This document shows positions 1-64,000 of a stretch of 64,000 nucleotides of DNA, piece by piece; positions within the stretch are counted from its first letter, which is position 1; the number at the start of each line of letters is the position of its first letter. The stretch is from positions 8,781,747-8,845,746 of the forward strand of contig NC_079488.1 in the NCBI RefSeq assembly GCF_020520425.1, read 5' to 3'. Under the pieces are notes generated by a model, which was not told the DNA's origin, did no database searches, and saw nothing but the letters and a program-made list of their open reading frames with translations. Position numbers and translations under genes: made by a program. This DNA is from Spinacia oleracea. Taxonomy: Eukaryota > Streptophyta > Magnoliopsida > Caryophyllales > Amaranthaceae.

Positions 1-100
1 AAATAACGAAATTTGATTATTCGTAATTTAATTAAACGAAATCAAGTTAATAAATATATTTAATTTTAATAAATCGAAATTAAAATTCCGGGGTATTACA

Positions 101-380
101 GTATTTATTTAAATGATACACTTGTCATTTTTAGTAACTTATCAACCCCATCTTCTAATTAAATAATATATCTAATATATTCTATGTCCCACCACCTTAT
201 TAAACAAATAATTTCAGAACTACCCCACCCTCCACTCCATAAAATGACATGGTCCCCACTTATTTTTACTTATTAAAATATCTACCAAACTCCACTTGTT
301 TTATTACTTTATTTCATTCAATTTTTTTTCTTAATACCCGTGCCCGGCCAAATTTATATTCTAAATAAATACGGAGGGAG
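101..380. mobile_element. Stowaway-like MITE, left tip missing
   Basis: The right end reads ...ACGGAGGGAG followed by TA, the usual Stowaway terminus and TA target site. The left side starts directly at GTATTTATTTA, which mirrors the inside of the right terminus, so about 8 bases of the left tip (CTCCCTCC) are gone. Bases 1-100 to its left are AT-rich with no gene I can support. Confidence 0.5.
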
Positions 381-649
381 TAATGATCCATGCATGAAGC
401 TGTTAGTAGAAAAGTGGTCATAGTTGAGACTGTTTTTGTCAATTTTTCCTTTAACTTATCATTGGAGGACTAGGTTGTTGTTCTCTTGCCAAGAACTTAC
501 ATTTGTTCGCGTAGAGAAACACACATAGTGTAACCGATGTAGATGATAGTCTATCTCAAGTCGTAGGTACCATCGTTCCACTAACTTTCCATGACTTTAA
601 TCACCTTAGTTAGTCATTGGTGCAATCGCTCTTGAACGGCTCCACTACT
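381..649. other. upstream flank of the omega-amidase gene
   Basis: AT-rich unique sequence between two MITEs. I see no ORF and no certain TATA box. The gene's proximal promoter must lie here or inside the following MITE, because the start codon is at 1180. Confidence 0.3.
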
Positions 650-1069
650 GGTGTTAACGAGCCGAACCGAGACCGAGGCTCGAGGTCGAAACTCGTCGAG
701 CCTGGAAAATTAAGCTCGAGCTCGAAATATTAAAACTGAGCTTGGTTTGGCTTGAAGTTCAATAGGCTCGGTTGAGGTTCGATAGAGATTTGATCATCAA
801 ATATTTAATCAAGAAACATGTTTAAACAAATAAATTTCTATTAATGATTAATTTATGCAAAAAAGGAATTTTATAAAAAATACTTGTATTAAAAAAACTC
901 GAGTTTGTTCAGTATTTCAAGTCGGTCCATTGATAGCTCATGCTTATCTCGTTACGATCTCGAGTCGAGTCCCAACTCGTGCCGAGCCCTCTCAAGCCGA
1001 GTTTTAACCGAGCTTTGTTCAAGCCGGATATCGAGTAGTTCACGAGCAGACTCGGTTCGTTAACGCACC
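650..1069. mobile_element. MITE with GTTAACGAGCC-type inverted ends
   Basis: The left end is GGTGTTAACGAGCCGAAC and the right end is CGGTTCGTTAACGCACC, an imperfect inverted pair. Both subterminal regions are rich in GAGCTCGAG-like words. No clear target-site duplication is visible. A truncated relative sits at 23758-23962. It lies only about 110 bp before the omega-amidase start codon, so it probably overlaps the promoter or 5' UTR. Confidence 0.55.
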
Positions 1070-1179
1070 TCTAAACTCCTCACGACTCCACCGCGCCACA
1101 GCTAAAAACAACAAACAGCGTCGTTAACTCGTTATCACTTCCACAGACTTCACTCACGCTGAGAAGCACAGCACACAAG

Positions 1180-4100
1180 ATGATCGCCATTACCCAAATC
1201 CAACCATTAACAACACCACACTCACTCCAAAATGCATATCACCAAACCAAAAACCTCTCATTTTACTCTTCTCAAACTTCCGTCGTCAAATTGCGCATTC
1301 CTAACTTCTCAAACCCCAACAAACCACCTCTTTCCTCCAGAATCGCCGCCATGTCCGTCGCCGACCAAGCTAGGGTTCCTCTCGCACTTCCTTTGCCTCC
1401 TCCTCCGGTCACTAAGGTCTTTCTGTCGCTTTATCTCTCCTCTTCACCTATTTCATCTATGGTTTCGTATGCCAGCTCTGATCAATCGTTTGTGCAATCG
1501 CAATTTCGTTTTGTATTCGTAATTTCATGCGTTCTTCAATTGGTAAATTAGAGTTGACGATGCCGTCTATTTGGTGGAATTATCGTAATTGGATATAGTT
1601 TTTTCGCGAAATTTGTGAGGAAATTTTTGTTAAGTTCAGTTAGTCATAGTCAACTAGCTGTTAGTTGAATCCTACATAGTAGGATTAGTTGCTGAGAATA
1701 ATGGCAGAATATTAGGAGTTTGTTTTGGAGTTTTAGTTTGGGTTTGTTACTAGTTTTGTGGTAGTTAGTTGTCAGCAAGTTCTATATAAGGAGCATGCTA
1801 GTGTACTGTTTTAGACGTATTGAGTGAGCAATTCAATTTCCCTTTTCTTCTCTATATTCTTCATCTTTAACAGATTAACAGTGGTATCAGAGCTTGGTTA
1901 CTGAGAAGAGTGAGTTTGAGCGTCCACAAAAATTCTGAACAATTGTATTGCAGACTGTAGTAGCAGTCCTTTTTCATGGCATCTGAGAATTTCGTTCAGG
2001 CTGCAATCCCTCGGTTTGATGGTCATTATGATCATTGGAGCATGTTGATGGAGAATTTCCTAAGATCAAAGGAATTCTGGGCTGTAGTAGTCTCTGGCGT
2101 AGCAGAACCAGCCAATACAGAGCGGCTGACAGATGCACAAAAATCTCAATTTGAAGCCTTGAAGTTGAAGGATCTCAAGGCCAAGAACTATCTGTTTCAA
2201 GCTATAGACAGATCAATCTTGGAGACCATTCTTTGCAAAGATTCCTCCAAAGATATTTGGGATGCCATGAAAAGGAAGTACCAAGGAAACGCAAGATCAA
2301 AGCGGGTGATGTTGCAGGGACTTCGTGAGGATTTTGATGGTCTGCGTATGAAGAAAGGAGAATCAGTTGATGATTTCTTTTCAAGGATGATGACAATCGT
2401 CAACAAGATGCGGGTCCATGGAGAAAAGAAGGATGATGCCATGGTCGTAGACAAGATTCTTCGATCCCTCACAAAAGATTTCTAACTTTATTGTCTGCTC
2501 CATTGAGGAATCAAAGGATCTGGATGAACTCTCAATTGATGAATTACAGAATTCATTGCGAGTTCATGAGCGGAAGCTAGGCAGACAAGATGACGAGGAG
2601 CAGGCCTTACAAGTAACAACCAATATTAGTTCGTCATCTAATAATGACAATCAAAGTACAGGCAGAAGCTACAAGGGACGCAATAATCAAAGGAAATGGA
2701 GAGGTCGAGGAGGACATCAGTCATGGAGAAATAAATCAAGGTCAGTAGACAAGTCCAAAATTCAATGCCATAGATGTCATTACTTTGGACATTATAAGAA
2801 TGAGTGTCGAACTAACTTGAATGGTCGAGGAGGCGAAAACTCCAATTATGTTGAAACTGAAGAGAAATCAGAAGAGATCTCTTTACTGATGGTGTCTCAA
2901 GAAAAGGAAGATACTCCAAAGAGCATGTGGTATCTAGATACTGGTTGCAGCAACCACATGTGTGGAGAAAGGAAGGCATTCTCCGAGTTAGATGAATCTT
3001 ACCGTGATGCTGTCAAGTTTGGTGACAACACAAGCGTGAATGTCATGGGGAAAGGAAAGGTAACAGTCCAAACCGAAAGAAACTCAACCCACACTATTTC
3101 TAATGTTCTTTATGTGCCTGTTTTGAAGAAGAATTTGCTGAGTGTGGGTCAACTCCAAGAAAAGGGGTATGAGATTTGCATAAAGAATGGAGCATGTACC
3201 ATACGAGATGAAAAGTTGGCCTTGATAGCCAACGTGAAGATGACTGCAAACAGAATGTTTCCACTCTACCTTCAGAATGTGAGTCACTTGTGTCTCTCAG
3301 CAAAATTGAAGGATAAAGCGTGGCTCTGGCACCTCCGGTATGGGCACTTAAGCTTTGGTGGTTTGAAGACATTGGTGCAGAAAGATATGGTGAGTGGCCT
3401 CCCTTCAATAACAATCCCATCTGAAGTGTGTGAAGACTGTGTAGTTGGCAAACAACATAGAGCCCCATTTCCGAAAGGAAAAGTTCGCAGGGCAACGAGA
3501 GTGCTTGAAGTGGTGCATTCTGATCTTTGTGGGCCAATAAATCCCACATCCAATGGAGGTAAACGATACTTTATTACCTTTATTGATGACTTAAGTAGGA
3601 AGGCATGGGTATATTTCTTGCAGGATAAATCTGAAGCCTTTACAGCTTTCAAAAATTACAAAGCATTGGTTGAGAAAGAAACAGGGAGTTATATCTCTGT
3701 GCTTCGCACTGATCGGGGAGGTGAATATAACTCACAGGAATTTAAGAATTTTTGTGAGGAGCATGGTGTCAAACGACAGCTCACAACAGCCTACACACCT
3801 CAACAAAATGGTGTATGTGAAAGGAAGAATCGCACGATAATGAATATGGTGCGTAGTCTCTTGGTGATGAGTGGAGTACCTAAGAGTTTCTGGCCCGAGG
3901 CAGTGAATTGGAGCATTCATGTTCTGAATAGAAGCCCCACTTTTTATGTTCAGAACATGACTCCTGAAGAAGCTTGGAGCGGACGAAGGCCTGATGTTGA
4001 TCACTTCAGAGTTTTCGGAAGCATAGCATATGCTCATGTTCCAGATCAAAGAAGAAAAAAGTTAGACGACAAAGGAGAAAAATGCATCTTTCTTGGTGTT

Positions 4101-7100
4101 AGTGGTCAATCGAAAGCCTACAAGTTATATAATCCTATCACTAAGAAGATGCTCACTAGTCGAGATGTTGTCTTTGATGAAGAAAACTTTTGGTCGTGGA
4201 AGAACACAGGTAATGTTAAGCAAATTCCAGTGCATCTTGACAGTGAAAAGGATGCTGCAACAATTCAACCCCAACAAGAAGTAGTTACTCCTACTGAAAA
4301 TCAGCCTGCAAGTCCCATTATTACAGTTGCAACTCCCAGCAACGATGATCAGCAACAAGGAGCACCTGGAAGCGCTCGATTAAGAAGGCGGCCAAGATGG
4401 ATGTCAGACTTTGAGGTACAACTACCTGGTCATGATGATTCAGATGATATCCTCACGCATTTTGCTTTGTTCTCAGATTGTGATCCCACAAGCTATGAAG
4501 ATGCTGCCAGAGAACAAAAGTGGCAAAATGCTATGAATGAGGAAATAACATCCATTGAGAGAAATAATACATGGGAGCTGGTTGATCTTCCGGAAGGACA
4601 GAAGTCCATTGGTGTGAAATGGGTGTACAAGACAAAGCTGAAAGAGAATGGAGATGTGCAAAAATACAAGGCCCGTCTTGTAGCTAAAGGATACAAGCAA
4701 GAGTTCGGGATTGATTACACAGAAGTGTTTGCTCCAGTTGCTAGACATGATACAATTCGGTTGGTTGTTGCATTGGCAGCTTGTAACTCATGGCCCATCT
4801 TCCAGTTAGATGTGAAGTCAGCATTTTTGCATGGAGAACTACAAGAAGAGGTATTTATTGATCAACCTCCTGGTTATGTGAATCCTGGTAGTGAACACAA
4901 GGTTTACAAATTAAAAAAGGCCCTATACGGACTGAAACAAGCACCAAGAGCTTGGTACAGCCGTATAGATGCTTATTTTTTAAGGGAGGGATTTAAAAGA
5001 TGCCCATATGAGCATACACTTTACACCAAAATTGACAATGGTGGAAAGATGATTATGGTATGCTTATATGTGGATGATTTGATTTATACTGGAAATGATA
5101 GAGCCATGTTTGAAAATTTTAAGATATCGATGATGAATGAATTTGATATGACTGATCTTGGGATGATGCATTATTTTCTTGGGATAGAAGTGGTTCAATC
5201 TGCCACTGAAATCTTTTTGTGTCAGAAGAAGTATCTGCTGGAGGTGCTGGACAGGTTTGGTATGACCAATAGTAACCCTGTCACAACTCCAACAGAACGG
5301 AGTATAAAGCTTGTGAAGGATCCTTCAGGAGACGAGGTTAATAGTACTTTGTACAAGCAGATAGTAGGAAGCTTGATGTACTTGACAGCAACTCGTCCTG
5401 ATATAATGCATGCTGTGAGTATGATTAGCAGGTACATGGAAAGCCCAAAAGAGATTCATCTCTTAGCTGCAAAGAGAATTCTTCGTTACCTACGGGGGAC
5501 TACAGACTTTGGGGTTTTCTACAGCAAAGGTGGAAAATCAGAGTTGGTTGGATTTTGTGATAGTGATTATGCTGGAGACTTGGATGACAGAAGAAGTACT
5601 ACTGGATATGCTTTCATGTTGGGTTCTGCAGCTGTTTCGTGGTGTTCAAAGAAGCAGCCTATAGTCACTTTATCAACCACTGAAGCGGAATTTGTAGCAG
5701 CAGCAACCTGTGCAAGTCAGGCACTTTGGTTAAGAAATCTTCTTGAAGAGCTTCAGTTCAAGCAGGAGTATTCTACTCAATTATTTTGTGACAACAGTTC
5801 AGCTATTAAGCTCTCAAGGAATCCAGTGTTTCATGGAAAATGCAAGCACATCGATGTTAGATATCACTTCTTACGTGATCTCTCTAAAGATGGAATCATT
5901 GATCTAGTTTTCTGCGGGAGTGCTGATCAAGTTGCTGATGTGTTCACAAAGTCTCTCAAACTGGACAGCTTTGTGAAGTTTAGAAGGCTACTTGGAGTCT
6001 GCACCATGAAGAATCCTGTTTGATAAAAGGCTTTATTTATGTAATTAAACTGATCCTTTGCAAAGTTCAGTTTAAGGGAGGGTATGTTAAGTTCAGTTAG
6101 TCATAGTCAACTAGCTGTTAGTTGAATCCTACATAGTAGGATTAGTTGCTGAGAATAATGGCAGAATATTAGGAGTTTGTTTTGGAGTTTTAGTTTGGGT
6201 TTGTTCCTAGTTTTGTGGTAGTTAGTTGTCAGGAAGTTCTATATAAGGAGCATGCTAGTGTACTGTTTTAGACGTATTGAGTGAGCAATTCAATTTCCCT
6301 TTTCTTCTCTATATTCTTCATCTTTAACAGATTAACAATTTTTGTTCAATGTTTTCAATTCATTCATTTTCTCCCGCACTTCCATTGGTTCTTCCTTCAA
6401 TCACTAAGGTCTGTCTGTCATTTTCTCTCTCCTCTTCACCATTTCATCTATGGTTTCGAATGCCGGCTTTAATCAATGTTTGTGCAAGTGTAATTTTGTT
6501 TTGTATCGTAATTTTTTCATGCGTTCTTCAATTTGTAAATTAGAGTTGATGATGTCGTCTATTTGGTGGAATTATCGTTATTGGATATAGTTTTTCCGCG
6601 AAATTTGTGAGGATTTTTTTTGTTCAATGTTTTCAATTCATTCATTTTCTCCCGCACTTCCATTGCCTCCTCCTCCAATCACGAAGGTCTGTCTGTATGT
6701 CGCTTTCTCTCTCCTCTTCACCTATTTCATCTATGGCTTCGAATGCCGGCTCTGATCAATCGTTTGTGCAACTGCAATTTCGTTTTGTTTTCGTAATTTC
6801 ATTCATTCTTCAATTTGAAAAATGAAGTTGATGATGCCGTCTATTTGTTGGAATTATCGTTATTAGATATAGTTTTTTCGCGAAATTTGCTAGGATTTTT
6901 TTGGCAATGTTTTCAATTCATTCATTTTCTCCCGCACTTCCATTGCCTCCTCCTCCAATCACTAAGGTCTGTCTGTCGTTTTCTCTCTGCTCTTTACCTA
7001 TTTCATCTATGGTTTCAAATGCCGGCTTTGATCAATCGTTTGTGCAATCTTAATTTCATTTTGTATTCGTAATTTCAGTTGTTCTCCAGTTTGTAAATTC

Positions 7101-10100
7101 AATTTGATGATGTCATCTTTTGGTTGGAATTAGAGTCATTGGGTATAGTTTTTTCGCGAAATTTGTGAGGATTTTTTGTCAATGTTTTCAATTCATTCAT
7201 TTGAGCTTTTATTCAGAAAAAGAATCCAATAATTTGAGCTCTACATTTCCATTGCGGCTTTAAAGTTCGACTGGAAATTGAAGTATAAGTTTAGACAATG
7301 GAAACAGGTTGAACTGTGATCAATTTTCGCCGATCAGGGTGAAAATTCTTCAGTCAAGAACACCTTGTTGTTAGGGTCAAATCAGCTGAGCTGTAGAGGA
7401 CTAGAGGTATACTAGTAGTGTGGAATCATAGATATAATAAATTGTCCCGTTTTGTAAAGCTGAATACTAGGTTTGTCATGTAGTTTTCCAATCACATCAT
7501 AAATGATTTGGGCATCTATTGCTGCCGCATTTAAGCTCCATTTGGCTTTGACGTTAAACAGTTTTACAAGAGGAAACATAACCACAAACAAGTTCTCTAC
7601 TGTTTGGTTCCTTAAAAGGAATGCTATAGAGGAAAAGAAAATGGAAGTGAGAGGGTGGATGAGAGGAGAGAAAAAGGGAGGTAACTAGTAGGGAAATAAA
7701 TGTGGCTTCCATTCCTTTCAAAAGAAAAATGTTTTTCATCCTGGTGAAAACTGTATACCGCTCCTTTTAAAAACCAAACAAAGGAAAATAGAAAATTATT
7801 TCCTGGAAAATCTTTAACACCTGCCAGGCTGCCATCTAAGTTGAAAACAAGATTGGGAATGATGAAACCAGATAGTCTTGGGCAACTAGGGTTTACTTGA
7901 TTAGACTCGAGCTTCTTTGCTTGCGTTGAAGTTAAACACGAAGTTTGAGTAATCAGCTTATCATGATTTTGTTAGTGTCCCATTCTGGAAGGTGATAAGA
8001 ATAGGGAAGAAAACATAGAACTAATGAGTTTGCAAGATAGAAAAATGGCCAACTTTTCTGGTAATGCTCATAATCATAGGAATTTCCCTTTTACTGTCTA
8101 GAAGGGCGTGTAAGATCTTTGTTTCCATAGTAGCCATCCACCATCAAGTCACCCAGGTTGTGTTTCTAGAGAACTCTTTTGAGGGAAAGCTGGTTAAGAA
8201 GCCAAATCTTACTAGCCTCAACATGTAGTAGATGTGATGCTTTCCTAGTTGTCTAGGTGGACAATGTGTATACTGTGGAGTATACTACTTTTCTTTAATT
8301 GATGCATTCAAAGAAAAAGTATGCTGCTTACTTTTGTTCTGTATTGGTTCTATACTGGCCATGCAATTGAATATCAACTTGTAAGAGATTTTGTCCCTTA
8401 GTAATTGCATGTGTACAATCATTTAAGCAAAAACGACGGTATTTTTAACTTGTAGTAAAAAAAAGTGCTAGTAATCGTTAAAATGATGAAAAAGTATGTG
8501 AAGAACAAAATTGGTCTTATCTAGCAGTGTCTCAGCTAATCTCTACTTTCATGCATTTTTTCTATCCATGTCAACAATACCCCAATTCCTCTAAAGAGGC
8601 TCCAACTATGGTATGCAGGGGGTTTCAGATTTGCTGGACACATCTTTATTGCTTCTTGATTCAAATTTCAAAACACATGAACTGTTTGCTATGAGTACTT
8701 CACATTAAGAAAGAAGCTCTTTTCCTCTTAATCAATCAAGTTAAAATTCCGATCCCTATCCCCTCGTGCTCTATGTTACTCAGACTCGGGTCCGAGTGTC
8801 GGATACAGGTACGTGTCCAAGTGTCCGACACGGCTAAATTGTGGAAAATTTCCTTGATTTTAGACCAAAATGAAGTGTCGGAGTGTCCATACCCATGTCC
8901 AAGTGTCGAGGATCCGACACGGGTACTTGAGGTAAAACGAAGAGTCTAAGTAACATAGCTCGTGCTAATAGCCTGATATTAGGGCATTTTGTATCAGGAT
9001 TTTTCCCTCAAATTTTTTTTTGGGTACTATTTGGTGTGCTCTAACTCTCTATTTCCACATTTGCAGTTCAAGATTGCTCTTTGCCAGCTGTCAGTTACAA
9101 CAGACAAATTGAGAAATATTTCACATGCTCGTGAAGCAATTGAAGAGGCTGCAAACAAGGGTGCTCAGCTTATTCTTCTTCCTGTAAGTAAACTTGACAC
9201 AGTTGGGTACTTAGGTTGATGGTGCGATGAGATATGTTTACTTAACACATCAAGTGGGCGCTTTTTTGGATTATTTGAGTTGGCCTTTTCCTATCTATGG
9301 ATTGTTGCAATATGTGATTATTTTTCTTAAAAAACGTGTCTTAATTTCCTTTTCTACCGGTTCTACGTGGATAATTTAGTAAAGCACGTTTTGCTTTCTC
9401 CATTCTTTCGTCTCAGGAAATATGGAACAGTCCCTATTCGAATGACAGCTTTCCAGTTTATGCCGAAGATATCGAATTAGGTGGTGATGCATCTCCCTCC
9501 ACAGCAATGCTTTCTGAAGTTTCCCGGAACCTTAAAGTTACAGTAGTTGGTGGTTCCATACCAGAGAGATGTGGTGATCGGCTTTATAATACTTGCTGTG
9601 TCTTTGGGACTGATGGAAAGCTAAAAGCTAAACACAGGAAGGCATGTGTCTAATCTACTGTAGGTGTGGAGGAGACACTCTTTGCGTTCCATGATACTAA
9701 AGTTTATATCATTATGTCCCCTAACATTACTGCGTTCACTTTTTACAGATACATCTTTTTGACATTGACATTCCAGGGAAAATGACGTTTAAGGAATCAA
9801 AGACACTTACCGCTGGAGAGAGTCCTACCATTGTTGACACAGGTTTTCTACCTTTTCTGCTCTATGATGACTAGGCATTCTAGATATTATTGTGCTATAG
9901 TTGCTTATTAAATGTCGGGGTTAATTAAAGTTCGATACAGTAATATGATCATGAAGGATTCTTCTAGATATAGTAATGTGATTATGAAATTTCCTTTTAG
10001 TTAGGAGGGTAAGGGCTTTTGCTAATTTGCAACCTGTAAAGGGCTAATCAGATTTTTGGACATTCTTTTTCTACTTATTGTTCATTTACTTGCTGAAATA

Positions 10101-13100
10101 GGTATTCACTAATCTCGATTCGAGTCTAGTTTCGTTTGTTCAATGGATCCGTTTTAGTAGTCTATTCTTTTTTAATTTCTTTTCTGGAACTACACAAATC
10201 AATAAGTAGTGGTTCTCCTGTGAGTATATCTCTGGGGAGATAAGATTTTCTACTAGATCACAGTGATATGCAGATAATCCTTGGGTTCTCTCACCATGTT
10301 TCCTTATCACAGTGTCACACTGTGCTTGTAAAATGCTGAAATCACATATGTGATATGGCTTCTGAATAAACTTATCTTTGTTGTGTTAAAGGGCATTCAA
10401 TCTGTCTAAGACTTCATTGAAATACTCTGAATTCATGAATCTATTTTGTTTACAGAGACCTGTGAATCTTTTCCTTTCAAGCAACGTCTTCCAGAATCTT
10501 AAGACAGGAAGTTAGAGTTACTTAATACCTCTTACTTACAACTAAACTGATTTTGACCTCAATTGGAGCTTTTTATGGAACATTTGCGCGCGTAACACAC
10601 ACACACACACACAAATACACTAGTTCACTAGTTCTTGTCATACTATTAAAATCCTCCTTATATATACTTTGTGCTTATTTATCAATGATTTATAAGCATA
10701 TACTATACAGTCCCAACTTTGCCAGAATCTTATATTTGAAGAAGGTCCTTTTCTCCTTTTTTTTGGCTCTATGTTGTTGTATTGTTATAGGCTGCTCCGG
10801 CACTTCGAGGGCTGATAAGTATTATTTTTGTACAGATGTTGGGCGCATTGGTATTGGTATATGTTATGATATTCGCTTTCAAGAATTAGCAGCAATTTAT
10901 GCAGCAAGAGGTATGTTTTCACTTTTGGTTTATAGTGTGTTAGTTCTTAATATTGTTGATCTCTCCTTTCTCTTAACTTGCCTCTCTCTTTGTCTTCCCA
11001 TCAATCCTTACCCATCTACTCATATTTTCCTTTCTTCTATGGATTTTTTTGTAAGGAACGAAACAAAGGATAACTATTTTGGGTTTTTTTTTTCATTTGG
11101 AAGTGTTTCCCATGGAAAATCATTTTCCCTGTAAATGTTTTCCGCCAAACCAAACGGAGCCTAGGCCAATTTAATACTGTAAACACAAATTTACGAGTCT
11201 GCAAAAATAACGAACTCACAAAATAAGTGAACAAAATATTTTATATTGATTTTTGTATTTGGGTACAATCTCTAATGTTTATCCACTGATTCGATCTCTA
11301 CAACAGCAAGAACTTGTTTTGTCGGACGTCTTGAGCGAGGGCCACCGGACTTGATCTCTTTCAATGACGTAGTATGGAGGTAGAACGGCGTTTGTGCTTG
11401 ATGTTCTTCTTCCACCGAGATTTGATGTCGACTTGTATGCTTGGAAGCAGTCTTAGGGTTTTATGGAGAGTAGTGTGTTTTCTGAATATTACGTTCAGTG
11501 TCTGCCAAATGACTTGGAGAGAACTTTTTTATATCCTCTTATTAGGTTTAGGGTTTTTCTTTTGATAAATGGGCCTCTTTTCTTTAACCCAATTAACTAA
11601 CTCATTTCTATTAAATGAACGTCATTAGACTCAAAATGGGCTTATTTGATTTATGGCCCAAATTACACAATTTATCCGACATTTAAATAATAGAAGTCAA
11701 CATTTGACTTTTCCGGGACCAAAATTGATGACATGGCATTTATCAAATTTTTAATGCCTACGAATACACCATTACCAAGTGAGATCACATATTCTGATGT
11801 GCTCGTCATGTCATCTATAAATTTATAGTTCCAGTCCAACCAAGAAATCAATGAGTGGTCGACGCCAATCTTCTATGTCTATCTCATAGACAGTAACTGC
11901 ACCTGAGAGTTCTTCAGCTTCAATTTCAGCTTCATCTTGAGGGTTTATCACCCATCGATTACAGACCGGGACCGACATGTTTTCTTCTGCCCCCAGTGCC
12001 AATGTGGCTGCGAGATTTGCAAGTGCATCCGCTGTCTTGTTGGCACTCCTTGGAACATGTTGCAACCGGACGCTCTCAAATTCTGCTAGCAATTGTGAAG
12101 CATGCTTGTGATAAGGAATCAAATCATCTTTCTTGACATCATAATCGTCGAGGAGTTGATGGATCACCAGCTTGGAATCACCATATACATCAAGGTCCTG
12201 GATTTTCATTTCTTTTGCCATTTGAAGTCCTAGAACGAGAGCTTGATATTCAGCAACATTGTTCGAGCATAAGTTGGTGAGCGTAAATGAATACGTGAAG
12301 ACATGCTTCTCCGGTGATACAAGGATGACCCCTGCTCCAGCACCATCTTGACGAGCCGCTCCATCGAAGTACATTTCCCACGGAGGCAGGACATCAATGT
12401 AGAATACTTCTTCTCCGGGTAGATCATCAGGAAGCTCCCAATGTGATGGAATCGGATGTGCAGCTAGGAAATCAGCCAAATCAGCCAGAGCTTGTCCCTT
12501 AATCGCCTTTTGAGGTACATACACAACGTCATGTTGACTTATGAGCATAGCCCATTTAGCAAGTCGCCCGGATAACACTGGCCTTGATAAGATGTACTTT
12601 ATGGGGTCAGCTTTGGAGATTACCTTCACCGTATGTGCTTGCATGTAATGCTTCAACTTCTGGATTGCAAAGATCAAAGCTAGGCACACTTTCTCGATAG
12701 GCGAGTAATTCAATTCCGCGCCAACCAACGTACGACTGAGGTAGTAAAGAGCAGTTTCTTTTCCTTCATCATTTTCTTGAGCACACAATGCCCCCAATGA
12801 CCTTTCATGAGCAGAAATGTATAGGATAAGTGGCTTCCCTTGAACCGGTGCCCCCAAGACAGGCGGAGTTGAGAGGTATTGTTTGATGCTTTCGAAAGCT
12901 TTGCGACATGCATCGTCCCATTCAAATGGAGCACCCTTTTTCATAAGATGGCTGAAAGGATGACATCGTCCTGCAAGATTCGAAATGAAGCGTCGAATAT
13001 ATGCAAGTCTCCCTTGTAATCCGCGCAATTCTTTGAGGTTCTTCGGCTCGGGCATATTCTGGATTGCTGTAATTTTTGATTGGTCAACTTCAATTCCTCT

Positions 13101-16100
13101 ATGTCTCACAACAAATCCTAGGAACTTTCCAGAGGTTACGTCGAATGCACACTTCAAGGGATTCATCTTCAATTGATACCTACTTCTCGAATACCTCACG
13201 GAGATGAAGCAAATGATCGTTCCTCTTCTATGATTTGACGACAAGATCATCGACATAACATTCAACGGTCTTATGCATCATATCCTCGAAAATTTTCTGC
13301 ATTGCTCTTTGATAAGTTACGCCTGCATTTTTCAAACCAAACGGCATCACCTTGTAGCAAAAGATACCATTTGGTGTACGGAACGCCGTTGCTTTTTGAT
13401 CTTCGGGCGCCATGAGGATCTGATTATATCCCGCCGTACAATCCATGAAGGATAATGCTTCATGTCCGGTCGTTGCATCAATCATTATCTCGGTGACAGG
13501 CAAAGGAAAATCATCCTTAGGACACGCTTCATTCAGATTTCTGAAATCTACACAAACACGCAACTGGCCATTTTTCTTCCTCACAGGGACAATGTTTGCA
13601 ATCCAAGTAGGATACTTTACTTCACGAGTGAAGCCAGCGTCGATGAATTTGTTGACTTCCGCTTCAATTTCCGGAATTAGTTCAGGTCGAAAGCGTCTTT
13701 GAGGTTGCTTCTTTGCTGAGACTCCTTTCCTTACTGCTAGATGATGGACCGCTACTTTGGGATCAAGACCCGACATTTCCCTGTAACTCCAGGCGAACAC
13801 ATCTCTATACTCGGTGAGTAGTTCGAAGTATCCCTTCTCTTCTTCCTGACTCAGCAGAGCACTAACATAGATCGGACGCGGATCATCTGGGGTGCCGAGA
13901 TTCAACTCCTTTAGGTCATCAATTGTGGTCTCAACTCCATCATCAAGAGTTTTTGGTGCTTCTGTTGTTTCCATCTCCTCCTCCAAATCTACATCCTCAT
14001 AAGCGGTGATATGATAGGAGGTGGCCGCCATATCTTCTACGGCATCACATTTCTGGCTTGTGGGGCTCTTTTGATTGGTAAGAACCATGGTGTGGCCTTT
14101 TACACGGAGAGAATCCCCTGTCTTCACTTCCAGTACCGCCAAGCGTTTCATTCGAGAAGGTACGTTGCTTCTGACATCGTTTTCCAGCTCGAATTTATCT
14201 TTCGTTTTTTATGCAGTGTTTTTTAGCCTCCATTGTGGCTTGAGTGAAACGTCCCTCTTCCCGAGACGATTGAAGACTTCCTTCTTAGGCTTATGTGACT
14301 GACAGTTGGTGGGTTTGCCAGTGATTTTTCCCAATCTTGTGAAGACATCCTTTGTATTCGGGCTTTTATGTGCTTTCCCGGACTGATCTCCCAATCTATC
14401 AAAGACTCGACTTGGTGTTGGAGAGTTTACCGGACCATCGAGCCTATCAAAGACGGAGGACCGTGCTTTAGCTGAAGACAGATGTATCCTATCAAAAACT
14501 GATTCCTTCTGGACTGGCTCAAAACTCTCATCCACACTTTCTTCAATTTCCTGAACTCCAATGTATTGTGATGCTTGCATTGACCTCCGTCGTCCTGAGA
14601 TGACGATTGGTTTAGACTCCTTGAATCCCAAACCAACCTTTTTCACCCAAACACGTTCACCTTGTTGCTGAAGTTTTTGCTGAGTTTTATTGAGGCCGTA
14701 CGACTTATCTTCAACGAGCTTTCCCATGGGTTCTGGGTTAGAGAAATCATAACCAGAATTCTCCATTAACTTGTATGCAACTGGATCAAAGCCATCTTTC
14801 CTTGAGCTAGGTGTTTCTGGTGACTTCGTGGAGTTTGGAGTAGGAGAAGTCAATATCTTCGGGTCACTGATCTTATGGACCGGTAATGTCATGCTTTTAT
14901 CAAATTCTTGCGGCATGTCCTTGACCTTCTTTGAAGTTGTTTCTGCTCCACAATTCACAAACGGAGACTGACCTTCTTTGCGACGCGACATGGGAATGTA
15001 ACGTAGCACTGGAACTGCTGATCTAGGATTTTCTTCAACTCTTTGCGAAGGAATCTCCTTGGTTTTCTTCTCATCAATTGTTTCATGTGACGGCTCCAGA
15101 GCATTCGTTGAAGTCTTCTCTTCTACCGTTGATTGCAACTTCTTCGGCATGACTTTTCCAGTCGATGCGATTTCCGTGGGCATTACTTCAACAGGCTCTG
15201 CCTGGCTGGCATAGAATTTCGCATCGGCAAAATGAGACTCTGCTTCAGAGAATGGCTTCACGTCCGCATTCACCTTTCTTTCACCATTTCTGTAATATTT
15301 GAAGCATAAATGCAAGGTTGAGGCTACTACTCCATTTTCGTGCATCCAAGGTCGGCCTAGCAATAGACGATATGAAGTGTTCGAATCAATGACATGAAAA
15401 ATTGTTGTTGCAGTCATCTCCCCGATAGTCAGATCAACTCTTATCATACCGATGGCTCGTTGTCCTCCTAGATTGAATCCTTGAATCATCAACCGACTTT
15501 CGGTCAACTCACTTTCGGTGATTCCCAACTTCGTCATGGTGGACTTCGGCATTATGTTCACTGCGGAACCTCCGTCTACTAAGATGCGATTGATCTTTTT
15601 CTTGCGAATGTATCCACACACAAAGAGAGGTCTGTTGTGAGGCTTTGAACCCAACATAAGGTCTTCGTCAGTGAATGCTAAGGCCGCGCTGCATGCAGCA
15701 CAACGCTCATGGTGGTTTTCGTAGATTCCTTGCTCAATATTTTCCTTCGACGTATATTGCGTAGGATTTTCTATGGCACGTGCAAGGGCGAACCTCATTT
15801 CTTCGGGAAGGGATAAAGCTTGGCGCCAACCCATGCGAGAAGGGACTGTACCTAACAACGCCAGGATCTTTGCATCTCTTTCAGGGTCTCTCTCATGGTT
15901 TAGCCCTTCAGAGACTTGGTTCTCTTCCTTTTTTTCTTCTTCCGCCACGCTACAGGTTACTGTGTTGACAGAAACTTCGCCAAAGTATTCCTGCGGAAAG
16001 AAGTCATTTAATGTGATATACTTTCGTACCTCCTTTGTGGGCGAACTGTTGCGAGGGGAGCTCCTCTTCTTCACGAGACCTTTATTTCTTGCTACACTCG

Positions 16101-19100
16101 AACTTTTGGATTTGATACTTCTCTGGTGTTGCTTTTGACGAAGAGGAGGTTGTGCTTCTAGTTTCGTTTGCTTTCTCTTCTTCCTCCTTGTCACTAATGT
16201 CCATCCCTCTTCATCTTCTTTGCGAGGTAGAGGGGTGGACGCAAAATTCTTGACGGGATCCATTATCAAAATGGGATCCAAACTTCCGAACTGGATGGCT
16301 GAAGCATGATGGGACTCAGCCGTCCCATCTAGATCTAGCACGATCCTTCCTTCAGTTGCAAGTTGCATGATTCTCTCCTTGAGAGTGATGCACTTTTCGA
16401 TAGGATGGCTCACTATTCGATGATAAGGGCAAAAGTTTGGGTCGGATGTCCTTCCCATTTGATCAGGGCGCTTAGACTCAGGCAAGCTTATGACCTTCTT
16501 CTCCAACAAATCGCCCAACATGCCGGCCAAGTCTGAATCCGGAAATGGATACTTCTTTGCTTGGAGTTCTTTAAGAGTTGGCTTATCTCTCCGAGCATCC
16601 TTTGAAAATGACCCTTTCTTCTGTTCAGTTTTAGGCTTCGCCGAGATTTTTACAGGGCAGAGCTAGTGGCAACGGCAAATGACTCCTTGGTTGAATCTTT
16701 CACGTATTTCTCGGGCTTCTTGAAGTCCTTCTTTTCCTTCTTGAAACTTGAACTTCCTCCACGATTATTGGTCATACTGATCTCCATGTCATGAGCACGG
16801 GTAGCCAAATCTTGAAAGGATCTTGGTTTTATGCCCTGCAAAATGTACAACAAATCCCAGTTCATACCTTGAATACACATTGCAATAGCCGAAGTTTCCG
16901 TCAGACGATCTTTGCATTCCAGGCTTAACGTGCGCCATCGATTGATGTAATCTACGACTGGCTCGTTTTCCCATTGTGTCGTCTTTATCGATTCAATCAT
17001 GCTGACGACACGTCTTGTACTGTAGAACCTGGCCTTGAATTCTTCCTCCATTTCTGCCCAACTGTCGATGGCTTTTGCAGGAAGGTCCGTGTACCAGTCG
17101 AATGCTGTGTCCTTTAGAGAATGGACGAACTGTTTGACGAGTAGATCTCCCGACGTGCCAGCATTGTTGCACGTTTCGATAAAGTGGGCTACATGCTGCT
17201 TGGGGTTCCCTTTTCCATCAAACTGCTGGAACTTCGGAGGTTGATAACCGACGGGCATCCTCAAGTAATCAATCCTCTTCGTGTACGGCTTTTCATATAG
17301 ATGACTGGGGCCGGAATCTCCAGTGATGTGGTTCTTCACCGCATTCGTTACCATATCCTGGATCTTTTTCATGGTGAATGCGTCGTCAGGTTTTTCACCC
17401 TTTTTCGTAGATTTTGAAGCCGTACTCCCTTCAGAGTCGCCGTTTTCTTCGTCCGTGCTATCTTCCTGTTTATTGAGCTTTTTGGTCAAGGAGGAAATCT
17501 TCTCATTCTGCTTCTCGATTTTCTCGTCCTTCTCTTTGCCATCCTTCATGAGCTTCATGATCATGCTCTTCATTTCGGCGAGCTGCTCTTCAACGGTCTT
17601 TGATTCAATCGTCATCACCTCCGCAATGTCGGTTTGTAGGGACTGGGCCGATTCTTCACAATCTGACACTTTGAGGGGTGACGTTGGAGAAGACCCGGTA
17701 CTACTCTTTGCATCACTTTCTACATAGAAAGGCTCGAACAAAGGACTGGTGTGGATGACCAACCTGTCAGGCTTTTGGTGAGGACGCATATCTTCTTCAC
17801 CGGGCATAAGGAATCGTGCACCTTCAGCAGGAAAGGACCCGAAAACAGGGATGTTGCGGGACTTGCGGTAATACGGATTCGGGGACACGTCGGAGGAGGC
17901 ACGGACATGGCTCTTTCTCCTTGTTTTGGTGGTGATAGGCGCCGAACGCAGACTTGAAGCAGCCTCATTCAGATCAGCGTTCTTCATTCCTCTGGTGCGT
18001 ATACCCGCGTCACGCCCTTTCATCATCTCAGCCAATTCCGCCGCCCTTTGTTTCACAATAGCGGTCTTTTCGGCATCGGACATGGAAACGGTTTGTTGAG
18101 CAGCCATCTTTGTTGGTAGATTGATTTTTTTTGTAGAGAAGGAGATGAGTGGTAGAGTTGTCCCACCGAGCGTGACAAATTTGTAAACACAAATTTACGA
18201 GTCTGCAAAAATAACGAACTCACAAAATAAGTGAACAAAATATTTTATATTGATTTTTGTATTTGGGTACAATCTCTAATGTTTATCCACTGATTCGATC
18301 TCTACAACAGCAAGAACTTGTTTTGTCGGACGTCTTGAGCGAGGGCCACCGGGCTTAATCTCTTTCAATGACGTAGTATGGAGGTAGAACGGCGTTTGTG
18401 CTTGATGTTCTTCTTCCACCGAGATTTGATGTCGACTTGTATGCTTGGAAACAGTCTTAGGGTTTTATGGAGAGTAGTGTGTTTTCTGAATATTACGTTG
18501 ACTTGAAGAGAACTTTTTTATATCCTCTTCTTAGGTTTAGGGTTTTTCTTTTGATAAATGGGCCTCTTTTCTTTAACCCAATTAACTAACTCATTTCTAT
18601 TAAATGAACGTCATTTGACTCAAAATGGGCTTATTTGATTTATGACCCAAATTACACAATTTATCCGACATTTAAATAATAGAAGTCAACATTTGACTTT
18701 TCCGGGACCAAAATTGATGACATGACATTTATCAAATTTTTAATGCCTACAAATACACCATTACCAAGTGAGATCACATATTCTGATGTGCTCGTCATGT
18801 CATCTATAAATTTATAGTTCCAGTCCAACCACTTTCTGAGTGTCTGGATATCCACTTAGCTCCGAGTTTTTAATGGGTTTATATCGTACATTTGTACACC
18901 CTTTGTTCCCTTAATCTTTCTCTTTTGCTTTCTGAAGATGAATTTTTATTGTTAACTTCTCTTAGAATCTATAAATTGAAATTTAATAAAAAGTGTATTG
19001 GCTGTTTCGAATTAAAAGGTAACTTTAATAATATGTGCAGCGGAGGGATTAGTTCATAGTTTGAGGTTTCTTTTTAGATAACCAATAATTCTTTTCACCG

Positions 19101-22100
19101 CTTGCAGGACCTAGATAACATGCTTACACCATACGTCTTATCTGGTCTTTTAGCCAAATTATGCTTTTTTATTGCTTTATATTATCCCCTTCTGAATCGT
19201 ACTACTCTACCGTCTTGACTGTTATTCTGAAATTTCGAATAACATTGATTAGCGAAATGTCCAAACAGTAGTAGTCTAATGTCTAAGCTCTCTATATTTC
19301 ATTTGTTATTCCTTACTGTTGTAGAGTCTTGCCAACTAAAGAAAACTTCCGCGAACTTCAGTCTAATCCCAAATTTTGAAATGTAGGGAGCTTTTGTAAT
19401 TTCAGGTATTTGCACAATTGCACTATATGAAACTGTTCTTGTATCCCATATCGTGGTAGAACTCAATGCCACTTTTGAAATTCCACTAAGTAATAGTCAA
19501 ACATCTACTTTACCTCCTAAAACCACCTACAAAAATGATTGAGAAGATAGATGAAGGCATGCGAATCATGCAATATTACTAGGAAGTTGGAACTAGACTC
19601 AAATGACTCATGCTTCAATTTCTAATTTCCATCATCCAAACATGGAGCATATCAAGAGGAAGAAGATAAAGTCGTTAGTGACAGAAAGTCCTTGGCTTTT
19701 ATTGACTACTTAATGCTTGGCCTTGGAAATGTGAGGCATTCCTTATCTACAATATCATATAGGCAGGGGCATCACTACTCACTAGAACAGTTTGGGATCA
19801 AAAATATGTTCAGTAGCTTCCCCCAGTTTGTAACAAACATGAAATGCACTGATCTGTTCCTTAAACCTTCCACAGGCTGTGATATTTGTCCAATTGTCAA
19901 TGCAACCCCTGCCAGTGATTGTGGCTTTTGTCTACATCTGCTTCCTCTATAGTTGTCGAATTGCATGAGTACGCTGCAAAAGGCTCTGATTTTTCCTATT
20001 TAGAGTTTCTAGCGTAGGCATCCATATGTTAACCCAAGGATCTAGATTCTATAATACGCTATTGATTGATTCGGCGGATAATAAGCATGTTATCAACTTG
20101 CAAAAATCACCAGAAAAATGTCCTTGTCCAATTTCCAGTTTCATATGGAAATAGAAATTCCTGAACAAAGTTAAGGGCATCCCGCAAACTGTCCGCTTGG
20201 AGAGGCGCAGTAGCCAATACCTCTGGTAGATTTCAGATTGGCATTAGAAAAAAAGAGAGAAGCGTCCTGGATTTGTTTTGTGTTTAGAGAACTTCAAATC
20301 ATATTTTCTGCATAGCTAGATATCGTTTTGGGAATTTGGGGTTCAGTGGGTGCATTCATTTTCTGCTTTATCGCATATGTGGATTAAGAATGTTCAGTTT
20401 GGAAGATTTCATAACTTATTTGTGGGGCTCCGTGTAATTGGGTATCCTTTAGTGCTTTAGACTGTATAATTGGAGAGAAATGCCAGAAATGCTGTAATAT
20501 AAGCAATAGTTCTGAAGCTCATTAGGACAATTTGTATACCTTCCATCATTTTACTGTTGTTTATTATTCCTGGAATACTGCTTAATCTGTGAAGTGCCGT
20601 TGCACACTATTTGTGGGACTCTTTGGAGGCTTGTCCTCTCTGGATACATTCTGGTTCTCTACTAAAATAGAAAATTTTAAAGGTTTCGTCATATTTGAGG
20701 GCTTTCTGATTTTCTTTGATGTTGCCTCTTGTCACACTCATACATGCCACAATCGTTGAGCATGGGCCTTTTTTACTTCAGGTCTATGTTATTTACTTAT
20801 TTGTCAATATTGATTCTTTTCAAGGTTCTGTAATTTTGAAATGATTTCTCAGTTCTGTTCTTGCATCTGAGTTTTCAATGTTATGTGGTTTATAATTGAC
20901 GCTTATTGAAAAATCACCCTTTTGGTAGAGTTTAACTGGTACTAGGTTTTTGTTCTCTGTGCTTTTATTTTGACAGTGAAGCTGTATTGTGAATTTCAGG
21001 TGCTCATTTGCTCTGCTATCCTGGGGCCTTCAATATGACTACTGGTCCGTTACACTGGGAGCTACTGCAGAGAGCTAGGTAAGAGGTTCAATGCTTTCAG
21101 TAGAATCAATTTTCTCTGTTTTTTTTTTTATGCAAAGGATCGATTTTCTCAACCTTCCTAAACGACCAGAATCATCCAGTAGTGGGACTCACTTAGGGTA
21201 CCATCTTGATTTTAATTGAAATAAGAATTGAGGTTTCAGCTTTGGTACTTCCTAGCTCGACTTATTTTCTGAGTGCTACCTCTTTTTGACATAATTTATG
21301 GCCTGTTTGGTATCACTGTCAGTTTTTGGTTTTTTAGTTTTGTAAGTCATATGATTTAGATTGAATCATGAACTGAAAATAGTCATACCTATAGTAATCA
21401 TGTTGATTTTGAAAACGGACAACAAAAAACTGAAAACTACTTTTTGTGCTTTTCATATTTTGGTTTTTAGTTTTGTGAAAAACAGAAAACTAAAACAACA
21501 AACTATGCCGAATTTAGATTTGCAGCTGCTACAGCGTGTAAAGCTCAACTCTATCGCTTCTCGTTCCTAGGGCTTGTCCACTCAATAAAATGATGTTGTC
21601 CTGCTGAATAACAGGACTCGTTTTTACAAGGATATGTTAGCTATAGGCATGGTGCATTTTTCTGTTAATTCATGGCAGTACTTCTCGTTCCCTTGTAGGA
21701 TGTAAAGAATTGGCAGATAAGGGGAGAATGACAAAACCAATATTTATACAACAATTTGTTTGATGTGTCTGGTCTAGAGATATTGTCCGTGCATTCATAA
21801 TACTATTACACCTCAGAACTGGAAATAATGTTGCGGGGTAGGTGTTGAAGTTGACTGATTAGTTGGGGTCTGGCGGTGATTTGAATAGATATTCCTTCTA
21901 CAATTTGCTTCTCTATGTCCACCCCTGCTCCCACCCCCAAAAAATAGGAAATTAAAATTGAGGGATTAGAATGGAGTGTCACGGTGCAAGTCGAATGAGT
22001 CATCTGACAGGAGAAGCTTCTGGAGGAGCACTCTTTGAATTTAGATCCTAGTGGTCCTACTCTTTAAAGTTGTCAAAGTATCCCCTAAAATGTTCCCCTA

Positions 22101-24245
22101 TCAAGTTTTTGTATTATCACTTCCACCCTTAAATTGATAGGGTGAAAATTTCATGAGGACGAAAAAAATGATGGTTTTCCGTGAGTTTGACGAGCATCTT
22201 TTTTCATTTTAATGGAAAAACAATAACTAGTACTTAGTAGTTAGTAGTTAGTAGCAGACTAGCACTTTGTACCAGCACATAAATCAACAACAGTTGAGGG
22301 GACATGCACTAGAATGATTACTATGAAATGGATAAGCTCAATTTGTTAAAAAAGAAAATCTTGAGAAAAAAAGAGAAAGTCGTGTGAAGATATTTTGTTT
22401 CCCCATGTATGAGATTTTTTTTTGAACTTTTATTTTAGGAGGGAATGCCTATAATTCCTAGGATGGAATTTTGGAGGGTTGTGGTGAAAACTTGGAAAAT
22501 TAACATTCTTATTTATACTGCGTATGTAGGATTGTTTTAAATGTAGTTTAACATATTTATTCACTCTTCTTCATAATATTAGGCACCCATGCTTTTGAAG
22601 TTGGACTTTACCTTTTTTCCCCCCCAAAATATAGTAATAGAAGCTACAAAAATTACACCATTAGATAACTTAGATCCATATATTATAGTTTCGTAATATA
22701 AGTTTTGATATTATCTCATATTTGGTGAAAAATTAACAGTCTAAGTTAAATCTTGAAAGCATGGTAGGTAATATAGCAATGTTGCCATCCCTGAACACTT
22801 TCTAATGAAAAAAGTTGAAATTGTATTGAAACTATACATGTCAAATTCTACTTAACCTTTTTTGTACGTGCTATACCCTCAAGTGTGGTTCCTTTTTCTA
22901 ACAACGCCCGTTCTTTTTCTATGGAATATGCAGAGCAGCAGATAATCAGGTACTCCACTGACCTTGTTTAATGTTTATAAAATCACGAGAAACTTAATGT
23001 TTATACTAAGTTGTTGGTAAACTGCATAAATGATATGATACTACATTATTATTACGATGTCACAATCAAGGATTCAGGCTTCAGATAATTGTAGTAACTT
23101 CAAAAGTAGAATGATCTTTGCATTTAAAACTTGCATAAACTTGCACAAACATCTTCAGCCATCACAATTAAAGGGTCTGTACGTCCCATATGTTTCATGT
23201 CCTGGGAATGTGTCCATGTGTCTTCTTTAATTAGAAGGTGGATGATGTTCTTTACATTATTTTTCAACAGTTGTACGTAGCCACGTGTGCACCAGCTCGT
23301 GATACTGGATCAGGGTATGTGGCATGGGGACACTCTACCTTAGTTGGACCTGTAAGTTTGTCGAGTTTCCATGACTTAGTTGTACCTTCTTCAATTTCAG
23401 GCTATCACTTGATAAGGACATTATTTGTGAAATATAGGAAAATTAATATTTTGTGCATGACATTTGTTTATGGCAGTTTGGGGAAGTGCTTGCAACAACT
23501 GATCATGACGAGACAATTGTTATAGCAGAAATCGACTACTCAGTCATTGAGCAAAGAAGGTGACATCTTCTGTACTTTGTGTTAGACAGTTTGTTTGTAC
23601 TGTCAATTTTTTTTAATGCTGTTACACGTGAACATAATTCTATCTTTGATACTCCCTCCGTCCCTAAAAGATTGCCCCAATTTCTTTTTCGGCCCGTCCC
23701 TTTGAGTTTGCCCCATATCATTTATAGTATGTGGTCCTCACATGTTTTCTCTCACATTCTATTAAAATTAATTTATGCAAAAAATTAATTTATAAAAAAT
23801 ACATATATTAAAAAGTACTCGAGCTTGTTCACGAGCTTTCGAGCCGAGCCATTGATAGCTCAGGCTTGGCTCGTTAAGTTCTCGAGCCGAACCTGGAGTC
23901 GAGCCTGCTCGAGCCGAGCATCGAGTAGTTTGCGAGCAGGCTCGGCTCATTAACACCCCTATATGGGACAATCTTTTAGGGACAGAGGGAGACAAGAATG
24001 AGAAAGTTCCAGAAGTCCAGTCTTTTTTGTCTAAATGTTCCAAGAAAATCTGGTGTTGTATTTCTCATTTTCTGGAGGTTTTATCCTCTTTACTTCCCCC
24101 CCCCCCCCCCATCCAAGGCATTATACGCTATTTACCGTATGCTTGTGTGAGCTGCAGAACATATCTACCCTTCATCAACCAAAGGAGAGGTGATTTATAT
24201 CAGTTAGTTGACGTTCAGAGGCTGTATGCCGAGTCTACCAAGTAA
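1180..24245 (+). CDS. NLP3: omega-amidase, chloroplastic (NIT2-like, CN-hydrolase family), 10 exons
   Basis: Omega-amidases hydrolyse alpha-ketoglutaramate and alpha-ketosuccinamate to 2-oxoglutarate/oxaloacetate plus ammonia. Exons by splice sites and phase: 1180-1416, 9067-9183, 9417-9641, 9749-9842, 10836-10910, 21000-21078, 22934-22949, 23271-23351, 23477-23559, 24158-24245, giving 1095 nt and 364 residues. The catalytic triad of the family is present: Glu119 ([11 protein letters not shown]), Lys193 (HRK-IHLFD, split across the exon 3/4 junction) and Cys234 ([10 protein letters not shown]). Residues 1-57 are Ser/Thr-rich with few acids, like a chloroplast transit peptide; a second in-frame ATG (codon 58, base 1351) would give a form without it. 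Intron 3 uses a GC donor and exon 7 is only 16 nt. Intron 1 (7650 bp) and intron 5 (10089 bp) are swollen by retrotransposons. No frameshift or stop interrupts the spliced frame, so the gene looks functional. Confidence 0.93.
1628..1880 (+). repeat. 5' LTR of the copia element
   Basis: Begins TG and ends CA, 253 bp. It contains a TATA-like CTATATAAGG near 1782, which fits the retroelement promoter. It differs from the 3' LTR at two positions (TTACTAG vs TTCCTAG, and CAGCAAG vs CAGGAAG). Confidence 0.95.
1882..1893 (+). other. primer-binding site of the copia element
   Basis: TGGTATCAGAGC, one base after the 5' LTR, is the usual plant copia site complementary to the 3' end of initiator methionine tRNA. 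Confidence 0.9.
1976..2485 (+). pseudogene. copia gag, N-terminal part, cut off by a frameshift
   Basis: 169 codons with the FDGHYDHW and LRSKEFW motifs of copia Gag proteins, which form the cytoplasmic particle that packages element RNA. The frame ends early at a stop near 2483. The next bases continue as recognisable Gag in another frame (the FIVCSIEES region, from about 2490), so a single-base indel near 2483 separates this piece from the zinc knuckle and pol. The usual copia arrangement is one continuous gag-pol frame, so this copy is probably unable to make the full polyprotein itself. Confidence 0.85.
2556..6023 (+). CDS. copia Gag C-terminus and Pol polyprotein (PR-INT-RT-RNase H)
   Basis: 1155 codons open without a stop. 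In order: a CCHC zinc knuckle ([14 protein letters not shown], about residue 71); an aspartic protease site [10 protein letters not shown] (about 127); a pre-integrase HH-CC region; the integrase core with [15 protein letters not shown] and the CERKNRT glutamate (about 320-425); reverse transcriptase with [11 protein letters not shown] (about 752) and the YVDD active site (about 838); and RNase H with DSDYAGD and STTEAEF (about 1000-1045). INT before RT identifies Ty1/copia. All catalytic motifs look intact. The annotated start is only the first Met of the open segment; the native frame would continue from gag, broken near 2483. Confidence 0.93.
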   Translation: MRVHERKLGRQDDEEQALQVTTNISSSSNNDNQSTGRSYKGRNNQRKWRGRGGHQSWRNKSRSVDKSKIQCHRCHYFGHYKNECRTNLNGRGGENSNYVETEEKSEEISLLMVSQEKEDTPKSMWYLDTGCSNHMCGERKAFSELDESYRDAVKFGDNTSVNVMGKGKVTVQTERNSTHTISNVLYVPVLKKNLLSVGQLQEKGYEICIKNGACTIRDEKLALIANVKMTANRMFPLYLQNVSHLCLSAKLKDKAWLWHLRYGHLSFGGLKTLVQKDMVSGLPSITIPSEVCEDCVVGKQHRAPFPKGKVRRATRVLEVVHSDLCGPINPTSNGGKRYFITFIDDLSRKAWVYFLQDKSEAFTAFKNYKALVEKETGSYISVLRTDRGGEYNSQEFKNFCEEHGVKRQLTTAYTPQQNGVCERKNRTIMNMVRSLLVMSGVPKSFWPEAVNWSIHVLNRSPTFYVQNMTPEEAWSGRRPDVDHFRVFGSIAYAHVPDQRRKKLDDKGEKCIFLGVSGQSKAYKLYNPITKKMLTSRDVVFDEENFWSWKNTGNVKQIPVHLDSEKDAATIQPQQEVVTPTENQPASPIITVATPSNDDQQQGAPGSARLRRRPRWMSDFEVQLPGHDDSDDILTHFALFSDCDPTSYEDAAREQKWQNAMNEEITSIERNNTWELVDLPEGQKSIGVKWVYKTKLKENGDVQKYKARLVAKGYKQEFGIDYTEVFAPVARHDTIRLVVALAACNSWPIFQLDVKSAFLHGELQEEVFIDQPPGYVNPGSEHKVYKLKKALYGLKQAPRAWYSRIDAYFLREGFKRCPYEHTLYTKIDNGGKMIMVCLYVDDLIYTGNDRAMFENFKISMMNEFDMTDLGMMHYFLGIEVVQSATEIFLCQKKYLLEVLDRFGMTNSNPVTTPTERSIKLVKDPSGDEVNSTLYKQIVGSLMYLTATRPDIMHAVSMISRYMESPKEIHLLAAKRILRYLRGTTDFGVFYSKGGKSELVGFCDSDYAGDLDDRRSTTGYAFMLGSAAVSWCSKKQPIVTLSTTEAEFVAAATCASQALWLRNLLEELQFKQEYSTQLFCDNSSAIKLSRNPVFHGKCKHIDVRYHFLRDLSKDGIIDLVFCGSADQVADVFTKSLKLDSFVKFRRLLGVCTMKNPV
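6074..6084 (+). other. polypurine tract of the copia element
   Basis: AAGGGAGGGTA lies directly before the 3' LTR, where plus-strand DNA synthesis of LTR elements is primed. Confidence 0.85.
6085..6337 (+). repeat. 3' LTR of the copia element
   Basis: 253 bp, identical to the 5' LTR at all but two positions. Followed by the target duplication ATTTT. Confidence 0.95.
6349..6408 (+). other. candidate alternative first exon of omega-amidase (repeat unit 2)
   Basis: An ATG opens 20 codons ending ...SITK directly at a GT donor (6409), in the same phase as real exon 1. Splicing to exon 2 would give an omega-amidase with a new N-terminus and no transit peptide. The first 8 codons come from intron sequence and the rest from copied exon 1. 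No transcript evidence is available here. Confidence 0.45.
6627..6686 (+). other. candidate alternative first exon of omega-amidase (repeat unit 3)
   Basis: Codes for [20 protein letters not shown], then a GT donor at 6687. The phase matches exon 2. This unit keeps the Pro-rich segment of exon 1 better than unit 2 does. Confidence 0.45.
6907..6966 (+). other. candidate alternative first exon of omega-amidase (repeat unit 4)
   Basis: Same 20-residue product as unit 3, with the donor at 6967. It is the unit nearest to exon 2, which starts at 9067. Confidence 0.45.
7203..8762. other. intron 1 remainder
   Basis: No gene found. Bases about 7590-7800 contain inverted GTTTGGTTCCTTAAAAGGAA- and TCCTTTTAAAAACCAAAC-like words that suggest an old MITE, but no target duplication is visible. 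Confidence 0.35.
8771..8958. mobile_element. hAT-type MITE with 8-bp target duplication
   Basis: 188 bp. The ends are inverted (CTATGTTACTCAGACTC and GAGTCTAAGTAACATAG). It is flanked by a perfect 8-bp duplication CTCGTGCT (8763-8770 and 8959-8966), the hAT hallmark. The interior is built of GTGTCCGACAC-like words. Related words occur near 40860 and 43655. Confidence 0.85.
9642..9748 (+). other. GC-AG intron (omega-amidase intron 3)
   Basis: Exon 3 ends AGGAAG and the intron begins GCATGT; the acceptor is TTTTACAG at 9748. Only this junction keeps KHRK joined to IHLFD, which contains the catalytic Lys. The nearest GT (9646) would insert foreign residues and shift the frame. Confidence 0.85.
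9843..10835 (+). other. omega-amidase intron 4
   Basis: No gene seen. It includes an AC dinucleotide run at about 10595-10613. Confidence 0.7.
11083..11160. repeat. probable MITE end fragment
   Basis: Bases GGAAAATCATTTTCC and the outer CCAAACCAAACGGAGCC resemble one terminus of a MITE whose opposite end is TTGGTTTGG-like. No partner end or target duplication is visible; the gypsy LTR begins just after it. Confidence 0.3.
11178..11842 (-). repeat. 3' LTR of the gypsy element (left on the + strand)
   Basis: On the + strand it begins TGTAAACACAAATTTACG and ends TCCAGTCCAACCA. Relative to the right LTR it has an extra 15 bp around 11493 and scattered substitutions. Confidence 0.92.
11823..13265 (-). 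pseudogene. gypsy RT C-terminus, RNase H and second (archaeal-type) RNase H
   Basis: 480 codons. It begins with the RT thumb ([14 protein letters not shown]). A gypsy RNase H follows ([16 protein letters not shown], then the ALYYLSRTL and [11 protein letters not shown] motifs). Next is a separate RNase H fold with [34 protein letters not shown] and the ANKTADALA Asp. The final codons, after [13 protein letters not shown], are read from the 3' LTR. In this family the integrase should follow here, so this is a deletion junction and not a natural end. The frame is also shifted relative to the upstream RT. Confidence 0.85.
13228..14151 (-). pseudogene. gypsy reverse transcriptase
   Basis: 307 codons with [13 protein letters not shown], the [20 protein letters not shown] region and the [10 protein letters not shown] catalytic box. 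It ends at an in-frame TAG just after the active site. Downstream the same domain continues in another frame, so there is a nonsense change plus a frameshift near 13190-13230. Upstream it is in the same frame as the protease segment, separated only by a TAA at 14209-14211. Confidence 0.85.
14209..16530 (-). pseudogene. gypsy Gag C-terminus and aspartic protease
   Basis: 773 codons. It contains a Cys/His segment [14 protein letters not shown] near the start and a retropepsin site [13 protein letters not shown] with [14 protein letters not shown] downstream, so protease is present. The last third is a Ser/Thr/Lys-rich spacer with repeated VFDRL-GP-like words (residues about 690-760). The TAA that ends it is in frame with the RT. 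This may be decay, or a read-through arrangement; I cannot tell from one copy. Confidence 0.8.
16650..18107 (-). pseudogene. gypsy Gag, N-terminal and core part
   Basis: 485 codons. The N-terminus is basic and Ser-rich, followed by an acidic/coiled region ([20 protein letters not shown]) and then the retrotransposon Gag core ([17 protein letters not shown] ... DWYTDLP ... FKARFY ... VVDYINRWR). The stop at 16650 is followed by a continuation of Gag in another frame (KISAKPK), so one base has been gained or lost near 16650. Confidence 0.85.
18182..18831 (-). repeat. 5' LTR of the gypsy element (right on the + strand)
   Basis: 650 bp with the same ends as the left LTR. On the - strand the internal region begins with AATTTGTCACGCTCGGTGGG, where a primer-binding site would lie; I cannot assign the tRNA. 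Confidence 0.9.
18832..20999 (+). other. remainder of omega-amidase intron 5
   Basis: No gene seen. Ordinary AT-rich intron sequence ending in a TTTCAG acceptor at 20999. Confidence 0.7.
21079..22933 (+). other. omega-amidase intron 6
   Basis: No gene seen. Bases about 21300-21520 have GTTTGGTATCAC and AGTTTTGT words like the MITE at 48274-48500, so a weakly related element may lie here. A GTTAGTAGTTAGTA run occurs near 22235. Confidence 0.5.
22934..22949 (+). other. 16-nt microexon (omega-amidase exon 7)
   Basis: Sixteen bases between TATGCAG and GTACTC. They finish one Arg codon and code for AADNQ, joining LLQRAR to [10 protein letters not shown]. Skipping it would shift the frame and lose a conserved family segment, so it is required. 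Confidence 0.88.
23652..23991. mobile_element. composite MITE: Stowaway-like ends around a truncated GTTAAC/GAGCC MITE
   Basis: The outer ends are CTCCCTCCGTCCCTAAAAGATTG and CAATCTTTTAGGGACAGAGGGAG, an inverted pair. Inside, 23758-23962 matches the right half of the MITE at 650-1069. It lies in omega-amidase intron 9. Confidence 0.65.
24096..24110 (+). repeat. 15-base C run in intron 9
   Basis: Uninterrupted C run 47 bases before the last exon's acceptor, possibly within or near the polypyrimidine tract. Its length is likely to be unstable or badly sequenced. Confidence 0.8.
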
Positions 24246-24871
24246 CAGCACAGAAACCAGCTAATCATCATTGGCCCTTGGAGCCTCAGAAAGTCAGAAG
24301 CACGCACTATAGTCCCGAGGCGCTCTTCATTTGTCTTCCAAATATGATGATGAACTAGATAAGATATCTTTTGGTGGGATGACCATCTCAGGTACTTCAA
24401 ATTTATGGTTTTCTTCTCTCTTTTTCGATTGCGTTATAGATTGTGCATAATTGTGATTCGACAATTTTGGAATGTAGCACTATGTGTGTATGATACAACT
24501 CATTAATACAGGAAAACTGATAATCAGGGCCAGTATACTCCCAATAATAGTAGTGTCATTAGTGGAGAGTTAGATTGTGGGCTCTAAATGAGCTGTAGCC
24601 TATAAATAGATACTACTACTGTATTACATTAGTGATCTAGGCCCATGAGGCCATGAGTGCACCTGATTTCATTAAATAGATGTGTCCAAGTGTTAATTGC
24701 CAAAAACATTAATTTCAGCTTTTTGAGAATATTGCCTATTTCAGTGAGTTCTTTCGTTTTTTACTCATATTAAGAGCTGTAGCTTGTTGGTGGCAGATAA
24801 TTTGTTGGGTCACGATTCATACACTCCGCACACTTCACTAGTAGACCAATATATGACCTGAATTGAACCAA

Positions 24872-25420
24872 AAGATTTATCTCCTGATAAGGATGTCAGT
24901 GGACCCGCCCCGCATCCAAGGAGAAGTTTGGTGGGTGATGGGTAGGGATAGGTTAAAAAATCATACCCGTCATTGGTGGTGGGGCGCAGGTGTGGATTTT
25001 GTCACCCGTCCCCATCCGCCACGCTTGATACTCGTCAACTTGGATAGGGTTTGGATTTAAAGAAGATAAAAAGTTGAACAATTTTTTTAATGGGTTTGGA
25101 TTTGTTTGTATTATGTGATAATATGAATTAAGGAGAGACTTTTAAGTTTGTTTGTTTGATTTTTTTTTTAATGCAGAATATACTTTTTTCCATAATGTTG
25201 TCAGGTGTTTGCTAAATAAGAAAAACTAGGTAGGTATTGGCGCGGATATGGGGTGGGGATGGATGCCCAGACGGCTGATGGGCGGGGATGGATTTTAGTT
25301 TGTACCCTTGGGGCGGGGAGGGGAATGAATTTTGTACTCGCAATGAGTGATGGGGCTGGTATGGAGGGACGTACATCCGCCAGACCGCCACTCCCCATTT
25401 GCATCATTCTCCCCAAATTG
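24872..25420. mobile_element. insertion in duplication copy 1, G/C-rich
   Basis: Copy 2 runs directly from the ACCAAA sequence to GTTGACAAAAAC, while copy 1 has about 550 bp between the equivalents. The ends are rich in CCGCCCCGCATCC / GGGCGGGGATGG words in inverted arrangement, like a MITE. Similar GGGCGGGGATGG and GGGGATGG words occur near 60715-61240. Confidence 0.5.
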
Positions 25421-26301
25421 GGTTGATAAAAACCAACCTAATGTCCTAGTAACCTGTTTGCCTCGTCTAGTGGTGAACTTGCGTTTCCATTAACAATCTT
25501 GTCCACATTTTATGACCCCAGCAGCTCACATTATAAAACATAGCTCTCCATTACCATTTTTCGTCAACTCTGGCACTTGAATTAGTCATGTTTAAGATGC
25601 ATGACTGATTGACTGTAGACGACTCAAAAGTCAAAACCCATGGTAAAACCTTGGTATGTGTAAGATGCACTGCACAATTTGTCCCTAAAATCAGCAAACC
25701 CTTTAGACTTGTTAGTTCAAACCTAAATTTCAAATGGGAGAACTCTGAGGTGAGTCTGAGGTAAGTCTGAGGATAATGGGTAAAATAGGAATAATCTTGT
25801 TTAAGTCCGAATAATGAAAAAGTAAGTGAATAACGACGTAACATAGTATGGAGTTTGAAGATGAATTTGAGGGATAAACTCGCCCTAAAAACTTAATCTA
25901 ACTACCAACATTTGACCACCAATAGGGCGGTAGGGCTATAGAGCCTAGGTCCGTAAAATCCCCCCCACTATACACCCAACCCACCAACTTCTTCTACTTC
26001 TTATGTGAGACTGTGAGTTAGTTGGTGCCAATATATAATAGCTAAGCTAGGTAATCACCGAACTAACTACATTCATTTTTGTTTTTAATTACTAGTATAG
26101 GAAACCCTAGTACTCCTAACTTCTACCACAACATACAACTATTTAAACATTGGACATCGGGCAAATTATAATATTCGATCTAGTCAGATTAAGTAGTGTT
26201 CAATTATCAAGACGTTTGTTACTTACAATATACGCAACAGCGTAATGTGTGTTCAATTGGAAAAACTTACTCTTTACGGCCGTAGTATTCGTTATTTATT
26301 A

Positions 26302-26552
26302 CTCCCTCCGAATCTAAATGGTTTTCCCATTTAAAATCTTGACAATATTCATAATGAAAGAGAATCTTATGAATTACGTTCAATATATAAGAAAAAACAT
26401 AGTTATGTGGGGTTTTGTTTGATTCGTCTCAATGAGTACTTTGACAATATGAAAATTTTATAATTTTTAATAACGTAACTAGAGATATTAACGATGTGAA
26501 ATGTGCATGTGTGCCAAAGGGAAATGGGAAAAACATTTAGATTCTGAGGGAG
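26302..26552. mobile_element. Stowaway MITE, empty site in copy 2
   Basis: 251 bp. The ends are CTCCCTCCGAATCTAAATG and ATTTAGATTCTGAGGGAG, flanked by TA on both sides (26300 and 26553). The paralogous position near 47690 lacks it, which confirms the boundaries. Confidence 0.88.
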
Positions 26553-26822
26553 TATATAAATATTTCTAAGTAAATCCTCTACTCAATCCATTTATCAATA
26601 GAATTGTTGAGTTTAATCACATTGCATCAATCATCTCATGTCTTCAATGCGTGGGACAAAAGATCTGGACTTAACTAGTTTTTGAACGAATTATAGCAAG
26701 GTTCTATCTCTTTGAACTAATTTTTTTTTTTGGTTAAAAGACTAAAATCAAATGTAGTCGATTATTATTAAAAGGATGAAATATCCATCATAAATTCAGA
26801 GTCCTTTATGCCAATACAATAA

Positions 26823-28631
26823 TCAGTGAAAATCAATGAGGAAAACACCAGCCATATCAGCAATATCATCAGTTTTTCCTTGAAGGTTTTGCAACTTTGA
26901 AGACAATGCATCTCCAATTTCAACAACCTAGCTTCTTCCCAACTTCAGTTGTCTTCTTCTGCAAAACCTCGATTTCTTGTGTCAGATAACTGTAAAATTC
27001 TTCTACTATTGCAATACTTTCCTCCATCTTCTCCTTCATCTTCTCCTTCGTCTTCTCCTTCATCAAACTTTGTCTTTTTAATAACTCTACGTAAGAAAAG
27101 GCAATGGCACTTGCTTGCTCGTTAAGCTTTTCCGTGTGCTTCATGATAATGCCTAACATGTTCATCAGAGTTGCTCCTATTTTTTGTGTTACTTCATCAA
27201 TCGATGTTATTGATTCTTGTGTTTGATTCAAGATATGGACAAGAGTATCTGTTTTTTCTTTCATGGTTTCTAGTTTTTTTCTGTTGATAATGCTGAATCT
27301 TTCAAGTCTTTCACCAGCCTCTCAACTTGAAGGTTAAAACCCTTGGGCCTGGCCGAAAAAACAGGGGAAAAAACACCAATCTCCTCGTTAGATTTCACAC
27401 TTACATAAAAGGTTTTTTTTTTTTTTATAGGTTCCGATAAATAGAATTAGTTTAAATTAGAGCCTAATAAGTATAGAAGAATTGAACTGCGAATTTTTAG
27501 GTGAAAAGAACAAACGCCTAACTAGCTAAAAGTTGAATATAACAACAATGGCATTGGAAGAAAATGGCTTTGTTCTCTCCACCTTATACCTATCTATTAA
27601 CAAATACTGAGTAGACACTATGGTCTATGAATGACAATGTATTTTCTGGTGCAAAAATTTCCCAACAAAAATTTCCCACCAAAACCTCTTTATTTTTTTT
27701 CCTTTTTCTAAAAAGTATCTACTTTATTTACTTTTTATTTACTCTCTTTTTGTATTAAGAGATTATGCATGGAAAGAAAAAAAAAAGGATTATGGAATAC
27801 AACAGTATTAGACGATTTTGGTAGTATTTTAGTTGAATCGTCATATCATAATAGAAAATATATTAACTCAATATTCCAGATTTATTAATTATGCTGGGAC
27901 CTAATCTAGTGGGCTAATTAAGTCAAACCAGTTCAAAGAAGACCATAAAAAGAAAAGAAAAAAGAAAAAAAAAACATTCAGAACATACCAAAAACAATTA
28001 GACTAGACTAGAAGTACTCCCTCCGTTTCTTCCTTATAAGAGTAGAAACATTATAAATAACCGTAATTTTTCTAGTTTAAGAATCTCAATGCACATTAAT
28101 TAGTCGTTAATAAACATGTAAAAGGCCAACGTAAAGAACAAAAAGAAACGGAAGGAGTATAACTTACCGTAACTGATGGCAAATTGAGTGAGTCTCGAGG
28201 TAAAATTCCAAGTAAATCTTACGATCATTAATATTCAACTTTTGAAGACAATCAACCATCTTACTTTCAACCTTACAATGAAGAAAAGGATTCCTCCCTG
28301 AATCTGTTTGGAAACAATCACTCAAATACCAAGCAAACCTGCTTCTCTTTTCATCTGCACCCAAAATATCTGAACACGAAGAATTCAGATTCTTATACGC
28401 GTTAAACCAACAAGGATTCTTATAAGAAAATGCATCTTCATGTCCAACAACCTTGTTAGTAACTTCAGTTGTAATCTTCTTCAAAACTTGGATTTCTTGT
28501 TTCAGATGACTGTAAGATTCTTCAATTCTTGCAATACTTTCCTCCATTTTCGAAAGTGAATGGACTTTTGTCGAAAGTGTAAGAAACATTAACAGGAAAA
28601 AATATACGCCATTATTATTAGGGTTTCCCAT
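26823..28631 (-). pseudogene. GEX1: GEX1/KAR5-like nuclear-fusion protein, rearranged and broken
   Basis: GEX1 proteins act in nuclear membrane fusion in gametes. Exon A (28631-28168) has a signal-peptide-like start (FFLLMFLTLSTKVHS). A short coiled coil follows, then the conserved Cys-rich domain: NPCWFNAYKNLNSSC, WYLSDCFQTDSG, KIYLEFYLETHSICHQL. It ends at a GTAAGT donor. Exon B (27348 to about 26823) continues in phase with FNLQVERLVKDLKD, then a long coiled coil. Two single-base frame breaks are visible, in an A run near 27275 and near 26920. It stops after DDIADMAGV, so the C-terminal membrane part is missing. The coiled-coil piece KMEESIA..E in exon A also appears in exon B, so a downstream segment has been copied in front of the Cys-rich domain. 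Confidence 0.82.
28017..28157. mobile_element. Stowaway MITE in the GEX1-like intron
   Basis: 141 bp. Ends CTCCCTCCGTTTCTT and AAGAAACGGAAGGAG, flanked by TA on both sides. It stops only 9-10 bases inside the intron from the GTAAGT donor at 28167. Confidence 0.88.
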
Positions 28632-29162
28632 CTCTATAACATAATTGCGGGACAAAAAAAAGAAAAACAAAATTAATTGTAGGGTTGTGTACTTGTTGTG
28701 TTAATACAATAGATAGAAAATAAATCTGTAACAGTTATATATACAGTACAATATCACAACTCTAACACGTACGACTAAAATTATGGAAAACTACTAAAAT
28801 TATGGAAAAGTAAAATTATGGAAAACGACTACAATTATGGAAAAGTAAAATTATGGGAAATCGCTAAAATTCCTAAAATATATCTAACACAAATACTCCT
28901 AGTTACCTTATGAATTCTATATAAAATATATGAACACGTATTGTGTTTAGAATTCAAGTTAATGTAGAAATTAGTGGAAACGTGAGGAAAAGTAAAATTA
29001 TGGAAATTTACATTAAAGTAAATATGAATAATTAAGCGAAAATCTCTAAAATGTAATTTGTTTGGCTAATAGTTATGGAAACTATGGAAAATAGAATACT
29101 AGTATATCTTTTCACTTGTTTAACCGGCAAAATATTACTAGTTAATTTCCACATATTTCCAT
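28632..29162. repeat. AT-rich region with AAATTATGGAAAA repeats
   Basis: No gene. The word AAATTATGGAAAA recurs about five times at 28775-28860 with 13-24 base spacing, and once more near 28995. Confidence 0.6.
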
Positions 29163-29464
29163 CAGCGCGTCTCCTGTGAGACCAGTCACACCATCAACTT
29201 GATGGTGTGACGAGCGCGAAACCAATAGCGTACCTCCCCTAAAACTATATAAAAAAAAAGTAACAGATCTAAACTATAGAAGTAACATACCTAAACTAAA
29301 AAAGTACCTCCTCTAAAATTATATATATAAAAAAGTAACACGTCTAAAACTATAGAAGTAACATACCTAAACTAAAAATGTACATCCCCTAAAACTATTC
29401 CGTATAAAAAAAAAGTAACATGTCTAAACTATAGAAGTAACATACCTAAACTAAAAACTGGAAC

Positions 29465-30055
29465 ACTCAAAAACTATCGGCTACTCTCCCAAGTTCTATC
29501 ATAAGTATAATCTTAGGAATCCCAGTTCCCATTACCGATATTGCAGACAGCCCTATCTGGGGATGTACAACCTCAGGAGAATTCTCAGTTAAATCAGCAA
29601 CGTGGCTAGCACATGATCTTCCTCCTTCTGATGGTAAGTGGAAATACAATTGGATTTGGAAACTTAATATCGCTCCTAAGCTCAAGATTTTTCTATGGCA
29701 AATATGTCACAAAAGTATTCCTACTAAGGAAATCCTCTTTAATAGGAAAATTATGCCAAGCAATTGTTGCCCAAGATGCTCTTTGTCTAGTGAGTCCATT
29801 AACCACTTGTTCCTCACTTGTGAGCACTCTAGAAATGTTTGGGCTCACAGCCTTACAAAAAAATGGTTGAATTGCACTTTTCCTATGTCTGACTTCTTTA
29901 GTTCCTTGGATTACCTTAGACGTCATCATATTGTGCTTCATAAATTCATTTATCTATGTTGGACAATTTGGAAGGAAAGAAATGATCTGGTTTTTTCAAA
30001 CACTAATGTTTCACCCTGTCGTTGCTATTTTAAGGCTTCCAATGCTTTCAAAGAA
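29465..30055 (+). pseudogene. LINE pol fragment: zf-RVT domain
   Basis: This is the region after the reverse transcriptase in plant LINE pol proteins. The frame includes WIWKLNIAPKLKIFLWQICH, IPTKEILFNRKI, CCPRC, NHLFLTCEHSRNVW and YLCWTIWKERNDLVF, the Cys/His zinc-binding domain of that family. The 5' part with the RT and endonuclease is absent. The frame runs up to the MULE insertion and resumes at 31207. Confidence 0.82.
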
Positions 30056-31197
30056 GGAAAATTTGTAATTATTAATCCAACCTTTGCCCGATTTTCTTTA
30101 ATTAAGCCTACCTATGCGATATTTCTAAATAATCCAACCTTTATGACCCAACTACTATTATTAAGCCTAACAAGTTACTAACCTGCTATAGGCGGTATTT
30201 ACCTTTACGTGGCATATAACAATTATAATTTTTTTTCCCCTTATTTTCTTTAATTGCTATTTAAATATTCGTTCCTCTCTCCTCTGCGATTTTCTGCTTC
30301 ATCTCTGCACTCCTCTCCATTATTTCTCTTCTACCTCTTCTCCACCATTGTCGATCCCTCATACGGTCATACCTCTCCATTCGAAGTTCATAAAAAATAA
30401 TCAGCAATTGCTATGACTGGGGTAAAGCAATTGCCTGTTGGATCTGGATCTTTTTCAAATTCAAGGTTTTTTTTTCTTTCTAAATTTTCAACAAGACCAC
30501 AATAACCAACATCCCACAACATAAAAAAAACTATATTATTGCAACAGCTCGGGTTTTTACGAACTGACCATCAAGGAAGCCCAAAATTCAAAATTTACCA
30601 AAAAAGGAACAAAAACGCTAAGGTTCCTAAGTTCACCTTCAATTGTACGATTTTGGAGATGAAATTTGAATGCGCGTGGATGAAGTCACCTATTTCCACA
30701 AGAAAATCGCTGATGATGTCATGAACCAGTATAATTGTGGTTGAAGCAGCAGTAATGGAGGAGAGAGGAATTGAAACACGGTACAGAGAAGAGAAGAGAA
30801 GGATTAAGGGTTTTTTGAAAAAAAAATGAAATCCTTGTTTAGGTGGCAAGTGATGATGACGTGTCCAATATTTTAGGAGGGAAACCAACTTTAGGTTGTC
30901 AACGTTTTTAACGTTGACTTTGTAGCAGATAATTGGCCATCTAGGCTTAATAATAGTAGTTGGGTCATAAAGGTTGGATTATTTAGAAATATCGCATAGG
31001 TAAGCTTAATTAAAGAAAATCGGGCAAAAGTTGGATTAATAATTACAAATTTTCCTTGACTTTGTAGCAGGTAACCGGTCATCCAGGCTTAATAATAGTA
31101 GTTGGGTCATAAAAGTTGGATTATTTAGAAATATCGCATAGGTAAGCTTAATTAAAGAAAACCGGGCAAAAGTTGGATTAATAATTACAAATTTTCC
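30056..31197. mobile_element. non-autonomous MULE (MULE-3) inside the LINE
   Basis: 1142 bp. Long inverted ends start GGAAAATTTGTAATTATTAA, and a perfect 9-bp target duplication TTCAAAGAA flanks it (30047-30055 and 31198-31206). The right terminal repeat is present twice in tandem (about 30930-31058 and 31081-31197). The interior looks like the 5' leader of a gene but no transposase is present. The LINE frame being continuous across the site is strong support for the boundaries. Confidence 0.9.
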
Positions 31198-31206
31198 TTC
31201 AAAGAA

Positions 31207-31815
31207 TGGGAGTTCAGGCTCCTTTTAGATTCTCACCAACTTAAAGGTACCCCTTTCACTTCTTCTTCCCCCCCAAGCATCCCTACAACCACCTCCCCAA
31301 CCATTTTGGTTAGGTGGTTCCCGCCCCCTATGGGCGCTTTCAAGCTCAATTTTGACGGATCGTGCAAATCTTCTTCAGCAGCAGCAGACATCATCATCAG
31401 AGATAGTAATGGTAATCCGGTCATTGCGAAAGCCTTTAACCTAGGAAAAACGCAAGTCTTTATGGCTGTAGCTTTGGCTCTTCACAAAGGTATCCAAGAG
31501 GCAGTCAGTCTAGGCATTCAGAACGTCCATATTGAAGGTGATAACCTTCTTGTCATCAACTCTCTGAAAGGAGTATGGAAAGTCCCATGGAAGCTTCAAA
31601 ATATCATTCAAGATATCAAGACCCTCCTCCAGCAGTGTAGGAACGTGCGTATACAACATGTTTTTAGGGAGGCAAACAGAGCAGCGGATTGGATTGCTAA
31701 TGTAGGACATCTCATTACTGAGCCCATGTGTATTAACCCTAGTTCTAGCCCGTCTTTACAAGAAATTGTAAACAGTGATAACTTAGGTGTTACCCTCGTG
31801 CGGAGGGGCTCCTAG
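31207..31815 (+). pseudogene. LINE pol fragment: RNase H domain
   Basis: Continues the zf-RVT frame (NAFKE-WEFRLLLDS). It carries a plant-type RNase H with KLNFDGSCK, IIRDSNGNPV, ALALHKGIQEA, HIEGDNLLVIN and REANRAADWIA, matching the Asp-Glu-Asp-Asp acidic pattern of the RVT_3 family, and stops at 31815, just before the A tail. Confidence 0.85.
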
Positions 31816-32599
31816 GTTTTTCTCCTTACCTGTTTATAAAAAAAAAAAAAAAAAAACATACCTAAACTAAAAAAGTACCTCATCTAAAATTATAAAATAA
31901 AATAACATGTCTAAACTATTGAAATAACATACCTAAACTAAAAAAAATACCTCCTCTGAAATTATTAAAAAAAAAAAGTAACAAGTCTAAACTATAGAAG
32001 TAACATACCTAAACTAAGAAGGTATCTCCCCGAAAACTACTCTGTTAAAAAAAGTAACATGTATAAACTATAGAAGTAACATACCTAAACTAAAAAAGTA
32101 CTTTCTCTAAAATTATACATAAAAAAAAGTAACATGTCTAAACTATAGAAATAACATACCTAAACTAAGAAGGTATCTCCCCTAAAACTACTCCGTATAA
32201 AAAAAGTAACATGTATAAACTATAGAAGTAACATACCTAAACTAAAAAAAGTACCTCCTCTAAAATTATAAAAAAAAAGTACTCCGTAACATGTCTAAAC
32301 TATAGAAATAACATACCTAAATTCGCAAGTGTGAACTGGTCTCACCATCAGTTGATGGTGAGTACAGTCTCATATAAGAATTTGGGTATTTCCATACATT
32401 TCGTTTTTTTTTATTTTTCTATTTAAATTACCAAACAAGCTAAAATAAGGATTTTCCGATTTACACAATTCTACACTTTTCTTCATTTGAGCTCCCAAAC
32501 ACACTTAAAGCAATTCCTCATAAATTTCATTTATGGATTAAGATCACTAACCACGGTGTAGCAAATTAAGAAATTAATCCTACATTTGCGAAATAAGTA

Positions 32600-32858
32600 C
32601 TCCCTTTGTTTTTAAATATTAGTCCTGTTTTGACTTTTTAACTCATTTCAACTCAATATTTAAACGTAAATATCTCCAAAAACGTATGTTAGAAACATAT
32701 AAAAATTTGATATTGTTAAACTACACATTAAGACGAACAAAATAAGATCTCACATGAATATATTTTGAAGTACATACTGGAAAGAAATTTGGAGATTATC
32801 TTTAATTGTAAATAGTGTCAAGATTCCAAAAAGGACTAATATTCAAGAATAGAGGGAG
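32600..32858. mobile_element. Stowaway MITE, family A copy 1
   Basis: CTCCCTTTGTTTTTAAATA ... GAATAGAGGGAG with TA on both sides. The interior (TTTTGACTTTTTAACTC, ACATTAAGACGAACAAAA) is shared with the copies at 34276 and 62156. Confidence 0.9.
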
Positions 32859-33137
32859 TATCATGATCTCGATTTAATTATGCACAAAATACAATAATAC
32901 AAAAACTTGTATTGGATCAAATAGTAACACTTTTTAATCAAATAATTATTCAATGTAATCAAATAGTTATATTCTACCGATATTAGTTACTAATCAAATA
33001 GTTATACGAGTACTTTTAAATCAGATAATTATCTTTTTAATGTTGACATCATCGGTCTTATGCATATTATGATCTTAAAGGAAAAATACTTATATAGGAC
33101 CAAATAGTTATTCAATGCACGTGATCAAATAGTTATA

Positions 33138-33464
33138 CTCCCTCCGTCCCGGAATACTCGACCCGGTTTGACCGGCACAGAGTTTAAGGGACTTGAATTG
33201 ACTTATTTAATTTAATAGGTAGTAATTGATAGTGGGGTATTATTTTAATGTAGTTAGTGGGAGGTGGGTTAAGAGGTGGGGTTGGGGAGAGTAGGGGTTG
33301 AATTTTTAATTATTTTTTGTATGGAGTAGGGGGTAGGTGGGTTAATAGGGGTGGAGTGAGAAATAATATAATATTGTTAGAATATTTCCATTTTTAGAAA
33401 CAGGTCAAGTATTAAGGGACGACCCGATAAGGAAAACAGGTCAAGTATTCCGGGACGGAGGGAG
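33138..33464. mobile_element. Stowaway-type MITE, family B
   Basis: 327 bp. CTCCCTCCGTCCCGGAATAC ... GTATTCCGGGACGGAGGGAG, with TA at 33136 and 33465. The inside has TAGTGGGAGGTGGG-like runs. Confidence 0.88.
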
Positions 33465-33708
33465 TATTCTACTAATGTTAATTATTCTCTCTAATCAAGT
33501 TATATTTTTTTAATCAAATAGTTATAATTTCTAGTCACATGGTTATCTTTTTTTAATACTGACATCAAAGATTTCACGCATATAACGATGTCATAAAAGA
33601 AATACTCATTAAATAAATAGTGTACTCGGTATTAGGTGTTCTTAACAAACGTTACAACATATGCATTTTCATTTATATTTAACAGGTTATGATTCTTTAT
33701 CTTAAACT

Positions 33709-34146
33709 CAGGCCCGGTGCGTTGCTAACCACCTCCTCCCCTTCTCTGACTGGTCATTGAATTATTGTGCATGTTGTTATAGACTGATGTAGTGAATTTT
33801 GGGTTTTTATTTTATTTTCTTATCGCAATCTTTTTTTTTTATTATTATTAATTTTTTATTTTTTATGATTATTTGTTCAATATTAGTTCATTGGTTGTCA
33901 TACATATCAAGATATTCTATTATTTCGATATTACTTATTTCAATTTTATATTAAGTGTTGAATTATATCGAAATAATTTTGAAAAAGTTTTTGATCTATC
34001 AGATGAAGTTGTATCAATAATCAATGTACTTGATAGTATAAAGAGATAAATTGTAATTATAATTGGATTTTTTTATTGTTAAATTATTAATAAGGCCTCG
34101 TTTTAATAATTAGCACAGGGCCTCCAAAATCTTTGAGACGGCCCTG
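33709..34146. mobile_element. hAT MITE with 8-bp target duplication CTTAAACT
   Basis: 438 bp. The left end is CAGGCCCGGTGC, the right end GAGACGGCCCTG. Perfect CTTAAACT copies flank it (33701-33708 and 34147-34154). It shares the GGGCCTCCAAA...GACGGCCCTG end with the element at 57420. Confidence 0.88.
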
Positions 34147-34275
34147 CTTAAACTTTGCTGTTGATACAGATTAAAAATAAAAAGAGTGCGAAAATATGTG
34201 ATCTTGTGAATGAATCATACTATGTATGCAATACCAATAAAACATGAATTAGTATATATATACCAAAAAAATGTA

Positions 34276-34534
34276 CTCCCTCCGTTCTTAAATATTGTCA
34301 TATTTTGACTTTTTAACTCGTTTTAACTCAATATTTAAATGTAAATATCTCCAAATACGTATGTTAGAAAAAATATAAAAATTCGATATTGTTAAATTAC
34401 ACATTAAGACAAACAAAATTAGATGTCACATGAATATGTTTTGAAGTACGCATTAGAAAGAAATTAGAAGATTCTCTTCAATTGTGAATAGTGTCAAGAT
34501 TTCAAAATGGACTAATAATTGAGAACAGGAGGAG
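34276..34534. mobile_element. Stowaway MITE, family A copy 2
   Basis: CTCCCTCCGTTCTTAAATA ... GAACAGGAGGAG with TA on both sides. Close relative of 32600-32858. Confidence 0.9.
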
Positions 34535-34729
34535 TAATATAATATCAATGATGTATTAGCATAGTATTATTATTTTATTTTATGTGCGCGAATGAGCCAC
34601 ATAGGCAAATAAATTACAAATGGGGCGGGAAAATTCGACCTTTGAGTTATTATATACAATTGGAATTTAGCACTAATGGTATATACAACTCATTAATACA
34701 GGAAAACTGATAATCAGGGCCAGTATACT

Positions 34730-34891
34730 CAGTTGCGGAGCCACAGGGGTTGAAGGGGTGCTTGACCCCACTTGATGTCATTTTATTTATAGTTAAATTT
34801 TCAATTTTTTTTTTAAATATATAATTTTAGTGAAAATTTTATCAATTTTTAAATAGTGACCCCGCTATTTCGAATTTCTGGATCTGCTACT
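34730..34891. mobile_element. small hAT-like element in duplication copy 2
   Basis: Absent from the equivalent place in copy 1 (24538). Left end CAGTTGCGGAGCC, right end GGATCTGCTACT, an imperfect inverted pair. Flanking AGTATACT and ATTGTACT agree at 6 of 8 bases, a decayed duplication. Confidence 0.6.
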
Positions 34892-35296
34892 ATTGTACTT
34901 TAATAATAGCAGTGTCATTAGTTGAGTTAGCTTGTGGGCTCTAAATGAGCTGTAGTCTAGAAATAGATACTACCACTGTAATACATTACATTTGTGATCT
35001 AGGCCCATGAGGCCATGAGTGCACCTGCTTTCATTAAATAGATGTGTCCAAGTGTTAATTGCCAAAAACATTAATTTCAGTTGTTTTTATATTGAGTGAG
35101 TTTTTTCGTTCTTTGCATATTATGACCTTGTTGTGTTTGTGTTTAGGCGTAGCTTGTTAGTGGCAGATGATTTGATGGGTTACAATTCATATACTCCACA
35201 CACTTCACTAGTAGACTGGACCGGTAACATAACCTGAATCGGACCAAATGGAGTTGACAAAAACTAACCTATATAGTAATCGGTTTGCCTGTGATG

Positions 35297-35599
35297 GTCA
35301 GAGTGCTTTGACATCAGATTGTGTGGCGCAACCTTATGCGGAAAGTGTCTCGAGGCTTGAGGGGCACAAGCGGGTGCTTGACTCAGGAAGCCACTCTTGC
35401 TTATTGGTCACAAGAGCAAGGGTCGATCAGGACGTTTGTGTGTGCACAACAGGAACAAGCGGGACTGACAACGGGAATATGTTTGTTTTGTGAAAACTTT
35501 GTTGAGTCTAGAAAAGATTAAAAATAAGCGACAATACAATATCTATAAAGACTTACACCAACGTAAATAATTTTAGCAATTGCAACTTCTAACGAGATA
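35297..35599. other. unidentified insertion in duplication copy 2
   Basis: About 300 bp missing from copy 1, more GC-rich than its surroundings (e.g. TGTGGCGCAACCTTATGCGG). Two overlapping short frames cross it but neither resembles a protein I know. It may be a fragment of a larger element. Confidence 0.45.
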
Positions 35600-37355
35600 C
35601 TAGTGGTGAACTCGCGTTTTCATTTACAAACTTTTCCATATTTTATGACCCCGACAGCTCAGGCTATACTCCGTAAGTTTAGTAAAGTCTGGCACTTCGT
35701 ATTGAATTATGTTTAAGATGCATGACTGAAGATGTGACTCAAAACCAGGGTAAAACATTGGTATGTGACTATGTGTAAGAAACTTTAATCCGTATCTAAC
35801 TACAAACATCGGGCAATTGAGGTTTTTCATGAGGTTAGTTTCATAATTTTGAGGTTTGTGTACAAACTTTATTATTGCTAGCCTAAGTTTTTTCAAAAGA
35901 GGTTATTAAAAACAAATCTCATTGTATCTAATAAAGTTAAAAAATTATTTTTTAATTTTTATGTGAGTTGAATCTCTATTATATAAGCCAAGAGCCGAGG
36001 GCTTTTTCGTAACTTAACTTTTCGTGTCCCCAGCCAAAATTACCAAAACACCCTTGAAGTCGTTGATGCTGCTCGCTGACCCCCTATCTCTTGCACTCTT
36101 TTCTCTCTCCTCGCATTTCAGAGGCGATTTGTGTCCTCTCTCCCCTCTCGCACGTTTCTCTCTCCTCGCGTCTCCATTGTCGTCGTTTTAGGGTTACATT
36201 TCCTCGCCGAATCGCGTCCCAAATCAGCATTCAGGTAGTTTTTTTGCGATTTTTTTTCATCTCTCTGTCTTTAGCTGAATTGGTTTTCAAGGTTTTGTAT
36301 TTTCCAATAATCGGAACCCACCGTTCACCAAAGTTGTCCGATAATTGGGTGTTTTTGTTGGTTCTTTTTGGTAATTTGTTTGATTTTGATGGAGTTTGTT
36401 GTATTGAATGGAGAAATTTCAGAAATTTGGGTTGATTTGGATCATGATGGTCGATTGGTGGTGCCGAAGCCCGTCACTTTTTTTCAAGGATCTGGCTTGA
36501 ATAAACAAGTTCTTGCCCAGGTTTTGCTCCTTTTCACTACTACCTTTTTAAGGTTTAATATTGTATGTTTGATAAGATGTAATTTCCAGGGCATTTATGT
36601 GAATTGGGATTGTTTGTTCATAAAGTGATGCTGAATTTTCGTTGTTTTACTAAGGATTCCAAGTTATTATTCAAAACTTGGATCTTAGTTGTTTTTAGAA
36701 TTTGATTAAAATGTGTAAGATTGTGATTGTGTTCTGATTGGCAGGTAATTATTAAATTCTTTTTTTGTTGATCTGATTTCGAAATTTTCATATAATACTT
36801 CAATTGATTGATTTCAATTGATTTTGGATTAAATTACATTAATTAGCTAGACATAAATTCAATCTCAATTTTGTAACTTAAATTTGATTTGGAGTTAACC
36901 TTTCTGTCTATTTCCTCCAACTTTAAGATTTTTCGGTTTAAATTTGATTGATTAGTCCAAAGTACACCTAATATTTGTAGTTTGATTGATTTGGTTATGT
37001 GTCGATAGCTTGATTGAGTTTGTAGTTCACATTTGTGATGTTTTGGTGATTGGGGTATTAATTTTATGCATCTGAAATAATTGTAGAATGCTAAATTTGA
37101 TTTTTCTGTCTTGGGTAACCTGTCTCACGACTCTGGTGGTTGTCAAGCTCTTAGTAGTAGGTTGGGAGAAGACGGCTTCATATTGAAGTGGTGTAGGATA
37201 ATGAGAAGTTAGTTCAAGACTTTCATGTGTAATTGTTTCTGCTTGATTATTTTGAATTAGGAGTGAGTTATCGTCTTACTTTTGTTGTCTGATCTGGCTG
37301 AGTGGATGAAATTTATTATCACAATTAATTAATATCATTATATTGTTTTGTTTAG

Positions 37356-37427
37356 GTACCCATTATGGTGCCAATCTGCGTAAGCAGATTAAGAAGATGG
37401 AGGTGAGTCAACACAACAAGTACTTTT
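37356..37427 (+). pseudogene. RPL37A: captured exon fragment of ribosomal protein eL43 (L37a)
   Basis: After a TTTAG acceptor the frame reads [23 protein letters not shown], the conserved second-exon sequence of the 60S subunit protein eL43. After KYF the match stops: the zinc-finger Cys pairs of the real protein are absent and a stop follows at about 37459. It is a partial copy carried by the Helitron and cannot make a ribosomal protein. Confidence 0.75.
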
Positions 37428-37580
37428 ATGCGTGGAAATGCTTCTTCTGCTCTATGTTCTGAGGTATTAGGAGTACTTAGTTTGATTCAAATTCATCCCT
37501 TTCAAATATTTCCTTCACATTGTAGTTTAATGTTTATGACAATGTCACTTAATAGAGATATCTTTTGGTCTAATTGTCAG

Positions 37581-38362
37581 TATTTCAACAGCAAACCCTA
37601 TGCGTGCGATCCATCAACTTTTCCAATATATCCACCTAACAAAGAAATTGATGCAAAAGGTCGTGATGATGCTAGAAGGTAATGTTTTCTTCTTAATTTC
37701 ACCCTTTGATAAGGAGTTAGACAGTACTCTTAAACATTCAACTATGATATATGCCTTTAAAGCTCCCTTTTTTGGGCCGTTTGTTTTTATTTTTCCCTTA
37801 ATTTTTAGTTTGAGTTATAAATTTGAGGAATTATTTGATTTTAGTTGATCATTTTATTATGCAGTAATACTTCAGAGATGAACGATTTGAAAGCTGGGGC
37901 AGAGCTGCTTGATATTATTCTTTCAAAGGTTAATTCTTTTATGATAATCTTTATTTATTTCCTTTATTTTCTGTGTGATTATTTTTAAAATATTGATAAT
38001 TATTAAAATATCAGGCTTTACTATGATTATTATTGAAATTGTATGGTCTGATTCAATGCAATTCAATGTTGTTATACCAAAAATGTTGGCTATGATGAAT
38101 AAAAGGCCGGACTTACGGCTGCCCCCTTAATTGGGTTTGGTAGTGATGATTAAGTCTGAGTATATGTTTTCTATGCCAGATTTATTTTGGTTTTCGATGT
38201 CGATTTTTTATTTTGAATTCTTGGATTAATGATTAGGATTATTTAATAAACCCTTTCATGAATAGCTTCAGCATAATTTGAGAGAGGGGAAACATACTTG
38301 GGTTGCACCAATACGGATTTCCGGCTACTCTTGCTTTCCTCATTGTCTATTTGGGTTTTCAG
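37581..38362 (+). pseudogene. three captured exons of an unidentified gene
   Basis: Exons 37581-37678, 37865-37928 and 38266-38362 each have AG acceptors and GT donors and join in one open phase. The peptides are KPYACDPSTFPIYPPNKEID, then EMNDLKAGAELLDIILSK, then LREGKHTWVAPIRISGY. The codon pattern and phase conservation show it came from a real gene. I do not recognise the family. It sits in the Helitron with the eL43 fragment, in the same orientation. Confidence 0.6.
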
Positions 38363-39675
38363 GTATGTACGCCGACTTCTCTTTAATTACTAAAATTCAG
38401 TCACTTCATATTTGAATTTTTGAATTAATTTGTGATTTTTTCTGATTTTGTGTGTGATTATTTTCTGGATTTATGAGTTAATTTATGGTTATTTCTGAAA
38501 TTTTTGAATTAACTTGTGATTTGAAATAAAGAGATACTTTAGACATTTATCAATTAGTGAGGAGAGACATATGCTAATACGTTGTATACCATTTGATTAT
38601 TTGAAGAAAAGAAGACAGACAAACTATATGCAATGCATTTCCTTGAACAAAACAATAAAGCAACCCTGCTTATGTATAGGTAACATCCATTTTCTACCAC
38701 GATTCACATCAATTAAAGTGAGATTAGTATTCAGCTTCCGTTTAACCAACAACGTGTTGTACTGTAATAGGAGTAACTCGATGCAATTAAGGTTTACAGT
38801 TAAGCTTTAACTTTAGGTCGCGATTCAGCATCTGATGTTGGGTATGACAATGAAATCAGTTCAGACCAATAGTCCATGCTACCATCCTTTTCAGATACTG
38901 TATTACCAACATACTTCACCTTCTATGATTTATTAGGTGAATCACATAGCATTTCAGGTGACGAATAAGATAAATCTATGGGTGATTTTCGGGTCGCATC
39001 TCTAACACTATCCTTCACAAGCATATTCTCAGCCGTATAATTTCATAATTTGGTGTTGCTAATCATGCATGCATCTCTATCTCTTTGCTATATGATAATC
39101 CAGATTTCCTTCTGTTTATTGGATGAGAATGTATTAGCTAATCAACCTATGCAGAATTTCGTTGAGCTAATCTCATGCATGTTTACTCAAATTTCTAGCC
39201 ACAAAGCTCTGTTGCTGCTGCTGCTGCTCACTCTGCTCTGCTGCTGCTTAATCTGCCCACTCTGCAAGAAAGCATGCAATTCTGGTTCAACCTGCATCAA
39301 GAACTTAGGAAGCATGCATTATGTTCTAGAGTAAATTATTTGCATATTCAATTATTTGTTAATCATGCTGTCATTTGGTTGATTGCAAGCTTTGCTCTGA
39401 AAAAAGTTGTAGAGTGTTTTTCGAAGAGTTTGAAGTTCATAAATAGGGTTAATGATGAAATTTTGGAATTTATATTTTGGTACTAAGATTTAGATTCTTT
39501 GTCATGTAAACGTATGATTACTCTGTTTCACTATTTAGATGTATAACCTTAATTTTTTAAAATACGAACTTTGTGAACATTTTTTTTTTTATTCTAATGT
39601 TTATATTTAGTGGATGTAATACAATTTTAAAGTTTTTATATAAATTCGCACGCATCGCGTGCATAAAATACTAGT

Positions 39676-39954
39676 GATATATGGATGAGCCCTTGGATAA
39701 ATTTTTAAATAAGCTTGTCTATTGTTAGCACAAGATTTGTTGAAAATGGGATTTGTAAAATAATGATTTGGCATAAATAAACCTTGATGAGGTTTGCACT
39801 ATTGCTATTGCCTCAAGAGTCTGTATAATGCCCACCCACCCACAGAGCACAGGGCCCCCCAAAAAATAAAGGCCCAAAGGGCCCCAAATTTGGTGTAGAA
39901 GAGTCTGCCATCAGTAGTATACGTATAACATCAATACCTGAAAACATAATATCA
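39676..39954. other. flank between the Helitron and MULE-1
   Basis: No gene. Part of the host segment of duplication copy 2. Confidence 0.5.
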
Positions 39955-39963
39955 TTAAATCTA

Positions 39964-40127
39964 GGAAATTTTGTGCAACACTACCTTTAAGTTTGGACGT
40001 TTTGTGAATTACTACCTTATAAAAAAGTTTTTTAATTTTGCTACCTTATAAGTTTGTTTAGTTTGAGTAACACTACCTTGTAACAGTTTCTGTCAAATTC
40101 CTCCGTTTGTGGGCCCCACCTCCAACG
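39964..40127 (+). repeat. left terminal inverted repeat of MULE-1
   Basis: 164 bp beginning GGAAATTTTGTGCAACACTA and ending CCCCACCTCCAACG. Likely transposase binding site and promoter for the transposase gene. Confidence 0.95.
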
Positions 40128-40377
40128 TTTCCCTCCATTTTCATAATTGAAATTACTCCTATGTCCCCCCATTTGCTTTCCCACCAACTTCTATCTTCTC
40201 CTTTCTCTTTCCTCTGTCATTTTTCTTTTCCTCTGCTTCACATTTATTCTTCTCTCCTTCAATCTCAACCACAAACCCTAAAGCCATAATTGATGATGCT
40301 ACACTTCTGAATCTTCTTCAAGTCAAGAGATTCTTCTCTTTATTACGCGCAGTGGTCCAAAAGGAGATCTTGGAAAG

Positions 40378-43300
40378 ATGAAAACGACAGGAAGTGGTCC
40401 AAAGGATAAGGGAAAGGGGATAATGCCAACGAACCGACAAGGTGGATCCCAAATCAGGTATTAAACAGTTAAAACAATGCGATTTTAGTAGCTTAATGTG
40501 ATATTATTGGTTAATTAGTTGTTTAATTAGGAATCCCTAATTTTTTAATTGCACTGTGAAATTTTGAATCAAGAACCCTAATTTTTTATTGTCATTGAAA
40601 TCCACGAATTCATTGTTTAATGTTGTTGGAAACCTTAATATGATTGTTTAAATGATTGTTTAATGTGAATAATGATTAATTGATTGTTTAATTGAAAAAC
40701 CCCTAATTTTTTAATGTCTAGGGTTTCTGGATTGGGTTTCTGGATTAGTGTTGTGAAATAATTGTTTATTATTGGAAAAATTAGATTAGTATAACTGATT
40801 AGTTTATTAGTTTACAGTGATTACATGTGGTTACTTTTTTGTTCGTGTTGTGTAACCAAGTCGAACACTTGGACACGTACCCGAGTCGGGACTTGGACAT
40901 GTACTCGATTTGGGATTTTTTAAATTTTTTGTAATCACTGTTGATTTGCAGTTAATTTTTTTTGGTAATTAAAATTGTAGGAATGAGCAGTTGGGTTACA
41001 TTGATCTTGCAATATGGATGGGGGGAAAGTTTGTTTTCAATAAGGGGGAAACTGATTATGTTGGTGGGAAGTTGTATACTAGATTGACAGTGTGGTTGCA
41101 TGAGTTAACTGTTTTTAGTTTGAGGGAGCTTGTAATGAAAGGGATGAGTGGAACTATAGGGAGGATTATTGAGAATTTCAGTGTATGGTTTAGGCTACAT
41201 GGGATGAATTTGACTAAGGGTAGGAAGATTATACACACTCATGATGATATAGGGAGGTTATTGGAGACAAAAGATGGGTCTAACAGGGTGATTTTGTACA
41301 TTATTGAGGAATCCAAACCAGCTTTTATTGGCCCATCTGTTACCTACCAAACTGCCAACTTTAAACCACCAAGACCACTGAAACAAGCTACACAAAGCAA
41401 TCCTTCTGGGCCACAAAGAACACTGACCCAGCCCATTACAACCAAACCTGCTGGCCCATCAACAGTGACCCTAAAACAAGTGAAAATGGAACCACTTCAG
41501 TCAAAGTTTTCCCTAGTTAGGAGAAGCCCAAGGCTTGGTTTTGATCCTGATGTGATTTACATGGGAAAGGGTACAGGGCCAAGTGAGAATCCATCCACTG
41601 TAAAAGAACCCAACAAAACCCAATTAAAAAAGCCAATTGCTTCAGCCACTGTCAAAGCAAGTGTTCCTAAACCTATTCCCTCAAATATATCTTCAGTTGA
41701 TCCTCACACTCCAAGTACAGAACCAACAGAAATCCCTCCTCATACCACCACCACTCCCACAAAACCTTCAAAAACACCTCTGCCTGCAAACCCACCTCTT
41801 CTTAGTCCAGATTTGAAGACCTCTACCCCTAGGAGAAAGAGTGTAGCACAGAAGGGGAAAAAGGTCAAAGGAAAAGCAGGAAAAGTAGGGAAGAAAAAGG
41901 GGAAAGGAAAGAAAAAGGATCCTGGGGACTGTTTATTTGAAAATGATGAGTTTGGTGATTGGTCTGAAAGTGATTCAGACTTTTCAGATTTAGATGTGGA
42001 GTTTGAACCAGGGGAAGAGGACAGAAAACAACTAGAGGAGGATGAGTTGTTCTGTGAGCCATTGTCTACTGTGTTGAGGGGAAATAAGAGGGTAGATAAG
42101 GTTGCAGCACCTGAGGTGGAAGAACAAGTGGATCTAGCACCTGAGGTGGAAGAACAAGTGGATCTAGAACATGAGGTGGATTATGATTCAGAGGAGCTTA
42201 GAAGTCTTTGTGGTTCAGATGATGAAGTAGATCCATACCCTACCTTTAATCCAGAGTCAGACTTCAAGAAAAAGATTGTGCTCAGTTTGGGTTTAAAGTT
42301 CCCGAGTGTTCATGCTGTTAGGAAAGCGATAAGGTATCATTCGATCGAGAACCACTACGATTACTACCTTCTTCATAATGGAAGGAAGAGGGTGAGTGTG
42401 TATTGTAGGTATAGATGTAGTTGTCCATGGGATAAAAAGCATGCAAAGCTTGTAAAGTGTGTGTGTGATGATCCACATAAGTGTAGGTTTAAGATTCATG
42501 TGAAGAAACTAAGGATGGAAGAAACGTTTCAGATCAAGTCTTTAAGGTTAAAGCATACTTGTGGTGTGGTTCATTCAAGTTCTAAAATCACATCGGAGTG
42601 GTTAGCTGAGAAGTATTTGGAGGAGTGGAGGTCAGAACCATATTGGAGGCTTGTTAAGGTTAGGGAAAGGGTTTACAAGGAAACGGGGCTACATATTGGA
42701 TACTACAAGTCATGGTTTGCTAGGGCTAGAGCCAAATTGATTCTGTATGGGGATGCTGCAGATGAGTATGCTGCTGTGTATGACTATGGGTATGCAATTC
42801 TTCAATACAATCCTGGTTCTTCAGCCTATGTACAATGCCAGATTAGAGACAACCCCACTCCGTTCTTTCAAAGATTGTACGTCTGTTTTGAGGCTCTCAA
42901 AGTGGGTTTTAAGAATGGATGTAGGCCCCTGATTGGAGTAGATGGTTGTCACCTTAAAGGGGCTCATCCAGGAATGATCTTAGTGGCTGTGAGCAAAGAT
43001 GGAAATAACAATATTTTTCCCGTAGCTTGGGCAGTGGTGGAAGTTGAGAATGCTGACAGTTGGACATGGTTTCTTGATTTGCTGATGAAGGACATAGGAC
43101 ACCATGACGGAGAAGGATTGACTCTTATGTCTGATAGGCAAAAGGTAATATAGTTTTATTCTTTTGTTCAATGAGGTACAGTTTCTGGATGGTTTACTAA
43201 CCTTGTGTTTCTGTTTATTGTTTCAATTCAGGGACTATTGGATGCTATATCTGTTGTGAGTTCAAAAGCCGAGGTCAGATTTTGTGCTAGACACATATGG

Positions 43301-45027
43301 GCTAACTTCAAGAATAAATTCAGTGGCACAGCCTATAAGGACCTGTTTTGGGCAGCAGCAAGATCAACAACTAAGGTTTGCTATTCTTCAACTTGGTTGC
43401 ATTTAGGCTTTCATGTTAGAAATGGACTCGTATTCTTAGATTTAGTTGCATTTAGGCTTTCATGTTAGAAATCGACTCGTATTCTTAGATTTATTTGCAT
43501 TTAGGCTTTCATGTTAGAAATCTACTCGTATTCTTAGATTTGACGGCACTTGTGATTTTATTTTAGAAATCGACTCGTATTCTTAAATTTGGTTGCACTT
43601 GTGATTTTATTTTAAAAGCATGTGTGTTTAGGGTAGAAAAGTAAAGCATGCTTCTTGGACACGTTCCCGAATCGTGACTTGGACACGTACCCGAGTCGGG
43701 ACTTAATCGCACTAAATGTATAAATGTATAGCATTTGTTATTGTTTGTTGATGTCATCCTTGTTTTTGTTTGTTACATGTATAGCATTGGCATGATTCTT
43801 ACATGGCTGAAATCAAAGAGCTAAACGAGGATGCATATAACTACTTGAGTGACATACCTCCTGTTCATTGGTGTAGACATGCATTTGGATCGAATTCTAG
43901 GTCTAACATGTTGCTCAACAACCTTTGTGAGACATTTAATGCTGTGATAAGGGAAGCTAGGGATAAACCAATAATAACCTGCCTAGATTGGATTAGGAGG
44001 TACGTAATGAGAAGGAATGCTGAGAAGTGGGAGGGTATTCAAAAGTATGAGGGGAGGTTTATGCCATTTGTTGAGAAGGTTTTAGCTTGGGTTTATGAAG
44101 CATCTTTGAATTGTATAGTCTGTCCTTCTAGATTAGATGAGTGGGAGGTGGAAACTGCTTTTGATAGGCATGTGGTAGATTTGAAGGAGTTGACATGCAC
44201 ATGCTTTAGGTGGGAGTTAACGGGAATACCATGTCCACATGCTTATGCATGTATTGTGAAGAAGAGGTGGAGGCCTGAAGATTTTGTTCATGAGTGTTAC
44301 TCAAAGGCCAAATACTTAGCAACTTACTCGCCTCATATCAAGCCAATGCCCGGGATGAAGCAGTGGAAGAAAACAGATTTGCCTCGACCTTTGCCTCCAC
44401 TGTTAAGGAAAATGCCAGGAAGGCGTAAGTCACATAAGAGAAAGAAAGAAGCAGGTGAGGATGCTGAGGAGAGGTTTGTGAAGCGAGGGAAAAAGCCGAA
44501 TAACTGCTCAAACTGTAAACAACCAGGCCACAACAAGAGAAAGTGCAATAATCCACCTGGTGTTATTCAGCCCAAGGAACCAGGGAGGGATCCCTCCAAG
44601 AACCCATGGGTTGTTGCTGACAGAAACAAGAGGGCTGCAAGAGTTTTAAGGGTGAGTTTTTGTCATGTATTTACATTGTTTCTGTTGTTTAGAGCTGAAT
44701 CTGTTTCTGTGTTTCTATTGTCATTAACAATATGTGTTTCTGTTGTGTATGCAGAGGTATAATGCTGAATCAGTCACTCAACCACAGCAACAAAACTCAA
44801 GTGCAGCTACCATGCAACAGACATTTAATGCTCCACCTCAATCCAGTCAGACAGGGAGTTATCAACCTCCTCCACTCAGTCAGACCTCAAGTCAGCAACC
44901 AGGTCAGACAGCAAGTCAGCATCCAGGTCCATCCAGCCAAACATCAACTCATCAGCCTCAAACATCACTCCCTCCAAAACTCAGACCCAAATTGCAGACA
45001 ACAAAGAAACCAGTGTGGCATATTTAA
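40378..45027 (+). CDS. MURA/MuDR-type MULE transposase, 5 exons (MULE-1)
   Basis: Exons 40378-40457, 40981-43144, 43232-43375, 43785-44651, 44755-45027 splice in phase to 1175 residues. The enzyme excises and reinserts the element by binding the terminal repeats. After an N-terminal region there is a Pro/Ser/Lys linker and an acidic region with a repeated APEVEEQVDL unit (about 42108-42170). A MuDR-type DNA-binding domain follows (FPSVHAVRKAIRYHSIENHY). The DDE core has Asp680 (GVDGCHLKG), Asp745 (MSDRQKG) and a Glu near 844 (CETFNAVI). A SWIM zinc finger (CTCFRWELTGIPCPH, about 930) and a CCHC knuckle (CSNCKQPGHNKRKC, about 1036) follow, then a Gln/Ser-rich tail. Residue numbers are approximate. 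All catalytic residues are present, so it is probably functional. Confidence 0.9.
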
Positions 45028-45615
45028 GTATTGTTGGTTGTAATTCCTTTGAACAAGTAGTTAAGGTTTCTAATTAGCAACAAGGTTACATTTTGGCAAT
45101 GACAATTCTAATTAGGTGCAAGGTTTACATTGGAACACTGTGTAAAGATTCATTTGCCCCTTAATTATATTTGACGTTCGAGCTCGGCTCACGCGTGGCT
45201 CGTTTCAGTTAAGTGCAGGTTTAACAAGTTGTTGTTCTTGTTGTTCACTTGTTGAATTGTTGTTATGAATATATGATGTTCAGGTGTGGTTCATTTGAGA
45301 AAAATTTGTCCTCCATTTAAACTAAGTCAATGGACCAAAGTTGACTCCCGTTGACTTCAAGGACTTTACCTAATTTATAGATTTATCCTCTGTGGTGAAT
45401 GACAGGTGAAACGAGCACGTATACTAACCAAGTATACTAACCAAGTTTTAATCGGTACACAATTAAACGGAGCTAATAATCGAACACAAGTTAATGCAAA
45501 AAGATATTGTCATAAGCTAGAATTACCATTATTAAATGATTAGAGTCAACTAATGTCAACAACATTACATTACATTACATGAAATCCAATTTCCCGTTCC
45601 ATTGTCGCGTTTACA

Positions 45616-46065
45616 CTAGAGGAACTTCATTACAAACTTCAACACACAACAAACAACTAATCCTACAACAAACCAAAATACAGAATGGGCAATTTCTTGG
45701 CCCTTATCCTTTGTCCCCTTCATTCCAGCCACTCCACCATTGCATATCCTTTCAAGCCTCTCATTGGCAGCAACAAGAAGGGCTTTGTCATCCTCCAACT
45801 TCTGCAATTCTGTCATCATGACCCTCAACTCTGTTTTCAGCAATCTCTTCTCCACCACCAGTTCATTCGTCACGACTCTTTGCCACTCCACAACATCAGG
45901 ATCAACCCAATAAAACCAACCACATCCTTTCCTACCAGTGTGTACATCAGAGAACTTACAAGTCAGGAATTTTCTCCCCGGGTTATCAGTTGTCCACGAT
46001 GTCAACATCTTGGATGGAATGCCACAATAACATTTTTTTGAAGCACAAGGAGACCCACTCGACAT
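45616..46065 (-). CDS. GRF zinc-finger, coiled-coil, membrane-anchored protein (MULE-1 second gene)
   Basis: 149 residues. GRF-type zinc finger with Cys12, Cys14, Cys36 and Cys48 (CYCG ... NPGRKFLTC ... GCGWFYWVD), then a helix likely to form a coiled coil (VTNELVVEKRLLKTELRVMM, about 65-105), then a C-terminal hydrophobic segment (SVFWFVVGLVVCCVLKFV) like a tail anchor. I start at 46065 because a TTGCAG acceptor lies one base before this ATG and a GTGAGT donor lies at 46354, giving a 5' UTR intron. A TATTTAA box lies near 46485, just inside the right terminal repeat. GRF domains in other proteins bind single-stranded DNA or RNA. The role in transposition is not known to me. The gene converges on the transposase, tails 588 bp apart. 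Confidence 0.85.
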   Translation of the reverse strand: MSSGSPCASKKCYCGIPSKMLTSWTTDNPGRKFLTCKFSDVHTGRKGCGWFYWVDPDVVEWQRVVTNELVVEKRLLKTELRVMMTELQKLEDDKALLVAANERLERICNGGVAGMKGTKDKGQEIAHSVFWFVVGLVVCCVLKFVMKFL

Positions 46066-46516
46066 CCTGCAACAGTTAAAACAACTAATTATTAGTATTT
46101 GATTTCTCAATCAAAAACCCCCAAATTGCAAATAACGATCAAAATTGATATTTTAAACCACGAATACCCACATTTTTAGTCAATTCAAGAACCCAATTTT
46201 GCAATGTAGTTGTTTTCACATGACAATTCAAAGGTTTCAAACGCTAAATTTATCAAAAGGATTCGAATTTAATAAAATTGAACAAGAACAAAAACCCTAA
46301 ATTGAAAAAATAAACCCAGAAATTGAAGAACAAGAACGAATTTAATGCACTCACCTTTAGGTTACTCGATTCCTCAACCAAATTGCGAATCTTGCTTTGA
46401 GAAAAAAATTACCCAGATTTCTTGATTTTTTTCCGAAAAATTGGTTGAATGTGGTTGATAAAACTTTACAGGAAGTTTAAATAAGGGGGAAAGGGAGTTA
46501 AGCAGTTGAATATAGC

Positions 46517-46680
46517 CGTTGGAGGTGGGGCCCACAAACGGAGGAATTTGACAGAAACTGTTACAAGGTAGTGTTACTCAAACTAAACAAACTTATAAGG
46601 TAGCAAAATTAAAAAACTTTTTTATAAGGTAGTAATTCACAAAACGTCCAAACTTAAAGGTAGTGTTGCACAAAATTTCC
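46517..46680 (-). repeat. right terminal inverted repeat of MULE-1
   Basis: Exact reverse complement of the left repeat over 164 bp by eye. Probable promoter of the GRF gene. Confidence 0.95.
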
Positions 46681-46985
46681 TTAAATCTAAAGTGTCACGG
46701 TGGTCAACATGAGTAGCCAATTTAATGTCCATTTGTTTTCAGAGACCCGGATTTGAATCTCATAGGAAGGTTTTTGCTCGTTTTCCTTTTTTTTACACGT
46801 ACTTTTTTTCATTTGAATGAGAAGAGCAAAAAAAACAAAAAAAAACATCGTAGTACACATTTTATTTACGAGTTTATTTGATCTTATATTCCTAACCTCA
46901 TCCCTAATTTTTGTACTCCGTATACACGTATACATGTAGTAAAATTTCGGTGCTTTATTATGCATGGGGGCCTCCAAATTTAGTA

Positions 46986-47321
46986 CTCCCTCCGTCCCGA
47001 AATACTTGAAACGCTTTCCTTATAAGGTCATCCCGGATTATTTGCAATGTTTATAAAAATGATTTTTTTTTTTATTATTATTATATCAATTTCTCACTTA
47101 TCCAATGAACCACCTACATCCCTACTCCCTAAAATGAACATTAAAAGTGATGCACCCCCCATCCCCCTACCCCTTTAAAAGTTTGACACACATTCTACTA
47201 TCTATATTAAAAATACCCCACTCTCAACTACTCCGTACCATCTAATTAAATACTAAGTCAATTACAATGCATTAAACTATGTGCAGGTCAAACCGTTTTA
47301 AGTATTGCGGAACGGAGGGAG
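46986..47321. mobile_element. Stowaway-type MITE
   Basis: 336 bp. CTCCCTCCGTCCCGAAATAC ... GTATTGCGGAACGGAGGGAG with TA on each side. Confidence 0.87.
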
Positions 47322-47972
47322 TACATACATAATTGGCACATGACCTCCAAATTATTTAAGACGACCCTGCCCACCCACCCACCCAACCCACCAACTTCGT
47401 CAACTTCTTGGTTGGTGCCAATATATAATAGTTACCCAAGCTAGGTAATCGCCGAGCTAACTACATTCGTTTTTTTAATTACTAGTACTAGGGGATTAGT
47501 AAACCCTAGTACTCCTAACTTCTACCGCAACAACTATTTAAACATTGGAAATCAAGCAAATTATAATGTCCGATATTACGATCTAGTCATATTAAGTAGT
47601 GTTCAATTATCAGGACGTTTGTTACTTACAATTATACGCAAGAAAAACTTATATATTCGACATACTCTATATAGATTATTGGTTATTTATTTTAAAAAAT
47701 ATTCTAAGTAAATCCACTCCTCAATAGTCAATTCTTTTATAATTGTTAAGTTTAATCACATTGCATCAATCATCTAATGTCTTCAATGTGTGGGACAAAA
47801 GATCTTTTATGGATTTAACTAGACCATGCAAAATAATCCGGATTATAGCAAGATTCTCCTCCTTGAACTAATTTTGTTGGTTATAAAAGACTCAAATCAA
47901 ATGTAGTCGATTATTTTCAAAAGGATGAAATATCCATCATAAATTTAGAGTCCTTTATGCCAATACAATAAT

Positions 47973-48764
47973 TTCCTCCGTTGAAAATTGGACATTTGGA
48001 TAAAACACTTGCATTATTCCATGAAAACATCCAAAAAAAGCACTACCACTTTGACTCACAATGATTTAGGTAGAATTTTCCACCAATCAAATCCCTTTTT
48101 TTATTAATAGAAAAACAGTAATGGACAAAGAATATTGCAAACGAGAGAGTAAATTTGTTTGCATTTGCAATATCTCAACCAAAAACAAAAAATCTCACAG
48201 TATCAAATAGAAAATTAAACCAAGGACTGTATAAATCAACAGGTAAAGGAAATGTTTGAGCTTAATTAACTAAGGGCGTGTTCGGTATTACTTTTTGTAT
48301 TACTTTTCTATTTTTAGAAAACTAAAAACAAACAAAAGTAGTTTCTCACAATTTTTTTTTGTCCGTTTTCAAAATTAAGATCAATATTATAAATATTGTA
48401 AACATGACTAATTTTTAAATCAAGTTTTGATCCGAATCACGTGAATTTCGAAGCCATAAAACCAAAATTCAAAAACTAAAATTGATAATGAACATACCCT
48501 ATAATATCGGATTTGTGTCTTTAGAACAACGATTAATTGGAGAACTTGCTTCAATTGAAATACAAAATCTTATATATGGCGGTCTTATGCATAAGATTAA
48601 GTTTTTGCCAGATAGTTGTATAATCTAATCAAATTGTTACACATTGTAATCAATAGCTATATTCAATTAATTATTTTGTACAATCAATCAATTAGTCATA
48701 TGGTCTAGACTTTGTTATCGTATAATTCAATTTCTTTTAATGCTGACATCAACAGTCTTATTCA
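47973..48764. other. region between duplication copy 2 and MULE-2
   Basis: No gene seen. It contains one probable MITE, listed next. Confidence 0.6.
48274..48500. mobile_element. probable MITE with GGGCGTGTTCGG-type ends
   Basis: Left end GGGCGTGTTCGGTATTAC and right end GATAATGAACATACCCT are an imperfect inverted pair. The interior is rich in AAACTAAAAAC words. No clear target duplication. Confidence 0.45.
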
Positions 48765-48774
48765 TATGTCAGTC

Positions 48775-48920
48775 GAGTAAATAGATCTGCAGGTCCCTAA
48801 ACTTTGCCAAAAGGAGCAGTTAGGTCCCTCAAGTTTCAAAAGGAGCATTTAGGTCCCTGCGTTTGGATGGAAAACGCTGCTTTTTGTTTTCCGTCACTAA
48901 CGTCCGTTAAAATGCATTTA
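48775..48920 (+). repeat. left terminal inverted repeat of MULE-2
   Basis: 146 bp; contains repeated AGGTCCCT words (three in about 60 bp). Ends at ...AAAATGCATTTA. Confidence 0.92.
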
Positions 48921-49289
48921 AATTAAAAGGAAACTAAATAAAAGGTACTAAACGACAAAAAAACAGTTACATTTACCATTTACCAATAATTAAATAAAGG
49001 GAAATTCATTTCAGTTAGCTTTTTACAAAAATATAGCCGTTGAGGCTCTCAAAAAACAGAGTATTTAACATTCCATGCACATCAAAACAACAACAAAACA
49101 CTTAAAAAAAAAATTCTTTCTTCTCCATCTTCTGCTCTGTGTTTTTTCTCTGTTGCTCCACCATAGCTGACTCTTCTCAACATAAAAAGGTATTTTTCTG
49201 CCATTTTTTTGTAAATCTTAAGTTAGCTTATTTTAACAATAATTAAACATATTTAGGAATAAATTATTAAAACGTAATTTATTTGCAGA

Positions 49290-49718
49290 ATGATGAACAG
49301 GGCTATCTCTTTGTTCAACAATGGTGATAATGAACACCCTAAGAGGTGCTACTGTGGATTCACAGTATCCATTCAAAAGGCATGGACAAAAGAAAATCCT
49401 GGAAGGAGGTTCATTGCTTGTCCAGATTATGATGTTGAAACAAACAGAAGGGGTTGCATCTTTTTTAGATGGATTGATGAACAAGAACCAACAACTTGGC
49501 AAACAATTGTCATACTAGGGTTAATGCAAGATAAACAAAGCCTTGCTGCTGAAGTTGATAGTTTTAGGACAAAACTTAGTGAAGCTAACAATTATGCAAG
49601 GAAGAGGGAGGCAGACTATGTGATGAGCAAGATGAGAAGACCTATTAGTGTGAAATGTGAAGTGTGGGTTGTAATCCTAGTGGTTCTGTTTTTTTTTATC
49701 TGGTTTGTTTTAAGTTAA
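49290..49718 (+). CDS. GRF zinc-finger, coiled-coil, membrane-anchored protein (MULE-2 second gene)
   Basis: 142 residues. GRF finger with Cys20, Cys22, Cys44 and Cys56 (CYCG ... NPGRRFIAC ... GCIFFRWID), then a helical segment (QDKQSLAAEVDSFRTKLSEA), then a C-terminal hydrophobic anchor (WVVILVVLFFFIWFVLS). A TTTGCAG acceptor lies one base before the ATG and a probable GTATTT donor near 49190, so it has a 5' UTR intron in the same place as the MULE-1 gene. It reads toward the transposase gene, with only 81 bp between the two stops. Sequence outside the finger is little like the MULE-1 protein, but the layout is the same. Confidence 0.85.
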   Translation: MMNRAISLFNNGDNEHPKRCYCGFTVSIQKAWTKENPGRRFIACPDYDVETNRRGCIFFRWIDEQEPTTWQTIVILGLMQDKQSLAAEVDSFRTKLSEANNYARKREADYVMSKMRRPISVKCEVWVVILVVLFFFIWFVLS

Positions 49719-49799
49719 GTGGGTTAAGTGGGTAGGTAAAATGTAATGATCTGCACTAATGAAATGTAATGAAGACTTTAAATTCAATAAAATCTAACC

Positions 49800-52700
49800 T
49801 CATGGTCTTTTTTCTAATCTTCTAGCCATTGCAAGATCCTGCAATGCTTGGCTTGATATTGTGTGTCCTTGACTTGGTTGAGTCTGTGACAATGGGAAGT
49901 CATGTGCAGGGAAGGAGTAGATGGTTTGCTCACCCCCATGATCAGAATAGAAAGCTGCAGGAGGTCTTTGCCTCTGTGGTGTGGGGAAGTGTTGTGATAT
50001 AGGCTGCATTAATTAAAACAAATTAGGAACAAGTTGGCTTCAGTACAGTAAAGTAACATGTAAGAAAGAATTTGAGTATATTGAATGACTTACAGTAGCT
50101 ATTCTTTGATACCCATTTGGGTAGGTATAAATACCCACACCCCTATTGTGCATTGGTATAGCTGAACTGGTTCTTGGGTGTTGTTGCTGTGGTGTGGTCT
50201 TCTCTGCAGTAGCATGATTGTTGCTGTGTTGTTGTTGCTTAGGGGCATTCTTGCAACCCCTTTTGTTGTGGCCTATCACACCACATAAGCTGCATTTCAT
50301 AGAACAACCTGTTCTCTTCAGCTTACCAGATGCAGTTACCTCTCCAACACCATATCTCCTCTTTGTTTTAGGTCTTCCATTGACCTTTTTCACCTTTGGA
50401 GCCACAACAATGCTATCAGAAGTAGGCCACTCTTGAGGACCATTTAAAGGCTCTAACAAAAATTCATATGCCTTCATGTAGGTCTGTTTGCAGAAATATG
50501 CATTGACATATTGTTCTGGGTGGTCTACTTTATTCCATATAGCAACAATTGCATGTTTGCATGGAATCCCACTCACCTGCCATGCATTGCAACTGCAAGT
50601 ATGTTGGTTCAGATCCACCACATACTTAACCTGTGTTGCACCTTCTCTTACTCCATAGCAAAACCCACCATCCCAGTATGCATTCCAACCCCTAGCCCAA
50701 ATTTTGTGTTTCTCTAACTGAATTTGGATCATAGGACACAACATTATCTCCTTTTTCCCAATGAAATCTCTTTTCTTATGCAGTCTTTCCATCAAACCCT
50801 CTCTAATATCTTCCAACATGGTAATAATAGGCTTGTGTCTTGCACTCAAGATGTATGCATTAAACACCTCACTCATGTTGTTGTCTACACTGTCACAACA
50901 AGATAATGGAGTGTAGAATGCCCTACACCATTTCTTGTAGTTCCTTTTCAGTAGGTCTTCAGCAGCTTCATGTGAAATACCCCTCATTACTTCAATGTTT
51001 TCATTGAAGTGATTTACTGTGTTGCTTTTTGCAATAGTCCAAAATTGTTTTCTGTACTCTAAACCACCTCCAAACACTCCCCTAAAGTTACAGTACACAT
51101 GCCTTGCACACACCCTACTTTCAGCTTGTGGAAACACATTTGACACAGCAGCAAGTAAACCCTTTTGTTGGTCAGACATGAAAGTGTACCATGCTCCTTC
51201 ACTAGTGCCTAAATCAGTAGCTAGAAGTTCTAGAAACCAACTCCATGTGTCAGTGCTCTCAACCTCACAAACAGCCCAAGCCAAAGGGAACATTTGATTG
51301 TTTCCATCCCTCCCTACTGCTACTAACAATTGACCCCCAAATGGTCCCTTTAAGAAACATCCATCAAGTGATATGAAAGGTCTGCATCCTGCCAAGAACC
51401 CTTTCCTAAGTGCCTCAAAACACAAATACAGTCTGTCAAACACATTTGCATCCAACTTCAACTTCACTGTGTTCCCTGGATTGCTTCTTAGTATCTCAGC
51501 TGCATACCTTGGGAGTAATGCATACTGCTCTTTGTATTCACCAACAATGAGTGCTTGACCCCTTCTCCTAGCCCTGGCAGCCTTGTCTTTGCTCACCCTT
51601 ATACCCTTTTCTAACCAAATGGTTTCCTGAATATCTTGCACTCTCATGTAAGGGTTAACCTTAAACAGATTCTGGTAGTGTTCTGCAATCCAATGTGAAG
51701 TCATCTTCTTAATGATAGGTGTCCTACCACAAGTGTGCTCACTGACAAATGTTTTCACTGTAAATGACCTTCTTCCTCTCTCCCATGAAGCCCAAATTCT
51801 CCATTTACAACCTTTATCTTTGTGCTCACACTCTGCACAAACCCTAGTGGAATCATTTTTAGAAAATGGAATGTTTCTTCCTTTATCAATTGAATAATCT
51901 ATGATTGCTTTCCTAAATGTCTTTGGATTCTCAAACTGTTGCCCAACATAAAAAGTGGCTTCCCTCTCTTCAGTTTCAGTGTCGTTTTGCTTCTGTTTCC
52001 CTCTCCCCCTCTTATGGTGTTGTGGTGCAACTAAGTAACCAACATCATCCTCATCTTCTGACTCACTAGGGCTGTCTAAGTCACTGTATCCATCAAAGTC
52101 ATCCCCCAAATTCAGACCACCTTCTACTTTACTTTCTGCTAGTTTTTTCAGCATTACTAACTCCTCAAAATAAGCCTTTTCCCTTCTCATATCATCAGAT
52201 ATCTTAGACCTAGCAGTGGCTAACTCATCATCATCTTCATCTGTACCCTCTGAATCATAATCAATTTCAGGTTGAGGCACATTTTGAGGTTGAATATGAG
52301 GTTCAGGTTGAGTTTCAGGTTGAGTTTCAGTTTGTTTGGGTGGGAGTACTGTAAAAGGTGGTTCCACATAATCAGAATTTAAGTCAACCACATCAGTATT
52401 CAACAACTCAAGGAAGCTACCTCTCCCTCCTCCCCCTCCTGCACTCCTGTTTAGGTTAAAGTTGTAGGTGGGTTTGATTTTATGTTCAATGTATATATGA
52501 ATGCTTTTGTATTCAAAGAGTAAAGCTAAGAAAGGGTCACAAGTACTACTATCAAAACCTAAAAACCTAACCCCATTCTTGAATTCTTTCCTAGGGTCCC
52601 AGAAATGTACTTTCTCTATATCATTATAACCTAAACTATCCACTAATTCCTTAACATATTTGCCATCTGCATTCTCATGGATGTAATCAAAGACATCCAC

Positions 52701-54152
52701 CCTCCCCCCAATATAAACCATATCACCTTGCACAACCCATTCACCACCATGATGCACATATATGCAAGGGTTCAAAGTCAAATCATCAACATCATCTGAT
52801 CAAAGTTAAAACAATATCAATTAAAAGAACAAAACTTTAAGAAATCAAACCAAATGAAAGCTTGAATAACAACACAAGAGATAACAAAAGGAAACAGTTA
52901 TCTTCATTCATTCATCATGATCATTCCATTTGAATTTACAAAAGGGTAGGCTTCAACCCTTACATTACAACCTCAATCCACTATTGAGGGAGAAGCCTAC
53001 GGTTAAGTATAAACTACTGTCATAGCAGTGACAAATACCAAAAACCAACATTTGTCACCTTCCACAAAAACCAACATTGCAATGACAGTAGTAATGTAAT
53101 TGTCCTTGAAAATTAAAAATAAAAAAAGCTATAAACAAGCTGGATCAACAAAAGCTTGACAAAAGAGGGGCCACCACCAGCGCCACCACCACCCACCCTG
53201 CATGGCCTCCACCACCAGCTACTCCTCCTCTTCCTTGAAAAGGAGGGGGAAGCCGTCAAAGTAGACGGTCATGTCCTTGTCCAACCAGGCGTGGAAGTCA
53301 CGACCATCATTGTCAATGATGTCCATGATGACCCACTCACGCAGCCATGCACGGTAGCATCCTTGAGGGTAGTGGTATGGGAGGCGGTACCGCAGCTTGG
53401 CCCACCGACGCCACTGCTTGCACACACTCTGCACAGCAGACTGCCCCTCCCAGTCCAGCCTGGGGAAGATCTGGGTGATTAGAATGTCCTGATGATGGCA
53501 AAGGGGGTGTGCCTCCCTTAAAGCATGGGCTCCTAAAGTCAAAGTAACGGCCAAAGTCAATAAAACAGTAAGTAAACCCTAATTATTATACGGAATCTAG
53601 ATTAAAATACTTCTAAATTAAGAAACAATAGTTTAAAGAAACACCATTTTCAAGAAAATGCAAGCATCAATTCGAATTAATCAAACTTTGTTTTTTATTT
53701 AAGTGAATCAAAAACAGTAAGTGAAACCCTAATTACTACAAAATCTAGTTTAAATTAATTCCAAGTTAGGCAACAATTGTATAATTTAACATATTAAACA
53801 CCATTTTCAAGAACATGCAAGCATCAATTCGAATTAAATATTGGAAAGTAAAAACGGACGAAACCCTAATTCCAACTTCAATTGATAAATTATGCGAAAT
53901 CAGCCCACGATTGTTTAAATTAACATATAAAACACCACAATCAAGAACATGCATGCACCAATTTTGGGAAAAAGTTACTTAACAAAAAAGCCCTAATTTA
54001 TCATGGCTCAACTGCAAACATTTATTGAAAAAACCGACAAATTGAATGAAAATACCTTCGTCCCATCTGGATATTCTTGTTCTTGTTCTCTTCCTGGTGA
54101 GAGCTTCCCACTTGGAATCAGCAGACCTTTTGTTTGATACGCAAGAACCCAT
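49800..54152 (-). CDS. MURA/MuDR-type MULE transposase, 3 exons (MULE-2)
   Basis: Exons 54152-54056, 52795-50094 and 50003-49800 join in phase to 1000 residues. Exon 1 codes for a basic start with RKRTRTR, like a nuclear localisation signal. Exon 2 holds the N-terminal domain (YVHHGGEWVVQGDMVYIGG), an acidic linker and a MuDR DNA-binding domain (FENPKTFRKAIIDYSIDKGR). The DDE core has SLDGCFLKG, FMSDQQKG and the MSEVFNAYI Glu. The SWIM finger (CSCNAWQVSGIPCKH) and CCHC knuckle (CSLCGVIGHNKRGC) follow. Exon 3 adds a Gln/Pro-rich tail. Intron 1 (1260 bp) contains an F-box-like exon described separately. No internal stop or frameshift is seen, so it may be functional. Confidence 0.88.
53219..53532 (-). 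CDS. F-box-like exon inside the first transposase intron of MULE-2
   Basis: 314 bp from a TTTAG acceptor to a TAG stop. The frame reads HHQDILITQIFPRLDWEGQS, then AVQSVCKQWRRWA, which resembles an F-box (the Skp1-binding motif of SCF ubiquitin ligases), followed by about 60 residues ending in an acidic run. It has no ATG of its own in frame at the start. However, transposase exon 1 ends one base into a codon and this exon begins with two bases, so splicing them gives an open 136-residue protein. The area 53156-53530 is clearly more GC-rich than its neighbours, as in captured host gene pieces. No transcript evidence. Confidence 0.55.
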
Positions 54153-54500
54153 TTTTTTGCAGAAAACTCAGAGTAATAACTTCTAATTCTCTTAAGTGTT
54201 TGAGTGAGTAAATGGCAAAAAGACAACTGAGAGTGAAAATGGGGGGGGACCATATAAATAGGAAGTGAAAAGGGGGGAAATAGGGTTGGGAACAGTAAAA
54301 AATTACCGCCAAAACATTATTAGGAAGGAACCAGAAAAAACGAGGGAAGTTGGAAGGGTTTCCACGTGTACACATTGAAAAAGTAAGTTGAAAAGGCTAA
54401 GTGATTGGAAAACGCTTATTTTCATCAAAATCATCTGTTTTCAATCATTAATCTACGTGTATATTAATTCTCCTTTTATTTTAATAATTTTTAATATTAT

Positions 54501-54646
54501 TAAATGCATTTTAACGGACGTTAGTGACGGAAAACAAAAAGCAGCGTTTTCCATCCATTTTGAGGGACCTAAATGCTCCTTTTGAAACTTGAGGGACCTA
54601 ACTGCTCCTTTTGGCAAAGTTTAGGGACCTTCAGTACAGTTTACTC
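54501..54646 (-). repeat. right terminal inverted repeat of MULE-2
   Basis: 146 bp, reverse complement of the left repeat apart from the outer block and one short block. Likely promoter for the transposase. Confidence 0.92.
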
Positions 54647-54659
54647 TATGTCAGTCTTA

Positions 54660-54907
54660 CTCTCTCTGTATTTTAAAAAGAGATACATTTTTTTTTGACA
54701 AGTTTTAGTCCCCGCATCCATTATATTACTCCGTAATATTTCTCTTTTTTTGTGGCCTCCACACTTACTTACATCATCTTGTTTCTATAATAAATAATTC
54801 ACCCACTATCTCACTTTCATCTTATTTTAATAAATTCAACTCACTCTCCTAAAACTATGTGCCTGTCAAAATGTATCTTTTTTTTTTTTTTTTTTTTATG
54901 GAGGGAG
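54660..54907. mobile_element. Stowaway MITE abutting MULE-2
   Basis: CTCTCTCTGTATTTTAAAAAG ... ATGGAGGGAG with TA at 54658 and 54908. It starts 3 bases after the target duplication of MULE-2. Contains a T run of about 20 near 54880. Confidence 0.82.
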
Positions 54908-55754
54908 TATTAAAGAGTAAAGACCTATCCCAATTGAAATGTATTTAACCCGACTCAAATTTAAATTAGTAGGAGTCTAGTAAAGTCCAAACCAGGTGAG
55001 ATTAGTCATAAATTGACAAATAAATAAAGTAATCCACACACACGAACGTGTAATGTGCAAACAAAGTCACTGTAAAACAAACTTTACAAAAAGCAACTAA
55101 CAAAAAATAAAAACAGAGCAATCAAAACAAACCAACAAACAAACAAACAGTAATCTGACTAATAAACTCACAGTAATAAAAGTTAACCGACCTTATTATT
55201 TCATTTCACTAATCAAGCTGTCAGCCTTTCTTTTCCCCCTCTTTCCACCTTTCTTCCCACCCGCACGCGCGCATCTCCCTTCTTCCCCTGTTCATATATA
55301 CTCATTTCCCTTATTCCTTAACCCCATAACACACACACACCCAAAAATAAACTCTTCATTGCATTTTCTCTCTCCTTATTCTAATTTCAAAATCTCCAAC
55401 ACATGTACGTACTCACGACCACTTGCTCATAAAAAAGTCTATTGTATTGTACACTGTTGTGAATTAGGGTGTTGATAAATTAGGACGAAGGTACACCAGA
55501 GTGTTCGTGTTTGTGTTTGTGTTTGTGTTAGATCACATGGTGATGTTTTCTCACTAATTACGCCTTAGTGTGTGCAGCTTTTGACATTCTCTTAGCAGAC
55601 AACTGCTACAATTTCTTTCACATGCTCTCTTCTTATATAGCATGAAAATCTCTCATCTAAGTTCATACTACTAGTACTAGTCTACTACTACTTAACTAGT
55701 TATTGCTAGAGTTATATCAATAACATTGTTCTTGTTGCAACATTGTTAATTAGC
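54908..55754 (+). promoter_or_regulatory. promoter and 5' UTR region of the BIG GRAIN 1-like gene
   Basis: No ORF. A TATA-like TTCATATATACTC lies at about 55290, roughly 465 bp before the start codon, followed by CT/CA-rich sequence typical of plant 5' leaders (ACACACAC near 55332, CTCTCTCC near 55368). A GTGTTTGTGTTT run is at about 55500-55527. Transcript start is not determined. Confidence 0.5.
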
Positions 55755-56999
55755 ATGTCTAAAATTGAGACTACAGTTCACAACAATGTTACACACAAAA
55801 GGAGGGGTAAGAACCCTTCATTCTCCTCCATCCTCCTCGACGCCATTTATCGGTCGATTGACGAGGATGACGACTATCCCCGTACTACCCCTACCTCCCC
55901 CACGAGAAGCATTGTTAACCAAAGTACTGATTGTAATAGTAATGAAGAAGCTGCGAAAAATCGTAGAAATAAAATGAGAAGTGATAGTACCTTGGAGACG
56001 GTTGATCTCCGCCGTGCAATTATGATTGAGTCATGGATGGAGAGACAACAACAACAACCGCAACAGCCGCCGCAGCAACCACCGCAGCGGAAACATTTTC
56101 ATCTAGGCGATGTGATTGATCAGAAGATCAGGATCGTTCGTCAGAAATCTGTTCCCAGTATACCAAGAGTTAATTCAGATGATTCGTCATCGTCGTCGTT
56201 ATGCTTCACGAATCTCAGTACTCCTCGCTCCTCTTCGAGCGATCATTCGTCTTCGAGAATCTTCACGAAGACGAAATCTCGCGCGCTGAAGATCTACGGC
56301 GAACTGAAGAAATCAAAGCAGCAGAACACTTCTCCAGTTTCTCCAGGTAGGAGAATTGCAGCGTTTCTAAATTCAATCTTCAGAAACACAAGCGGTTCTC
56401 CGGTGATAAATTCGCCGGAGATAAAGCTCAATACGCCGGCGAAGACTGCAATGACGGAAACGACGAACTCAACATGTTCGACAGCATCGTCGTTCTCGAG
56501 GTCATGCTTGAGCAACAAAACGCCATCATCGTCGTCGTCCGGGAAATCATCCAGTACTCCAGGAACAAAGCGATCAGTGAGATTCTATCCAGTAAGTGTA
56601 ATTGTCGACGAAGACGGCCATAAATCGTTACAGAAGAACTCGAATCGAGATTTTGAGAAGCTCATATCGAATACACAATTCGGCGGCAAAACCCTAGATC
56701 AGCAGCAGAAACGGAGGAGAGAGAAAGAGATTGACGCATTGATGATGATGATCAAAACGAATTGCGGCAACATTCAACAGCGTCATGTATCGAGTTTGAA
56801 CAAACATTGCGGCGACGACGACGATGATGAAGAAATGGAGGAGGTAGATGATGAAGAAGAAGATGATGATGATGATAATGGAAGTTGTGCGAGCTCAGAT
56901 CTTTTTGAATTGGAAAATTTGAGCTCACTTGGTGTTAGTCGGTATTATGAGGAGTTGCCGGTGTACGGAACTACTAGTTTGGAGAACCTAACGGCTTAA
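55755..56999 (+). CDS. BG1: BIG GRAIN 1-like protein
   Basis: 414 residues, one exon. The rice family member BG1 is a membrane-associated protein that promotes auxin transport and response and increases organ size. Family marks are the N-terminal NPSFSSILLDAIYRSIDE (about 21-38), RKHFHLGDVIDQK with a basic KTKSRALKIYGELKK segment in the middle, and the C-terminal SSDLFELENLSSLG and YYEELPVYGTTS. There is a Gln/Pro run (about 95-108), Ser-rich linkers, and a long Asp/Glu run (about 353-378) encoded by GAT/GAA repeats. I use the ATG at 55755, since the frame upstream has no other ATG. The gene is the only compact, unbroken host gene in the right half of the window. Confidence 0.9.
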   Translation: MSKIETTVHNNVTHKRRGKNPSFSSILLDAIYRSIDEDDDYPRTTPTSPTRSIVNQSTDCNSNEEAAKNRRNKMRSDSTLETVDLRRAIMIESWMERQQQQPQQPPQQPPQRKHFHLGDVIDQKIRIVRQKSVPSIPRVNSDDSSSSSLCFTNLSTPRSSSSDHSSSRIFTKTKSRALKIYGELKKSKQQNTSPVSPGRRIAAFLNSIFRNTSGSPVINSPEIKLNTPAKTAMTETTNSTCSTASSFSRSCLSNKTPSSSSSGKSSSTPGTKRSVRFYPVSVIVDEDGHKSLQKNSNRDFEKLISNTQFGGKTLDQQQKRRREKEIDALMMMIKTNCGNIQQRHVSSLNKHCGDDDDDEEMEEVDDEEEDDDDDNGSCASSDLFELENLSSLGVSRYYEELPVYGTTSLENLTA

Positions 57000-57411
57000 T
57001 TATAATTATTTTTAATTATTATTTCTTAATTCAGTTGTTTTTTCTTTTATTTATTTGATTTAGGGTTTAAGTTTAGGATGTGAATGTAATTGATGGTGTT
57101 TGGAAGTTGATAAATATATTAACTTTGGTTTAAATTAATGAGAAATCACAAGGCTTTTTCATTTGATCTTGAATAAGATCGAACTAGTGGGGAAATAAAT
57201 GAGAACAGGCTAATTTGTTACGATAATAGTTTTAAATCTGACGTAACTTTGAATCCTTATTGTTTTATCACAATAAAGTCTTGGATGACAATACATCGTT
57301 ACACTACTATGTAGTATGCCAAATGACCATTACAATAGTTTGTTCTAATAGCTACTCCGTAGTAATCAAATATTCAAATCCAAATTCTCGATCTAAATTT
57401 TAACTCGTACT
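57000..57411. other. 3' flank of the BIG GRAIN 1-like gene
   Basis: Short AT-rich 3' UTR-like sequence; no certain polyadenylation signal beyond AATTAATGAG-type A/T runs near 57135. No further gene. Confidence 0.5.
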
Positions 57412-57419
57412 CTATCGAG

Positions 57420-57828
57420 CAGGGCAGGCTAAAGGGAGGTCCAGGCGTACCTACAACATTGGGCCACAAAATTTTGGGCCTGGACAAGAATTATGTTGGT
57501 TAAACCCCCAAGAACAAATATTATATATTTCACATGCACCTGCTTTGTTATGTATTATATAATCTTTGTTTAGTTGGTAAGGACTCGTAAATGTGGTAGC
57601 CAAGACCAGGTTTCAATTCTTCACTTGCCCCCTTTTTTATTTTATTTTTCCATGTCCATCACACATAAAACGTTAAACCATATTGTTAATTTGACACTAT
57701 ATTTTATATAAATAAAACAATATTAATATGATATTTTGTGTTTTACATTAAATAATTGCCCATAAAAACTATAGAGCACAATATCTGTATTTTAGCACAG
57801 GACCTCCAAATTGCCAGAGACGGCCCTG
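57420..57828. mobile_element. hAT MITE with 8-bp target duplication CTATCGAG
   Basis: 409 bp. Left end CAGGGCAGGCTAAAGGG, right end GAGACGGCCCTG. Perfect CTATCGAG copies flank it (57412-57419 and 57829-57836). Related to 33709-34146. Confidence 0.9.
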
Positions 57829-58129
57829 CTATCGAGTAATTGATTTTTACATAACTCCCATACCATCCTGTCAAAAAAATTCTCATGCCATGCGTTGCAT
57901 TGCATGCACTATATATCTTGACCATGTTTAATTTATCTATGCACATACAAATTGAGAAAAAAAGACACACTAAGGTTGTTTTTTCAACTCTTCAATCTTG
58001 TAAACTTCTTGTATTTTTTTTATTTTTTTTAAAAAAATGATCCTAAACCATCCGTGTTGGTTATTTAAAAATTTATTATTATATACTCCGTTAAACGTTA
58101 ACAATAGAGTTACTTATTTATTTATTTTT

Positions 58130-59425
58130 CGGTTTTTTCATGAAATACCCCTGAAGTTTCACGAAACGCACCAAATACACCTGCGCGTTTCAAAATACAT
58201 AATATACCCCTATTTAAACTTATTTGCACCAAATGCCCCTAGACTTAACGGAAGTCTAACTCCGTTAACATTAACTCTTGATTAATCTAACTAATCCTAA
58301 ATTAACCCTAATTAACTACTGATTAGCCTAATTAATCCTATTTAACACCTAATGAACCCTAATTAACTCAAAATTCCCTCTCTCCTCTCAATCTCACATC
58401 TCCTTTTTCTGGGTATCAAAATGGTGAACCCATCTTCGTCAAACTTCAATTGCTAACTCAAATCCCAAAATATTTGAACCCAGATTTTCGAGTGAATTGA
58501 AATCGTGAATTGAAGTTTGATGAAACCGTGCACGTACCCGTATCAATTTTGTGCGGCCACACATGAACATTGTGTTGCCCCTATTTCTGGGCTGATTTTT
58601 TTGCGAATTTGGGGGGTTGGATTCGAAGGACGAAGAACAAAGTTGCACAACAACATGGAACAAACAACCCCTATTTTTCTGGGCTAATTCATTTTTGCGA
58701 CGGGGCTGTTCGACGGGGGAGGGAACAAAATAGGGCAGCAGCAGCACATAAGAGGAGGAATATGAGCTCCGATTAGGGAGGGGGGTATAGCGCAGAGAAG
58801 ATAGATTAGAGAGAAATTAGAAATTGGAATCGGTAGCTAGAATTTCAGTTTAGAGTTGGAGATTTTTCTTGCTTCTTCCTTCTTCTCATTTTTTATTCTT
58901 GAGTATTCTGATTTTGTTCAAAAATAGCAGCAACAGCGTATGTAAAGGGACAGCAACAACTGTTAAGGTAGATTAGAGCACTTTGGAGTTCAAATTTGTG
59001 TTGGATTTTAGTTTTCTGGGATTGGAATTCAGAAACTTTCAGTTTCTTTTTCTCTCTCCCTTAGTTCTGTTCTTTATTTTCAGAATATTGGTTCTTCAAT
59101 TTTGGGCTTCAAATTCAATTATTAATGGTATAATTAACTCTCTCTTTTATTCTTTAATTCTCTCTTTAATTGGTTGTCCATAGTTTTTGATTAGTTTATG
59201 CTTGATTTTGTGATTTGAATTGTAATTAGGTTATTTGTTAGCTAGAGTTAATTAGAGGCAATTAGAGGTTAATACTAACGGAGTTAACAGCCGTTAGTCA
59301 TTAAGGACATTTAAGGGCATTTGATGCATTTTTTTTAAAAAAAGGGGGTATATTATGTATTTTGAAACGCGCAGGTGTATTTGGTGCGTTTCGTGAAACC
59401 TCGGGGACATTTCATGAAAAAACCG
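58130..59425. mobile_element. non-autonomous MULE (MULE-4)
   Basis: 1296 bp. Inverted ends of about 80 bp begin CGGTTTTTTCATGAAA and share GTTTCACGAAACGCACCAAA. A perfect 9-bp duplication TTTATTTTT flanks it (58121-58129 and 59426-59434). The interior contains pyrimidine-rich leader-like sequence and no long ORF on either strand that I can assign. Confidence 0.88.
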
Positions 59426-59615
59426 TTTATTTTTTAAAAAGGATCGAAAAGTAACTAAATTTGTTGTTAATTAATCACCAACAAACGATGGCTCTACAAC
59501 ATCCATCAATTGAAGCTAACATTTTAGACAAGAAAGAGAGGAGAAAAGAAAAGAATTTGATTGAACTACTTTTTATTTAATTGTAATATTTACTGAGCCT
59601 TTTTCGGAATTTATA

Positions 59616-61631
59616 TCTATATAATATACTAAAAGAGAGGAAATCAATGTGGTGATGACAAATGTCACTCATTGATTGGCCTCTCTTTTAATATTAATTA
59701 ATTAAACTTAAAAAATTGAAACAAAATAATATCTTGACTTTATTACTAAGTTTACGAATTACATACTCATTAAAATTTAGCAAAAAAATATTGTAAGAAT
59801 TATTTCCATATTGAAATATTCTACGTGTTCTAACACTAATATATACGGAGTAACACAATACTATGCCTAATACAGTAATACTTAACGCATAATATCTCAT
59901 GTCCAATATTTCAAGCCTAATATCTTAGACTGCCTAACATAATTTCATCTTAGTATATCTTATATATATGATATAATGTCGGAATTTGTATTGTAACGAG
60001 AAGACAAAATATTTTATGTACAATTAATTTATTAAATTTATAACATTTACTCTCTCAGTCTCTTTTTGTTCTTTACGTATTCCGTTTAGGGTGTCTCATT
60101 TTGTTCTTTACACAGAGAATCTTCCCTTTTATATCATCACATAAATGCCTTAATATTCTGTCAAAAATTATGCCTAAGCGGCTAAGCCTAACCATCTTAC
60201 ACTGTCTAACATAATTTCATCTTAGTATATTTTATTTAAATGATATAACGCCAGGATTTTTATATTAAACGAGAAGAAAAGATATTTTATGTACAATTAA
60301 TTTATTAAATTTATAACAGTGTACTCTCTCCCTCTCTTTTTGTTCTTTACGTATTTCGTTTAGGGTGTCTCATTTTGTTCTTTACACTGAGAATCATCTC
60401 TTAATATTTTCTATTATTGATATATCGATTTGACTAAAATATTTCCAAAATAATTTTGAAAATAATATTTCGTTTAGGGTGTCTCATTTTGTTCTTTACA
60501 CTGAGAATCATCCCTTAATATTTTCTATTATTGATATACCGATTTGACTAAAATATTTCCAAAATAATTTAGAACAAATTATTATTATTATGTGATATCT
60601 ATTATTGTCCTATTATGTAATCCAATAGTTTCTCCCTTTAAAAACCATTTATTCAAAATGATAGAAAAATAAAATAAATAAATTATATATATTTTAGGGA
60701 AAAGGGTTTTTTGCGGGGATGGGTATTATACTAAAACAACTAAATTGTCGAAGACGCCAAAACATAGTTTTGCAACTTAAAACTCTTTTACAAAAAAAAA
60801 GTTGAATCTAGGAGTGACTTTACACAGGTGGGTGATGGAGCGTGGATAAATTTATTTTGTACACGACCTCTCGAGACGGGGATTGGAAGGGGTGGGTAGG
60901 CGTAAGTTGATCAAATAATGAGGTAAATAAGGCGAGTATTAAGTGGGTATGACTACCGAAAGAAAGGTGGATGAGATAACTTTGTCTGACAGGGGGGTGA
61001 TGAATGGGGATGAAAAAATTTGTCCATGTACCATTATTGGTTTACTTTTTTTAATAAATAAGATACGGAAATGGGCAATAACAAATTTATCCTTCATTGT
61101 TTTAATTAGGAGAATATCTGGTGAGTGAGAGAGCGAGGGTGTATTTTATTTTTTACCCCTCCAAACGGGGATAGAGGAGTGGGTACCATTTCTATCGTGA
61201 ATTGTGAGGATGGGGATGAGAATATTTAGGCTGGTACGGGGGTGGAGGTCCCACCCCGCCTCAAAGTCGTCTCTACCTAAATAAAGTAAATGAATGCGTA
61301 GATGTTAAGTGATCGGGTAATGAAGTAGATGGGTTACGTGAGTATGAAGTGAGTATGACTATCAAAGTGAAATGGCGGATGGCGTACAACTACTTAATGC
61401 TTGACAGAGATGATAAAAGAATATGGAAATAATTTTGATTATGTACCCTTATTTGTTTTAAAAAATTTAATAAATAAATACGAATGGGAAAATAACAAAT
61501 TTATCAATTCAATTTTAATTAGGAGAATATTTATAAGTTTTATTTCGATGATAAATGTCTGCCACTATAGTTTAGATTTCATATGATTTTATTTAGATTA
61601 TAAACCGTGCATCGCACGGGTATTATACTAG
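59616..61631 (+). mobile_element. non-autonomous Helitron (Helitron-2)
   Basis: 2016 bp. Starts TCTATATAATATACTAAAAG after a host A; ends in hairpin CCGTGC-ATC-GCACGG (61605-61619), GTATTATA, then CTAG before a host T. No Rep/helicase. Inside, GTTTAGGGTGTCTCATTTTG occurs three times (60087, 60359, 60474), and about 250 bp at 60900-61130 has a diverged second copy at 61290-61540. Confidence 0.83.
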
Positions 61632-61735
61632 TATTATACTAAAAGAGAGGAAATCAATGTGGTGATGACAAATGTCACTCATTGATTCGCCTCTCCTTTA
61701 ATATAAGTTATTAAACTTTAAAAAAAAAAAATACA
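61632..61735 (+). mobile_element. second Helitron 5' end abutting Helitron-2
   Basis: From TATTATACTAAAAGAGAGG onward it matches the head of Helitron-2 for about 95 bases. It starts directly at the T after the CTAG of Helitron-2. No matching 3' end is evident before 62155, so it is probably truncated. Confidence 0.6.
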
Positions 61736-62155
61736 ACATCAAATATTTTACAACCCTATAAATCCATAATCTCCCTTAAATATATACAGATTCCGTAATA
61801 TCAAATGGTTAATGGCTTTTTACCAAATATATATGCTATATACTAAAATACAAGAAGATCGTTCATGGCTAACACATGTCTATAATTAAAACAATATTCA
61901 CTTAAATATTATCTAGAAATTTATGTTAATTTATAATTATTCCTAAATTATATTCACTGTTGCGGGATCTTTCATAATTAGAAATAGTTATGAGTTATTA
62001 GTTACACTAAATATGTCAAAGATCTAATTATGTAATAAGTTACGGAGTATTAGTTACACTAAATATGTCAAAGAATATATATCAATCATTCTACGTATAT
62101 GCTGATATGTTTACACAATTAGGAATTCTAACAAAGCTATAAAAGAAACTAAATA
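61736..62155. other. AT-rich region with tandem GGAGTATTAGTTACAC words
   Basis: No gene. AGTTACACTAAATATGTCAAAG occurs twice near 62000 and 62050. A TATATACTAAAATACAAGAAG word near 61839 resembles another Helitron start but has no end. Confidence 0.4.
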
Positions 62156-62412
62156 CTCCCTCTGTTCTCGAATATTAGTCATTTTTGAATTCTTAACACT
62201 ATTTACAATTGAATAGCATCTTCTAATTTCTTTCCAATACATACTTCAAAACACATTCATGTGAGATCTTATTTTTTTCGTCTTAATGTGTATTTTAACA
62301 ATATCAAATAAATACGGAGTATATTTTTTCTAACATACGTATTTGGAGATATTTACGTTGAAATATTGAGTTGAAAAGTCAAAACATTACTAATATTTAA
62401 GAATGGAGGGAG
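62156..62412. mobile_element. Stowaway MITE, family A copy 3
   Basis: CTCCCTCTGTTCTCGAATA ... GAATGGAGGGAG with TA on both sides; reverse orientation relative to 32600 and 34276. Confidence 0.9.
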
Positions 62413-62455
62413 TAAGTACTTTATAGATTACAAAATTGAGATATATTTTTATCGG

Positions 62456-62581
<126 letters not shown>

Positions 62582-62670
62582 GCTACATCACAATTGATGA
62601 TGGAGTGAGTTTGGATTTTAGATTGGGGTGACGACAAAGATAAAGGTAGATGATTAAATAATATTGACTA

Positions 62671-63448
62671 AGGCCCCGTTTAGTTTACTTTATTTCGCAT
62701 GATCTGACCTGATCTGAATTTTATTTTTTCTAATCTGATCTGATGTGAACTGATCTAATTTTTCATAATTAAGATTTAAATAAAAAAATTTATCATTATT
62801 ATATTAAACAATTTACATGTAAACTAAATGATTCAAATTTATAATATTGTTATTGAAATTTTCACATTACTTAATTATTTGACTTTGTTCATGATTTAAC
62901 TATTCCTTATAGTATTAGATAGACCTTGACATGATCTATATAGATCGGTTATGATCTGGACATGATATAAACATATTGGTTATGATCTAGATATATGGGT
63001 TCTGATCCGGATATGTTTTACACATAATTACGTACCCTAAATATATGGGTTCTGATGTGGACATGATCCGACAGATCGGGTTTGATCTAAATATATAATT
63101 TTGATCTGGACATGGCTAGATATATCAGTTCTGATCTGTTCATATGAGTTCTGATCTTAACATAACATGGATAAATTGATTTTGATATGGACATGATCTT
63201 GATAAACTTATTTTGATTGGAACACACGAGTTCTGATTTGAACATGATATGGAGACATGGACAGATTGGTTATAAAATGGATAGATAGATTCTTATTTGG
63301 ACATGATCTGGAGAAATCTATTCTTATTTGTACAAGATCTGGACATATCGATTTTGATCTGAATATATGGTTCGGATTTTGACATAATCTGGATGAATAT
63401 ATCAGTTATCTGGATGATCAGGACATATCAGTTATATATGTCTATAGA

Positions 63449-63536
<88 letters not shown>

Positions 63537-63936
63537 GGTTTTGGTCTGGACAAGCTAGCTGGTTCTGATGTGTACAATTTTTTTATAATCTGCACATGAT
63601 TTGGACATATTAGTTATGATCGTGACAAATCAGTTCTGATCCGGACAAATTGATTAGACACATTAGTTCTAATATGACATGATTTGGATAGATTGGTTCT
63701 GATCTGGACATGATATAGACATATCAGTTCTAATATAGGCAGATTGGTTTTGATATGAATATATGGGTTCTAATCTTGACAGACCGGTTAGACACATCAG
63801 TTCTAATATGGACATCATTTGGATATATTGTTTCTGACCTAGATATGATCTAGACATATCGATTTTGAGCTGGACATAATTTGGACATATCGGTTTTGAT
63901 TTGGACATGATATCGATATTTTCTACACAGATCGGT

Positions 63937-63938
<2 letters not shown>
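62671..63938. repeat. degenerate minisatellite of GATCTGGACATG words
   Basis: From AAGGCCCCGTTTAGTTT onward (a transposon-terminus-like start) the sequence is built of variable 20-40 base units such as GGTTCTGATCTGGACATGAT and TGATCTAGACATATCGG. No coding sequence; the frames across it are repeat translations. Interrupted by a TA run. Confidence 0.7.
63454..63534. repeat. (TA)n microsatellite, about 80 bp
   Basis: Uninterrupted TA dinucleotides inside the minisatellite. Confidence 0.97.

Positions 63939-64000
<62 letters not shown>
63939..64000. repeat. (TAA)n microsatellite reaching the window edge
   Basis: ATAATAATA repeats without interruption to the last base; it may continue outside. 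Confidence 0.97.

Follow-up and report, generated by a model that had tools for sequence, protein, structure and literature searches.

The window, a 64,000-nt stretch of DNA from spinach (Spinacia oleracea), carries two MULEs, MULE-1 and MULE-2 (Table 1). Both have long terminal inverted repeats (TIRs), 165 nt and 100% identical in MULE-1 and 147 nt and 93% identical in MULE-2, and both are flanked by target site duplications (TSDs) of a length typical of MULEs, 9 and 10 bp within a range of about 8–11 bp. The transposases of both contain Pfam domains PF03108 (DBD_Tnp_Mut), PF10551 (MULE) and PF04434 (SWIM). MURA of MULE-1 is divided among ORF pieces at approximately 40973–43150, 43229–43376, 43785–44651 and 44756–45027, with splice-like joins predicted from the sequence. 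Over a 152-aa catalytic piece of MULE-1 MURA, MULE-2 copies show 50–51% identity. The original prediction described the two elements as unrelated. The transposases are diverged and the TSDs differ in length (9 versus 10 bp), but "unrelated" is too strong because both elements are MURA-type with DBD_Tnp_Mut, MULE and SWIM domains.

Table 1. Features of MULE-1 and MULE-2 in the window.
Feature	Position	Strand	Remarks
MULE-1 element	39964..46680	.	TIRs and TSD
MULE-1 left TSD	39955..39963	.	TTAAATCTA
MULE-1 left TIR	39964..40127	+	inverted repeat 39963-40127, 100%
MULE-1 MURA	40973..45027	+	several exons; Pfam DBD_Tnp_Mut, MULE, SWIM
MULE-1 GRF - coiled-coil - tail-anchor gene	45619..46065	-	149 aa
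MULE-1 GRF gene, probable 5' UTR intron	46067..46354	-	GT...AG stretch, predicted from sequence
MULE-1 right TIR	46517..46680	-	inverted repeat 46517-46681, 100%
MULE-1 right TSD	46681..46689	.	TTAAATCTA, exact 9-bp repeat
MULE-2 element	48775..54646	.	TIRs and TSD
MULE-2 left TSD	48765..48774	.	TATGTCAGTC
MULE-2 left TIR	48775..48921	+	inverted repeat, 93%
MULE-2 GRF gene, probable 5' UTR intron	49190..49288	+	GT...AG stretch, predicted from sequence
MULE-2 GRF - coiled-coil - tail-anchor gene	49290..49715	+	142 aa
MULE-2 MURA	50040..52799	-	main ORF of 919 aa; Pfam DBD_Tnp_Mut, MULE, SWIM
MULE-2 right TIR	54500..54646	-	inverted repeat, 93%
MULE-2 right TSD	54647..54656	.	TATGTCAGTC, exact 10-bp repeat

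As predicted, each element carries one small GRF gene convergent with MURA. The acceptor of the candidate GT...AG intron lies one base before the ATG in both. The two proteins score 31.6 (MULE-1) and 29.4 bits (MULE-2) against PF06839, above the gathering cut-off of 25.9, and PF06839 is the sole Pfam domain up to E 0.1. Eight more spinach proteins were scored with the same model; those of L041, L057, L063 and L039 lie above the cut-off and those of L040, L056, L059 and L061 below it. AlphaFold2 models the MULE-2 protein (pLDDT 86.5) with GRF strands, a helix at residues 69–115 and a tail helix at 122–141, and the MULE-1 protein (pLDDT 86.2) with a single helix at 60–148. A 17-residue hydrophobic stretch (hydropathy 3.24 and 2.66 for the MULE-2/MULE-1 pair) lies next to the C-terminus, ending 1 and 4 residues short of it. 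A tail anchor was scored as one membrane stretch no more than about 30 residues from the C-terminus, with no second one. The tail stretch is present in 10/10 spinach proteins, followed by 0–7 residues, and the next best stretch reaches at most 1.09; a simple hydropathy cut finds it in 50/75 relatives. A KASH-type tail of the nuclear envelope was considered; its motif was not apparent among the C-termini of the relatives. The helical middle and C-terminal membrane segment that had been proposed are thus predicted for both proteins, whose architecture by sequence is a GRF zinc finger, a long amphipathic helix and a C-terminal membrane anchor.

By full-length comparison the two GRF proteins are members of one family. 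Independent recent captures from different host relatives, the origin that would have told against a shared partner gene, were not seen and are ruled out by this membership. Relatives are spread across angiosperms, some of them annotated as "At4g04775-like" or GRF-type domain-containing. These uncharacterized At4g04775-like proteins form one family with the MULE GRF proteins by sequence and, among the records listed, are known as annotated proteins only. A search of viral contigs and genome contigs with the GRF alignment returned no relatives. Purifying selection was also looked for, and it was found between intact GRF families, with dN/dS of 0.22, 0.28 and 0.15 for pairs of good copies with dS below 1. 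In decaying copies that lie outside the active families the ratio has drifted to 0.62–0.75.

A genome-wide survey of GRF and MURA placement in spinach rules out chance co-occurrence. Among the MURA matches listed, a MURA lies within 10 kb of at least 65 of the 116 distant GRF loci (36–51% identical), and the orientation is convergent at all 65. The first MURA query accounts for 55 of these pairs; random placement against its matches gave an expectation of 0.31 and a maximum of 3 in 500 placements. Close copies are paired with MURA in 36/38 cases. From the other side, 50/50 scored copies of MULE-2 MURA are convergent with a GRF match, 47 of them within 2.1 kb. In the survey of distant loci the distance from SWIM to GRF is mostly 0.8–2.0 kb. 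The GRF genes of MULE-1 and MULE-2 are therefore not chance captures, since pairing with MURA recurs at 65/116 distant loci, always convergently, and the proposal of a GRF gene that recurs as the partner of MULE transposases is borne out in this genome. That GRF genes lie mostly beside MULEs holds only narrowly for the distant loci because 51/116, including an 11-member family of 127 aa, have no MURA within 10 kb among the matches listed; nor does this count show every GRF gene to be a MULE gene.

These unpaired loci fit a host family (At4g04775-like) that MULEs repeatedly pick up with no gain for the element. Gene capture by MULEs is documented (PMC6446971), and some GRF relatives carry annotations like those of any other plant protein. 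Against such a passenger stand the single orientation in 65/65 and 50/50 pairs, the narrow spacing from SWIM and the purifying selection on intact families compared with the drift of decaying copies; we consider it very improbable. We infer instead, with a probability of roughly 0.7 and from sequence comparison, that the GRF family is a regular second gene of many spinach MULE lineages, convergent with MURA and read inward from the other end of the element, and serves as a helper of transposition. The association is not universal. Among the GRF matches listed, a GRF gene lies within 10 kb of 1/5 matches close to the MURA of L039 (≥60%) and of 1/17 MURA matches below 38% identity; therefore the pair is often lost, or absent from other MULEs.

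At six spinach loci the transposase opposite the GRF gene is a putative FAR1-type one, a pairing newly seen here from sequence. There are 47 FAR1-type matches with 69% identity or more; among the GRF matches listed, 7/47 have a convergent GRF gene within 15 kb, or six loci once the inverted pair at L049 is counted once. Random placement gave a mean of 0.23 and a maximum of 2. The other 40/47, and all 103/103 weaker FAR1-type matches, have no GRF gene within 15 kb among the matches listed. Together with the 1/17 of the more distant MURA matches, the weaker FAR1-type matches, none with a listed GRF gene, rule out that every MULE has one. SWIM falls just under its cut-off of 19.6 bits in L040 (19.1) and L041 (18.2), and the FAR1-type ORF is 31% identical across 216 aa to an ORF of L039. 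That L039 ORF has a MULE domain, and the ORF beside it matches FAR1 below threshold. FAR1-type is a provisional name, taken in part from these SWIM scores and the match to L039. TIRs bounding both genes were not found at L040, L041, L043 or L049.

Agreement of the GRF and MURA trees had been proposed as a test. The trees do not simply agree and conflict for L039 and L047. These loci group with MULE-1 in the MURA tree (100/100; alternative with MULE-2, AU 0.0055) and with MULE-2 in the GRF tree (99/96; alternative with the GRF gene of MULE-1, AU 0.0104). A GRF tree that keeps the FAR1-linked genes outside is not rejected (AU 0.064). The two trees hold 11 and 33 sequences, L047 is a long branch, and the groups were named once BLAST scores were known. 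The MURA tree excludes L038 and L042 (less than 100 aa of MURA core) and L053; the GRF tree excludes, among the 10-kb loci, L042, L045, L046, L048–L050, L052 and L053. An ancient duplication could produce the same conflict if a pair of GRF genes was present in an early MULE and different lineages kept different ones. Duplicate GRF genes exist today, as three tandem copies in L051 and the inverted pair in L049, and the trees hold few sequences. This history requires repeated differential loss, and duplication alone does not explain the FAR1-type pairing, so it is possible but rather doubtful. Because the GRF and transposase trees conflict, the GRF helper was probably not locked to one transposase; it probably moved between MULE lineages and at least once into FAR1-type elements.

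The arrangement resembles that of maize MuDR, where mudrB is likewise the second gene of a MULE, convergent with the transposase between the TIRs. We take MURB and the GRF protein to be different proteins, and a GRF finger with a membrane tail is not described for MURB in the literature searched. In MuDR the TIRs are promoters of both genes, mudrB is needed for integration (PMC8224964; the need for MURB also stated in PMC9168764) and mudrB is transcribed opposite to mudrA (PMC9168764). Abermu elements of barley and other grasses carry ORFR, a lineage-variable gene of unknown function (PMC9168764). Like the GRF gene it is an extra ORF antisense to MURA under purifying selection; unlike the GRF gene its position varies, upstream or downstream of ORF1. 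The comparison is by description rather than sequence, and "GRF" occurs 0 times in that paper. Such antisense genes may be dispensable, because in rice Abermu elements that lack the antisense ORF are still mobile, as reported in the same text (PMC9168764). Most MUDR and MUDRAVI2 members carry an antisense plant mobile domain (PMD) gene (PMC6446971, Table 1), again an extra antisense ORF in plant MULE groups, but a PMD is absent from both GRF proteins by Pfam; Table 1 has no GRF entry ("grf", 0 occurrences). A published link between GRF and MULEs was not found in the literature search.

VANC and KIU of VANDAL elements are also MULE-borne accessory proteins (PMC5735166, PMC13317346), and the role of VANC is anti-silencing. 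A GRF protein might similarly counter methylation or small-RNA silencing of its own element, held by its tail at the periphery of the nucleus. VANC provides the precedent, and the many near-identical copies, among them 20 identical GRF matches, suggest recent spread. However, VANC contains DUF1985/DUF287, which the single-domain GRF proteins lack, and VANC evolves fast with variable repeats (PMC5735166) whereas the GRF protein is small with a conserved core. No target motif for the GRF protein is known. We regard an anti-silencing role as unlikely.

The convergent tail-anchored GRF gene suggests that in many spinach Mutator-type elements a helper protein bound to a membrane is at work. The ER is the usual membrane into which tail anchors insert. 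In a profile search the finger matched GRF chains of NEIL3 (E 2.5e-6 and 3.9e-6) and also ZCCHC4 (E 0.009), and the top two Foldseek matches, both weak, were the GRF domains of NEIL3 and Apex2 (E 0.14 and 0.33). Since GRF fingers also occur in RNA-acting proteins such as ZCCHC4, the finger could bind element transcripts and the tail hold them at the ER surface, regulating synthesis or export of the transposase rather than acting on DNA. The best matched chains are those of DNA repair enzymes, and we think a role at the RNA or translation level quite unlikely. Single-stranded DNA is the ligand of the GRF finger in NEIL3 and its related enzymes (PMC9737245). By analogy, we tentatively propose, as the likeliest mechanism, a helper of integration or hand-over. 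The long helix would make the protein a dimer, and the tail would insert into the ER or nuclear envelope. There the finger would hold element ends, gaps or transcripts at the membrane, so the protein would act at the integration step or hand the element to the host, like MURB in role but not in sequence family. A broader reading, in which tail-anchored GRF is a swappable module of MULEs, including FAR1-type elements, and links transposition with a membrane, the nuclear envelope being the likeliest, is likewise speculative. If it were true, the large annotated family of "At4g04775-like" plant proteins would mainly be MULE genes and their relics.

Few of the second genes known from MULEs, such as mudrB, VANC, antisense PMD and ORFR, have been explained. 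The GRF gene offers a recognisable finger with a known class of ligand and a membrane tail, at dozens of loci and in a single orientation in one genome, and can be assayed. It would also indicate that DNA transposition includes a step at a membrane, and would show what a large, functionally uncharacterised family of plant proteins is likely to be.

Each of the two Mutator-like elements in the window, MULE-1 and MULE-2, carries one small gene facing its transposase, MURA, as the original prediction held (see table). DBD_Tnp_Mut, MULE and SWIM domains are present in both transposases by Pfam, and the stop-to-stop gap between the facing genes is 589 bases in MULE-1 and 322 bases in MULE-2. The predicted 5' UTR intron, with its acceptor one base before the ATG, is likely in both small genes judging from their sequence.

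Features of the window and of spinach loci (L numbers) around relatives of the two GRF genes
Feature	Position	Strand	Description
MULE-1 element	39964-46680		165-nt inverted repeat, 100%; 9-bp target duplication
MURA of MULE-1		plus	split into pieces
Tandem repeat	43382-43626		49-nt repeat, inside intron of MULE-1's MURA
MULE-2 element	48775-54646		147-nt repeat, 93%; 10-bp target duplication
MURA of MULE-2		minus	919-aa ORF
ORF between right TIR and MURA of MULE-2	53219-53578	minus	119 aa; weak F-box likeness (E 0.063, sub-threshold); perhaps a fragment captured from the host
Direct repeats	11178-11809 and 18182-18798		two of 300 nt; 98-99% identical, ~7.0 kb apart; look like LTRs of a retrotransposon
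Tandem repeat arrays	62413-63566		8-bp repeats, both orientations, AT-rich DNA
FAR1-like transposase piece	L039:1147-3128	minus	MULE domain E 8e-22; on the GRF gene's other side, divergent
Third gene of L040	L040:8380-9132	minus	251 aa
Third gene of L043	L043:153-1040	plus	296 aa
Inverted duplication	L049:3752-6462		1340 nt (98%); pair of GRF genes, each with a FAR1-type piece convergent to it
GRF genes in tandem	L051:2324-7465		three genes, spacing ~2.36-2.38 kb; MULE-2-type TIR sequence, no MURA piece

Both small proteins score over the Pfam cut-off for the GRF zinc finger (PF06839). AlphaFold2 (49 sequences) predicted GRF strands, a long helix and a tail helix, with pLDDT of 86.5 and 86.2 for the two. 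A profile search with the GRF family matched NEIL3 GRF chains (E 2.5e-6 and 3.9e-6), and the top two Foldseek hits were NEIL3 and Apex2 GRF, with weak E-values (0.14, 0.33). In ten spinach GRF proteins, those of the window plus eight further lineages, the top-scoring hydrophobic stretch comes to within 0-7 residues of the C-terminus; a ninth further gene, L062, meets a stop codon and lacks a tail of this kind. The family was traced in 75 proteins, several named At4g04775-like, with Beta, Chenopodium, Amaranthus, Bienertia, Saponaria, Silene, Vaccinium, Rhododendron, Cuscuta, Linum, Centaurea, Ulmus, Euphorbia, Perilla, Prunus and Triticum among their sources. By a simple cut the tail is present in 50/75, part of the remainder being short or labelled partial. 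The C-terminus of P0001, an annotated spinach protein, differs from that of the MULE-2 GRF gene (window 49290-49718) through a frame change in a T run near the tail, and among genome copies varied tails occur in frames of 144-152 aa.

The predicted convergence with MURA recurs at dozens of loci in the spinach genome. All of the best 50 of 1975 candidate copies of MULE-2 MURA have a convergent GRF match within 25 kb, 47 of them within 2.1 kb. MURA was present, always convergent, in 36 of 38 loci of 3.4 kb around close GRF copies, and was not seen at the other two (L033, L036). The MULE-1 TIR was found in 26/30 MULE-1-type loci and the MULE-2 TIR in 6/8 MULE-2-type loci. A distant set comprised 116 listed GRF matches, 36-51% identical to the GRF of MULE-1. 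Using the MURA catalytic piece as query, 55/116 had MURA within 10 kb, all 55 convergent, versus a mean of 0.31 and a maximum of 3 in 500 runs of random placement. Adding matches to a second query, the C-terminal SWIM region of L039's MURA, gave 65/116 within 10 kb (65 convergent) and 70/116 within 20 kb (70 convergent); no non-convergent pair occurred among the distant loci with the combined queries. SWIM-to-GRF spacing was 0.77-2.0 kb in 60/61 pairs. Viewed from the MURA side, a listed GRF lay within 10 kb of 25/27 matches above 70% identity and 55/97 below it.

Two counts speak against a MULE gene. MURA matches below 38% identity had a listed GRF within 10 kb in 1/17 cases, and, among the matches listed, 51/116 distant GRF loci had no MURA within 10 kb, including 11 of a family with a 127-aa frame. 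L063 and these 11 belong to the GRF family, with open frames and the tail kept, and neither MURA nor a FAR1-type transposase, another class found facing GRF genes, was listed within 10 kb of them. They may be non-autonomous, differently partnered or domesticated.

Purifying selection, a check suggested with the original prediction, was also found between intact families. Nei-Gojobori dN/dS for pairs with dS <1 was 0.22 (L056/L058), 0.28 (L060/L063) and 0.15 (MULE-1/L031); GRF pairs at dS 1.5-3.4, near saturation, gave 0.11-0.39. Values reached 0.62-0.75 among MULE-2 GRF, L055 and L051, the last having lost MURA. The GRF gene is a conserved, selected, convergent second gene that codes for a finger-helix-tail protein.

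Seventeen ten-kilobase loci were taken around relatives of MULE-2's GRF. Seven contain a MURA piece (L039, L042, L045, L047, L053, L054, L055) and four a FAR1-type piece (L040, L041, L043, L049), all convergent. Neither was found at L044, L046, L048, L050, L051 and L052; the last four are probably relics that lost MURA, since they contain MULE-2-like TIR sequence.

The FAR1-type label is a putative one, based on a SWIM match slightly below cut-off and on likeness to an L039 ORF pair (MULE domain, weak FAR1 match). Among the best 150 of 1022 FAR1-type candidates, 47 are >=69% identical; for 7/47 a listed GRF lies no more than 15 kb away, convergent in each case (random mean 0.23, maximum 2), and the remaining 40, like 103/103 weaker matches, have none listed. 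The seven represent six loci once the L049 inverted pair is counted singly. These are not six independent gains, because DNA similarity marks L040 and L043 as copies of a single element, with a third gene in common. This gene (78-79% identical) lies upstream of the GRF gene on the same strand, and no Pfam family matches its L043 copy at E 0.01 or below.

Agreement between GRF and MURA trees, raised in the original prediction, broke down at L039 and L047. The MURA core tree (11 sequences) groups both with MULE-1 (100/100). The GRF tree (33 sequences) places both in an 11-member clade (99/96), where they join the FAR1-linked genes, a protein from quinoa, and MULE-2 GRF with its copies. With groups picked after BLAST scores and L047 a long branch, forcing their MURA to MULE-2 was rejected (AU 0.0055), as was forcing their GRF to that of MULE-1 (AU 0.0104); a tree with the FAR1-linked GRFs outside the clade was retained (AU 0.064). 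L039 and L047 are 79-86% identical in DNA over GRF and MURA pieces. As both are copies of one element, their combination of GRF and MURA is genuine at two sites or more. Duplication followed by loss is a possible account of the conflict; the simplest reading of these sequences is GRF exchange between MULE lineages.

No paper linking GRF to a MULE was found in searches of the open-access literature. In passages of the following sources, accessory ORFs of MULE groups are tabulated and GRF is absent from the table (PMC6446971); an antisense ORFR, to which that paper assigns no function, appears with no mention of GRF (PMC9168764); GRF is not mentioned (PMC13317346); and GRF-type is among the zinc fingers enriched in Asteraceae, alongside transposon domains (PMC10359422). 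NEIL3 GRF fingers are described as binding ssDNA (PMC9737245), and integration in maize as needing mudrB, whose promoter is its TIR (PMC8224964).

An anti-silencing role for the GRF protein ranks second and is unlikely; a role at the RNA level comes after it, at somewhat longer odds. The protein would insert in a membrane, form a dimer, bind ssDNA or RNA and take part in transposition. Its most likely role, with a probability of roughly one in three, is that of a membrane-tethered integration helper.
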